IMG/VR virus record: IMGVR_UViG_3300046791_000056
Location: 1-46,272 of that record
DNA: 46,272 nucleotides
Reading direction: 5' to 3' (one strand)
Source of the DNA: a virus
A program made the position numbers and the translations under genes. Positions 1 through 46,272 of the stretch are shown here, piece by piece (positions within the stretch are counted from its first letter, which is position 1; each line of letters begins with the position of its first letter). The notes beneath the pieces are model-generated. The model made no database searches. It was given only the letters and a program-made list of their open reading frames with translations, and had not been told where the DNA came from.

Positions 1-178
1 CAGTCATTTTCCTCTTTCAAAAAGAAGGCGGGGGTGCGTCTAGTTCCCTGCTCTTGTATGCAGCGATAAGACACACCCCCTGGTCATCAGGCGCACATTG
101 CAAGCATCAACTCGTACTCAGACTCCTTGGTATATGATGTGTGCTATAAGAGTCTCGTAGCTTCTGAACATCTTGGTG
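1..178. repeat. Terminal redundancy, left copy
   Basis: These bases repeat at 46095-46272. They match except at 127 (t versus c), 130 (g versus t) and the last base. The first seven bases contain the start codon (CAT on the plus strand at 5-7) of the cold-shock-like gene at 45811-46101. Leftward genes lie on both sides, so the early transcription unit runs straight through the junction. That fits an arbitrary break in a circular assembly better than physical genome ends. Confidence 0.95.
30..80 (-). promoter_or_regulatory. Structured leader hairpin upstream of the cold-shock-like gene (left copy)
   Basis: Bases 30-41 and 69-80 form a 12-bp inverted repeat. Transcribed leftward, every position pairs, with one G-U wobble at 37/73; the rightward transcript would have a C-A mismatch there. 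This points to a leftward RNA. A 4-bp inner stem (CTGC/GCAG) extends it. Downstream on the minus strand comes a pyrimidine-rich stretch with TTTTT, then a purine-rich ribosome site and the start codon. It may be an attenuator or RNA-stability element. The same structure recurs at 46124-46174. Confidence 0.55.
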
Positions 179-199
179 ATGCGCACCTGATGAATCTTG

Positions 200-361
200 T
201 TAACCGTCGGATGATTCTTCCTCGTCCTCATCTTCCTCGAACTCATCATCCTCATCACTCTCCTCATCTTCATCTTCGAGGAGTTCTGCTTCTTCCTCTG
301 CGGTGATTTCCTCACCGTCTTCTACGAGCTTGTCGTCGCTCTCTTCGAGATAGTATTCCAC
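200..361 (-). CDS. Small highly acidic protein (53 aa, GTG start)
   Basis: The leftward reading frame starts at GTG 361 behind a good ribosome site (AGGAG, 6 bases away) and ends with TAA at 200-202. About 60% of the residues are Glu or Asp, mostly after residue 15 in runs such as EDEDEESDEDDEFEEDEDEEE. There are no cysteines and no membrane segment. It follows the DUF669-like gene with a hairpin between. Such polyacidic phage proteins can act as DNA mimics or bind basic host proteins, but that role is only a suggestion here. A basic 65-aa frame on the same strand (118-315) is the out-of-frame shadow. Confidence 0.7.
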   Translation of the reverse strand: MEYYLEESDDKLVEDGEEITAEEEAELLEDEDEESDEDDEFEEDEDEEESSDG

Positions 362-418
362 TGTGTTCTCCTATGCTGGACTAGCTGAGTGTAGTCACGA
401 CTATTAGAAAGGAATAGA

Positions 419-453
419 GGGGTTCCGTTATTTTACGTGCTTACCGCAACCCC
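419..453 (-). terminator. Candidate leftward terminator or processing hairpin
   Basis: Arms at 419-424 and 448-453 (GGGGTT/AACCCC on the minus strand) extend by a CG/CG pair beyond a mismatch. A pyrimidine-rich tail (TCTATTCCTTTCT) follows in the leftward direction. It lies between the DUF669-like gene and the acidic protein gene. There is no uninterrupted T run, so termination may be partial. Confidence 0.4.
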
Positions 454-501
454 AAAGCATTCACACAACCCTACTCATGGCAAAATAGGGAGCGACGACT
501 A

Positions 502-891
502 CTACTGACGAGCGGGCCTGTACTTGTGATTCACGCGATTCACAATACGACCCTGCCATTCACCGTTCTCAACGAAGATCTCGACCTGACGACCAATAGC
601 ATTCGCCAGATCGAAACGCGCGCCTGCCTTCACGTCAACACCGAAAGCCTTCAAGAATCCAACAGCGAATCCAATCGCTTTGGAGTTGAAGTTCCAATCG
701 AGAGGAACACCAGCGAACTCCACACCATCGTTGTCAGCATTCTTAATGATGCTGCCCTCGACAGGATAGTTGGTGGAACCACCATCTTTCGACGGTGCCT
801 CACCGATGTTGTCGATGTTGACGAGATACCACGCGGGTTCCACAACTTTGCCACGATTCATATCACGATCACTGAAAGTTACGATAGGCAT
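502..891 (-). CDS. DUF669-like / single-strand-binding-like protein
   Basis: This 129-aa protein begins MPIVTFSDRDMNRGKVVEP and contains the segment KNADNDGVEFAGVPLDWNFN, followed by a helical stretch (IGFAVGFLKAFGVDV) and a C-terminal beta segment (QVEIFVENGEWQGRIVN). The layout resembles small DUF669-type phage proteins, which usually sit next to Sak4/RecA-like recombination ATPases and are thought to bind single-stranded DNA. Here it lies 30 bp downstream of exactly such an ATPase, which supports a recombination or replication role. Assignment is from overall layout and neighbourhood, not from a diagnostic motif. Confidence 0.6.
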   Translation of the reverse strand: MPIVTFSDRDMNRGKVVEPAWYLVNIDNIGEAPSKDGGSTNYPVEGSIIKNADNDGVEFAGVPLDWNFNSKAIGFAVGFLKAFGVDVKAGARFDLANAIGRQVEIFVENGEWQGRIVNRVNHKYRPARQ

Positions 892-921
892 ACACTCTCC
901 TCTGTCGTTGTTGTCTGTCTG

Positions 922-1731
922 TTAGAACTTGGTTGTTGGTGTGTACTCTTTCGTTTTGGCGATGGATGGTTTAATCCACGTATCATACACAGGCTTATCA
1001 CCGAATACGATTTCATTCGGCAGTTCCAATGCTGTACGTGCGAAGTCATCACCAGTGTGCGTTGTCAGTAATGAATAGTCACCTCCCGCTCCTTCTACGA
1101 ATCCCTTCTTGATATTGAAGTGGTACACTTCACCACAATACGCAGGGATTTTAGCAGCTACCTTCTTCCCGGCAGTAACAACCTGACGAGATACGTGGGT
1201 AGTATTGTTAGTTGTATTCCGATACTCAGCCTGAATGACGTGAGCAATCAGAATGACATTTACCTTGTGGTAAACATGGATGTCCTTAGAGAGTGCAATC
1301 AACTCCTGAATCGCTGCCGACTCAGCGTTGTAGTCCTCAATCTCATTGACTGCGATGCCTGCGATCAATTTACCAGCAGCCGCCCCTGATGCGCGTGTCA
1401 TACCATATTTCATCTTGGTAGTCTGACGCAGCGTCATGTCAGCCATCGAAGTAATCGAGTCAAACACCAGAGTCTTATACGGACAATCAGTCTGGAGTTT
1501 CTCCAACTTCTGCTTCGGTTTTGTCCAATCATCGTAATCATCGAACTGAATGGTCTTAGGATCAATTCCCCACTTCTTCATGGGGAGTGAAATTCCATTC
1601 ATCTTGCGGTCCCATGAGAACCAGTATTGAGGCCCAGGGAATGATAGAGCCTGAGTCGATTTCCTTGTTCCTGGTTCACCCTTAAACAGGCAGTAGAGAG
1701 CATCAAACCCTACAGATTCCATAGTTGGCAT
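922..1731 (-). CDS. Sak4/RecA-like P-loop ATPase (AAA_24 type)
   Basis: This is a 269-aa NTPase of recombination type. Walker A is GEPGTRKST at residues 18-26; the Arg-Lys form is common in phage Sak4 and AAA_24 ATPases. Walker B is TLVFDS with the Asp at residue 91. The single-domain length fits Sak4, which promotes single-strand annealing or exchange together with a partner binding protein. The DUF669-like gene follows directly and a Cas4/RecB-like nuclease lies two small genes upstream, making an exonuclease-recombinase-binding protein set. The role is well supported by family; direct activity is inferred. Confidence 0.85.
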   Translation of the reverse strand: MPTMESVGFDALYCLFKGEPGTRKSTQALSFPGPQYWFSWDRKMNGISLPMKKWGIDPKTIQFDDYDDWTKPKQKLEKLQTDCPYKTLVFDSITSMADMTLRQTTKMKYGMTRASGAAAGKLIAGIAVNEIEDYNAESAAIQELIALSKDIHVYHKVNVILIAHVIQAEYRNTTNNTTHVSRQVVTAGKKVAAKIPAYCGEVYHFNIKKGFVEGAGGDYSLLTTHTGDDFARTALELPNEIVFGDKPVYDTWIKPSIAKTKEYTPTTKF

Positions 1732-1758
1732 ACCACTCTCCTCAGTAGGTGGTTCTTA

Positions 1759-1971
1759 CTAGTTGACAGTTTCATCGTCGAACGGAAGCATCAGTTGTTC
1801 TGGTCCCACCTCCTCCTGTGTAATGATGTATCCGATAATCTGACCATCATCGACTACAGTTTCGATGCACACGCGCGTCAATGCACCCGCATCACTATCG
1901 ATCACGATATTCTTCGGTAGCGCATTGATGGGCAAACCGTGCAGTAGTTCGAGTAGTTCTGATACTGTCAC
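1759..1971 (-). CDS. Hypothetical protein (70 aa)
   Basis: The frame is open further upstream, but that extension is the shadow of the preceding gene. The better start is GTG at 1971. Its GTGA overlaps the TGA of the upstream gene, and GAGG lies six bases before it. The protein starts MTVSELLELLHGLPINALP and ends with an acidic tail (LPFDDETVN). A beta-rich middle (RVCIETVVDDGQIIGYIIT) follows one helix. I do not recognise the family. Confidence 0.65.
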   Translation of the reverse strand: MTVSELLELLHGLPINALPKNIVIDSDAGALTRVCIETVVDDGQIIGYIITQEEVGPEQLMLPFDDETVN

Positions 1972-2156
1972 TTCCCACCTCGCATTCCATTGTCCGGAGT
2001 CTTTCGACCCACTTTCTTCCGTCGAATAATTCTCAGTTCCTTGATGATTGCGTGTGTATCGACCTGTCTCATTTCCAACAAGCCGATATACACATCCAAT
2101 TGTTCCAGAGTCCATCCAGCGGCGATGGTTAAGAATTCTTCCTTATAGTCTCCCAT
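1968..2156 (-). CDS. Hypothetical helical protein (62 aa)
   Basis: It starts MGDYKEEFLTIAAGWTLEQ and ends in a basic stretch (RIIRRKKVGRKTPDNGMRGGK). The first two thirds look like two amphipathic helices. Its ATG overlaps the TAA of the zinc-ribbon gene upstream by one base, and its TGA overlaps the GTG start of the next gene, so translation is probably coupled. Family not recognised; the basic tail could contact nucleic acid. Confidence 0.7.
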   Translation of the reverse strand: MGDYKEEFLTIAAGWTLEQLDVYIGLLEMRQVDTHAIIKELRIIRRKKVGRKTPDNGMRGGK

Positions 2157-2314
2157 TATTTCTTCCTCTTCTCAATGCATTCAGGACATTCAATCCATGC
2201 GCGCACGATGATACCTTTGTCTGGAGTGTTAGTAGGAACTGGGTAGAATCCAGTTGATACCTGCTTACCACACTCCATACAATGGAGGAATTCAAGTTTT
2301 GAATCAGTCTGCAC
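2156..2314 (-). CDS. Small zinc-ribbon protein (52 aa, GTG start)
   Basis: The start is GTG at 2314, sharing one base with the TAG stop of the nuclease gene; GAGGAG sits just before it. The protein has two cysteine pairs, HCMECGK near residues 11-17 and ECPECIE near residues 42-48, as in a treble-clef or rubredoxin-like zinc ribbon. A basic end (EKRKK) follows. It lies between the nuclease and the Sak4-like ATPase and may be a nucleic-acid-binding accessory. Function unknown. Confidence 0.75.
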   Translation of the reverse strand: MQTDSKLEFLHCMECGKQVSTGFYPVPTNTPDKGIIVRAWIECPECIEKRKK

Positions 2315-3279
2315 TACTCCTCTTTCGCTTTAGTTGGGTCCCAGATGGGAGCCTTAATAAAGTTCATTCTTAATTCCTCTTCCCTCATTCCTCTGTCAGC
2401 TTCACACACGCCCTTGTATGGACATGGACCGAACATGGTATCGCAGTGCGTGTAGTCTGGAGGCCAGTATCCACTCTCTGCGAACTCAAGGAATCTGTAG
2501 GCATAGTAGGGTAGAGTCTCACTCTGCCACTCATCGAGTCTGTCTGCCGAGAATGAAATGACCTCGCGTGTCAGTCTCTCTTCAATCTTCAGTGTAGACT
2601 GTAAACCTATTTTGTTTACAATCACATTGCGAGACCTGAGTAGGTGACACTGACCCATGAATTGATTACTCAGAGAAGACTTGTCACGCCTCTGTTTGAA
2701 GGTCTTATGGTCCATCGATACGATACCGATTTGATTCGTATCGATTACCAAATCGAACTTCGCCTTCCACATCACACGAATCTCATCATCCTCATAGAGA
2801 ATCCTACCGTCTACGTTCTCTACTGAGAGTGGAATGAATGCGTCATTCTTGTAGTGCTCGAAGTATTGCTCACAGGTTTTCATGGCGAATGTCCATCCAG
2901 TCACATAACCTGATGACTGCTCTGGAGTATTCGTCATACCCGGATACTCGTCTACTTCATGGTTACAGGTCGGTTTCCTTACAGTATCCGACTCGATGAA
3001 ACCCGCACAGTGTGGGCAGCCATTGATGAATAGTTGACCTGCGGCGAGGGCTTGACCGATGGATGTGTTGGTAGGAAAGCCACCAATCTTATGCTTGTAG
3101 TAAACCTCCAATACTTTGTGTATTAGAGAGCCTACTTCAAGCGAGTTCGATTTTCCTCTGACACTCACAAGTCGATGGTTGAATCGAATGTCATAGTATC
3201 GACCACAACTCATGAGAGATGACAGTGAGGTAGCGTCGAGGATGACATTCTTCTTTGGTGTTGGAATGATATCAGCCAT
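2314..3279 (-). CDS. Cas4/RecB-like PD-(D/E)XK exonuclease
   Basis: The 321-aa protein has the core of the PD-(D/E)XK superfamily: GSLIHKVLEVYYK with His54, KFDLVID with Asp176, SMDHKTFKQ with Asp190 and Lys192, and a Q-x3-Q motif (QFMGQ) at 206-210. Cysteines at 25, 279, 286 and 292 match the N- and C-terminal placement of the iron-sulfur ligands of Cas4/AddB nucleases. An extra CPHC (88-91) lies in an insertion. It probably resects DNA ends for the Sak4-like ATPase. Its ATG overlaps the previous stop by one base. The nuclease fold is confident; the cluster is inferred. Confidence 0.85.
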   Translation of the reverse strand: MADIIPTPKKNVILDATSLSSLMSCGRYYDIRFNHRLVSVRGKSNSLEVGSLIHKVLEVYYKHKIGGFPTNTSIGQALAAGQLFINGCPHCAGFIESDTVRKPTCNHEVDEYPGMTNTPEQSSGYVTGWTFAMKTCEQYFEHYKNDAFIPLSVENVDGRILYEDDEIRVMWKAKFDLVIDTNQIGIVSMDHKTFKQRRDKSSLSNQFMGQCHLLRSRNVIVNKIGLQSTLKIEERLTREVISFSADRLDEWQSETLPYYAYRFLEFAESGYWPPDYTHCDTMFGPCPYKGVCEADRGMREEELRMNFIKAPIWDPTKAKEE

Positions 3280-4031
3280 TACTCCTCAATCATCTTCTTG
3301 AACTTCGCCAACTTAACGCGAAGGAAATTATTCTCCTCGACTGTCGATACAATGAACTGACGCATATCTGTCAGCCCCTTAATCATCTCATCGAGAATCT
3401 GTACGCTCACATCCACATCCTGAACTTTCTTCGATGTGGTAGGAACGACGGCTTTCTTACGAGTGAATGCGCCAACTTTACGACGCTGTACTACGAGGAG
3501 TTGTAGAATGGACGCGCGCGTCGTAGTGATACCACGAAGTTTCGCTTCAATCAAGAGAACTTCAGCATTCTCTTTGTTAGTTCTTTTGAAGTCGATGAGC
3601 TTGTGGAGTGGTGTAAGTTTTCCGGGCTTGTTCTTTGATTCCACAATAGTCTCCTGAGGGATAGTTGGTTGTTCGACTGTGGTAGTTAGTTCTTCAACGA
3701 TAGTTGGTTGCACAGACGATGGTGTAGCTAGAAGTTCCTTTACCTGCCGTGCGATGATTCCAGTGCCTTGTGGATTGAAAATGGTTATCTGCTTCTTACG
3801 TGCCTCAGCAAGTATCTTAGCAAACGCAGAGTGACCGATAAAACGAGTAACGAAGATGGCTCTGACATTGTGCGGAACATCCTTACTTGTCCAGCTCTCA
3901 TGCTGGCTATCCCACAGGATGACCCGCGGATGTGTACGTAGTTCTTCATCGAGATTACTCGGCTTAGTACCGACGATTAGTACGTTACCGAACGGTAGTG
4001 GTTGTAGTGGTTTTGCTTCAGTCATATGCAT
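3279..4031 (-). CDS. Hypothetical protein with Rossmann-like N-terminus and coiled-coil tail (250 aa)
   Basis: The first 100 residues alternate strand and helix (NVLIVGTKPSNLDEEL, VRAIFVTRFIGHSAFAKIL, QITIFNPQGTGII), resembling small Rossmann domains of DUF2325 type. A Thr/Pro/Glu-rich linker follows, then a basic helical region (residues about 140-190) and a C-terminal coiled coil (QILDEMIKGLTDMRQFI onward). It starts at ATG 4031 with CGAGG upstream; a second in-frame ATG lies two codons later. Gene order puts it at the head of the nuclease-ATPase cluster. Function unknown. Confidence 0.65.
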   Translation of the reverse strand: MHMTEAKPLQPLPFGNVLIVGTKPSNLDEELRTHPRVILWDSQHESWTSKDVPHNVRAIFVTRFIGHSAFAKILAEARKKQITIFNPQGTGIIARQVKELLATPSSVQPTIVEELTTTVEQPTIPQETIVESKNKPGKLTPLHKLIDFKRTNKENAEVLLIEAKLRGITTTRASILQLLVVQRRKVGAFTRKKAVVPTTSKKVQDVDVSVQILDEMIKGLTDMRQFIVSTVEENNFLRVKLAKFKKMIEE

Positions 4032-4062
4032 AGTTGTCCTCGTTAGTAGTTAGCTCTACAAA

Positions 4063-4083
4063 CTTCACTCTCTGACAGTGAAG
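4063..4083 (-). terminator. Short hairpin between operon segments
   Basis: CTTCACT and AGTGAAG form a perfect 7-bp stem with a 7-base loop in the gap after the L7/L12-like gene. The leftward transcript continues TTTGT. It could be a weak terminator or a processing site. Confidence 0.35.
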
Positions 4084-4096
4084 AATGTACAATCAA

Positions 4097-4336
4097 CTAC
4101 TTCTGTTCACAGTACATATCTACCGCAGACTTGGCATCTAGCAGTGAAAGGCCCAGTCGAATGCGAACCTGTTTGATTGCAGCGATAACCTCACCATTGT
4201 CTGCGAGTGACTTTTCAGAGTCGTTGAGTGGACGCGCGTGTGCTCTCGCTTCAGCTTTACGACGCTTGTAGATTTCATCTGACACCGCAGTTCGGTCATC
4301 CTCACTGAGAGAATCGACTAGTTTCATGATGTCCAT
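4097..4336 (-). CDS. Small protein with ribosomal L7/L12 C-terminal-like motif (79 aa)
   Basis: The C-terminal half, from residue 48, reads GEVIAAIKQVRIRLGLSLLDAKSAVD. It closely follows the pattern of the L7/L12 C-terminal domain (I-K-x-V-R...GL-x-L-x-x-AK-x-x-V-D), which recruits translation factors. The N-terminal part is charged and helical (LSEDDRTAVSDEIYKRRKAEAR). A phage copy could mimic the ribosomal stalk surface, but the fold is also reused in unrelated proteins. It is separated from the next gene by 65 bp with a hairpin. Confidence 0.7.
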   Translation of the reverse strand: MDIMKLVDSLSEDDRTAVSDEIYKRRKAEARAHARPLNDSEKSLADNGEVIAAIKQVRIRLGLSLLDAKSAVDMYCEQK

Positions 4337-4338
4337 AG

Positions 4339-4491
4339 TTAGTTCTCCTTTGGCTGATAGGTGTGCAGTTCACGGATGATGACGTGATACTTGGGATAAC
4401 GGTTGCAGAATTTCTGTGCTGCCAGCATGTTATCGAATACGATGTGGCAGTATCCCTCATCAGTGATGCACATGTATATGCTTACCATCAT
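4339..4491 (-). CDS. Hypothetical protein (50 aa)
   Basis: Start at ATG 4491 (a second ATG follows directly) with AGGAA upstream; TAA at 4339-4341, two bases before the L7/L12-like gene. It begins MMVSIYMCITDEGYCHIVF and then has a helix (NMLAAQKFCNRYPKY) and a strand (HVIIRELHTY). The beta-alpha-beta pattern suggests a compact fold. Family not recognised. Confidence 0.6.
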   Translation of the reverse strand: MMVSIYMCITDEGYCHIVFDNMLAAQKFCNRYPKYHVIIRELHTYQPKEN

Positions 4492-4531
4492 AGTTAGATT
4501 CCTAGAATGAATTAGGCCAGATTACCGTATA

Positions 4532-4551
4532 ATAGTTGGTGGCACAACTAT
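4532..4551. repeat. Short perfect inverted repeat
   Basis: ATAGTTG and CAACTAT are separated by six bases in the 93-bp gap upstream of the 50-aa gene. No T tract follows on either strand, so an operator or RNA structure is as likely as a terminator. Confidence 0.4.
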
Positions 4552-4584
4552 CCCGACGGGTACGTGTAATCCAGCTTTATTCAA

Positions 4585-4803
4585 TTACTTCCTCGCTCTT
4601 GCTTCCAGATACTCCACACGACCGCGAAGTTCCAGAACTTCTGTGACGAGTGATTTCACCACGTCCAGAATCATCTGGTCACTTTTGTGTGATGTATCAG
4701 CGATAGTACCGAGAGAATGAGAGACTGCTTCCTCCCATGATGCGCGTGCGCGTGTAGCAGCGTCAGTCAACTCAGTGATGACATCATTCAATGTGTCAGG
4801 CAT
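4585..4803 (-). CDS. Hypothetical coiled-coil protein (72 aa)
   Basis: It begins MPDTLNDVITELTDAATRAR and ends in a heptad-like helix (VVKSLVTEVLELRGRVEYLEAR) with a basic tail. It has no cysteines and no membrane segment. Its ATG overlaps the stop of the very small frame at 4803-4871 by one base. Probably an oligomerising early protein; function unknown. Confidence 0.6.
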   Translation of the reverse strand: MPDTLNDVITELTDAATRARASWEEAVSHSLGTIADTSHKSDQMILDVVKSLVTEVLELRGRVEYLEARARK

Positions 4804-4871
4804 TACTCTTCTCCTTCTTTTTCTGTCTCTGCAAAGAGTGCATCGAACTCAGCTCCCAACAATCCCGTCAT
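4803..4871 (-). CDS. Possible 22-aa acidic microprotein
   Basis: ATG at 4871 lies inside the end of the next gene upstream and its TAA overlaps the following ATG by one base, the coupling pattern used throughout this operon. The peptide is MTGLLGAEFDALFAETEKEG plus EE. The ribosome site is poor, so it may only be a coupling relay or chance. Confidence 0.3.
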   Translation of the reverse strand: MTGLLGAEFDALFAETEKEGEE

Positions 4872-5085
4872 GGAGAAATTCACGCTCATCAGGCGTGAGA
4901 TATGAGAATGCAGTCTGAATGAACTGTCCACTGCTATTCCAGTCATACCACGACTGGTCGAGTGTGTGAATGTTGTGGTTCAGTACAAGAGTCTTTCCCC
5001 CTGTACGAACGCGCGTCTGGTCCTCAGATACTTCCATGAACTCGTACCGCAGACCTGCGCGATTGACTCGATTGAATGCATACAT
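4849..5085 (-). CDS. Hypothetical protein (78 aa)
   Basis: It begins MYAFNRVNRAGLRYEFMEVS, with a beta-rich first half (TRVRTGGKTLVLNHN) and an aromatic, acidic second half (SWYDWNSSGQFIQTAFSYL). Its ATG overlaps the previous TAA by one base. Family not recognised. Confidence 0.6.
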   Translation of the reverse strand: MYAFNRVNRAGLRYEFMEVSEDQTRVRTGGKTLVLNHNIHTLDQSWYDWNSSGQFIQTAFSYLTPDEREFLHDGIVGS

Positions 5086-5237
5086 TATTCAGTTACTCCA
5101 TTTACAATCCAGTTAGAGACCACACCACCAATTTCATGGTAGATAAGAATACGACAACGTGTTACAACTACTTGATTCTGTCTGAGAGTGAGAATGTAGG
5201 CTCCATCTCTGTCAGCAGTAATGAGTACGTCGCGCAT
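5085..5237 (-). CDS. Hypothetical beta-rich protein (50 aa)
   Basis: ATG 5237, TAA 5085-5087; both ends overlap neighbours by one base. The sequence starts MRDVLITADRDGAYILTLRQ and continues as alternating hydrophobic strands (VVVTRCRILIYHEIGGVVSNWIV in part), like a small beta barrel or a clamp-type inhibitor. Function unknown. Confidence 0.6.
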   Translation of the reverse strand: MRDVLITADRDGAYILTLRQNQVVVTRCRILIYHEIGGVVSNWIVNGVTE

Positions 5238-5386
5238 TAGTTGTTATCCCTTCTGAGCATCTGGAGAGTACGCTCCAACAATGCGATAGTCTCTCTGAGT
5301 TGAGCATATCGCTCAAGGAGAGTAGCTTCCTCTTCCATCAGTTTCTTCTTCGTTTCTTCCACTTCCGCAATCAATTTCTCATTCAT
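5237..5386 (-). CDS. Small coiled-coil protein (49 aa)
   Basis: ATG 5386 to TAA 5237-5239, overlapping both neighbours by one base. Nearly the whole chain is one charged helix with heptads (LIAEVEETKKKLMEEEATLL, RYAQLRETIALLERTLQML). The ribosome site GAGGAAG is upstream. Probably a dimeric coiled coil; role unknown. Confidence 0.65.
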   Translation of the reverse strand: MNEKLIAEVEETKKKLMEEEATLLERYAQLRETIALLERTLQMLRRDNN

Positions 5387-5520
5387 TAGTTCTTCCTCGG
5401 CCTTCCGCCTTTACGACCATTGATTCTGGCCGCTTCAGACTTAGCAGGAGATTTAGTTGAACCCGCGCGTGATGCGAGGATTCTCATTGCTTCCTTGAGT
5501 TGAGCCTTAGTGAGAGTCAC
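5386..5520 (-). CDS. Small basic protein with GGRPRK tail (44 aa)
   Basis: The C-terminus, ARINGRKGGRPRKN, is an AT-hook-like motif seen in many small DNA-associated proteins. A helix (LTKAQLKEAMRILASRAG) precedes it. I prefer GTG 5520, whose GTGA overlaps the upstream stop, matching the gene pair at 1968-1971. An alternative ATG at 5541 adds seven residues and overlaps the upstream gene by 25 bases. Confidence 0.6.
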   Translation of the reverse strand: MTLTKAQLKEAMRILASRAGSTKSPAKSEAARINGRKGGRPRKN

Positions 5521-5675
5521 ATCACCATCGCATCCGCGCATGACTCGCACAGCGCAATCTCATCATTGTAGCCGGTTTCCTTCTCAGGATAATCTGCTAC
5601 GAGTACAAGTACTGCCATGTCACCACAATTGTGGCATTCCATCTCATCGTCTGCGGCTTCAATAGTGTATGTCAT
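5517..5675 (-). CDS. Small zinc-ribbon protein (52 aa)
   Basis: ATG 5675 overlaps the TAA of the upstream gene by one base. Two CxxC pairs, ECHNCGD near residue 14 and CESCAD near residue 43, flank a beta hairpin (MAVLVLVADYPEKETGY), a typical zinc ribbon. It is acidic overall. One of several small zinc-ribbon genes in the leftward block; function unknown. Confidence 0.75.
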   Translation of the reverse strand: MTYTIEAADDEMECHNCGDMAVLVLVADYPEKETGYNDEIALCESCADAMVM

Positions 5676-6097
5676 TATGGTAGCCATCCTTTACGTTCAG
5701 TTGCGTAGTCCTCTAGTCCACGGAACATACTGAGCACATGTTCCGCATTAATCACGCCAAGACGTGTGAACGAATTGACTAATAGCTGCAAGTCGTAGAA
5801 TCGAGTGCGGAAGTCCAGACGTTCATCTTCTGCGTATGGAGAATCCTTTGGAGCATCGACCGCGCAATATAGCATGTCAATCTCCGCCATCCCAAGCTGC
5901 ATTAGGTCATGCTTCTGCTGCTCTGTGAGAGCATTGACCCACGCATCCACGCGCACTAACCACGTCGATACCTCTCGCAGAATACTCTGCGAGGAGTATG
6001 GCTTCGAGAGTGCTGGACGCCCGATAGCACGCCAATCAGCCCACTTGATAGTGAGTGGCTGTAGCACAATACAGCCGTCCTTCGGATACTTTCTCAT
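5675..6097 (-). CDS. Hypothetical protein (140 aa)
   Basis: It starts MRKYPKDGCIVLQPLTIKWA with GGAGG five bases before ATG. Most of the rest is predicted helical (ILREVSTWLVRVDAWVNALT, FYDLQLLVNSFTRLGVI, EHVLSMFRGLEDYATERKG). No catalytic motif is visible. It leads a run of eight coupled small genes. Confidence 0.65.
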   Translation of the reverse strand: MRKYPKDGCIVLQPLTIKWADWRAIGRPALSKPYSSQSILREVSTWLVRVDAWVNALTEQQKHDLMQLGMAEIDMLYCAVDAPKDSPYAEDERLDFRTRFYDLQLLVNSFTRLGVINAEHVLSMFRGLEDYATERKGWLP

Positions 6098-6106
6098 AGT
6101 CTCCTC

Positions 6107-6415
6107 CTAGTGAAGTCTGAAGCCGAGTGCTTCAGCTCTTTTAATCTTATCGGCGTATGAATGGAATGCGGAGAATGTGACTTCGCCCGTCTTAAGATTG
6201 ACGAAATATCGACTATAGCCTCCGTTACCGTACACGCACTGATACCACGGAGATTCCATCTCATCTCGCATCTCTTGTGGAATCTCGTTGTATCGCTCGA
6301 TTGCGTACTTCAGTGTACATTCACCTCCACGATAGTCATTCCAGCACGACGCCACACCAGAACCCTCTAATGTGGTGAGTGCTGCCTCTAGTTCCGGCAA
6401 GTTATTGATGTTCAT
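6107..6415 (-). CDS. Hypothetical protein (102 aa)
   Basis: It starts MNINNLPELEAALTTLEGSG behind AGAGGAG. The middle carries CWNDYRGGECTLKYAIERYN and the end YFVNLKTGEVTFSAFHSYAD. There is no recognised motif. The nine-base gap to the next gene suggests co-expression. Confidence 0.6.
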   Translation of the reverse strand: MNINNLPELEAALTTLEGSGVASCWNDYRGGECTLKYAIERYNEIPQEMRDEMESPWYQCVYGNGGYSRYFVNLKTGEVTFSAFHSYADKIKRAEALGFRLH

Positions 6416-6446
6416 AGTCTCCTCTTAGTTAGTTGATAGTACGATA

Positions 6447-6480
6447 GGACACTGGTACGATGTGCTCCGCACCAGTGTCC
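6447..6480 (-). terminator. Strong hairpin after the 32-aa membrane protein gene
   Basis: GGACACTGGT (6447-6456) and ACCAGTGTCC (6471-6480) form a perfect 10-bp stem with a 14-base loop that can itself fold (GTGC/GCAC). No U tract follows leftward, so it may be an RNA processing or stability element, or a protein-binding site, rather than an intrinsic terminator. Confidence 0.45.
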
Positions 6481-6493
6481 GACTTACCATCAG

Positions 6494-6592
6494 CTACTTC
6501 TTTCGCTCATCCTCATCTCGCTGAATCAGCACTATGAGAGTGAATAGTACGAGAATCAGTAGACCGACTAGCTGATAGGGGGAATTACTCAT
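6494..6592 (-). CDS. Single-membrane-span microprotein (32 aa)
   Basis: ATG 6592 overlaps the TGA of the SprT-SNF2 gene (ATGA). The peptide is MSNSPYQL, one hydrophobic span (VGLLILVLFTLIVLI), then a charged end (QRDEDERKK). A short exterior and charged interior tail fit a small inner-membrane protein, possibly an exclusion factor or holin-like peptide. Too short for a family call. Confidence 0.65.
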   Translation of the reverse strand: MSNSPYQLVGLLILVLFTLIVLIQRDEDERKK

Positions 6593-8664
6593 TTCTTCCC
6601 TCTCTTCCGCTTGTGAGCCGACACGATAGTTTCCGCCAGCTCACGGATGATGGAATCCTCGTTCCACCTCGCCATCTCCGTGTTATTCATCCCAGCATGG
6701 AATTGTCTTCTCTTCCTCTCCACGATGCCATCTAACTGTGGGTCGATGGTTGTCAACCCGTCGAGATGCGCGTATATCGCATTCACCGTGGATGCCGTCT
6801 GACCGATACGGATGAATCGTCCCTCTGCCTGCTCCTCATTCGCGGGATTCCACTGTCTCTCATGGATGACGCAATCCGCGCATGTCTGGAGATTTAATCC
6901 CTCACCAGCCGCGAGAGTGGATGCGACCATAATGGCTCTCGCTGAGGAATTAAACTTTTCCTGTACCTCGAAGCGTTCCTGTCCGCCCATGTCTGAGCTG
7001 ATTTTGCAGATATACATCTCTTCTGCGTATCGTTCTTCCATGTGTAGGAACAGAGAGTCCTGAACATCCTTGTGGTGAGCGAAAATCACCAGTTTCCTGT
7101 CAGTGTCCTCGACGTATTCATCGACGTATTCGAGTGTGGCAGGAATCTTTGCGAGTGCTACGAGGTGACGCATCTTAGACATCATAGCGATGATAGCCAT
7201 GCCTGTCATGGAAGCTGCTTCCTTCTCGTACCACTCTACGAATGAATCGACTGCCTCGTCGTAATTCCTCTCAGTGTCAGGGTCCATCACGACATTGAGT
7301 TTAGTGCGATTGACTAGTGGTAGTTCCTTCATGACTTCCGTCCTTTCGCGACGGATTAGAAGGTTCTTAGTGTGTTCCTTGAATAGTCGAGGATTCTTAA
7401 TTCCACCCTCTTTCTCATACGCGCCGACGTAGTACGTGTCAACCCATCTACGTCTGAACTCCGCTTCACTCCAGAACTTCACCGGGTCAATCATGTTGAG
7501 TACTGGAAACATCTCACTACCACGATTCTTCCATGGTGTGCCTGATAGTGCGATGACTTTCCTTGATGCGACTACCTTACGTACCATCTGTGTGCGCGTG
7601 CTATCCACGTTCTTGATTTGCTGACATTCATCGAGGACCACGCATTTAATTCCAATGCGGTCAAATTGCGTGATATCGAATCCCTGTTCGGCAGTTTTTC
7701 CTGACTTCAGCTTGCGTGATTTTGGCACGAGCATATCGTAGCCGATGATGTAGTTCTTCAGACCAGGGATTAGCCATTCCTTGCTGGAATTGACTATCTG
7801 AGGAACGTGTTCATTGCCCATCCATTTCAGAATACTAGTCGCGAATTGATACTTCAATCCGCTCTTCACAATCCACAGTGTGGGGAGGCAAATCTCCGGG
7901 TGGAAAAACACCGTAGCCATCGCCTGTTGAGTCTTGCCTAGACCCATCTCATCTGCTATGAGTGCGCCCTTACCTGCTACGAGTGCGGCTTCAACGAATC
8001 GACCACCATCCTGCTGATAGTCGAATAGCTTTTTACGTGAGCACTTGATGCAGTTATTTTTATCCCACTGGTGTTCGCAGGTCTTATCACCGAATGCCTG
8101 AAACTTGTGGAATGGCGTGCCTTTCGGGATGCGACGAATGATGGTGTGACCACACTCCAGATTGATGATTTTCGTATCTGGAGTGTCCTCATTCTTTCCC
8201 TTGATGATGGTTTCCTTGATGGACTTGGCGACTTTTCCGCATGACTCGCACTTATCCTGAAGCCGTGTGACAGTGTACTTCGGAGTGCGTATCACCTGCT
8301 CATCGAATGTCACCTCAACTGTGGCACCCGACCTGATAGCATCGATGATATGCGGACTCAGGGTCAGATTGCTACATGGAAGAGTGTTGTCGCATCCAAT
8401 CTCACGCGCGCGTTCAGCCCACACTGAGTCATGACCATGACCCGGACAGAGTGCGTGGGCTACCTCGTGGAGAATGGTATTCTCTACGTCGGGAGTAGGA
8501 TGGATGTCAACGTGGTGGGCGGACAAGATGATACATTTGTCCTTGTAGGAGCACAAACCTAAAAACCGAGATTCTGCGTTCTGATTCAAGCGAACGCCCC
8601 AATCTTTCAGGCCATGCTCATCTAGCTTCTGGCGAAGCTTCTGAGTAGCTTCCTGTCTAGTCAT
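6589..8664 (-). CDS. SprT-like metalloprotease fused to SNF2 helicase (691 aa)
   Basis: The N-terminal domain holds HEVAH at 66-70 and a third likely zinc ligand in CPGHGHDSVW (His76), as in SprT/Spartan proteases. A zinc-ribbon-like linker has CESC (139-142), CGH (171-173) and CEHQW...CIKC (196-208). The SNF2 ATPase follows: DEMGLGKT at 238-245, DECQ at 345-348, SGTPWKN at 374-380, GEGLNLQ at 587-593 and QAEGRFIRIGQ at 612-622. All key helicase residues are present. Spartan-type proteases cut proteins cross-linked to DNA and SNF2 motors move along DNA, so this enzyme may clear host or cross-linked proteins ahead of replication. AAGGAC precedes ATG. Confidence 0.9.
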   Translation of the reverse strand: MTRQEATQKLRQKLDEHGLKDWGVRLNQNAESRFLGLCSYKDKCIILSAHHVDIHPTPDVENTILHEVAHALCPGHGHDSVWAERAREIGCDNTLPCSNLTLSPHIIDAIRSGATVEVTFDEQVIRTPKYTVTRLQDKCESCGKVAKSIKETIIKGKNEDTPDTKIINLECGHTIIRRIPKGTPFHKFQAFGDKTCEHQWDKNNCIKCSRKKLFDYQQDGGRFVEAALVAGKGALIADEMGLGKTQQAMATVFFHPEICLPTLWIVKSGLKYQFATSILKWMGNEHVPQIVNSSKEWLIPGLKNYIIGYDMLVPKSRKLKSGKTAEQGFDITQFDRIGIKCVVLDECQQIKNVDSTRTQMVRKVVASRKVIALSGTPWKNRGSEMFPVLNMIDPVKFWSEAEFRRRWVDTYYVGAYEKEGGIKNPRLFKEHTKNLLIRRERTEVMKELPLVNRTKLNVVMDPDTERNYDEAVDSFVEWYEKEAASMTGMAIIAMMSKMRHLVALAKIPATLEYVDEYVEDTDRKLVIFAHHKDVQDSLFLHMEERYAEEMYICKISSDMGGQERFEVQEKFNSSARAIMVASTLAAGEGLNLQTCADCVIHERQWNPANEEQAEGRFIRIGQTASTVNAIYAHLDGLTTIDPQLDGIVERKRRQFHAGMNNTEMARWNEDSIIRELAETIVSAHKRKRGKK

Positions 8665-8699
8665 TTTATCGTCCTTACGGTATCGATGGAATGAGAAGT

Positions 8700-9383
8700 T
8701 TACTGAGCGACGGGCTTCTTTTTCATCAGCCCTGCGAGGTATGCACCAGCCGCATCTGCCGTCATATTCTTCGAGAGTTGGATGTTGCGGATGCCGTCGA
8801 ATGGAACGTCGTACTTCGATGCCGCTGCCATGACTTCACCACGATTGTACGACGAATTTGACTTCGGTTTCGTCTCGGAGACTTTCTTGATTTTCTTGAT
8901 GGGTGTGGCTGGATTGTAGTTCACGTCGAGATGACGATATTTCTCTCGTTCTGAACTGTGGAGTTTTCCTGCTGCTGCCTGCGCGTTTACTTGCCACGCG
9001 CGCATATCCTGCTCAATTTCGTTTAGCTCGGCACGCTTCGCGAATACGATTTCCTTGAGTGCGAGATATCGCTCATTACATGCCTTCGCGTATGCCGAAT
9101 CCTTGAGTGCGTCAGGGATGTTAGCATCGTGCGTGATTGCCGCCTGTAGTTCGACGATGGCGACTGTCTTACTGACGAAAATCTCTGGCTTGATTTGGAT
9201 GGATGAATCGATGACTCTGGACTGTTCCAGAATGACATTCGCCTCACCGATTTTCGTGGTGATAGCCTTTTCGTCAGCCACGCAGAATTCGCACATCCAC
9301 ATGTTGCGATTCTCGAGAGTGAGTGCGATGTTAGTGCGCGTGCAGCATTCGCAATCGCCCACTTTTCTAGTCTGCCGAGACAT
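8700..9383 (-). CDS. Zinc-finger protein of unknown function (227 aa)
   Basis: The N-terminus carries CECC (12-15) and CEFC (31-34), forming a zinc ribbon. A long helical region with coiled-coil character spans residues about 40-150 (KEIVFAKRAELNEIEQDMRAW). A basic linker (KKIKKVSETKPKS) leads to a small C-terminal alpha domain (SYNRGEVMAAASKYDVPFDG). The ATG overlaps the previous gene's TAA by one base. It is likely a DNA- or RNA-associated early protein, given its position upstream of the SprT-SNF2 gene. Confidence 0.7.
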   Translation of the reverse strand: MSRQTRKVGDCECCTRTNIALTLENRNMWMCEFCVADEKAITTKIGEANVILEQSRVIDSSIQIKPEIFVSKTVAIVELQAAITHDANIPDALKDSAYAKACNERYLALKEIVFAKRAELNEIEQDMRAWQVNAQAAAGKLHSSEREKYRHLDVNYNPATPIKKIKKVSETKPKSNSSYNRGEVMAAASKYDVPFDGIRNIQLSKNMTADAAGAYLAGLMKKKPVAQ

Positions 9384-9604
9384 TATCGGCTCCTCTTATT
9401 CGATGATTTGACGGGTGCCGACACCTTGATGGAAACCCGTGGAGTGCGTATCGATGGGATGCGATGGACTCTCACGCTGGAAGAGTGCCACGCGCATTCA
9501 CCGATTCTGTCAGCGACCGCGTATGCTGAGGGATTCTCGACTGAGAGTGGCATCCGACGCACATGTCGGATTTTCTGGCAGGTCTTGCAGTAGAATCTTT
9601 TCAC
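9383..9604 (-). CDS. Small basic zinc-ribbon protein (73 aa, GTG start)
   Basis: The frame is open to 9730, but the upstream part overlaps a consensus promoter. GTG 9604 has AGGA at suitable distance and yields MKRFYCKTCQKIRHVRRMPL, starting at the zinc motif. Cysteines at 6, 9 and 37 with nearby histidines can bind zinc. The C-terminus is strongly basic (KVSAPVKSSNKRSR), consistent with nucleic-acid binding. It would be the first gene expressed from the promoter at 9681-9711. Confidence 0.65.
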   Translation of the reverse strand: MKRFYCKTCQKIRHVRRMPLSVENPSAYAVADRIGECAWHSSSVRVHRIPSIRTPRVSIKVSAPVKSSNKRSR

Positions 9605-9680
9605 GATGGACTGTCCTTTCGGTAACAGGTGACTCTGAGATTTAGCTCTGAGAGTCGTCGATAGGCCGTTGGCCTGAGCC

Positions 9681-9711
9681 ATTATAGGCATAGGTCCGGG
9701 TCCGGTGTCAA
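9681..9711 (-). promoter_or_regulatory. Leftward sigma70-type promoter
   Basis: On the minus strand TTGACA (9706-9711) and TATAAT (9681-9686) are both perfect consensus hexamers, 19 bases apart. The spacing is two over optimal. A CCGGAC direct repeat lies in the spacer. Transcription would start near 9674 and cover the 73-aa gene onward. Two GACTCT-type motifs lie just downstream at 9631-9656. Confidence 0.7.
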
Positions 9712-9727
9712 GCGGTCCTAAGTGACT

Positions 9728-9786
9728 CAAAACAAAGGGGTTGCGGGGTTTGGTCAGTCACCCGACCGACCACCCCGACCAACCCC
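9728..9786 (-). terminator. Leftward terminator after the first early gene
   Basis: In the leftward transcript, GGGGTTGGTC (9777-9786) pairs with GACCAAACCCC (9745-9755) with one bulge. A competing inner stem, GGTCAGTC/GACCGACC on the plus strand, has an ACCC loop. TTTGTTTT follows at 9728-9735. It lies between the 130-aa gene and the promoter at 9681-9711, separating two transcription units. Confidence 0.5.
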
Positions 9787-9811
9787 TGCCGACTCTCAGA
9801 TATTCTCGTTA

Positions 9812-10204
9812 CTACCGCGAGATATCCATCCTCATGTATTTGCGCACCTCCTCCTCGGTGATATCATTGAGTGCGCGTCCGGTAGTCTTAGCGAGTTTAG
9901 CTTTTGCCTGAAAGTACTCAACATCGAAATCATCGCCAAGTACGATTCTATCAGGATTACGACACACCTCGCATAAAGGCTCATCCATCTGTAAAGCATC
10001 GTGGTCCATAGTGTATGGTTTGAAACACGCAGTACACAAGCTCAGTTTGTTGTGTGGCTCTGCCATGTTGGTGGGAAGGAAATGTGTACAATCCGGAAGT
10101 GCGCAAGCCCACACCTTCCTGATTTTCCCCATGACTGTAGTAGCGTTTTTACCCCACGGATATGTTGCGTGATATTGATGCGTGTGCGGTTGACGACGAG
10201 TCAT
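9812..10204 (-). CDS. Zinc-ribbon early protein (130 aa)
   Basis: A histidine-rich start (MTRRQPHTHQYHATYPWG) is followed by CALPDCTHF (34-42), CTAC (57-60) and CEVC (78-81), giving two possible zinc sites. The H...W...C..C-H layout resembles small zinc-ribbon proteins common in environmental phages. A helical tail ends the chain. GGAGGG lies just before ATG. It is the first gene after the promoter at 10292-10320, so it is probably expressed very early. Confidence 0.7.
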   Translation of the reverse strand: MTRRQPHTHQYHATYPWGKNATTVMGKIRKVWACALPDCTHFLPTNMAEPHNKLSLCTACFKPYTMDHDALQMDEPLCEVCRNPDRIVLGDDFDVEYFQAKAKLAKTTGRALNDITEEEVRKYMRMDISR

Positions 10205-10291
10205 TTATCCCTCCTGTGTATAAGAAAAGACATCCATGCTCTCTCTAATAGTGGACAGTTGATACCCCCCTTCCTCCCTCCCATGTCCCTA

Positions 10292-10320
10292 ATCCTACCA
10301 TAAATCGGCTCGTCGGTCAA
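10292..10320 (-). promoter_or_regulatory. Early leftward sigma70-type promoter
   Basis: On the minus strand TTGACC (10315-10320) and TAGGAT (10292-10297) are exactly 17 bases apart. An AT-rich tract lies just upstream (10338-10410), as an UP element would. The predicted start near 10285 gives about an 80-base leader before the 130-aa zinc-ribbon gene. This is the likely main early promoter. Confidence 0.7.
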
Positions 10321-10337
10321 GTGTCCTCGAAAAAGGA

Positions 10338-10410
10338 AGAAATTAATTTGAGATTATAATAATAAAAAAAAACAAAAAAAAAAAATATATATACTAACTT
10401 TCAAATTTTA
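10338..10410. other. AT-rich poly-A/TATA block, candidate UP element or replication origin
   Basis: Long A runs on the plus strand (10354-10385), an ATAATAATA stretch and a TATATATA alternation make this the most AT-rich point of the window. It lies directly upstream of the early promoter. Easy melting and bending fit either promoter activation or origin unwinding; the sequence alone does not decide. Confidence 0.45.
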
Positions 10411-10427
10411 CTTTCCTTTGTTGTGGA

Positions 10428-10442
10428 CATATCTCAGATTTG
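10428..10442. promoter_or_regulatory. Operator-like palindrome, second copy
   Basis: CATATCTCAGATTTG matches the palindrome CAAATCTCAGATTTG at 11978-11992 in 14 of 15 positions. It lies upstream of the early leftward promoter. The shared sequence in two intergenic control sites suggests one DNA-binding protein acts on both. Confidence 0.6.
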
Positions 10443-10672
10443 GCGAGAACCCCTTTGTAGGGCTATTGGGAGGTATGAGAGGGGGAGGGGGGTACCCTAT
10501 GTCCGATTAGATGGACACATCTGGTAGTAAATCTGAGAGTGAGAGTCGCACAGCAGGCGCACAGCGGACACGCATCTCGCTCAGTCTGAGAGCGAGGACT
10601 AGGCGCACAGCTAATACCCCTGGGACCACGCGCCAGAGGATGTCTGAGAGTGAGTGTGAGAGTGAGAGAGAA

Positions 10673-10691
10673 CCCCTACAGGACGTAGGGG
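10673..10691 (-). terminator. Leftward terminator after the 58-aa gene
   Basis: CCCCTAC and GTAGGGG form a perfect 7-bp stem with a 5-base loop. The leftward transcript continues TTCTCTCTCACTCTC. It follows the 58-aa gene by 18 bases and would end the GC-rich two-gene unit. A shorter relative (ACCCCTTTGTAGGG) lies near 10448. Confidence 0.55.
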
Positions 10692-10709
10692 CCAGGTCGA
10701 GGGGGGATG

Positions 10710-10886
10710 CTACTGGGAGCGGTACTGGCGTACCATGTGCTGCTGCTTCGTTTCGCGTTCTGCGGCATCCTTGTAGATGTCGGCATCTTCGCGCTTGTCA
10801 AAGCTAGCAACTAGCTTCCAATCGGCGTGTAGTTCGATGTTCGGTTCGAACCGAAAAACCTTGAACGGTTTGAAAATGGTAGACAT
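10710..10886 (-). CDS. Hypothetical protein (58 aa)
   Basis: ATG 10886 to TAG 10710-10712. It starts MSTIFKPFKVFRFEPNIELH and ends in a charged helix (KREDADIYKDAAERETKQQH) with a basic tip. Codons are GC-rich (GCC, CGC, AAG), unlike most early genes. It follows the 142-aa gene on the same strand after a hairpin. Family not recognised. Confidence 0.65.
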   Translation of the reverse strand: MSTIFKPFKVFRFEPNIELHADWKLVASFDKREDADIYKDAAERETKQQHMVRQYRSQ

Positions 10887-10923
10887 TGGGATGATGGTCC
10901 AGTGTGTATCAGTGTGTGAGAGT

Positions 10924-10949
10924 GGGGCGCCCTGTAGTAGCGGCGCCCC
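10924..10949 (-). terminator. GC-rich hairpin between the 142-aa and 58-aa genes
   Basis: GGGGCGCC and GGCGCCCC form a perfect 8-bp stem with a 10-base loop, eight bases after the end of the 142-aa gene. There is no T tract. It could reduce read-through or protect the 3' end of the upstream message. Confidence 0.45.
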
Positions 10950-10957
10950 GTCGAATC

Positions 10958-11386
10958 CTATTCGTCGTCCGTGTCGTCTTCGTCGTCATCCGCCCACTTG
11001 AGATTGAGGGACGTAGCCGCCAGCTTGCGGGCAGCTTCCTTCGTCTCGCCGTTCGCCTCGAAAATCGCGGCCATGTTCTTGAGCCGCAGTTGCGGGTCAT
11101 TCTCGTTGGTCGGCTTCACGACTCCGAGAGAATCGAGAACCGCCGCGTTGGCAGCCGCGCGTGCCTTGCCCTTGCGCTTGGCGTTCGCCAGCTTCACGCA
11201 ATCTGCAACGCTGGGCCACTCGCCAGCTTCGCGGACAGTCGCCTCATCCAACATCTTGTCGTAGGACGTGGCGTAGGGAGCGGACGCCGGGAGCAACTCG
11301 CCTGCAGCGTTCCTGTAGCTTGCGAGCGGTTTGCCGTGGGCGGACTCGATGATACCGGAGAACTCAACTTTCTTCACATTTGCCAT
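10958..11386 (-). CDS. Alanine-rich protein with acidic tail (142 aa)
   Basis: I choose the ATG at 11386, which has GAAGGTG six bases upstream; an ATG three codons earlier is less well placed. The chain begins MANVKKVEFSGIIESAHGKP, is rich in Ala, Lys and Arg in the middle (LANAKRKGKARAAANAAVLD) and ends DDDEDDTDDE. It has no cysteine. The GC-rich coding differs from the surroundings, which suggests separate acquisition or strong expression. Function unknown; the acidic tail resembles that of small DNA-binding proteins. Confidence 0.75.
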   Translation of the reverse strand: MANVKKVEFSGIIESAHGKPLASYRNAAGELLPASAPYATSYDKMLDEATVREAGEWPSVADCVKLANAKRKGKARAAANAAVLDSLGVVKPTNENDPQLRLKNMAAIFEANGETKEAARKLAATSLNLKWADDDEDDTDDE

Positions 11387-11575
11387 GATGGGCACCTTCT
11401 GACTCGTTGTCGGCGGCTTCGGGATGAAGCTTGCGCCGTTGTCGGTTCGTCATCAACCGACTAGAGAATGGTAACACAGGTTCGGCGCGGCGCGGCATGA
11501 ATCAACACGATGCCTGGCGGATTTTTGGCATCCCCCACTCTCAGAGTCAGCCCGTCGTTCATAGGTCGGGCGCAC

Positions 11576-11724
11576 TGTCAAGCCCCAAGATGTAGTGGTG
11601 TCGCGCGTGTCAAGCCCCTAAATATGGGCTACGAAAATGTATGACTCACACTGTACAGCGGTTGTCAAGCCCCAAGATGTAGTGTAGTTGCCATGGTTAC
11701 TACACCACATCTAGTGGCTTGACA
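11576..11724. repeat. TGTCAAGCC repeat family (three direct, one inverted)
   Basis: The core TGTCAAGCCCCAAGATGT with a following AGTG occurs at 11576-11597 and 11663-11684. A partial copy lies at 11608-11628, and an inverted copy with three differences in 22 at 11703-11724. Each carries TTGACA on one strand, so they may be tandem promoters, iterons or operator sites. Confidence 0.8.
11663..11724. repeat. 62-bp near-perfect inverted repeat
   Basis: Two 26-bp arms differing at three positions surround a 10-bp centre containing CCATGG. Each arm ends with TTGACA pointing outward, leftward at 11663-11668 and rightward at 11719-11724. The symmetry suggests a paired divergent promoter with a shared regulator site; a replication-initiation site is also possible. 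Confidence 0.75.
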
Positions 11725-11748
11725 CATGGGGTACACCCATGGTACACT
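11719..11748 (+). promoter_or_regulatory. Rightward sigma70-like promoter from the inverted repeat
   Basis: TTGACA (11719-11724) and TACACT (11743-11748, four of six consensus) are 18 bases apart. It would read through 11.76-12.03 kb into the TerS gene. The matching leftward arm has a perfect -35 but no clear -10. Confidence 0.5.
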
Positions 11749-11973
11749 GGGAGTCCCACAGTCTAGGGAGGGGTGGTGTAGCAATCAAATGTCTCAGGAC
11801 GAATGTTAGGGGAGTCATTTTATCTGGGAGAAAAAATAAAATTCTACCAGAGTCGGTCTTCATTTTCGGAAATATCTGGTACCATCTATCAGATCCAACA
11901 AGTCAGTGAGAAAGTTTCATCGATTTTTCGGGGTCCAACCTGTTCATTCCAAAGGACTTACACGCGGGTCGAG

Positions 11974-12002
11974 TTGACAAATCTCAGATTTGCGCGTATG
12001 AT
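11974..12002 (+). promoter_or_regulatory. Late rightward promoter with operator in the spacer
   Basis: TTGACA (11974-11979), a 17-base spacer and TATGAT (11997-12002) form a near-consensus sigma70 promoter. The palindrome CAAATCTCAGATTTG (11978-11992) occupies the spacer and overlaps the -35, a classic place for a repressor. The predicted start near 12009 is just upstream of TerS, the first late gene. Confidence 0.75.
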
Positions 12003-12034
12003 TTAGGTCAGTCCCTCGACTTCTGAGTGTCATC

Positions 12035-12640
12035 ATGCCAATAGGAATTGTATCTGACGAAGATTTCATGTCAGAGTTAAGCAACTATGAGACTAAAGGT
12101 CAGAAGAAAGAGTCTCATGCGCGCTCAGACGATACACCTCTCATTCCAGAGATCATTCCACTCGATAGACCCGGAAGGAAAGAAGGCGATACGAACATTC
12201 CAGATCCCCTCAGACAGATCATCGGTGAGGAAGCCGTAATCAATGGCAGGAAAGCTGCTCTGGGACTTGCAGGAATGTTCGGAGTGTCGGCTAGTAGTGT
12301 GAGTGCGTATGCTAAGGGGGCAACGAGTACCACCACATATGACACTCCCAAACCGAGTATCATTTCCCACATCAATAAATCGCGTGTCAGAGCATCAAAG
12401 AAAGCAGGTCGAGTCCTCGATAGTGCTCTATCAGCGATTACTCAAGAGAAACTAGACTATACCGACGCGAAGGAACTTGCAGGAATTGCGAAGGATATGT
12501 CAGTCATCATCAAGAATCTCGAACCAGATGAATCGCAGTCTTTGAGAAGTGATTCACCTGCCACCCCACAGTTCGTAATTTTCGCTCCACAGTTTCGTGA
12601 CGAACGTAGCTTTGGAACACCCATTCGTGTGGAGGAATAA
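12035..12640 (+). CDS. terS: Terminase small subunit
   Basis: This 201-aa protein has a helix-turn-helix-like segment in its middle (residues about 68-90: NGRKAALGLAGMFGVSASSV), which fits the DNA-recognition domain of small terminases. A helical C-terminal part follows (YTDAKELAGIAKDMSVIIKN). It is the first gene after the late promoter and the large terminase lies four genes on. The start at 12035 has no clear ribosome site; an in-frame ATG at 12068 is the alternative. It should recognise viral DNA for packaging. Confidence 0.7.
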   Translation: MPIGIVSDEDFMSELSNYETKGQKKESHARSDDTPLIPEIIPLDRPGRKEGDTNIPDPLRQIIGEEAVINGRKAALGLAGMFGVSASSVSAYAKGATSTTTYDTPKPSIISHINKSRVRASKKAGRVLDSALSAITQEKLDYTDAKELAGIAKDMSVIIKNLEPDESQSLRSDSPATPQFVIFAPQFRDERSFGTPIRVEE

Positions 12641-12641
12641 G

Positions 12642-13190
12642 ATGGACCTAGTAAAAGCTAGACACTTAGACCCGTTCAAACCAGTCCTTCTCTCAGCTAC
12701 ATCCACTCCACTAGTAGTGAATGATGAGAGGAGTACATACATTCGAGCAATACTCGACAAGGCATGTAGCGACAGTCGATTCGCTCAGAAGGCATACGAT
12801 TCAATCCTTCTTGTCCTCACTGCTGGTCAGACTCTCCCTCCTACAGTCACATCACTCAATCCATCCAGTGCGAAGATTGGAGATCCAACATTCGATATCC
12901 ATGTTATGGGTAAGGGATTCAATACGCACTCGCGCATCATATTCGCTGGTCAGGTCGAACCCACCACAATGGTGAGTGAGACAGAGTTGACTACTGGCGT
13001 GAACATGGATATGTGGTTGGGTCCAGACGTACTTCCAGTACAGGTACAGGATTCATCCACTGAAGTAGTGTCCAACTCGATGGATTTCACATTCAATCCT
13101 GCTGATCCAGTTACTCTCTCAACTACTAAATCAACTGCTGGAGTCAAACCAGTTAGTGGTCAGACTAATCAAGTCGCAGGAAAGAAGTAA
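12642..13190 (+). CDS. IPT/TIG-domain protein (182 aa)
   Basis: ATG 12642 sits one base after the TerS stop, with GGAGG upstream; the longer open frame from 12597 overlaps TerS and is rejected. Residues about 70-145 follow the IPT/TIG immunoglobulin-like pattern: PTVTSLNPSSAKIGDPTF, HVMGKGFNTHSRIIFAGQ, then TTMVSETELTTGV. Such domains occur in phage surface and tail proteins that contact cells or sugars. A Thr/Ser-rich tail follows. Its place before TerL is unusual for a structural protein; a decoration or adhesin role is inferred. Confidence 0.7.
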   Translation: MDLVKARHLDPFKPVLLSATSTPLVVNDERSTYIRAILDKACSDSRFAQKAYDSILLVLTAGQTLPPTVTSLNPSSAKIGDPTFDIHVMGKGFNTHSRIIFAGQVEPTTMVSETELTTGVNMDMWLGPDVLPVQVQDSSTEVVSNSMDFTFNPADPVTLSTTKSTAGVKPVSGQTNQVAGKK

Positions 13191-13191
13191 G

Positions 13192-13833
13192 ATGCCTACT
13201 ATCCTTCTATCGATTGGTACAGTTACGGTAATCACACAGAATGTAGTGTATGCATTACCAGCTAAACCATCAACTGTAGTCACTACAATTCCATGTCAGA
13301 CATCAACTGATGGAGTCGCATGGAATGCATTCAATTCAGGTGAAGTCACTGTAGCGAAGTTTATTCGTTGCACTACAGGTGCTCCCACAGTTTCAGTATC
13401 CAATGCTGTAGCTGGTGGAAATAATGTAGTGGCAAATGCACTCGCGATAGGTCCAATCCCTGCACTAACTGGTGACGTTCGATTATCTAATGGTAGTCTA
13501 GTCAGAGCTAGGAATCAGGCGAATACTGCTGACGTAGATGTGATCAATGTCACTGGAACTACTCTCAATATTGGTCAGACTACACTAAATTCGGTAGTAA
13601 AGAGTCCCACAACATTTCAGGACATCGCTGGATTCTTGAGTGGAACTACATTCGCTGCTAACCTTACAATCAATGAAACTGGTTACATTAATATCAACAA
13701 GGAAAGATTATCAGTTCCGGTACGTGATGTATTAGGAGCAAATATTTGGCTTGAAGATAATGGTGCTGGAAAAAGTAGACTCATGGTTATGTTCGGAACT
13801 GGAGCAGCGATTCAATTAGCTATCGAACCATAG
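13192..13833 (+). CDS. Fibre-like beta-structured protein (213 aa)
   Basis: Starts at ATG 13192 one base after the previous stop, with GGAAAG upstream. The sequence is almost all beta strand, rich in Val, Thr, Asn and Gly. The segment GDVRLSNGSLVRARNQANTA with DVDVINVTGTTLNIG resembles repeats in phage tail fibres and spikes. No enzymatic motif seen. With its neighbour it may form a virion surface component. Confidence 0.6.
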   Translation: MPTILLSIGTVTVITQNVVYALPAKPSTVVTTIPCQTSTDGVAWNAFNSGEVTVAKFIRCTTGAPTVSVSNAVAGGNNVVANALAIGPIPALTGDVRLSNGSLVRARNQANTADVDVINVTGTTLNIGQTTLNSVVKSPTTFQDIAGFLSGTTFAANLTINETGYININKERLSVPVRDVLGANIWLEDNGAGKSRLMVMFGTGAAIQLAIEP

Positions 13834-13842
13834 GGGCATTGA

Positions 13843-14295
13843 ATGAAACTTCTACTCTCTACTTTCTTTGTACTATCAGCTATCGGCGCGAGTGCGTGTG
13901 ACAAAACTACGATTCTCTATCCTCCTTCTGGTCCTTCCGGTGGGATTATTGTCAATCCATCTGATCCGTCATCGCCACAGATACAGAATCAGACGATTGA
14001 GTTTAGAGTTACGGGCAATGCGACGGGAGCACGCATCAAATACTCTACGTCGTTTGACGGAACCGTACAAGTCCTCACTACACTCCCATTCATTCAATCA
14101 GTTACACTCCCTTCCACGGCATCCACCAGTTTCCTGTCACTCGAAGCAACTCCATTATCGTATGGAAGTGCGGCTGCCTACTATCCATACATGACTGTTC
14201 AGATCTTTGTGAATGGAGTAATCTTCCGTGAAGCAGGATCGAATGATTTCCTACTTACTACTCTATCTGTGTCTGGTAATTATCGGCGTAATTAA
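13843..14295 (+). CDS. Putative lipoprotein with MmpS-like beta domain (150 aa)
   Basis: The start MKLLLSTFFVLSAIGASAC is a signal peptide ending in a plausible lipobox, with Cys19 as the acylated residue. A Pro/Ser linker follows. The rest (FRVTGNATGARIKYSTSFDG, then LTTLPFIQSVTLPSTA and VQIFVNGVIFREAGSND) matches the layout of small MmpS-like Ig-type domains. A phage lipoprotein would sit in the host envelope and could block superinfection or protect lysed-cell receptors. Family likeness is by eye only; the ribosome site is weak. Confidence 0.65.
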   Translation: MKLLLSTFFVLSAIGASACDKTTILYPPSGPSGGIIVNPSDPSSPQIQNQTIEFRVTGNATGARIKYSTSFDGTVQVLTTLPFIQSVTLPSTASTSFLSLEATPLSYGSAAAYYPYMTVQIFVNGVIFREAGSNDFLLTTLSVSGNYRRN

Positions 14296-14321
14296 GAGTT
14301 GTTGACTGTCAGTACAGAATA

Positions 14322-15974
14322 ATGAATACCTCGACACAAGTAATTGAAAGGAATCCAAATGAGTGGAGGCCCGAGCCTAAGCAATCCCTATTCCTATCAG
14401 TTCCAACCTCCGTCAAAGAAGCATTCTACGGAGGGGGAGCAGGGTCAGGAAAATCAGACGTATTACTACTCTATGGAATTGTCCATAGATGGCATGAAAA
14501 TCCAAAGTTCAAACAAGTTTTCATGCGAAGAACCTTTCCAGAACTCAGAAATGAAATCATCCCCCGCTCTAGAGAGTTGTATAGAAAATTTGGCGCGACT
14601 CTTAATAAAACTGAGATGTGTTGGACATTCCCCCGTCCAGATCAGTATGGTGGTACAGGAGGAACCAACGAAGGAGCAATGATCTTTCTGGGTCATTGTG
14701 AGAATGAAGATGATGTCCATAAATACGACTCAATGCAAATTAACTTATTCACGCCTGATGAGCTTACTTCAATCACAGAATGGATCTATCTGTATATTGG
14801 ATTTCAGCGAGTTAGATCCCCAGTGCCAGAACTACCTGCGATCATACGTGCAGCAGGGATGCCTGGTGGTATTGGACATACATGGACTTACAAGAGATTC
14901 ATTAAACCTTACCCAAAAGGTGGAAAAATAATTGAAGGACGTGGTGGAAACAAACGAATCTATATCCACTCTACTCTGGAAGACAACAAATACATCGACC
15001 CAACGTACAAACAAAGTCTTCAGGGAATTACTATTGAGGCTGAGCGAAAAGCCAAATTGCTTGGTGATTGGGACGCTTATCAAGGCCAAGTCTTCGATGA
15101 ATTTAGAGATCGTAAGTTTGAGGACGAACCAGCGAATGCATTGCATGTAGTAGAACCATTTGAAATTCCCGCATGGTGGCCGCGCATAGTCATTGGAGAC
15201 TGGGGATTCGCGGCAATGACGTGGATTGGTTATGCGGCAATCAGTCCTAGTCGTAGAGTCTATATCTATAGAGAACAGACATGGGTAAAAACTAAGATTG
15301 CAGAGTGGGCACCTCATGTCAAACTATACATCGATAAAGAATCTCCGAGACTCGTTAGATTTTGCAAATCTGCTGGTCAAGATAGGGGTCAAGAACATAC
15401 GATCCAACAGCAAATTGAGGAAGAACTTGGAATATCTATTGAATTGTCAAATAACACACCAGGATCTAGAATTGCTGGAAAACAACTTATTCACGAATAT
15501 CTCAGATGGAAGCCCAGAGATGTAAACCAATCAGAACTACCATCGTATTCAGAAGATTACGCGATGTGGATTATGCGTAATAGGGGGATGGTTGAGTATA
15601 AAGCGTACATGAATTCATTTATTCCACGAGAACCGGAACAGAACATCCCTAAATTGCAGATATTTAAGGATGCGTGTCCGTTTTTGGTGGAAGCAATCAA
15701 GGCATGTTCATATGACAAGCCCAAAGGAAATAAACCCGCCGAAGATATCGCAGAATTCGAGGGAGATGATCCTATCGACGGACTTCGATATCTGGTTGAT
15801 GCAGCAGAGTCATTTTTTGACGATGCTAATGATGAATTCAAACGCGTGGAAAAACAAGAACAACTAGTTCGTCAATTAGATGTGAACAAGGACTGGACAG
15901 CGTTTTATCGCAACATGGCTAAAGTCGAATCCGATGATTCAACGCCTAAACCAGTCGCGAGATACAGACATTGA
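14322..15974 (+). CDS. terL: Terminase large subunit
   Basis: The 550-aa protein packages DNA into the head. Walker A is GGGAGSGKS at 37-45. Walker B and the catalytic glutamate are NLFTPDE (Asp146, Glu147). The nuclease domain begins with VIGDWGF (Asp293), and a later acidic residue lies in DPIDGLRY near residue 490. Length and order of domains are normal. The stop overlaps the TTG start of the next gene. The ribosome site is weak, so expression may be low, as expected for a motor protein. Confidence 0.95.
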   Translation: MNTSTQVIERNPNEWRPEPKQSLFLSVPTSVKEAFYGGGAGSGKSDVLLLYGIVHRWHENPKFKQVFMRRTFPELRNEIIPRSRELYRKFGATLNKTEMCWTFPRPDQYGGTGGTNEGAMIFLGHCENEDDVHKYDSMQINLFTPDELTSITEWIYLYIGFQRVRSPVPELPAIIRAAGMPGGIGHTWTYKRFIKPYPKGGKIIEGRGGNKRIYIHSTLEDNKYIDPTYKQSLQGITIEAERKAKLLGDWDAYQGQVFDEFRDRKFEDEPANALHVVEPFEIPAWWPRIVIGDWGFAAMTWIGYAAISPSRRVYIYREQTWVKTKIAEWAPHVKLYIDKESPRLVRFCKSAGQDRGQEHTIQQQIEEELGISIELSNNTPGSRIAGKQLIHEYLRWKPRDVNQSELPSYSEDYAMWIMRNRGMVEYKAYMNSFIPREPEQNIPKLQIFKDACPFLVEAIKACSYDKPKGNKPAEDIAEFEGDDPIDGLRYLVDAAESFFDDANDEFKRVEKQEQLVRQLDVNKDWTAFYRNMAKVESDDSTPKPVARYRH

Positions 15975-16291
15975 TTAAAGAACTAATGTATAAGTGGTTC
16001 GGTCTTACTGAACCTCAATGTGAAACGTGTGAAGTTCTCCGCGAACAACTTGCCAAAAGCGAGTCTGAGAGGCGTGACTTACTTCATCGTTTGATTGACC
16101 CAGTTAAGACTGAACCACCTCAGACTAAAGAAGAGGAATTCAAACCAATTACTCCACAGTTTACTCCATGGCGCGTGCGTCAGGAAATGCTAGAAGCTGA
16201 AGATAGGAAGAAAGCTACTCTCATGAAAGAGAAAGCTAAAGAGATCGCAGAGTTAGAGAAGGAACTCGGAGTAACAGAGGTAGCAAAATGA
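15971..16291 (+). CDS. Hypothetical coiled-coil protein (106 aa, TTG start)
   Basis: TTG 15971 overlaps the TerL stop; ATG 15986 is the alternative. It opens with a short hydrophobic helix (MIKELMYKWFGL), a CETC pair (residues 17-20), a coiled coil (LREQLAKSESERRDLLHRLI), a proline-rich linker and a charged C-terminal helix. This layout is common in genes between TerL and portal of environmental podophages. Its role is unknown; it may be membrane-associated. Confidence 0.65.
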   Translation: MIKELMYKWFGLTEPQCETCEVLREQLAKSESERRDLLHRLIDPVKTEPPQTKEEEFKPITPQFTPWRVRQEMLEAEDRKKATLMKEKAKEIAELEKELGVTEVAK

Positions 16292-16458
16292 TAGGACTCA
16301 TTCTCGCCATCGCACTCGCGGGATTCCTCGTCTATCTCGTCACGACATACATTCCAATGCCTCCACCATTCAAAATGGCAATCTATGTCATCGTGGTGGT
16401 TCTGTTGATTTTGTATGTGATGCGCGTCCTTGGTATTCAAGACGTTCCTCTCAGGTAA
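16288..16458 (+). CDS. Two-span small membrane protein, holin candidate (56 aa)
   Basis: ATG 16288 overlaps the preceding stop (ATGA). Two hydrophobic segments, GLILAIALAGFLVYLV and AIYVIVVVLLILYVM, are joined by a proline turn (YIPMPPPFK). A short end VLGIQDVPLR follows. Small size and a two-helix hairpin fit a class II holin, but small membrane proteins at this site occur in many phages without a proven lysis role. Confidence 0.7.
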   Translation: MIGLILAIALAGFLVYLVTTYIPMPPPFKMAIYVIVVVLLILYVMRVLGIQDVPLR

Positions 16459-16463
16459 ATAAA

Positions 16464-17267
16464 ATGGCTATCGCAGGCGCGTATTACGACAATCCAAATA
16501 GACAACGTAGAACAGATACTTCTGCATGGAATAATGTGCAGGTTAATCCGGGAGTAGGTCCGACTCAACCTCCAGAACCGGCTACATCATCACAACCACA
16601 AGATGAACCGCCACCAGTCAATAACGACAGGTGGAGAAATGAAGCACCTGCTCCTCCTTCTCCGAATCCTTCTCAATCATATGGTGGATCGAGTAGTGAC
16701 CAGTGGCGAGATTCATGGATGCGATCGGGTGGTAATCAACAACCTGCTCAACAGCCAGTTCAGAGTGGACCACCCGCACTACGTAATGGAATGAATAGTC
16801 AGGAAATAGATGCATACACTCAATCTCAATATGGTAACTATGGGAGAACAGCTACTCCAGAAGATCTAGGCATTTGGAGAAATTATTATAATTCCCCTCA
16901 GTATGCATCTGGTCAGGGATCTGGTTATTGGAATAGCCAGATGAATTCTCTTCTTGGAGAATTTCAGAAGTATGGTAATCACGATAGATCTGCTGCGGCA
17001 CTAGCAGCTTACAATAGTGGGCAGGGTCAGAATAATGGTGGAATTGGTCCGTCCACTGGTACTCCTCCAGGTAATACAGGTGTTATGGGTCCAACTAATA
17101 CAGGAATGAATATTCCTCCAGAACTAATGACGGCATTCCAACAATTCCTTGCATCATATAATAAACCTCAAGCTACACCACCACCCGAACGTACTAAGAC
17201 ATTAAAAGAAATGCAGAATCAGAATCCGAATAGATCCTCAACCCAGTATAGAAAGGGGACGAGATAA
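16464..17267 (+). CDS. Low-complexity Pro/Gln/Gly/Asn-rich protein (267 aa)
   Basis: Begins MAIAGAYYDNPNRQRRTDTS. Residues 30-110 are Pro/Ser/Gln-rich; a more ordered part (SQEIDAYTQSQYGNYGRTAT, then YWNSQMNSLLGEFQKYGNHD) occupies 110-180; Gly/Pro/Asn-rich sequence follows. Composition suggests a flexible virion or ejection protein. No family recognised. Confidence 0.65.
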   Translation: MAIAGAYYDNPNRQRRTDTSAWNNVQVNPGVGPTQPPEPATSSQPQDEPPPVNNDRWRNEAPAPPSPNPSQSYGGSSSDQWRDSWMRSGGNQQPAQQPVQSGPPALRNGMNSQEIDAYTQSQYGNYGRTATPEDLGIWRNYYNSPQYASGQGSGYWNSQMNSLLGEFQKYGNHDRSAAALAAYNSGQGQNNGGIGPSTGTPPGNTGVMGPTNTGMNIPPELMTAFQQFLASYNKPQATPPPERTKTLKEMQNQNPNRSSTQYRKGTR

Positions 17268-17269
17268 TC

Positions 17270-17770
17270 ATGGGATTCTGGAAAAACTTTGGTAAAATAG
17301 CACTGAAAGTCGCACCGTATGCGGCTATGGCGATTCCTGGAGTGGGAATACCGCTCGGAATGGCATTACAGGGTGGACTAGCTGCGGCAAATTCTAAGGT
17401 GAGTGGCGGTAGTTGGAAAGACGCACTACTCGCAGGTGGTATTGGTGCTGGTACAGGAGCCGTCGCTGGAGGCGCACTCAAAGGAATCGGGCCGAGTAGT
17501 GGAGTAGGTGCTAAACTACTCAAAGGTGCGGTTGGTGCAGGAGGAGCTGGTAAAGTTGGGGTATTAGGTAAAACATTAAGTGATATTGGTCTTAATGCTG
17601 CTACCTCTAAAATGGGTACTCCACAACCTGGACCACAACCACAACCACAACCACAGATGGGACCATCCATTGGACCATCAGTAAATCCATTCGGTGGATT
17701 TAATTCTGGATTGGCTGATTCGATTGCGATGGGTAGACAGAATGCACGTAAGAGAATGGCATACGCGTAA
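17270..17770 (+). CDS. Glycine/alanine-rich membrane-active protein (166 aa)
   Basis: It starts with an amphipathic helix (MGFWKNFGKIALKVAPYAAM) and has Gly/Ala-rich hydrophobic segments up to residue 100 (GGIGAGTGAVAGGALKGIG), then a PQPQPQ linker and a basic tail (GRQNARKRMAYA). This resembles short podophage proteins thought to be ejected and to insert in membranes. The TAA overlaps the portal ATG by one base. Confidence 0.65.
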   Translation: MGFWKNFGKIALKVAPYAAMAIPGVGIPLGMALQGGLAAANSKVSGGSWKDALLAGGIGAGTGAVAGGALKGIGPSSGVGAKLLKGAVGAGGAGKVGVLGKTLSDIGLNAATSKMGTPQPGPQPQPQPQMGPSIGPSVNPFGGFNSGLADSIAMGRQNARKRMAYA

Positions 17771-20133
17771 TGTCTAAACACGAAGAACTATCAGACGATC
17801 TTAAACGTCAGTTCAAATACATCATCGATCATTTCGATGATGAAGATAGAGCTGTGCGCGATCGTCAAATCAGAACGTGGCGTAGACTGAAATTACTGTG
17901 GGAAAATGTTCAGCATGTGTATTACAGTGAAGTCGCACATGATTGGCGTATTCCAGAGAGTGAGCGCGCAGGTGGTGACTCTGATCAGGGATTCTACGAT
18001 AAACCAATCAACATCTATCGGGCTTATTTAGAATCAATCATCGCAGCTCTTTCAGTTACTGTTCCTCCTGTCGTATGTTATCCTGATGATGCTGATAACA
18101 CATTAGATTGTACAACTGCGAAGGCAGGAAATAAAATTGCGGAACTAGTATTCAAGCATAATGACATGCCACTATTGTGGCTTCATGCACTGTTTATTCA
18201 TATGACAGAAGGCATGACAGCTATGTACACGTATCCTAAGGAAAGTGAAGAATACGGTACATACGAAGAGAAGGAATACGAAGAGGACACGGAAGAACAT
18301 GAAATCAGTACGTGTCCGATGTGTAATGCAGAGATGGGAGATAAAACTCTCACTCCTGATGAACAGATGCAACAGGCAATAGGAATGACAGATGCTCAGG
18401 TTGAGATGCCTGAAATCCCATCTGATGCATTCATGCCTGAAGATCCTGAGGAGATGGAAGAATGTCAATCATGTGGAAACATGGTAACTCCTCAGAAGGA
18501 ACAATCGACACTCACAGTGACACGGCTTGTAGGAGTTACAAAGAAAGCGAAGTCACGTATTTGCATGGAAGTATACGGTGGACTATTCGTTAAGGTTCCC
18601 ATCTATGCGCGTAATCAGTCAGAGTGTCCATACCTAATTTATAGCTATGAGACTCATTACGCTACTATTTTGGAGAAATATCCTGAGCTGAGAGATAAAG
18701 TCACTAAAGAATCAATGTCATCATACGATCAATACGAACAGTGGGGTCGAATTTCTCCACAGTATCGTGGTGAATGGCCGATTCATAATGTCACTGTGAG
18801 GAATTGTTGGTTGCGCACTTCCGCATTCAATGTACTAAATGAAGATGAGTGCGATGAACTGAAGAAAAAGTACCCACATGGAGTGAAAGTCGTAGTCGTC
18901 AATGACCAAGTGGCCGACGTTTGTACTGAGAGTCTTGACGATTGCTGGACGCTCACTCATAATCCTCTGTCAGATTATTTGCATTTCGATCCTGTTGGTT
19001 TACTTCTCACTTCGGTACAGGATATCACTAACGATCTTATTTCGCTCGTGGTTCAAACGGTGGAACACGGTATCCCTCAGACCTTTGCTGATCCAAAAGT
19101 TCTCAACTTTCATGCGTATGGTCAATCTGAGGTAATTCCGGGTGGAATCTATCCAGCTACTCCGAAATCAGGAAAACCACTGAGTGAAGGATTCTACGAA
19201 GTTAAGACTGCGACTTTATCGCAGGAAGTTCTTCCATTCGCTACCAAGATTCAGGAATTAGGTCAAGTAGTTTCAGGCGCATTACCGAGTCTATTCGGTG
19301 GTCAAATGTCGGGTAGTCGCACGGCATCTGAATATTCGATGAGTCGCGCGCAAGCACTTCAACGACTGCAAAGTACATGGAAGATGTTGCTGTACTGGTG
19401 GAAGAATGTGCATGGTAAAGTCATTCCCATGTTCATTAAGGAAATGAAAGACGACGAAAAGCAAGTAAAGAAAGATGAATTCGGAAACTTCATCAATGTG
19501 TTCATTCGTCGTGCAGAACTAGAGGGAAAAATCGGAAGTATTGAAATTGAAGCAAATGAGAATCTGCCGATCACTTGGAATCAACAAAAAGATGCAATCA
19601 TGGAATTGCTTCAAATCAATAATGAAGGAATCAACAAATCTCTCATGTCACCTGAGAATATGCCATATCTTCAGAGAGCTATTGGACTAAATGATTACAT
19701 TATTCCGGGTGAAGATGATCGTCAGAAACAGTATGAAGAAATTCTACAACTGACGAATAGTGAACCTATTGAGATGCCTCCTGATCCAATGATGATGCAG
19801 CAAGCTATGATGATGGGTCAACCTCCTCCGCCTCCTCAGAGATTACCGAGTGTACAGGCAGAGTATGATATTGACGATCATCCATTAGAAGCTGATATCT
19901 GTCGTCGCTGGCTCGTGAGTGACGCGGGTAGACTGTGTAAAATGGAAAATCCTCCGGGATATGAGAATGTACTATTGCATATGAAAATGCACAAAGATAT
20001 GTTTGTGCAGATGACACAACCACCACCGATGGGTCCGCCTCCACCTCCGGGACCACCAAATGCTCCACAACCCCCGCAGCCTAATGCAGGGGTTCAAATG
20101 AATGAGGGACAGAATGCACCGACTATTCAATAA
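17770..20133 (+). CDS. Portal protein
   Basis: A 787-aa portal forming the dodecameric connector at the head vertex. The N-terminal charged helices (LKRQFKYIIDHFDDEDRAVR), the conserved middle block around NIYRAYLESIIAALSVTVPP and the C-terminal helices (ASEYSMSRAQALQRLQSTWK) fit podophage portals. A zinc-ribbon-like insertion has CPMC (182-185) and CQSC (232-235). The last 130 residues are Met/Pro-rich, ending in polyproline. Gene order before scaffold and capsid supports the call. Confidence 0.85.
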   Translation: MSKHEELSDDLKRQFKYIIDHFDDEDRAVRDRQIRTWRRLKLLWENVQHVYYSEVAHDWRIPESERAGGDSDQGFYDKPINIYRAYLESIIAALSVTVPPVVCYPDDADNTLDCTTAKAGNKIAELVFKHNDMPLLWLHALFIHMTEGMTAMYTYPKESEEYGTYEEKEYEEDTEEHEISTCPMCNAEMGDKTLTPDEQMQQAIGMTDAQVEMPEIPSDAFMPEDPEEMEECQSCGNMVTPQKEQSTLTVTRLVGVTKKAKSRICMEVYGGLFVKVPIYARNQSECPYLIYSYETHYATILEKYPELRDKVTKESMSSYDQYEQWGRISPQYRGEWPIHNVTVRNCWLRTSAFNVLNEDECDELKKKYPHGVKVVVVNDQVADVCTESLDDCWTLTHNPLSDYLHFDPVGLLLTSVQDITNDLISLVVQTVEHGIPQTFADPKVLNFHAYGQSEVIPGGIYPATPKSGKPLSEGFYEVKTATLSQEVLPFATKIQELGQVVSGALPSLFGGQMSGSRTASEYSMSRAQALQRLQSTWKMLLYWWKNVHGKVIPMFIKEMKDDEKQVKKDEFGNFINVFIRRAELEGKIGSIEIEANENLPITWNQQKDAIMELLQINNEGINKSLMSPENMPYLQRAIGLNDYIIPGEDDRQKQYEEILQLTNSEPIEMPPDPMMMQQAMMMGQPPPPPQRLPSVQAEYDIDDHPLEADICRRWLVSDAGRLCKMENPPGYENVLLHMKMHKDMFVQMTQPPPMGPPPPPGPPNAPQPPQPNAGVQMNEGQNAPTIQ

Positions 20134-21406
20134 CTTAGTACAGATGGAACTATACGCACCTGAATCGGATGCAGGTGGCGATGGTGCTAACGATAATTTG
20201 GAAACTTTGGAACTATTAAATGTGGAAGACGAACCAGAAGAAACTCTCGACATTACTCCAGCTAAAAAAGAATCTGGAGAAATTGGAGAAGCTACTGAAG
20301 ATTCTGAAGAGTCGGACGAGGCCGAAATTGACGAACTAAAAGAGATAGAGGAAGAACTCGAAGGTCCAAAAGAAGAGGATCTTGAGCTAACTACTCCTGT
20401 TCGTCGCAAAGAGATACTGAAGAAGTATCCAACACTTTTCAAAGATTTTCCGTATCTTGAGAAGGCATACTATCGTGAGCAGCAGTTCACGGAAGTATTT
20501 CCTACAATCAATGATGCGAAAGTCGCGGTAGAGAAGGCGCGTATCCTTGATGGTGTAGAAGGTCAGATTATGAGTGGCGATATTTCCACTCTTCTGACCG
20601 CTGCTAAAACTGAAAGTCAGGAAGCCTTCTATAAGATCGCTGATAACTATCTTCCGGCACTCAGGAAGGTAGATCAGCAGGCGTATTATCATGTGCTCGG
20701 TAATGTCATTAAAGACACTATCGTTACGATGGTGAAAGAGGGTCGTGCGCTTGGAGAACAGGGCGCACCTCTCACATCAGCAGCAAACATCCTGAATCAA
20801 TTCGTATTTGGTTCACAGACATTCACTCCTCCACAGAATCTAGCACGTAATATTCCTCCTGATGAGATTCAGAGACGGAATCAGATTCAACAGGAGAATC
20901 GTGATAGATTTATAGGAACATTCGAGAGCACTCGTAATGACCTTCAGACTAAAGCAGATAATGTGCTAAAGTCTACGATTAGTCAGCACATCGATCCGAA
21001 GAATACGATGACTGATTATGTGAAGGGACACGCAGTCAATGAGGCCCATGAAACACTAGAGAACTTGATATCGAAGGATACGCGATTCCGAGGTTTACTG
21101 GATAGACTGTGGGAAAAGGCGTATGAGAAGAATTTCGATAAAGACTCTACGGATAAGATCAAGTCAGCCTATCTTAGCAAAGCGAAAACACTGTTGCCGT
21201 CAGTAATTAAAACGGCCCGAAATAATGCTTTGAAGGGATTAGGACGTAATACACGTAGTACGGAAGATATCATTGAACTGACTCCTAAGAAGAGTCCATC
21301 GACAAATGGGCGCTCCACTGCCCCCTCATCAGGTGGAAAAATTCGTGCAGCAAAGGACATTCCTAAGAATATGTCCACACTTGACGTGTTGATGAGTGGA
21401 GACTAA
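20114..21406 (+). CDS. Scaffold-like protein
   Basis: I start at ATG 20114, which has GAGGG five bases before it (430 aa); ATG 20102 and ATG 20144 (MELYAPESDAGGDGAND) are alternatives. It overlaps the portal 3' end by 20 bases. A strongly acidic region (residues about 25-90) precedes a helical, charged body and a Ser/Thr/basic C-terminus (PSTNGRSTAPSSGGKIRAAK). This acidic-then-helical layout directly before the major capsid gene is typical of head scaffolds. The C-terminal basic part likely contacts the capsid. Confidence 0.75.
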   Translation: MHRLFNNLVQMELYAPESDAGGDGANDNLETLELLNVEDEPEETLDITPAKKESGEIGEATEDSEESDEAEIDELKEIEEELEGPKEEDLELTTPVRRKEILKKYPTLFKDFPYLEKAYYREQQFTEVFPTINDAKVAVEKARILDGVEGQIMSGDISTLLTAAKTESQEAFYKIADNYLPALRKVDQQAYYHVLGNVIKDTIVTMVKEGRALGEQGAPLTSAANILNQFVFGSQTFTPPQNLARNIPPDEIQRRNQIQQENRDRFIGTFESTRNDLQTKADNVLKSTISQHIDPKNTMTDYVKGHAVNEAHETLENLISKDTRFRGLLDRLWEKAYEKNFDKDSTDKIKSAYLSKAKTLLPSVIKTARNNALKGLGRNTRSTEDIIELTPKKSPSTNGRSTAPSSGGKIRAAKDIPKNMSTLDVLMSGD

Positions 21407-21408
21407 AT

Positions 21409-22659
21409 ATGGCTGTTACAGAAAGTCAGGTAGCAGCAACCGAACTTGAGAGGGTTATTCCCAAGGTTCGATTGTTGTTTGAGCGTGATGACAAATTTTA
21501 CTCGCACATCAAGAAACGTGATGTGGAGAAGATTAGTCATCGACAGATGCGCGTTCCATTGGAACTGCGTCCGGGTGGTTCATTCCAGTACTTCAATCCA
21601 GATGGTGGAGATCTGGGTCGTGGTGGTGGTCCGACATACGATAAGGCTGTGTTGAATTGTGTATTCCTTTCAGAGAATATCGAATACACGAAGTTGACAC
21701 AGTGGGCCACTGATGATGCGCGCAAAGCAGTCATCAATGCTGTGCGTAAGTTGACTGCATCAGCATTGGATGAAATGCGTCGTCAACTCGATAGTCAGTT
21801 GATGCAGGCTGGTGATGGTGTAATCGGTACAGTTACCACTGACACTCCCGCAGGTGGATCTAACGTACTCGCACTCACTACAGATGGTTTCGGTGTGCGT
21901 CTGATGCGTTATGGTCAGAACGTACAGGTGTTCGATACCACTCTGACCACCAACAAGGGAACCGCGAAAATCACTCAGTTGGATGTGGAGAATAAGACTG
22001 TAAGTCTTACTCCACAGATTGCTGGTGTGATTGGTGGCGATAAGATCGTCACTGATGGTATCTCTGCTCCTGCTTCACTGCCTGGTTTGTATGGTGTTCC
22101 TTACCATCATTCCAATGCATCCACTGGAACATGGCTCGGATTCTCTCGTTCTACGACGCCTGAGATTCGTGCGAATCGTGTGAATGGTGGTAACGCTGCA
22201 CTCACACTTCCTTTGCCACGTCTTGCGATGAACAAGATTGGTAACAGAGTGGGAATCGATAACAACTTCAATCCTACTGCGTGGTTGCATCCAGCACAGA
22301 TGCAGGCATATGAGGAAATTGGGCAGTTGATTTCCACGATTCAGAAGACCACGAAAGATGAAGGTCTTAACATGTACTTTGGTAATAACATGCAGCTCGC
22401 TGGAGCTGGTGTTAAGCCGTCGTACTCGTGGGATAAGACGCGTATCGATTTCATCGTGGATGAAGTGTGGGGACGTGCTGAAATTCTCCCCATTGGATTC
22501 TACACGACTGATGGCCGTAAGATCTTCGAGATCAGGGGCGCATCTGGTGGTGTGGCTGCTGCGGAAATCTTCTACATGGTTGTGGGGATGCAGACATACG
22601 TCAGCAATCCGGCCGCATGTTCTTACATCGATAACCTCGCTGTTCCAGTTGGATACTAG
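21409..22659 (+). CDS. Major capsid protein
   Basis: The 416-aa protein follows the scaffold by two bases with GGAG upstream. The pattern is that of an HK97-fold capsid: an N-terminal arm, VPLELRPGGSFQYFNPDGGD, the long spine-like helix (ARKAVINAVRKLTASALDEM) and C-terminal strands (AAEIFYMVVGMQTYVSNPAA). Codons are biased (CGT, GGT, ATC) compared with the AT-rich tail genes, as expected for the most abundant protein. Two small capsid-associated genes and a terminator follow. Confidence 0.88.
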   Translation: MAVTESQVAATELERVIPKVRLLFERDDKFYSHIKKRDVEKISHRQMRVPLELRPGGSFQYFNPDGGDLGRGGGPTYDKAVLNCVFLSENIEYTKLTQWATDDARKAVINAVRKLTASALDEMRRQLDSQLMQAGDGVIGTVTTDTPAGGSNVLALTTDGFGVRLMRYGQNVQVFDTTLTTNKGTAKITQLDVENKTVSLTPQIAGVIGGDKIVTDGISAPASLPGLYGVPYHHSNASTGTWLGFSRSTTPEIRANRVNGGNAALTLPLPRLAMNKIGNRVGIDNNFNPTAWLHPAQMQAYEEIGQLISTIQKTTKDEGLNMYFGNNMQLAGAGVKPSYSWDKTRIDFIVDEVWGRAEILPIGFYTTDGRKIFEIRGASGGVAAAEIFYMVVGMQTYVSNPAACSYIDNLAVPVGY

Positions 22660-22667
22660 GAGATATC

Positions 22668-22967
22668 ATGCCTATTGTTGCATCAGACTGGGCAGTTCTT
22701 AATCCTACTAATGCGAGTGCGCCTCAGACAATTGCGTCTGCGGGTACAATTGCACCAGTAGGATTCATGACAGTATTGACAGGTAACGTAGCGATTACTG
22801 CCATTACGCCCCCTGTCACGCATACGCATATGCTCTGCATTGTGTTTGCAGGTACTGCGGGTATTACAGCAGGCAATAACATTGCTAACACCAAAGCGTC
22901 GGTTGCTGCAGAAGCAATGTTGCTCGTGTATAATTCGGCTACTGCGAAGTACACGGCGGTCGGTTAG
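22668..22967 (+). CDS. Capsid-associated beta protein, paralogue A (99 aa)
   Basis: GGAG precedes ATG eight bases after the capsid stop. The chain is beta-rich: TIASAGTIAPVGFMTVLTGN, AITAITPPV, MLCIVFAGTAGITAGNNI, AMLLVYNSATAKYTAVG. The same order of strands appears in the next gene, so both share one fold. Position suggests a head decoration or vertex protein. Confidence 0.75.
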   Translation: MPIVASDWAVLNPTNASAPQTIASAGTIAPVGFMTVLTGNVAITAITPPVTHTHMLCIVFAGTAGITAGNNIANTKASVAAEAMLLVYNSATAKYTAVG

Positions 22968-22973
22968 TAATTT

Positions 22974-23038
22974 GTAAGTGGGCACTAGTAACTGGGACAT
23001 TTCGCTGCCCCGCGAAATGGTTGCTGGTGTCCACTTAC
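22974..23038 (+). promoter_or_regulatory. Long two-part hairpin between capsid-associated paralogues
   Basis: Outer arms GTAAGTGG (22974-22981) and CCACTTAC (23031-23038), extended by CAC/GTG, enclose an inner perfect hairpin CATTTCGC/GCGAAATG (22998-23019) with a 6-base loop. No T run follows. It fills nearly all of the 99-bp gap. It may protect the upstream capsid message from 3' decay or partly stop transcription. Confidence 0.6.
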
Positions 23039-23066
23039 TTCATCTCGAAGGTGGAGGAGGACTGAG

Positions 23067-23354
23067 ATGATTCCTGGAACTACAACTAAGTTGTCGGAGA
23101 CAACTGTAGCATCAGCAGGTTCTATCACTGCAAAATCGGATATCGTAAAAGTCACTGGATCTACTACGATCAATACGATCAATCCGAATTTTGGTGGTGG
23201 TCAGTTCAGTGGTATTGTATTTCTGATTCCCACTGATGGTGCGATTACTTTGGGTACGAGTGGAAATATTCTGGTTGGTCTTTCTGCCACTCAGAATAGA
23301 GCTACTATGTTGATTTACGTCAAGTCACTCGCTAAGTGGGTGATTGGACTGTAA
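23067..23354 (+). CDS. Capsid-associated beta protein, paralogue B (95 aa)
   Basis: A strong GGAGGAGG lies before ATG. Sequence blocks line up with paralogue A: ETTVASAGSITAKSDIVKVT, TINTINPNF, GIVFLIPTDGAITLGTSGNI, TMLIYVKSLAKWVIGL. Divergence is large but order and spacing match. Probably an alternative or partner decoration protein from gene duplication. A terminator follows eight bases later. Confidence 0.75.
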   Translation: MIPGTTTKLSETTVASAGSITAKSDIVKVTGSTTINTINPNFGGGQFSGIVFLIPTDGAITLGTSGNILVGLSATQNRATMLIYVKSLAKWVIGL

Positions 23355-23361
23355 TTAGGGA

Positions 23362-23388
23362 GGGGGAGTAGTAATACTCCCTCTTTTT
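23362..23388 (+). terminator. Intrinsic terminator after the capsid block
   Basis: Arms 23362-23370 and 23375-23383 pair over nine positions (one mismatch) with a GTAA loop and a TTTTT tail at 23384-23388. The next start codon begins at 23389, directly after the T tract. The only good ribosome-site sequence (GGAGGGGGAG) is in the 5' arm. So the structure may both limit transcription into the tail genes and control their translation. Confidence 0.8.
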
Positions 23389-23916
23389 ATGGAATCTGTA
23401 GAAACCCTGAACGAACGATTAATTGACTATTTTGGACGTGATACTGTGACTGGACAGGCGATGTTTCGCATCTCCTATTCAGATGAACAGTATGAGATGC
23501 GTTTGTGCGAGACTACAGAGAGTGGAATACAGTTGATATTTCCCGTAGTGAGGCTCGCTAAGAAATATCCGTACATTAAATCGATGTATGTGCTCGAACG
23601 TCTGGTTGTAGTTCCTGAAGTTAATCAGCCTGAACTCCCGGCGTCTAAACTGTCCTACGAACCATTGTGGACGTACTGTGACGATAAACGTAATTCTCTT
23701 CCTCCTGTGTGGCCTGTTACTCAGTTTGCTATTGATACACTCTATGCCGCATTAGGCAAGACTAATCTAGCAAAGTATGTGGAACCAACAGAAACACGGG
23801 ATGAGAGAATTCAGAAAATTCAGGAAGAACTATTCGGTAATGAAACAGACGTGAGTGATGCGTTGACCTACAAAGAAGGAATCGTAGTTCCATCGAACTA
23901 CAATAAGGAGTCGTAA
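23389..23916 (+). CDS. Podophage conserved protein, likely connector region (175 aa)
   Basis: MESVETLNERLIDYFGRDTV starts immediately after the terminator. Strand-rich core (AMFRISYSDEQYEMRL, GIQLIFPVVRLAKKYPYIKS) and a proline-rich YEPLWTY segment resemble proteins encoded after the capsid gene in environmental podophages. The C-terminal helix is charged. Its TAA overlaps the next ATG by one base. Exact role unknown. Confidence 0.65.
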   Translation: MESVETLNERLIDYFGRDTVTGQAMFRISYSDEQYEMRLCETTESGIQLIFPVVRLAKKYPYIKSMYVLERLVVVPEVNQPELPASKLSYEPLWTYCDDKRNSLPPVWPVTQFAIDTLYAALGKTNLAKYVEPTETRDERIQKIQEELFGNETDVSDALTYKEGIVVPSNYNKES

Positions 23917-24614
23917 TGTCAGTACAAGTTGGTGAATTTCCTGGAATGGTTCATACTAATAAACGTACTATTCGCGCACCTGTGAATCCAATGGATAAAT
24001 CGACAGTCGTGTCGATTCTTCCAAAATTCATTCAGGAGCGAAAAATCACGATTCAGCCGGGATTCTTTGAAATTAAACCCGGTAGTTTTGAAGCACCCTC
24101 AATACTCGTGGTGGGTCCGAGTAGTTGGTGGAGAGAAGTAGATGTAGACCAACCACTACTTGAAATTCCTGTGTCGAGTATTCAGATTGCAGACTCTATT
24201 GTACGTGATTACTGTAATGGTCTACTCGCGTGTAATATGGCTGAACTGATGCCGGGACTTTTCTACATTCCAGGTGAGATTTCAGTCAAGAAATTGAAAG
24301 AAGAATACTCTCCACTACTTCTGAAAGCACAGGCTAATCAAAAGAGGTGGTTTCTTGAATTGGTTAAGCTCGCTGATATTATGTGGAGCCGTACTAATGG
24401 TAATCCTCTTTCTATTAGTGATGACGCGCGGTTAGCGTGTCGTGAACTAAACATTCAGAATAAACCGTGGTTGGGTGACATCCAGACTTCAGAATTGGTT
24501 AGATGTGTTGCGTGTGGAAACTTGCGCAATCAGAACTTTCCAATCTGTCAGACGTGTAAGGCTATCGCAGATCCAGAGTTGGCGAAAAAGTTGAACCTCA
24601 CCTTTGTTCAGTAG
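23916..24614 (+). CDS. Conserved protein with C-terminal zinc ribbon (232 aa)
   Basis: The N-terminal part is beta-rich (KITIQPGFFEIKPGSFEAPS), followed by helices (SVKKLKEEYSPLLLKAQANQ). The C-terminus carries CVACGNLRNQNFPICQTCK, a CxxC-x10-CxxC zinc ribbon near residues 199-217. It is coupled to the previous gene by a one-base overlap. A head-completion or connector-associated role is suggested by position only. Confidence 0.65.
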   Translation: MSVQVGEFPGMVHTNKRTIRAPVNPMDKSTVVSILPKFIQERKITIQPGFFEIKPGSFEAPSILVVGPSSWWREVDVDQPLLEIPVSSIQIADSIVRDYCNGLLACNMAELMPGLFYIPGEISVKKLKEEYSPLLLKAQANQKRWFLELVKLADIMWSRTNGNPLSISDDARLACRELNIQNKPWLGDIQTSELVRCVACGNLRNQNFPICQTCKAIADPELAKKLNLTFVQ

Positions 24615-24632
24615 TATAGGAAGGAAAAAACA

Positions 24633-24851
24633 ATGCCTCATCAAGCGACAGTTACGGCAGTTACAGGACCGGGTAGGCAGAATACGGCCATAGTTCTGGC
24701 GAATATTACCAAGGTTGAATTTGAACTTGGTAAAGTTATTCGTTTCATTCAGGAACAGCAAGCAAGTGCTATCAAGGAGTATGACCTTGCTGGTGTTACT
24801 ACTGTTACAGTGGTGATTAGTGCGGGTAACTACAGTTTCGTGATCAGCTAG
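24633..24851 (+). CDS. Hypothetical structural protein (72 aa)
   Basis: GGAAGG lies before ATG. It begins MPHQATVTAVTGPGRQNTAI and alternates strands with one helix (KVIRFIQEQQASAIKEYDLA). Ends TVVISAGNYSFVIS. Small beta protein of the head-tail region; family not recognised. Confidence 0.65.
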   Translation: MPHQATVTAVTGPGRQNTAIVLANITKVEFELGKVIRFIQEQQASAIKEYDLAGVTTVTVVISAGNYSFVIS

Positions 24852-24860
24852 GAGGATACA

Positions 24861-25079
24861 ATGACTGAACCAGTTAAAACTCCAGCTACTCCACCCACGA
24901 AACCAGAAGAACCGAAGACTGTTGTTGAAGTTCCATTAACAGAAGAACAAAAAAAGAAAGCAGAAATTCTTCTGAAGATTCAAAAAGTTCTGGGTCAGTA
25001 CAATGGTGAGGAATCAAATATTCCCATCACTAGTAACTACTGGAATTTACTGAACGAATATAGGGCTAAATCTAATTAG
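24861..25079 (+). CDS. Small charged protein (72 aa)
   Basis: GGAGG precedes ATG. A Pro/Thr/Lys-rich start (MTEPVKTPATPPTKPEEPKT) leads to a helix (LTEEQKKKAEILLKIQKVLG) and the segment ESNIPITSNYWNLLNEYR, a pattern I associate with small genes near the connector in podophages. Function unknown. Confidence 0.65.
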   Translation: MTEPVKTPATPPTKPEEPKTVVEVPLTEEQKKKAEILLKIQKVLGQYNGEESNIPITSNYWNLLNEYRAKSN

Positions 25080-25086
25080 GTGAATT

Positions 25087-25767
25087 ATGCCAGTAATGTA
25101 TGATCGATTGGTTGCGGCACAAGCAATGCATGGGGCTGCATTACTGAATAATGACCCTGCACATACGGATTATACTTATGATGTAATAATGCCTTATTTA
25201 AACATGGCAATTTATGAATTGAATGAACATTTAGCAGAAGCAAATGCTCCTGCGACTAATCAAATTGAACCTCCAATTATGGTTTTTAAAGGTGAAAATC
25301 ATATCAATAATCTTCCCTACTTTTTAATTAATATTCAAGAAATAGGAGAAAGACCTGCTAAGACTAATGATGTATTTCGGCCCCTTCCTCGAAAGGAATT
25401 TGCTGAATCGTACCCACCATCTGATTCACTTCTATTCTGGGCACAACATGGTGAACAAATAGTATTTAATCAAAAAGGAGCTTCCATTGATATGGAAGTT
25501 CAACTGAAATATATCCAAGTATCAGTGAAACCAGCATCGACTCCTGATTCCGTAGTTGGACCTGTTATTGCTACGATGTTTTTAATGTATAAAACTGGAG
25601 CTTTTTTAGCACAATTCATTGGAGAAAATCAATCTCGTTCATCTATTCTTAATGAACAGGCAGAATTAGCATTGGAAAGAATTATTGGAATTGGTAATAA
25701 AAGTAAACAACAGACTATGACGCGCCATCGACCATTTAGAGCTGGTTACAAAATGAGGAGTTATTAG
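25087..25767 (+). CDS. Head-tail connector / adaptor-like protein (226 aa)
   Basis: The N-terminal helices (DYTYDVIMPYLNMAIYELNE) and a central beta part (PYFLINIQEIGERPAKTNDV, IDMEVQLKYIQVSV) followed by long C-terminal helices (SILNEQAELALERIIGIG) fit podophage adaptor proteins (tail tubular A or P22 gp4-like). It lies between head and nozzle genes. Coding turns AT-rich from here on. Confidence is moderate because no diagnostic motif is known to me. Confidence 0.6.
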   Translation: MPVMYDRLVAAQAMHGAALLNNDPAHTDYTYDVIMPYLNMAIYELNEHLAEANAPATNQIEPPIMVFKGENHINNLPYFLINIQEIGERPAKTNDVFRPLPRKEFAESYPPSDSLLFWAQHGEQIVFNQKGASIDMEVQLKYIQVSVKPASTPDSVVGPVIATMFLMYKTGAFLAQFIGENQSRSSILNEQAELALERIIGIGNKSKQQTMTRHRPFRAGYKMRSY

Positions 25768-25769
25768 TC

Positions 25770-26156
25770 ATGGCGATTAATGCGTCTGTTAGAATTCATC
25801 TCCAGTTAAGTGGAGATATTACGGCAGATATGGTCTTTAATATGGATAATCCTACTGCTGCCGGGATTATCTTTACTCAAGTAGTTACAGGAGGAATTTT
25901 CAATCCAATTTTCAATCCACTTCCAATTCCTGGAGTAATTTTATCAGGATTAATGATTATCCCCCCAAGGGATAATATTTATTTTTATAATCTTGTTACA
26001 GATTACCCAGGTTCTCCTGAAATTCAGCAATCTTGGGTAGTTTTTCATCCCACTAAACCTTCAGTATTTTCAATTAGTAATATTCTATATCCAATTAAGA
26101 TTAGTCATAATGGTGGAACGGGACATGACATTCCCTTCACCTTCATTTGGTTCTAG
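25770..26156 (+). CDS. Hypothetical beta-structured virion protein (128 aa)
   Basis: Starts MAINASVRIHLQLSGDITAD. Almost entirely beta strand with Pro/Asn/Gly turns (IFNPIFNPLPIPGVILSG) and a C-terminal segment GGTGHDIPFTFIWF. It lies between adaptor and nozzle-like genes; likely a small tail component. Confidence 0.6.
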   Translation: MAINASVRIHLQLSGDITADMVFNMDNPTAAGIIFTQVVTGGIFNPIFNPLPIPGVILSGLMIIPPRDNIYFYNLVTDYPGSPEIQQSWVVFHPTKPSVFSISNILYPIKISHNGGTGHDIPFTFIWF

Positions 26157-26159
26157 GAT

Positions 26160-28148
26160 ATGGCTCTACGAGATCACGAACCCTTTGTAATTGAAGAATT
26201 TAATGGTCTGTGGGATAGAGGTGATGATGAAACCTGTCCATCTAATCATTTAACTGTAGCAGATAATGTTCAATTCACTGAATCTGGAATTGAAACTCGT
26301 TATCCATTAACAAGATGGCAGGATGGATCTAGTCCAAATTTGCCATTAACAATGATTCAAAGAGTTTATAACTATGTGATGCAGACTGGTCAATCTCTCC
26401 TTGTAATGGTTCGGGGTGGCGCAATTTATCATTTGATTGGACCAAATACAGTTCATGGTCCAATTGCAACATTTCCGGCCGCAACTGATTTTGCATTCAT
26501 TTCAATTGCAGGTAAAGCATACATCTCACCATTTAGTACGCGCACTGATGTAAATGGTCAGACTTATGAATTAGGTTTAGATAACGAAAAAGTGTGGGTT
26601 TACAACGGTAGTACCGCACCTGGTACACCCGCGCGTATTACTGGTGGCAAAAATCCAACTAACGGTGGATTAGTTCCATTCATTATCTTCAATGATGTGA
26701 ATGATGGAACTATCACTAAGGGAATCCATTTCGTAATTATCGTACATCAGCCTAGTGGATACTATCATCCTGGTGCAGTTCAGATGGTGGATTCGCCGGG
26801 GAATCTTAAACTTCAGTTAACTGGAATTCAAATCGGTCCAGTTGGTACTACTCATAGAGATGTAGTAATAACTAAGGCTATTGACCCAAAAGATATTGTT
26901 GCGGGTCCATCTGGATGGTGGGTTGCGCATGTTATTCCAGATAATGTAACAACTAATCTAAAATTAGATATTGCAGATTCTGCATTAACTGTAGGTGCAG
27001 GATGGGTAGGTGCTGTAGTTTCGAATGAAATGAATTGTGTTACCTCGTCTCTACCGGGATTTTCAGAGACGGGATTCCATATGTTTGCTGTAGTCTATGA
27101 AACTGATACAGGTTATTTAACTCAACCCGGACCTGAATATTTCTGTGGTAATACATTAGTAAATGTTAGACAACAGGTTCAGATTTACAATCTTCCTACC
27201 ACTAATGATCCTACTGTTAAGAAAAGGCATATTATTGCTACCAAAGCAATCACTGAATATAACGGCGATCAGAGGGGATATCAATACTTCTTTGTGCCGG
27301 GTGCTGTTATCAATAATGGTAATATCGACACTGGAATCTCGTTTTCAATGTATGATTCCGATCTAGTAGACGATGCTTCACATCTGTTAGATAATTATGA
27401 GTCAATTCCTGCTGGTGTGGCATTAAGTACATATCATAGCCGTATGGTAGTGGTAGGAATTAGTACAGTTCCTGAACCTCCTGTTAAAAATCTACCCGGT
27501 GAAATGCCTGTATTAACTCCCCATGCTGAATTATTACGACCTGATAATCGTTCGGTGGCTTTAATTTCAGCTCCCGGTGAACCTGAAGCAATTAGTAAAG
27601 TAGATGGGCTAATCATCACTCCACTTGATGGCTCTCCTTTAACTAATGCTCAAGAATTCAGGGATATTCTGTACTTATTTAAGAAAACACGCACTTACGC
27701 GTATTCAGACAATTTCGATGAACCTGCTACATGGGTTGAAGAGGTATTAGATCAGGGTATTGGTGCTCCAGTACATGGTATCGCAGCAGTCCTTGACTCT
27801 GGTGGTGTGAATACAGACTTTCTCCTCATTGTGGATTGGTCAGGTTTAGTATTATTTAATGGAACGTATTCTAGACCTGAATTGACCTTCAAAATTGAAG
27901 ATTTTTGGAAAGTTATAGATCGAAATTGGTTTAGTAAAATACAGATAGCTAATGATTCAATTGGTAAGAAAATTTATATTACTTTACCACATCCATTTAA
28001 GCAATTTGTATTGCATGCAGACTATGGCAATGGAATAGATGCAAAGAATATCCGATGGGCTAAATGGATATTTGATTCTAAGGTTACGTCATTATGTTTA
28101 ATTGAAACCAATAAACTAATTATTGGTATAGATGAGGCGTGGACATGA
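26160..28148 (+). CDS. Tail nozzle / stabilisation-like protein (662 aa)
   Basis: The N-terminus FNGLWDRGDDETCPSNHLTV with DNVQFTESGIETRYP follows the typical start of podophage nozzle proteins (tail tubular B/gp12 or P22 gp10 type), where a beta-propeller body follows. The rest is beta-rich with repeated Gly/Asn/Asp turns. Length is close to that family. It would close the tail tube until DNA ejection. Its stop overlaps the next ATG. Confidence 0.65.
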   Translation: MALRDHEPFVIEEFNGLWDRGDDETCPSNHLTVADNVQFTESGIETRYPLTRWQDGSSPNLPLTMIQRVYNYVMQTGQSLLVMVRGGAIYHLIGPNTVHGPIATFPAATDFAFISIAGKAYISPFSTRTDVNGQTYELGLDNEKVWVYNGSTAPGTPARITGGKNPTNGGLVPFIIFNDVNDGTITKGIHFVIIVHQPSGYYHPGAVQMVDSPGNLKLQLTGIQIGPVGTTHRDVVITKAIDPKDIVAGPSGWWVAHVIPDNVTTNLKLDIADSALTVGAGWVGAVVSNEMNCVTSSLPGFSETGFHMFAVVYETDTGYLTQPGPEYFCGNTLVNVRQQVQIYNLPTTNDPTVKKRHIIATKAITEYNGDQRGYQYFFVPGAVINNGNIDTGISFSMYDSDLVDDASHLLDNYESIPAGVALSTYHSRMVVVGISTVPEPPVKNLPGEMPVLTPHAELLRPDNRSVALISAPGEPEAISKVDGLIITPLDGSPLTNAQEFRDILYLFKKTRTYAYSDNFDEPATWVEEVLDQGIGAPVHGIAAVLDSGGVNTDFLLIVDWSGLVLFNGTYSRPELTFKIEDFWKVIDRNWFSKIQIANDSIGKKIYITLPHPFKQFVLHADYGNGIDAKNIRWAKWIFDSKVTSLCLIETNKLIIGIDEAWT

Positions 28149-28510
28149 CAGTATCAATGGTAAATTTATTCTGTGGATATCCCTGGATAGATATTATGGG
28201 GCATAGTCTACTCGGAGATCCTAAATTAAAACTAAGAAAAGGAGATGGAACTTATACATCATTTGTACTTCATTGGGTTAGTCCACATTGGATTAGAATT
28301 GCTACTTTTAATCCTCCGATAGTCAATGATTCATACACAATTGAATATGATGGAAGGGATTTATTTAATTCATATCTCCAATGTCCCCCTCCAATATATG
28401 ATGGAATTTATTATATTGATTCGATGAGACAGCGTAGTTCTGATCTCTATAATAACGTAAATAAAAAAATTCCTGATCCCACAATCCGTACTGGATATCT
28501 TGGAGAATAA
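28145..28510 (+). CDS. Hypothetical tail protein (121 aa)
   Basis: ATG 28145 overlaps the nozzle stop (ATGA), with GAGG upstream; two extra upstream codons are possible from 28139. Beta-rich, aromatic sequence (MVNLFCGYPWIDIMGHSLLG, FVLHWVSPHWIRIATFNPP). Ends in a charged segment (RSSDLYNNVNKKIPDPTIRT). Family not recognised. Confidence 0.6.
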   Translation: MTVSMVNLFCGYPWIDIMGHSLLGDPKLKLRKGDGTYTSFVLHWVSPHWIRIATFNPPIVNDSYTIEYDGRDLFNSYLQCPPPIYDGIYYIDSMRQRSSDLYNNVNKKIPDPTIRTGYLGE

Positions 28511-28512
28511 TT

Positions 28513-28824
28513 GTGCCATTAGGATCAGCAGCTAGCGAAGGTAGTTCCGGTGAAAGTATTTCTCATTTCGCCGCAATCCGAATTAGAGTTGTGGGTGCCG
28601 GACAACTACAGATGTTCATATTCTCACTAGATGATGTTAAATATAAGAAATTAGTTTCATTTGTATTACAACAAAGAACTAGAATTATTCCTACTAGAAT
28701 TGTAAATTTCAAAGAACAACGTGCATCCTTTGAAATTAAAACAACTGGAACTAATGAATACTTTAGAATCAATCGAATTATAGTGTTTTCCAAGGAATGT
28801 GACTCGTCGTATCCCGGTTCATAA
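28513..28824 (+). CDS. Hypothetical beta protein (103 aa, GTG start)
   Basis: GTG 28513 with GGAG upstream. The N-terminus is Ser/Gly-rich (MPLGSAASEGSSGESISHFA), then regular strands (IRIRVVGAGQLQMFIFSLDD, RIIPTRIVNFKEQRASFEIK). A beta sandwich is likely. It sits between nozzle and fibre genes, so a tail attachment role is plausible. Confidence 0.6.
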   Translation: MPLGSAASEGSSGESISHFAAIRIRVVGAGQLQMFIFSLDDVKYKKLVSFVLQQRTRIIPTRIVNFKEQRASFEIKTTGTNEYFRINRIIVFSKECDSSYPGS

Positions 28825-28826
28825 CG

Positions 28827-30446
28827 ATGGCGTTTAAACCGGAGCCAAAACCTCCCCAATTTGCTGATTTAAAGGGGATGTTAGCACAGTCGAAATCGAC
28901 TGATAATGCATTAAATCAGACTTTAACCATCTTAATTGATCGATTAGATCAAATTGGTGAAGCTCGTGCTGAAGTAATTCAGAAAATCAACAATAGTGTT
29001 AATACGATCACTAGTTACGTCACTTATTTAACTAATAATACAGCTACTTATCTCACTACTGCCCCCGAGGAAGTTGCACTCGCTAATTCGAGTCAATTAC
29101 TTCCGGGTGCAAATATTACATTCGACATGTCTATACCCCATAGACTGAAAATCAATGCAACTGGGGGTGGAGGAACCGGCGGTGGAATGAATTTGGACTA
29201 TTTGGGCAATTATGTCCAAGGTCCAGTCTATAATGATGGTGATATTGTAATTGGAGCTGATGGTGTAGCTTACATGTGTACGGTGGATGGTACTGTTACT
29301 CCACCAGAACCATGGCCCGGTGTAGGTGTTGGCGTTAATGTTGGATTAGACGCTACATATTGGATAGCACAGCCACATAGTAGTTTAGTGAACGCGCGCG
29401 TAATGAATGGGCGCGGAAATGGATACGTAAAGAGTATCGCAGGCGAACCAAATGTAGTCGCAACGATTCCATTGACAGACACTACAGGAATTCTACCTGA
29501 TAACCGACTGACTAGCAATGTAGCACTGAAGAATATCAATAATAATTTTGTAACCCAGACTTTTTCAGCATGGTCTAGTTTTACCGGTGCTAATTCTGCT
29601 GTAGTATATAATGATACCAGTGCTCCTGTAGATGGTAAAGTATGGAGAACACTAAATTATTCCAATGGTAATTTTTATATCGAGGCAACGGCTGATGATC
29701 AATCAGCAGTTGTAGCGCAATTTGCATTTATACGTGCTGGTGCTGGATTACATGCAGGATACTTCGCAGGAGATGGATCTAATCTAACTAATCTAAATGC
29801 ATCCAATCTTGCATTAGGATTAGCGAATCCCGCTAGATTAGGAAGTGGTACGGCAAATTCAAGTACATATCTACGTGGTGATTCGACATGGGCAACACTT
29901 CCTGCTGGTCTTGAGCCATTTCCTAGTGGAATGATTGTATTATCTGCTGGTGTTCCATGCGCGATTGGATGGACGCGCGTCACTGCATGGGATGGTAATT
30001 TTATTCGGTTAGGTCCGGGTGGTACTGGTGGTGCTGCATCACATAGTCATGGACCTGGTACTATGGCTGCATTAGGTGGTCATAATCATGGTGGTCAGAC
30101 TGGTCCTGCTGATATCATAATTAACCCAAATACTACCCTAAGCGGAGATCACACGCATCCATTCAGTGGTTCAATTGCAGGTACTACTGGAGCCGCTGGT
30201 GGTCCAACATCAGGAACAGATGCCGGAGGTAGTTTTACATCTGCATATTCAAGTCATACTCACGATTTTTCTGCTGGTTATAGTGGAACTACTGGTGGTG
30301 GTGGAAATCATAGTCATGGTATCACTGTAACAGGTGGAGGAAGAAGTTCCATCGCTGCGGAAGCAGCTATACCTCTGAGTGGAGTAACTGATGCTCAGTC
30401 TAATCTTCCACCATATATTGATTTGTGGCTTTGCCAGAAGAACTAA
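28827..30446 (+). CDS. Tail fibre with His-pair receptor tip (539 aa)
   Basis: An N-terminal helical coiled coil (residues about 15-75) probably anchors to the tail. The shaft contains GDGSNLTNLNASNL and related trimeric repeats. The C-terminal 150 residues carry repeated HxH pairs (SHSHG, GHNHGG, GDHTHP, SSHTHD, NHSHG) and end PPYIDLWLCQKN, the pattern of collar-type fibre tips where histidines bind metal ions within the trimer. It should contact the host receptor. Confidence 0.85.
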   Translation: MAFKPEPKPPQFADLKGMLAQSKSTDNALNQTLTILIDRLDQIGEARAEVIQKINNSVNTITSYVTYLTNNTATYLTTAPEEVALANSSQLLPGANITFDMSIPHRLKINATGGGGTGGGMNLDYLGNYVQGPVYNDGDIVIGADGVAYMCTVDGTVTPPEPWPGVGVGVNVGLDATYWIAQPHSSLVNARVMNGRGNGYVKSIAGEPNVVATIPLTDTTGILPDNRLTSNVALKNINNNFVTQTFSAWSSFTGANSAVVYNDTSAPVDGKVWRTLNYSNGNFYIEATADDQSAVVAQFAFIRAGAGLHAGYFAGDGSNLTNLNASNLALGLANPARLGSGTANSSTYLRGDSTWATLPAGLEPFPSGMIVLSAGVPCAIGWTRVTAWDGNFIRLGPGGTGGAASHSHGPGTMAALGGHNHGGQTGPADIIINPNTTLSGDHTHPFSGSIAGTTGAAGGPTSGTDAGGSFTSAYSSHTHDFSAGYSGTTGGGGNHSHGITVTGGGRSSIAAEAAIPLSGVTDAQSNLPPYIDLWLCQKN

Positions 30447-30448
30447 TC

Positions 30449-30799
30449 ATGATTCTAAACTTTGAAGATGAGAAGGGTAAGAAACATTTTGAATTCTGCT
30501 TCGTAGGCTTTGTCCTTGGCGGAAGTATACAAGATAAGAAGGGTATGCAGGTACTTCGCACTGAAGTAGCATTATTCGAGAAATTAGAGGCTATCAGTGA
30601 GTTGAAACCCTGTGGTAAGAAGATGATTAATGGTGAACCTGAAAGACAGTTGAAAGAAGAAGGAAGTCGCCAGTTACATATTCATGTGACTGAGTTTGAT
30701 ATCCTATTCAATTACATCGCTCAGGTTCCGTGGCAGACTGGTACCCCATCACGACTTGCAGTAGATACGTTGGATTGGCTATTAGCATCGAGTAAATAA
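30449..30799 (+). CDS. Hypothetical protein between the fibres (116 aa)
   Basis: ATG 30449 lies two bases after the fibre stop. Begins [20 protein letters not shown], continues helical and charged, with [16 protein letters not shown] near residue 80. Its TAA overlaps the next ATG by one base. Position suggests a fibre-assembly or chaperone role, but no family is recognised. Confidence 0.6.
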
Positions 30800-32748
30800 T
30801 GGCTATACCTGATCCCGCTACAACTGAATGGGTTCCTATTTGGAGTCCCATGTCTACTGGACCTGTGGGGCCAACTGGTCCTACGGGACCACAGGGTCCA
30901 ACAGGAAATACAGGTCCACAAGGTCCACAAGGTATAAAGGGTGATACAGGAAATACTGGTGCTACAGGACCAACGGGTCCAACTGGTGCTACAGGTGCAG
31001 ATAGTACAGTACCGGGTCCAGTAGGTCCGCAAGGTATACAAGGTGTACAAGGACCAATAGGACCGACAGGTGCTACAGGTCCAAAAGGTGATACAGGTCC
31101 AGCAGGACCAACAGGTGGAATACACCATGTACAACATGAGCCGGGTGGTGCTGACCAAATTGTTGCTCTGCAATTAACTAGAGAATACGCTGCGAATACA
31201 CATACTTTACAACTGAAAGCAAATCTTCCATTAATGTCATTCTGGGAGAATAGTGCGCCTACTGATGGTAAAATGTGGCGTATATATCCGAGTGGGGGAT
31301 CACTATATATAGCTGCTACTAATGATGCTGATACTGTTAATTATTCTTCTATTAGCATGAATCGAAGTGGTGATGTATATACTACTAATGCAGTACATGT
31401 AGAAACTGGAAATAATCCTAGTCTATACTTGATGGATAGGGCTCAAGCCGTTAACTATCGAGTATTCCGTATCATGGCTCAGAGTCAACTACTTAGATTT
31501 TATAAGCAGGATGATATTGAATCTGGTCATCTTGTATTGATGGAACTTGATAGAGCTGGTAGTTTAACTGTTACTGGAAATCTAAATGCTTATGGAACTG
31601 CTGGAAATGTGGCACAAAAACATGTAACTAATACATTTGCAACTCATCAAAACATTAATGGTTACTTATATGTAAATACAGCTCCGGCAGCGGGTGATGC
31701 ATCAATCTTCCTTATCAATGCTGGTCGGACCTACAGAATTCTAAATTTTCAAGATAGTCTTCAGACTTGGTGTGAAGGTACTCTCGTATTAACACTCGCT
31801 TCTAATGGTAATTTTACCCTAAATCAGGCAACTTCCGGCGTAGGTAGATTAATATTCGGTACTTCCGTTGCATTGAGAGCTGAGGGTGCTAATAATTTAG
31901 GTGTAGTATCTGCTGATAATACTGCATATGCCCAACTTCAGTGTGGTAATATTTATACGGCAAGTGCAGCTAATAATTTAGGTGATTTAACCGTCAGAGG
32001 TGGAACTAATTTTCAAGGTGGAGTAACTGTAACTGCTGGCGGTGCTACTATTACCGGAGTTTTTATAGTGTATGGCAGTGCTGATATATCTAGTAGTCTT
32101 GTACTAGGTGGTAATTTCCATAATCGTGCTGGTACTTTTATTTATCCCGGTCGTAATGATATTACTCCAGATGGAACTATTCAGGGTAATTGGTATTTAG
32201 GTAGTAATGGAGCATATGGTCTTTATACTAATACTGGGCTATTCATTGCAGGCGCACTTACATGTAATGGAGGAGTAAATGTAACTGGAATCACTTGTAC
32301 TACTGTGTCTGCAAGTGGTGTTCTTACTGGTAGTGGATTTGGATGTAGATATGGTACACCAGGTCCGGCAGTAGGAAATCAATTCAATTTCCATTGGGAC
32401 GGTAACGTCGGAGTATGGATTGATGCTTCCAACATGGGAGCAATGATGATATCTTCCGATGCACGTATCAAACGTAATTTCACTCCAGTAGGGGGATATT
32501 TAGATAAAATACTACGACTTAATCCAGGATTATTTTACTTCCGTAAAGTCACTGATAGAGAACCAAGTCCAGATTCTCACTTTGGACTATTAGCACAGGA
32601 AGTGCAATCAATCATTCCTGAATTAGTTCATAACACGGGAATGATTACAGAGCTTACGCCAGATGGATTACTTCGACTTGATTATATGGAAATGATTCCA
32701 TTACTAGTCAAGGCAATTCAGGAATTAGCTAAAAAGGTAGGAATGTGA
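30799..32748 (+). CDS. Collagen-like tail fibre with S74 self-cleaving chaperone (649 aa)
   Basis: Residues 21-107 are Gly-x-y collagen-like triplets ([16 protein letters not shown] and so on) with one break at ADSTVP. A beta-rich shaft follows. The end, from about residue 550, is a peptidase S74 intramolecular chaperone: [20 protein letters not shown] with the Ser-Asp pair, [17 protein letters not shown], and a final coiled coil. S74 domains trimerise the fibre and then cut themselves off before the Ser. This is the second receptor-binding fibre. Confidence 0.9.
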
Positions 32749-32912
32749 TGTCAGAACAGCCACAAGGAATACAATTGTCACTTGAAGAGTTGTATCAGGT
32801 TATCGGAGAGAAGGAAGTCATTCGATTCAAACTGACAGAAGAAAATAAAAAACTCAATGAACAGATTACCATACTGACAGAGCAGCTTTCGAAGGAGAGA
32901 AAGAATGGCTGA
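32748..32912 (+). CDS. Small coiled-coil protein (54 aa)
   Basis: ATG 32748 overlaps the fibre stop by one base. The chain [20 protein letters not shown] continues as a charged heptad helix (LTEENKKLNEQITILTEQLS). It overlaps the next gene by eight bases. Possibly a fibre-assembly partner, or spanin-like without signal. Function unknown. Confidence 0.65.
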   Translation: MSEQPQGIQLSLEELYQVIGEKEVIRFKLTEENKKLNEQITILTEQLSKERKNG

Positions 32913-33255
32913 ACCTTCCACTAAACAGATGGCATTGACGTATGATACTGCTCCAGGTGGATTCATGGAGCGTGTTACTGCAATGCTGGCATTCGTATGC
33001 AGTACTATTCTGAGTGAACAGAGTGCTACACCATATCATGGGGCACGCGCACTCTATGCGCAACGAGTCGTAGGTAATCCCGCTGAAGCTGCGCGTCAGG
33101 CTGGTCCACAGATTGTAATGGGTGTGAACGTAGTCAGTACGACCACCTATAGTGAAGAGACGAAGAAATCTACTTGTACGATCACTGACATTGATCTTCA
33201 GAGTCAAATCGCAACTCTGTGGAATTCACTCGCGGGTATCGATACACCAGCATAG
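32905..33255 (+). CDS. Hypothetical conserved protein (116 aa)
   Basis: GAAGGAGAG precedes ATG. The first part is helical (GGFMERVTAMLAFVCSTILS, HGARALYAQRVVGNPAEAAR); a short strand region and TCTITDIDLQSQIATLWNS follow. Comparable small proteins lie between fibre and ejection genes in many environmental phages. Function unknown. Confidence 0.6.
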   Translation: MAEPSTKQMALTYDTAPGGFMERVTAMLAFVCSTILSEQSATPYHGARALYAQRVVGNPAEAARQAGPQIVMGVNVVSTTTYSEETKKSTCTITDIDLQSQIATLWNSLAGIDTPA

Positions 33256-33263
33256 AGGTTATT

Positions 33264-34562
33264 ATGGCTATTGCAGCACCAAAAAAGAAGACTACTACTC
33301 CTGCTGCAAAAGCAGCTCCAACCAGCGCATGGAGTTCACCCATCAGTCCTACTAATCCTATCTTCCAGCAATCAGGGAATGATGAAAGGGGACGTGTTCA
33401 GAATCGTATCGTGGATGAGCAATCACGATATAGAGGACAAATGGACCCCTATATAAATACATTAGGACAAGGATGGGGTGATGCATTAGAGCAGGGTCAA
33501 GCCGATTATGGCAACATAATGGGTGGACTTCGAGGATTGGCTGCTGGTGGTGGTAATATTTCCGCCGGGCGTGTAGGATACTCAGATCCATTCGGTCAAT
33601 CTTACGGTAAATTTACTGGTATGGCTGATACTGGAGGATATGATCTTCCTAATAATGCAGCATATCAGGGATACGGAGATTTAAGTAGGACGGGTGGATA
33701 TGATTTTCCCAATAATGAGGCATATCAGGGGTACTCGGAATTTGGTAAAACCGGTGGATACTCACCCAACGATATCGCTGATTTGCGTGCTCGTGGCGTT
33801 GCTCCTATTAGAGCGGCTTACGCGAACGCCCAAAGAGATGTAAGTAGGCAACGCGCACTACAGGGTGGATACTCACCTAATGCGACTGCTGTACTCGCTA
33901 AAATGGCTAGAGAACAGGGTCAAAGTGGTTCAGACGCACTACAGAATGTCAATGCTGGAATTATCGCTGGAAGAAATCAGGGTAGACTGAGCGGAATGGC
34001 TGGCATGGCAGGTATGGATCAAAGTCAGATTGCCAATCGAGCTACTGGTATGGCAGGAATGGCTGGAATGGATCAGAGTCAAGCTGCTAATCGAATCGCT
34101 GGTATGCAGGGAATGTCAAATATTGATACTCAGAGATTGAGTGCAGATCTTGATGCGAGCAAGTCCAACGCTGATTTGGGATTACGTGCTCAACAGTATA
34201 ATCAGGGTAATGCGCTCGACGCATACAAGACAATGGGATCACTCTATGGAACCACTCCCGGAATGGCAAATATGTTTGGTGATCAGCTTGGTAATGCTAT
34301 TCAAAATAGTGGTCAGCAGGGTACAAGCTACATTAACGCGGAAGGAAATGCGCAACAACTTCCTGGTAAATACGAGAACACTAAACAATACGTAACTGAT
34401 GCTGCTACACTCGCGAATCCATTCCTTGAATATCTTAAGAAAAGACCAGCTAGTCCCACCGGAACTGGATATGGTGGTGGAATGACTAGTAATGGTGGTT
34501 ATACACAGGGCGCACCAGCCGGTAGCATCGATTGGTCAAAGTATAATTTTGGGACACGATAA
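33264..34562 (+). CDS. Repeat-containing virion/ejection protein (432 aa)
   Basis: Starts at ATG 33264 (AGAGG upstream); the frame upstream is shadow. Two copies of a 20-residue repeat (GGYDLPNNAAYQGYGDLSRT and GGYDFPNNEAYQGYSEFGKT) lie near residues 127-170. GMAGMAGMDQSQxANR-type repeats lie around 250-285. Between them, an Ala/Arg-rich helix (YANAQRDVSRQRALQGGYSP). Low-complexity, flexible composition next to the large terminal gene fits an internal virion protein. Confidence 0.65.
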   Translation: MAIAAPKKKTTTPAAKAAPTSAWSSPISPTNPIFQQSGNDERGRVQNRIVDEQSRYRGQMDPYINTLGQGWGDALEQGQADYGNIMGGLRGLAAGGGNISAGRVGYSDPFGQSYGKFTGMADTGGYDLPNNAAYQGYGDLSRTGGYDFPNNEAYQGYSEFGKTGGYSPNDIADLRARGVAPIRAAYANAQRDVSRQRALQGGYSPNATAVLAKMAREQGQSGSDALQNVNAGIIAGRNQGRLSGMAGMAGMDQSQIANRATGMAGMAGMDQSQAANRIAGMQGMSNIDTQRLSADLDASKSNADLGLRAQQYNQGNALDAYKTMGSLYGTTPGMANMFGDQLGNAIQNSGQQGTSYINAEGNAQQLPGKYENTKQYVTDAATLANPFLEYLKKRPASPTGTGYGGGMTSNGGYTQGAPAGSIDWSKYNFGTR

Positions 34563-36076
34563 TGCCTCCATTTCCATCATTCTCAGCATTCGATCCCAAG
34601 AAGATTCGTACACAAGCCTTACTCGACAATTATGGCTTGACTGATCAGGGATTTGATCCCTCTCAGGGCATGATTGGTGGTGCTAGAGATCCATTTAGTG
34701 GGCCAAATTTATTTCCACCTGATAGTCCTGGTATTCAGCCTCCTAATGGCGTCAATCCATCTCCTAGTTATCAGGATATGGTGAATCAAATGGGCACATT
34801 TGAGACGCCTATGCAAGATAAATATCAGGGATTACTGAGTGCGCGTCCCGAGCGTGAAAAACCCGGACTTATGCGCACTCTAGTCGCTGCTGGCATGGGA
34901 TTAGGCTCAAAAGATCCATTCAAAACTGAAGAAGAGGTGATGTATGCACCTTACAATCGTGAGATGGCCGATTGGACCTCACAGGTTGAACCTGCATACA
35001 AATCTGCCCAACTAGAAAACACTGCTAACGCTAACGAACGCGCAATGAGAGGAACTATCCTCACTAATAAGACTAATATGGACCGCTATGAGGCCATGAA
35101 TGATCAAACCACTCGTCGGTATGATCTACAGCAACAGAAACAGGAAGCTGCTGCCGCGGTCGATAAAGTGAGAGCTGACGCATATGATTTCAAGATGCGT
35201 CATCCTGATTGGAAATTTGATTTTAGCGGTCCACAGGTTATTGCAGCCAGTCCTGATGGAACTCAAGCAGTAAAATTAGGTCCGACGGGTCATATGTCGG
35301 ATGCAGATAAAATCAATCTAAATCAAAAGAATGAATTAGCACGTATTGAAGCTCGTGGCAGAGAAGCTCAGGAAACTAAAGCAACACCATCAGGAACTCC
35401 ATCTGGAGCATCAGGGAATCCCGTAGTTCAGCGAAACATGAGATTCCAACATGTATACGATAATTATGGACCTGAAATTACTAAATACTTAAAACCTCCT
35501 CAAACCACTAATGGAACCTGGCAATTCACAGAAGAACCTACAGGTGGAATGCTCACTGGTTCTAAGGATTTAGCTCAACAGAAGGCAAATTATGCAAAAG
35601 CTAAACAACTGGTGAATGCAGGTATTGGAATTAGTCCAACTGGTGTATCTGCTGATAGTACGACTAAGAAACCACCAATCGGAGGTTCCAATACTCCACC
35701 CCCTGCTTCTAAACCAGAACCAATTCCACCTCCTTCTTCTGCTCGGACCTTATCTCCAGATGAATTCGTAGGTCCAGAGTTTATTGCAAGTGAAGAAGAG
35801 AGAACTAGAGCTAATCTAAGATCTAAAGTGGTTACTGCCAAAGCTAATGAAGAGGAAGAATTAAATAGGGTTATTAATGATCCTAAGTCTCCAAATCAGA
35901 TTAGAATTGCAGCAAAGAGGAGACTTGAAAGTCTTCGATATGATAAATCCCAAAATCCAAGTAATGTAATAGAAGATGCTAGTAAATCTCAACCTAATGA
36001 ACGACGTAAATCTACTGATGGTGGTAAAACCTGGCAATATTCCCATGATGGTGGAAAGACGTGGGGTAATGAATAA
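34562..36076 (+). CDS. Internal virion-like protein with Asp-box end (504 aa)
   Basis: One-base overlaps join it to both neighbours. The N-terminal 100 residues are Pro/Gly-rich, then a hydrophobic turn (LMRTLVAAGMGLGSKDPF), long charged helices (ENTANANERAMRGTILTNKT) and a Pro-rich linker. The last 20 residues hold two Asp-box motifs (STDGGKTW and SHDGGKTW), structural turns known from sialidases and other beta-propellers. Likely an ejected or internal protein; the purpose of isolated Asp boxes is unclear. Confidence 0.65.
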   Translation: MPPFPSFSAFDPKKIRTQALLDNYGLTDQGFDPSQGMIGGARDPFSGPNLFPPDSPGIQPPNGVNPSPSYQDMVNQMGTFETPMQDKYQGLLSARPEREKPGLMRTLVAAGMGLGSKDPFKTEEEVMYAPYNREMADWTSQVEPAYKSAQLENTANANERAMRGTILTNKTNMDRYEAMNDQTTRRYDLQQQKQEAAAAVDKVRADAYDFKMRHPDWKFDFSGPQVIAASPDGTQAVKLGPTGHMSDADKINLNQKNELARIEARGREAQETKATPSGTPSGASGNPVVQRNMRFQHVYDNYGPEITKYLKPPQTTNGTWQFTEEPTGGMLTGSKDLAQQKANYAKAKQLVNAGIGISPTGVSADSTTKKPPIGGSNTPPPASKPEPIPPPSSARTLSPDEFVGPEFIASEEERTRANLRSKVVTAKANEEEELNRVINDPKSPNQIRIAAKRRLESLRYDKSQNPSNVIEDASKSQPNERRKSTDGGKTWQYSHDGGKTWGNE

Positions 36077-39000
36077 TGCCTCAAAAGATTACTGATTGGG
36101 AACGAATTCCATCTTCAAAAATTACTGATTGGGAAAGTGTATCTAATCAAACTGACACTGATCCCGACTCTAACATCCTCAGAGAAGCATCATGGCCTGA
36201 GTGGGGTATTGGTCAGGCATTATCCATTCTTCCACCTATTGGAGCTGCTGTTTTAGCCTCTGAAACAGGTCCATTAGGTATGTGGGCTGCTGGTACTGCT
36301 GCTGGTGGTGCTGGTGAATGGGCTAAGGAAGAATTCGAGAAATGGCGTGGAATCAGGCGAGAGATTAACCCTGCTCAGATCGGTGTTCAGGGAGTCCTCA
36401 GTGGTATTCCATTAGGTGGAAAAGCTCCCGGTGTAGGAGCTACTGCTGAAGAGGTAATGAAACATGCATGGCAGGCGCCATTTAAGGGTGCAGCCAAAGG
36501 ATTCATAATCGGTGCAGGTGGTCACATCCCATCATCTCTAGCAGAAGGTGAGACTCCCACTATGGGTGGGATGATGCAGAGTGGTGTGGGTAGTGCATTA
36601 TTCGGTGCGGGAGGCGCGGCTGCATTCGATACAGTTCCATCAATTCGGAGAGCTAATCGACTTCGCGCTATTGCTGATGTTCCACCACCGAGTCCAATGT
36701 CTGAGGAGTTTAATCAGCGTATTCCATTAGATCCAGTTAGACCCGGAACTCCAGAGGAACCGATTTTACCATTCTATCCCGAGCAACCACCATCTCCACC
36801 ACCTACTATTCCACCGGGTCAGGCACCCCCTCCCGGTCCTATGAGTAATACCTCGCCTCGTGTAATTTCACTTCAGAATCCTACTCCCCCTCTAGTGAAT
36901 CAAATGAGGATGAGAGGATATGAAGTGTGGGAAGGTCATACTAACGCGAATGGTGATATGCAGATGATCCGTAGAGATCAACTCTCACCAGATGCTAGAG
37001 TACAGCCACTTCCACAGGAAGAGGAATTCAGCCTCACAGGTCAGTCGATGGATGATCTGTCGAGGGAGTCTGACATTCGTTCTGCTAGTATGGCACGCGC
37101 GCGTGAAATCGCTCAGGAGCAAGGAATTAGTATTGAGGAAGCACACGCACGCGCAATCGATGAGTACAAACGAAACGCATTCATCGAACAAGTTACTCCT
37201 GAACTCGGTCCAGTCGCTCGTCCAATTCCTCCACCTATCACTCCTGAAGCACCACCCACTATCGAACCCACAGTGAATCCGGGTGCAACAGAACTCGTAC
37301 AACGTGTATCTAAACGAGTTCAGGAAATCATGGCTGCGAAGGGTGTAGATGCAGCTACAGCTAGACAGATGGCTGCTACAGAATATGCTCAATCTATCAT
37401 TAAAAGTCAACCTACTACACAATCACCTGTAAATCTAGATTTTCCAACTAATGAAAATGGAATACATGAACAGCAGCAACCATCAGCAGCTAATAATGCG
37501 ATGTTGAAGGCTGCTGGATTTGAGCCGATGGGTCAGTTGAGTGTAGGTGGTAAACCACTATGGCGTCAGACTGGAGTAGTTAAACCTAAAGCACCTCCAG
37601 CACCAAATCAAATTCCTGCGATGGGAGACACTGTACCCTACCATCCAGATGATAATGTTATTATTGAGGAATCAAAGGTAAATAAGATTTTCCTCAAGAA
37701 TATGGAAGCAGATGGGATGTATCCTATCGGAAATGATGGAAAGGGTAACATCGTATTTGAGCGTAGAGATCCCGAAATCGATCTTCCCGATGAATCTCGT
37801 CGTGAATTTAACGATCTTGAACGATCACAAAATACATCAATTACAAATCCAACTGCACGAGGACTACCTAAAATAAGAACTGAAACAGATATTAAAGGAC
37901 ATACACGAGTTTGGATCAATGATCAAGAGTATACAGGTAATTTTGGACCCGGTGGACCCTCTGATCAGGATATAATAAGATTACATAGTCAGGTAAGAAA
38001 TCCTGAATCCTGGATAAGACTAGAACAACTTAAAGCGGAACAAGCAGGAACTACATTAGACAGTATTACCGCAGTTCCACCTAGAGGGAGAGGAATTGAA
38101 GAAGGTAGTGGTGTTAAAAATATAGATGACATTCCACAAGAATCCCGAAAATCAGGTCAATTTGCCGACGCAACTGATATGGAATTGTATGAACTTAGAA
38201 CACGACTAGCTGAAGATTATGACATGTGGAATACCGCCGCGATGAGTGACAAGTCCGGTATTATCAGTAAACATGCAAATACTGTTAGGAAGAAACTAGA
38301 TGCTGTAACAAAGGAATTGAGTGCGCGTCGAGGAGATATCTCCGCATCAATAATAGATGAAAATGAACATCCTATTGTTCAGAAATTCCGTGCAGGTCTA
38401 AAAACAGTTAATGATATAAATAAGGCATACTTTATCCTACCAGATGGAGCTATGATAGGTGATATCAATGGTAGCACCTCAAAAATACATGCCCAACTTG
38501 CTAGGGAAGTAGGAGTTGATTTACCCGATGCGATAGCAGCAGGTATTGTACGCTATCGACATGGTGGAGCTGAAATCTATACACCTATTACATCCAGTCA
38601 GGCTAAATCTCTTACTGATGCATTTTTACACCATGATACTCTGTATTTAGATGTATTTAACCATGCTAATGGTAAGGGTGAATTTTCCACTAAATCATTC
38701 CATGCGCGATCTTCAGCGGAAGGAATTCAAAATTGGGTCAACGCGCACTTCGATGAGAACTCAGTAAGAACTGCCATCGAAACGAAGAGAAGAGTCGCTA
38801 AGATTCAGAAGCAATACGACTCCATCGCACCACTACAGGGTAACGTCCATTACTTGGATGAGGGGAATAGATTAACTCCTGAGGAATTGAGTGTAATTCA
38901 ATCTAACCCTGTCATGACAAGGGGAATCGCTGCAATAGAGCGATTGAATCAGGCGATACTTAATATTGCAGATGGACTTGGATGGAAACCAGTATCCCCC

Positions 39001-40932
39001 GTTGCAATATGGAAACTACCATCCCAAAGACTGAAGAAATTCGGACTATTGTTCATGGGACCGGATGCGCGTGGTGTTACCTTTGGTATCCATATACCCC
39101 ATCCTGTTGATGTGAATGAATCAGCCATCATGATTAATCTGATGGAACATCTAAATGATGCAGCTAATACCACTAATCCAACTGGAATGTTGGTAGGCAA
39201 TTTATTAGATACACTAGGACATGAACAGGCACATATTCCTGGTGGTGGTCATGGAGATGATTTCTCACTTCGTGACTCCCAATTAACTGGAAGAATAACT
39301 AAGGATAAACGACTTATCCCACTAATAAATGCAGTAGAGGAGGCATTTGGCGATGGCAGAGGAAATCTTAGTCCAGAACTATCAGAAGCTCTACGAGTCT
39401 ATAATGAATCAAGAGGGCGCAGAGGAGGCGAAGCGCAGACTTTACTTCAAACTGGAATTGCTCAGCAACGACCACCAAATCAAGCAGCAGGACAGACAGC
39501 GAGCGATGGAAGCACTCCGACAGGTAAAGGAAAACCTCGGTCTATAGGTAGAGAAATTCTAAACTTTCCACGCGCGGCTACTACACCACTCGATCTCTCA
39601 GCCGCAATGAGGCAGGGACTACCACTCATCGGAACTAAGGCGTGGTGGAGCGCATGGAAACAACAGGTTGCTGCTCTTAAGTCTGAAGGAGCATATCAAA
39701 AGACACTAGCGGACATCAGAAAACGTCCATTATTCCAACAGCGGAGAGACATGAATCCTGACTCTCCAACATTTGGTAAAAAGGTTAAATCCTACGCAGA
39801 TCAGGCTGGAATGAAAGTGTCTGATGTGGCTGATATCTCAACTAGAGAGGAATCGGTTGCATCTACATGGATTGAAACTGGTGAGATGTTTGGAAAGGGT
39901 ACTGCATTACAGAAGGGTTATAAAGCTATTCTGGGAGATCCAATTCGTGCTACTAACCGTGCATACACGGCATTCCTAAATCAACTCAGAGCAGATACTT
40001 TCGAATCTCTGATTAATGATGCAGTAAGAGACTTTAAATCAGGAGTTAAGGGTGCGAAAGATCCCATGACTGATTTGAAGTTCGCAAAAGAAATTGCAGA
40101 TTATGTGAATACTGCGACTGGTAAGGGACCGATGCGACTCGCACGGCCTACCATCGAAGGTGGTAAGCTCGGATTGAAAGAATCGAATTTAGAACAAAAC
40201 GCACAACTACTGACTGATACACTATTCGCTCCCAGACTCTTCTTTTCACGCGCACGTATGTTGAATCCGATGACATACATGATGGCTACTCCATTCGTGA
40301 GGAAACAGTATCTTAAGTCCGCACTATCAGTAGCGGGCGCGTGGGGTACTATCAGTACATTAGGCTACATGGCAGGAAAGTCTGGAATTGCAGATGTAGA
40401 TGTGAGTCTAGATCCGAATAGTGCAGATTTCGGTAAGATGCGTATCGGAAATACGCGTCTAGATCCCGCGGGTGGATTTCAACAGTATCTCGTAGCGCTG
40501 TCGCGCCTGATTAGTGGAAGAACCACATCATCTAAAACTGGTAGAGATGCGGAGTTGGGTGCAGGATATCAGGCAGATACAAGGAAGGATATTGCTGAAC
40601 GATTCATGGTGAATAAGCTAAATCCCGTAGTAAAATTCGCATGGGATTTAATTGACGCATCACAGTATCAGCCCTTCCACGTAGCAGACAGGACTGCACA
40701 ACTGTTCGTTCCACTGATTATTCAGGATGTGATTGAGCTATCGAAAGAAGATCCATCCCTACTGCCACTGATCGCACCAATAGCACTAGGGATGGGTAGT
40801 CAGACATACGACAAGGGTGAATCTGCTGGTAAGATCATTCCACCAGAAAACGACTGGATTCTGAAGGGTGGAGATGTGCGTGAAATGTCAGAAGAGGATA
40901 TACTCCCTGATTGGGCGCAAGAGATTCAATAA
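36076..40932 (+). CDS. Large ejection/polyvalent protein with zincin motif and LPD38-like end (1618 aa)
   Basis: The N-terminus repeats KITDWE (residues 4-9 and 15-20), then has Gly/Ala-rich hydrophobic stretches (about 45-190) that could cross membranes. A disordered Pro-rich part spans 210-280. A metallopeptidase motif, HEQAH at 1049-1053 with GGGHGDD (His1059), lies in the middle. From about 1170, sequence such as LFFSRARMLNPMTYMM and FGKMRIGNTRLDPAGGFQQY resembles LPD38, a domain at the end of large polyvalent phage proteins. It probably enters the host with the DNA. It is the last late gene; its stop overlaps the opposing gene. Confidence 0.75.
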   Translation: MPQKITDWERIPSSKITDWESVSNQTDTDPDSNILREASWPEWGIGQALSILPPIGAAVLASETGPLGMWAAGTAAGGAGEWAKEEFEKWRGIRREINPAQIGVQGVLSGIPLGGKAPGVGATAEEVMKHAWQAPFKGAAKGFIIGAGGHIPSSLAEGETPTMGGMMQSGVGSALFGAGGAAAFDTVPSIRRANRLRAIADVPPPSPMSEEFNQRIPLDPVRPGTPEEPILPFYPEQPPSPPPTIPPGQAPPPGPMSNTSPRVISLQNPTPPLVNQMRMRGYEVWEGHTNANGDMQMIRRDQLSPDARVQPLPQEEEFSLTGQSMDDLSRESDIRSASMARAREIAQEQGISIEEAHARAIDEYKRNAFIEQVTPELGPVARPIPPPITPEAPPTIEPTVNPGATELVQRVSKRVQEIMAAKGVDAATARQMAATEYAQSIIKSQPTTQSPVNLDFPTNENGIHEQQQPSAANNAMLKAAGFEPMGQLSVGGKPLWRQTGVVKPKAPPAPNQIPAMGDTVPYHPDDNVIIEESKVNKIFLKNMEADGMYPIGNDGKGNIVFERRDPEIDLPDESRREFNDLERSQNTSITNPTARGLPKIRTETDIKGHTRVWINDQEYTGNFGPGGPSDQDIIRLHSQVRNPESWIRLEQLKAEQAGTTLDSITAVPPRGRGIEEGSGVKNIDDIPQESRKSGQFADATDMELYELRTRLAEDYDMWNTAAMSDKSGIISKHANTVRKKLDAVTKELSARRGDISASIIDENEHPIVQKFRAGLKTVNDINKAYFILPDGAMIGDINGSTSKIHAQLAREVGVDLPDAIAAGIVRYRHGGAEIYTPITSSQAKSLTDAFLHHDTLYLDVFNHANGKGEFSTKSFHARSSAEGIQNWVNAHFDENSVRTAIETKRRVAKIQKQYDSIAPLQGNVHYLDEGNRLTPEELSVIQSNPVMTRGIAAIERLNQAILNIADGLGWKPVSPVAIWKLPSQRLKKFGLLFMGPDARGVTFGIHIPHPVDVNESAIMINLMEHLNDAANTTNPTGMLVGNLLDTLGHEQAHIPGGGHGDDFSLRDSQLTGRITKDKRLIPLINAVEEAFGDGRGNLSPELSEALRVYNESRGRRGGEAQTLLQTGIAQQRPPNQAAGQTASDGSTPTGKGKPRSIGREILNFPRAATTPLDLSAAMRQGLPLIGTKAWWSAWKQQVAALKSEGAYQKTLADIRKRPLFQQRRDMNPDSPTFGKKVKSYADQAGMKVSDVADISTREESVASTWIETGEMFGKGTALQKGYKAILGDPIRATNRAYTAFLNQLRADTFESLINDAVRDFKSGVKGAKDPMTDLKFAKEIADYVNTATGKGPMRLARPTIEGGKLGLKESNLEQNAQLLTDTLFAPRLFFSRARMLNPMTYMMATPFVRKQYLKSALSVAGAWGTISTLGYMAGKSGIADVDVSLDPNSADFGKMRIGNTRLDPAGGFQQYLVALSRLISGRTTSSKTGRDAELGAGYQADTRKDIAERFMVNKLNPVVKFAWDLIDASQYQPFHVADRTAQLFVPLIIQDVIELSKEDPSLLPLIAPIALGMGSQTYDKGESAGKIIPPENDWILKGGDVREMSEEDILPDWAQEIQ

Positions 40933-41156
40933 CCACTCACATCACGAATCACATCACCCGCGCGTGGACCCTTTGGAGAGGGGACAGACTCGAATACCAC
41001 CCTTACAGTCTGTCCTCTTTCCGTATCCATCACAAAACTATCGAAATCCGCCTTATCGGGTACATCCTGACGATGGAAGAAATACTCTACTCCATCATCA
41101 CCCTTGATGAATCCGAATCCCTTATCCGGCAATACACGAAGAATTTTTCCGTTCAT
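40926..41156 (-). CDS. Cold-shock domain protein (76 aa)
   Basis: Residues 13-31 contain the RNP1 (KGFGFIK) and RNP2 (VEYFFH) motifs of cold-shock domains, which bind single-stranded RNA or DNA and melt structure. Length matches bacterial CspA proteins plus a short tail. It is the last gene of the leftward unit: its stop overlaps the end of the late block by seven bases and its ATGA start overlaps the previous stop. Confidence 0.9.
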   Translation of the reverse strand: MNGKILRVLPDKGFGFIKGDDGVEYFFHRQDVPDKADFDSFVMDTERGQTVRVVFESVPSPKGPRAGDVIRDVSGY

Positions 41157-41368
41157 CTCGGCTCCTCTTTAAAGTCAGCAGGTCGTGGTAGTTTGCAGCG
41201 CCAATCTGCACAAAATAAATTCCGTCCAAAATTAGTTCCCCTACACGCGGGACACTTCCACGGCTTCACATCCAGGAATTTAATGATGCGATCATCATTC
41301 CCTGTACGGATGGGAGCAGTAGGAATATAAACCTCTGGTTCCTCCCACTGTGGAATTGGAATTCTCAT
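41153..41368 (-). CDS. RanBP2-type-like zinc-finger protein (71 aa)
   Basis: WKCPACRGTNFGRNLFCADWRC near residues 37-58 has the W-x-C-x2-C-x3-N-x6-C-x4-C spacing of small RanBP2-like zinc fingers, known to bind single-stranded RNA or ubiquitin in other systems. A Pro-rich N-terminus precedes. Both ends overlap neighbours by four bases. Probably an RNA- or DNA-binding accessory of the replication genes. Confidence 0.75.
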   Translation of the reverse strand: MRIPIPQWEEPEVYIPTAPIRTGNDDRIIKFLDVKPWKCPACRGTNFGRNLFCADWRCKLPRPADFKEEPR

Positions 41369-42642
41369 CTCAATTTCCCTGCATACAGTCGTTTCATCTC
41401 ACCCACCATGTTCTCTGGCATGATGTAGATGATTTGATTTCCAATACTCTCAGTCTTCACCATTCCTGCCTGATCGAATGACTGCATAATGTCATCCAAC
41501 TCTCCGGCTTCCTTGTAGTGTGCCCACATTCGTTTGAGTAGCATTGCTCGACTCATTTGATGTGAGTCACGCGCGAGTAACTCCGCTAATATCAGTCCCT
41601 TCAACGACTTAGCTTCAGAGAGTCCTTTCTTTCCATGAGTCATTTCCCTCACATTACCTACAAGTTTCTCACAGTAGGCAATTGCTAGAGTCATTGACTC
41701 TTCATCGATGTAAAGCTCCGGAGATCGAGCCAGAGATAGAAGCATCGCAACTTTAAGAACCGAATCACCGAATCTATTGAGCGTCCCTGTCTCATCTTTA
41801 ATCTCCTGCTGTGCAACAGTCTCGATAAACTGCTCATACCACTCCTGATAGATCAGTCCTGCGGGAGTGAAGTAGTTAGTTTCTCCGGTCACATTCTCCA
41901 CATGCGCGATTCGATAATTATCATCCTTATCTCGACTCGCTAGTGGAGTGAAACCACCATTCAGTTTACTCAACTCTTTCAGGTAATCCCCCAGAGCAGC
42001 GTAGTTCGGAGGATTGATTAATGGAACCAGGAGTGAGTTGGCTCGGTGCCTTTTATTTTCACTAATAATAAAAGTACGAGCAAAGTACCCGCCATGAATA
42101 TCCTTTTTACCAAAGAAATCATTGGAGTGCGCCTCATTCGTTGCCGTCAGCATCGTGATGGTGGGATCTTTGAGGTTGAAGGATTCCATCTTCAGTAGTG
42201 AGCGCCACTCTCCAATATTGTATTGTCGGTCATACAGGTCAGTGAGAATGTCGGTCGCTACTTTGTCCTCTACTATTGAGGAAGTTAATTCTGACGAACA
42301 GATGAATGCAGTAGCCTTACCATTCACCTTACCCCCCGGTTGTGTCTGTGCTGTTCCTAGGTCTTTGAGGATACCTTGTATACTACTTCTGCCCGAAATG
42401 ATGCGCGTCCCACCCACGGCTTTCACTAGTTGTTTCGCCATCGATATCGGTGGACCCTTTTTCAGGCCACTTTCGGCGTGAAACATCACGTAAATGTTTG
42501 GGTAGAGATTGTAGATTTGGCGGTGTATCCATACGTTGTCCTTTACCACGGCAGAGATCGCCGCTAAGCCTCCCCATAGCCAAAAGTTAGTAGGAGACTC
42601 TAATTCACTATGCTGGCTCAATAATGTGTCGAGCCACGTCAT
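41365..42642 (-). CDS. DUF3987-like replication ATPase (helicase/primase type)
   Basis: 425 aa with a P-loop-like segment FHAESGLKKGPPISMAKQLV (residues 54-73), the modified Walker A of many DUF3987 phage proteins. The Walker B-like strand is AFICSSEL near residue 115, and TITMLTATNE near 165 is a sensor-like motif. A C-terminal winged-helix-like region follows (MSRAMLLKRMWAHYKEAGEL). These proteins usually serve as replicative helicase or primase-helicase. It lies next to the DNA polymerase. The precise activity is inferred. Confidence 0.75.
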   Translation of the reverse strand: MTWLDTLLSQHSELESPTNFWLWGGLAAISAVVKDNVWIHRQIYNLYPNIYVMFHAESGLKKGPPISMAKQLVKAVGGTRIISGRSSIQGILKDLGTAQTQPGGKVNGKATAFICSSELTSSIVEDKVATDILTDLYDRQYNIGEWRSLLKMESFNLKDPTITMLTATNEAHSNDFFGKKDIHGGYFARTFIISENKRHRANSLLVPLINPPNYAALGDYLKELSKLNGGFTPLASRDKDDNYRIAHVENVTGETNYFTPAGLIYQEWYEQFIETVAQQEIKDETGTLNRFGDSVLKVAMLLSLARSPELYIDEESMTLAIAYCEKLVGNVREMTHGKKGLSEAKSLKGLILAELLARDSHQMSRAMLLKRMWAHYKEAGELDDIMQSFDQAGMVKTESIGNQIIYIMPENMVGEMKRLYAGKLR

Positions 42643-43049
42643 TACAATTTTCCATTTACTCTAGCCTTAGTACAAATCTTGCACATTCTTCCATTATCTC
42701 TAGAATTGAGATAAGTATTTTCAGGGGTAAATTCATGTCCGTTCTTGCAGTGAGTCCTTACCCTAGTCTTATCTGTCATATTTTCTGTATGCATTGCAAT
42801 ATACAGATGTGCAGGATTCCAGCAATTCTTATTTGGACATTCTGGTTTATGTGAAATTTCAAAAGTTTCATCATCTATAACATATCCCAGATACAATACT
42901 GCAGATACCCTATGTACCCTGTAACCAAATCCATTATTCTCAATTCTACCATATCCATTTTTAATAGTTCCATTATATAGCCAACATCCTGTTAATGGAT
43001 CGATAGTAGTCTTTTCTTTCATTTTCCTTTCGAGTTTAGTAGTGTCCAT
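42642..43049 (-). CDS. HNH homing-type endonuclease
   Basis: 135 aa with the HNH_3 layout: GCWLYNGTIKNGYGRI, VHRVSAVLYLG (His46), SHKPECPNKNCWNPAH (His67, Cys71, Cys76, Asn78, His81) and a zinc-binding end (CKNGHEF, CKIC). It cuts DNA and often spreads itself between phages. It is more AT-rich than its neighbours and sits between polymerase and helicase genes with its own GGAGGAG site, consistent with a mobile insertion. Confidence 0.88.
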   Translation of the reverse strand: MDTTKLERKMKEKTTIDPLTGCWLYNGTIKNGYGRIENNGFGYRVHRVSAVLYLGYVIDDETFEISHKPECPNKNCWNPAHLYIAMHTENMTDKTRVRTHCKNGHEFTPENTYLNSRDNGRMCKICTKARVNGKL

Positions 43050-43052
43050 AAA

Positions 43053-45611
43053 TTACTCCTCCACTAAAAACTGCTCAGTAACCGATTTAGGCATCTTAAA
43101 TTCGTGCTGTACTACCTCTTCAGTCTCTATTTCTTCTTCAATTATTTCAGGAAACTTGTATTTCTTCAAGTCCTTATAATTTTCCCCAATTTCAACATCG
43201 CAGGGAATCTTCAGGAATCTGCGAGGGAGGGAACATGCCTTGAAATTAATGGGACGTTCCATCTCCAACTTTGCTAGTGTGATGAAGTCGTCTAGATATT
43301 CATGTCTAACACTGAAGAGAAGCGCGTCATGTGCCTCAAGAATGATCTTCGCTTCTTTAAATTGTCTCTTAATTCTAATGCCAGCGGCTTTGGTATTATC
43401 AGTAACGGCCCGCTGGGGTAGGTAGGCCAATGCCTCTCTGAATAGGTCATCACCCCATCGTTCGTAAAATATACGCACACCACCTCGTTCTGCATCGATC
43501 CCCCAAGGTAATGGGGCCGTCAAACGACGGCTTTGTTTCAATTGTTCGATTATTTGCGCATGGAAAATCTGTTGTATCTTTGGTTGTTTCGTATGGAATA
43601 TTTTGAGTGCTCTCGCCGCAATGCTCTCATCAATAGTGATAGGAATCTTATACTTCCGTGCCTGCGTGTTGAGTTCGACAGATGCTCTCTTCGCACCAGC
43701 TCCAAGATGTCCCGCATGGCGAAGAGTCTTCCCGGCGAATCTAATCGGTGACTCGTATCCCAGAACCTTTTTGGAGTAATCGCTCTCAGAGCCACCGAAG
43801 AACCAACTCGCAGTAAGTGCGTGATAGTCATGTTCGTCAATGTCCTTTAATGCTTGTTCATCAGTTGCGAGGTTAAATACTACACGCGCCTCAGCTTGAG
43901 AACTATCTAGTTGGACGAATACTTCGCCCTCATCAGGGATATACATTCCACGCACATCAGCCCCAATATCACCGTGCTTAGTCATGACTTGGAATGCTGT
44001 GCCCATCACCTTCATGTCAGCTTTCTTACCTTTACCCACTAAGTCCACCATAGGTCTGATGGGTGGTTCCTGCTGTCCGGTCGAGGTACGACCGGTTTCG
44101 AGACACATGTAACAGGTGGTGCGCATCTTCTTATCGTAGTCTGGTATTGCGAAGAGATAGGTCGATATAGTCTTTCTGACCCTTCTCCTCTCCAGACATT
44201 TCTCTATCCACTCTCGTTGATTCGACCTATTCACCCCATGTTTGAGGTTCAGGAGACTCGTTAGTTCCTCCTCTCCAGTGCCGTGCCTGTATGGGAGTTT
44301 CCACTCATCGAATAGAAGTGCGTGTACCTGAACGGGAGAGCTGACATTAATGTCCACTCCTGCGAGTAGGAACATCTCATAGCCGAGTCGCTCATCCCAC
44401 ATCACGTATTTCTCTATCAGCTCACTTCTCTTACTCTCGTCGATACGAAACCCATTGTTCTCTATTTCGAGATAGAAATCAGGGAGCTTCATCAGGAAAT
44501 TTTCATAGAACTTGCGGACTCCTAATTCATCAATGTCCGCATCCATCGCCTCATCTATTTCGAGCGTAACACAACTATCTCTAGCACATCCGAGCAGTAG
44601 ATCTCTAATGTCCCCTTCATACATGCCTTCATCTTTATAGAAGGGTTCTCTCGTGTAGAGACTTGTACTGAATGCAAGCCCTTTTGGGAGTTCAGGGTTA
44701 ATTGCGAACGCTTTGAGCATAGTATCTGAGTGTATACTTCGGATGGTGAATCCAAGTCTACGCAACTTGTCCCGGTCATAATTAAAGTTTTGCCCAACAA
44801 TGTCCTTCTCCATCAATACCTTGGCAATCATCTGCCAAAGTGTTACCATATCTGAATCTGGAATGTTCGACAGTTTCCCATCATTCCATAGGGGGACTGT
44901 CATACCGTGATTCTTATTGAAAGACAGACCAATGCATATCGGAAGACAGTGACCACCGGCTTCGATATCTACGGAGAGTTTAGTTTTGTGCTTGTAGAGT
45001 TGAAGGAACTCATGTAACTCTCCAGAGTTATTGCAGATTTGAAGTACGCGATTGGGTAAATCCAACAAGGGTGAAACCCTCTCATCCCATGCGCGCTTCA
45101 TATCGAAGATGACTACTTGTCGGTTCCAATAACCTTTGACTTCACCACCCTTAGTACCAGGTAGAAAGTGCGCGGGATTATAGGTAGCGACAAATTTGTA
45201 ACCCATTCCTCTTTGGAGTGAACCACGGTGCTTAGAAATTTTATCTTTCCCTGAAATGGCCCACATAGCATTCCCACCGAGAGCAAGTATGCAGTTAGGT
45301 TTGATATCATTTAACTCTGTCCTGAGTTCTTCTAACTGCTGATCGATATCAATTCCAGCGTTCTTAGCTCTGACGTGGAAGGGTAGTTTCTTCCGCTCAA
45401 GATTTGGGGGCACACTGAATTTACTGGCAGTAGTAAGCCAGCATTCTGATCGTGGTACACCCGCATCTCTCAGGAGTCTATCGAGTTCACGACCAGCCGC
45501 GCCTGTAAATGGCTTACCGGCGATCGTATCCTCTCGGGTTGGAGCATCCCCTAGTATGACGAAATTGGCTCCAGATGGTCCGTAGCCCGGACAGTATTTG
45601 TTTTCACTCAT
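43053..45611 (-). CDS. Uracil-DNA-glycosylase / DNA polymerase I fusion (852 aa)
   Basis: I use ATG 45611, whose ATGA overlaps the upstream stop; an ATG 18 bases earlier is possible. The first ~175 residues are a family 4-like UDG (ILGDAPTREDTIAGKPFTGA, YNPAHFLPG). A 3'-5' exonuclease follows: SVDIEAGG (Asp215, Glu217), GQNFNYDRD and CARDSC (Asp345). The polymerase core has motif A QLDSSQAEARV (Asp569), motif B RFAGKTLRH (Arg624, Lys628) and motif C AHDALLF (Asp762). Motif C has Ala where most enzymes have Glu. A similar UDG-polymerase fusion is known from SPO1-like phages. Confidence 0.92.
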   Translation of the reverse strand: MSENKYCPGYGPSGANFVILGDAPTREDTIAGKPFTGAAGRELDRLLRDAGVPRSECWLTTASKFSVPPNLERKKLPFHVRAKNAGIDIDQQLEELRTELNDIKPNCILALGGNAMWAISGKDKISKHRGSLQRGMGYKFVATYNPAHFLPGTKGGEVKGYWNRQVVIFDMKRAWDERVSPLLDLPNRVLQICNNSGELHEFLQLYKHKTKLSVDIEAGGHCLPICIGLSFNKNHGMTVPLWNDGKLSNIPDSDMVTLWQMIAKVLMEKDIVGQNFNYDRDKLRRLGFTIRSIHSDTMLKAFAINPELPKGLAFSTSLYTREPFYKDEGMYEGDIRDLLLGCARDSCVTLEIDEAMDADIDELGVRKFYENFLMKLPDFYLEIENNGFRIDESKRSELIEKYVMWDERLGYEMFLLAGVDINVSSPVQVHALLFDEWKLPYRHGTGEEELTSLLNLKHGVNRSNQREWIEKCLERRRVRKTISTYLFAIPDYDKKMRTTCYMCLETGRTSTGQQEPPIRPMVDLVGKGKKADMKVMGTAFQVMTKHGDIGADVRGMYIPDEGEVFVQLDSSQAEARVVFNLATDEQALKDIDEHDYHALTASWFFGGSESDYSKKVLGYESPIRFAGKTLRHAGHLGAGAKRASVELNTQARKYKIPITIDESIAARALKIFHTKQPKIQQIFHAQIIEQLKQSRRLTAPLPWGIDAERGGVRIFYERWGDDLFREALAYLPQRAVTDNTKAAGIRIKRQFKEAKIILEAHDALLFSVRHEYLDDFITLAKLEMERPINFKACSLPRRFLKIPCDVEIGENYKDLKKYKFPEIIEEEIETEEVVQHEFKMPKSVTEQFLVEE

Positions 45612-45703
45612 TTTTGTAGGTCCATCCATCTAATTCGATAGACAATATAATAGTGTCCCTCAATTGATTCCCCACTTTCTATCACCTTAATTTTCGGGGG
45701 CAT
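45608..45703 (-). CDS. 31-aa microprotein before the polymerase
   Basis: ATG 45703 lies in the end of the zinc-ribbon gene and TGA 45608-45610 overlaps the polymerase ATG. It reads MPPKIKVIESGESIEGHYYI followed by VYRIRWMDLQK: a beta-hairpin pattern with basic ends. The ATGA junction fixes the polymerase start. The ribosome site is weak. Confidence 0.5.
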   Translation of the reverse strand: MPPKIKVIESGESIEGHYYIVYRIRWMDLQK

Positions 45704-45860
45704 TTCTTTCAGTTTTTGAATTAACTTCTTGATGGTCATCTTTCAGTTCCAAGTGGAAAGTTCTTGAACAGACAGTACAGAACCACATCCAGTTGCTACC
45801 GATAATGTGTTCAATCAGCGTCTTGTCCGAGTTCGTGCAGTACGGGCACTTCAGTTGCAT
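45687..45860 (-). CDS. Small zinc-ribbon protein (57 aa)
   Basis: The start at 45860 gives MQLKCPYCTNSDKTLIEHII; upstream frame is mostly shadow of the cold-shock-like gene, which it overlaps by 50 bases. CPYC and CTVC (residues 5-8 and about 28-31) with the aromatic GSNWMWFC segment make a zinc ribbon like transcription-factor types. A charged tail follows. Function unknown. Confidence 0.7.
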   Translation of the reverse strand: MQLKCPYCTNSDKTLIEHIIGSNWMWFCTVCSRTFHLELKDDHQEVNSKTERNAPEN

Positions 45861-46101
45861 TGACAGGCTCTTTCTTATCAATAACGCGCACATGAATGGC
45901 TCTATAGCCCTTCCCCGGAATCTGGATAGGAGTGAATTCGACGATCATTCCAGTCTTTAACTCTAAGAATGGAATGGTGTCCTGTTTGAGCGCAGTCCAG
46001 TGAAAGAAGATGCGTGTGAACTGAATCTCCTTCGAGGAGATAAAGCCCCATCCTTCCTTCGACACTTTAATTAACCGTCCAACGGCTTTAATCTCAGTCA
46101 T
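45811..46101 (-). CDS. Cold-shock-like protein (96 aa)
   Basis: EGWGFISSKE (residues 16-25) and RIFFHWTAL (30-38) correspond to RNP1 and RNP2 of an OB-fold cold-shock domain; the pattern is more diverged than in the 76-aa gene. Strands EFTPIQIP and YRAIHVRVID follow. Its start codon lies in the terminal redundancy (also at 5-7), so transcription reaches it from the other contig end across the structured leader. It heads the polymerase cluster and probably binds nascent RNA or single-stranded DNA. Confidence 0.75.
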   Translation of the reverse strand: MTEIKAVGRLIKVSKEGWGFISSKEIQFTRIFFHWTALKQDTIPFLELKTGMIVEFTPIQIPGKGYRAIHVRVIDKKEPVNATEVPVLHELGQDAD

Positions 46102-46272
46102 TTTCCTCTTTCAAAAAGAAGGCGGGGGTGCGTCTAGTTCCCTGCTCTTGTATGCAGCGATAAGACACACCCCCTGGTCATCAGGCGCACATTGCAAGCA
46201 TCAACTCGTACTCAGACTCCCTGTTATATGATGTGTGCTATAAGAGTCTCGTAGCTTCTGAACATCTTGGTA
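46095..46272. repeat. Terminal redundancy, right copy
   Basis: Repeats 1-178. Differences are at 46221 (c for t at 127), 46224 (t for g at 130) and the final base. Differences near the contig end suggest strain variation or read error. Confidence 0.95.
46124..46174 (-). promoter_or_regulatory. Structured leader hairpin (right copy)
   Basis: Same 12-bp stem with internal 4-bp stem as at 30-80. In this copy the full leader-to-gene arrangement is intact: hairpin, pyrimidine stretch, AGAGGA ribosome site and the cold-shock-like gene starting at 46101. Confidence 0.55.

Follow-up and report, generated by a model that had tools for sequence, protein, structure and literature searches.

The analyzed window, i.e., the whole 46,272-nucleotide stretch of viral DNA, contains DNA-metabolism genes on the minus strand and virion genes on the plus strand. 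The ORF that the preliminary description had placed at 6589-8664 does exist. It is located on the minus strand, begins with an ATG codon at position 8664 and ends with a stop codon at position 6589, and its product of 691 aa combines a SprT-like protease domain, two zinc modules and a SNF2 motor (Table 1).

Table 1. Features of the fusion gene and of the minus-strand module in the window.
Feature	Position	Strand	Basis
SprT-zinc-SNF2 fusion protein, 691 aa	6589..8664	minus	whole ORF
TAAGGA, ribosome-binding-like site just upstream of the fusion ORF	8672..8677	minus	direct reading of the sequence
SprT-like zincin domain, residues 1-97	8374..8664	minus	PF10263, E=4.1e-9; fold matches SPRTN 6mdx, selecase, Wss1
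HEVAHALCPGHGH, residues 66-78; zinc ligands H66, H70, H78 and catalytic E67	8431..8469	minus	73/73; roles by analogy with SprT proteins
Connector, residues 98-127	8284..8373	minus	low model confidence, sequence conserved
Zinc ribbon 1, C139/C142/C171/H173	8146..8250	minus	73/73; common to SprT-less orthologues
Zinc module 2, C196/H198/C205/C208	8041..8079	minus	72/72 with data; fused group only, absent from L026-L031
SNF2 motor, residues 212-691	6592..8031	minus	PF00176, PF00271; PDB profile match 1z63, E=1.9e-73
Walker A DEMGLGKT, residues 238-245	7930..7953	minus	K244 73/73
Walker B DECQ, residues 345-348	7621..7632	minus	D345/E346 72/72 with data
Motif VI RFIRIGQ, residues 616-622	6799..6819	minus	R616, R619 69/69 with data
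Upstream ORF, 227 aa	8700..9383	minus	next to the fusion in all cases with the upstream flank present
PD-(D/E)XK exonuclease of the same module	2314..3279	minus	PF12705, E=9.6e-9; PHROG 1218; adjoins the fusion in siblings
Sak4-like recombinase of the same module	922..1731	minus	PF13479; PHROG 124; near the fusion in siblings
Uracil-DNA glycosylase N-terminally fused to family A DNA polymerase	43053-45629	minus	Pfam: PF03167, E=7.8e-16; PF00476, E=8.4e-23

The product of the 227-aa ORF, which begins with a CxxC pair, gave neither a Pfam match above the cut-off nor a PHROG match. No homologue of this gene was found beside the SprT-less orthologues of the fusion; its product is a possible partner of the fusion protein. 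The other minus-strand genes of the window encode an HNH endonuclease, a primase-like DUF3987 protein and a cold-shock-domain protein. Homologues of the fused glycosylase and polymerase are present in several sibling contigs. It is suggestive only that this module encodes, besides a possible crosslink protease, a glycosylase, which makes abasic sites.

Domains of the fusion protein

Pattern scans of IMG/VR were used to gather fused homologues and yielded 73 distinct proteins carrying the SprT-SNF2 fusion, the others being 47-89% identical to the window protein. The preliminary description had assigned a SprT-like protease and a SNF2 motor to the ORF and had proposed domain searches as a check. 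Both assignments were recovered in Pfam above the curated cut-offs, namely SprT-like at residues 7-92 (E=4.1e-9; 36.7 bits against a cut-off of 25.6) and SNF2-related at residues 216-475 (E=3.3e-25), the latter followed by Helicase_C at residues 512-621 (E=5.1e-14), also above its cut-off. The N-terminal region matches several SprT-sized PHROGs and the remainder of the protein matches the PHROG 62 DNA helicases. The SprT-like profile was matched by all 19 N-terminal homologues scanned.

Residues 66-70 read HEVAH. A HExxH motif with a third histidine within residues 66-76 had been proposed; the motif itself stands, but H76 does not hold as a ligand, since it is kept in 62 of the 73 proteins (Q, N, K, M, F or E elsewhere), whereas H78 is invariant and lies in the SprT-type context HxxxW, the full pattern being HExxH-x7/8-H. 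Invariant among the 73 distinct proteins are H66, E67, H70, H78 and W82 of the protease domain, C139, C142, C171 and H173 of zinc ribbon 1 and K244 of the motor, while C196/H198/C205/C208, D345/E346 and R616/R619 show no exception in any protein with data at these positions.

A model of residues 1-216, predicted from 19 sequences, had a mean pLDDT of 77.5 with block means of 84-96 over residues 1-90, and showed the expected order of zincin elements with the motif helix at residues 57-72. Its best match among solved folds was human SPRTN (6mdx), which is significant yet modest (E 1.6e-3, probability 1.00), followed by selecase, jannalysin/abylysin and Wss1; the SPRTN/Spartan and Wss1 group is represented among the best matches by 6mdx, 6mdw and 5xbn. 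A sequence-profile search of the PDB with the N-terminus also ranked SPRTN first, although weakly (E 0.016). The matches to SPRTN, selecase, jannalysin and Wss1 place the predicted model in the minigluzincin-like zincin fold. Thus, both points on which the protease assignment had been made to depend, a zincin fold of the N-terminal part in the predicted model and conservation of the histidines among homologues (H66/H70/H78 in 73/73), speak for it. A chance occurrence of HExxH is ruled out by the Pfam profile, the predicted fold and the 73/73 conservation.

The motor motifs DEMGLGKT (K244), DECQ (D345/E346), SGTP and GEG, as well as R616 and R619, are all conserved, and together with the Pfam matches they confirm that the SNF2 motor is intact, as had been described. 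By profile, the motor comes closest among solved structures to the SNF2/Rad54-family helicase 1z63. In three fused members (L012, L013 and L014), RIGQ of motif VI is replaced by RIGS with the arginines retained.

The linker cysteines noted earlier are present and conserved. They fall into two groups: C139/C142/C171/H173, kept in 73/73 proteins, and C196/H198/C205/C208, kept in 72/72 with data. The first of them appears to belong with the helicase family and not with the protease: zinc ribbon 1 (residues 139-173) is homologous to the N-terminal ribbon of the unfused group, with an hhalign probability of 97.4% and E 1e-11. Two zinc modules follow the protease domain; no SprT zinc-ribbon profile matched in the fusion or the homologues scanned, and the modules were not recognised as the SprT zinc-binding domain. 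The most divergent fused member (L023:6001-8256; 47% identity) has an extra cysteine-rich insert inside zinc ribbon 1.

In the full-length model (mean pLDDT 83.9, pTM 0.75) the motor is ordered and the connector is poorly ordered, with the lowest confidence at residues 98-101 and 123-126. The conservation of the connector (residues 98-127) has a mean of 0.84, which is higher than that of either domain. Because it is conserved above both domains where the model is least confident, the connector may have a function of its own.

Distribution and origin of the fusion

Both domains are encoded in one ORF at 92 of the 93 loci, some of which lie on the same contig, and the lone SprT-only ORF (L247) stops at a contig edge. 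A fusion made by assembly is ruled out, since the 73 distinct proteins come from many contigs and the split occurs only at a contig end. The comparison with a close relative (L002) gave dN/dS values of 0.056 (SprT part) and 0.069 (motor), comparisons with saturated dS having been left out; these low values indicate that both halves are under constraint. Profiles, conservation, predicted structure and the 73 distinct fused proteins thus agree with the earlier proposal of a protease and a motor on one polypeptide. Many sibling contigs are 44-49 kb long, suggesting that the genome size of the fusion-bearing phages is about 47 kb.

The fusion was also sought outside this lineage. No place covering 80% of the fusion protein was found in any of 50,697 phage or 72,556 plasmid records, which does not support an ordinary fusion widespread in phages. 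In a single scan of genome contigs, the matches listed were to SNF2 only. Among the top 50 matches of the full-length model to named viral models, none was whole-length; the named viral fold matches of the N-terminal model were standalone SprT-like proteins, and the significant viral SprT fold matches were 85-277 aa long, plus one of 449 aa (not examined). No fusion was found in 195 sampled Bacteroidota and Myxococcota genomes, where SprT-like matches lay mostly in frames of fewer than 450 codons. A SNF2 motor was present in none of the 12 long-frame SprT-like cases from these genomes, a positive control having been included. Several SprT-like domains of Myxococcota (L256-L263) occur within open frames 600-940 codons long that have no SNF2 motor, and these are either real long proteins or GC-rich open frames. 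In the literature searched (open-licence papers), no description of a SprT-SNF2 fusion was found. The compact SprT-zinc-SNF2 protein is therefore regarded as a new, conserved domain architecture, the combination of a zincin with SNF2 being itself known from polyvalent proteins.

The nearest unfused relatives (L026-L031) share with the PHROG 62 phage SNF2 helicases and with the fusion the same motor, the first zinc ribbon and the gene module, but both groups differ from the fusion in having neither the SprT domain nor the second zinc module. The L026-L031 proteins start at or shortly before the zinc ribbon CxxC...CxH, and hhalign comparison with their N-termini revealed no counterpart of the SprT part. 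No SprT-like match was found elsewhere in the five of these six records that were searched whole (records possibly incomplete). Because homologues of the exonuclease and recombinase adjoin the fused genes and most SprT-less genes alike, the SprT-less orthologues and the fusion are positional equivalents in the replication-recombination module; therefore, the helicase can fulfil its basic role without the protease.

In a tree of the motor, whose root is not fixed, all 18 fused rows form one group with 100/100 support beside the zinc-ribbon SprT-less proteins. The simplest history would be a single gain of the SprT domain and zinc module 2 by a zinc-ribbon SNF2 helicase. Since the tree root is not fixed, a single SprT loss in the sister lineage would also be compatible with these data.

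Possible function and comparison with known systems

Each half of the fusion, the SprT-like protease and the SNF2 motor, is well known. Phage SprT-like proteins are common and, to our knowledge, functionally uncharacterised. The nearest relatives of the protease domain are standalone SprT-like proteases of Mycobacterium, Gordonia and Streptomyces phages, which show about 47% identity over 93 residues and are 150-200 aa long without a helicase. In the Gordonia phages AikoCarson and Yakult, the standalone SprT gene lies a few kb from genes of PolA, a Cas4 exonuclease and a RecA-like recombinase, and in the Mycobacterium phage Rebeuca an exonuclease gene is located about 4 kb from it; near the standalone SprT gene of the Streptomyces phage Moab, no association with replication genes was seen.

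SPRTN/Spartan and Wss1 share with the fusion a zincin fold in which HExxH is followed at a distance by a third histidine. However, they contain no SNF2 motor and depend on separate partners such as FANCJ or p97 (PMC12279946), whereas the fusion has its motor on the same chain. In eukaryotic crosslink repair, the separate helicase FANCJ or p97 unfolds the protein for SPRTN, and in reconstituted assays SPRTN needs FANCJ for the unfolding of the crosslinked protein (PMC12279946). By analogy, the fusion would combine in one molecule what SPRTN and an unfolding helicase do together.

It can be assumed with moderate confidence that the protein is a phage replication/recombination enzyme whose ATP-driven motor brings DNA-bound or crosslinked proteins to the protease on the same chain. 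The SNF2 motor would translocate along DNA using ATP and would displace, remodel or partly unfold proteins bound or crosslinked to it, the zinc modules could help to hold the DNA, and the tethered SprT zincin would cut the displaced protein. The net role would be the clearance of roadblocks, including DNA-protein crosslinks, from phage DNA. More tentatively, the protein may be a dedicated DNA-tracking protease, whose SNF2 motor would pass the proteins it encounters on DNA straight to the protease domain, so that in DNA-protein crosslink repair a single polypeptide would carry out unfolding as well as cutting. We infer proteolysis, its coupling to translocation, the contact of the zinc modules with DNA and the substrate alike. 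The location of the gene in the replication/recombination module fits the DNA-repair reading, and membership in this module is compatible with a regulatory protease too.

A role in counter-defence or host takeover, in which the motor would move the protease along DNA so that host nucleoid, restriction or repair proteins bound to phage DNA are degraded, is considered unlikely. SprT-like proteases of jumbo phages were proposed to target host proteins, given their patchy spread (PMC7824862), and polyvalent phage proteins with MPTase and SWI2/SNF2 domains also join a zincin peptidase and a SNF2 ATPase in one polypeptide, in anti-restriction settings (PMC5512222). The fusion, in contrast, is kept in every lineage member examined and belongs to a conserved replication/recombination module and not to a variable accessory region, and the surroundings of its active site are strongly conserved and not diversifying. 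The polyvalent proteins are large and multi-effector, often with methylase or ADP-ribosyltransferase domains, and their peptidase clades were described as distinct from known zincins (PMC5512222), whereas the fusion is compact; its Pfam matches above the cut-offs are limited to SprT-like, SNF2 and Helicase_C, and it lacks the several unrelated conflict domains (methylase, ART, ParB-like and others) of the polyvalent type.

A self-cleaving switch, in which the SprT domain would cut its own chain, probably in the connector, and thereby free or limit the motor, with substrates in trans being secondary, appears rather improbable. SPRTN cleaves itself (PMC5127644), self-processing was predicted for the peptidases of polyvalent proteins (PMC5512222), and the connector contains the two stretches of lowest model confidence. 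Yet its conservation, above that of either domain, is unlike that of a simple cleavable spacer, and motors that lack such control do occur, namely in the SprT-less orthologues. That the SprT fold is a non-cutting relic which merely helps the motor to bind DNA or partners is very improbable, since the presumed zinc ligands H66, H70 and H78 as well as the catalytic E67 are retained in 73/73 proteins down to 47% identity, whereas in a relic the loss of at least some of these residues could be expected.

If the reading of the protein as a replication/recombination enzyme that clears proteins from DNA is correct, this compact phage enzyme would provide a minimal system for studying the coupling between translocation and proteolysis on DNA, with the SprT-less orthologues at the same gene position as a natural comparison, and would give phage SprT-like proteins a testable role. 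It would also suggest that a phage lineage of about 47 kb, known from environmental DNA, performs with one enzyme the protein clearance for which cells use separate proteins.
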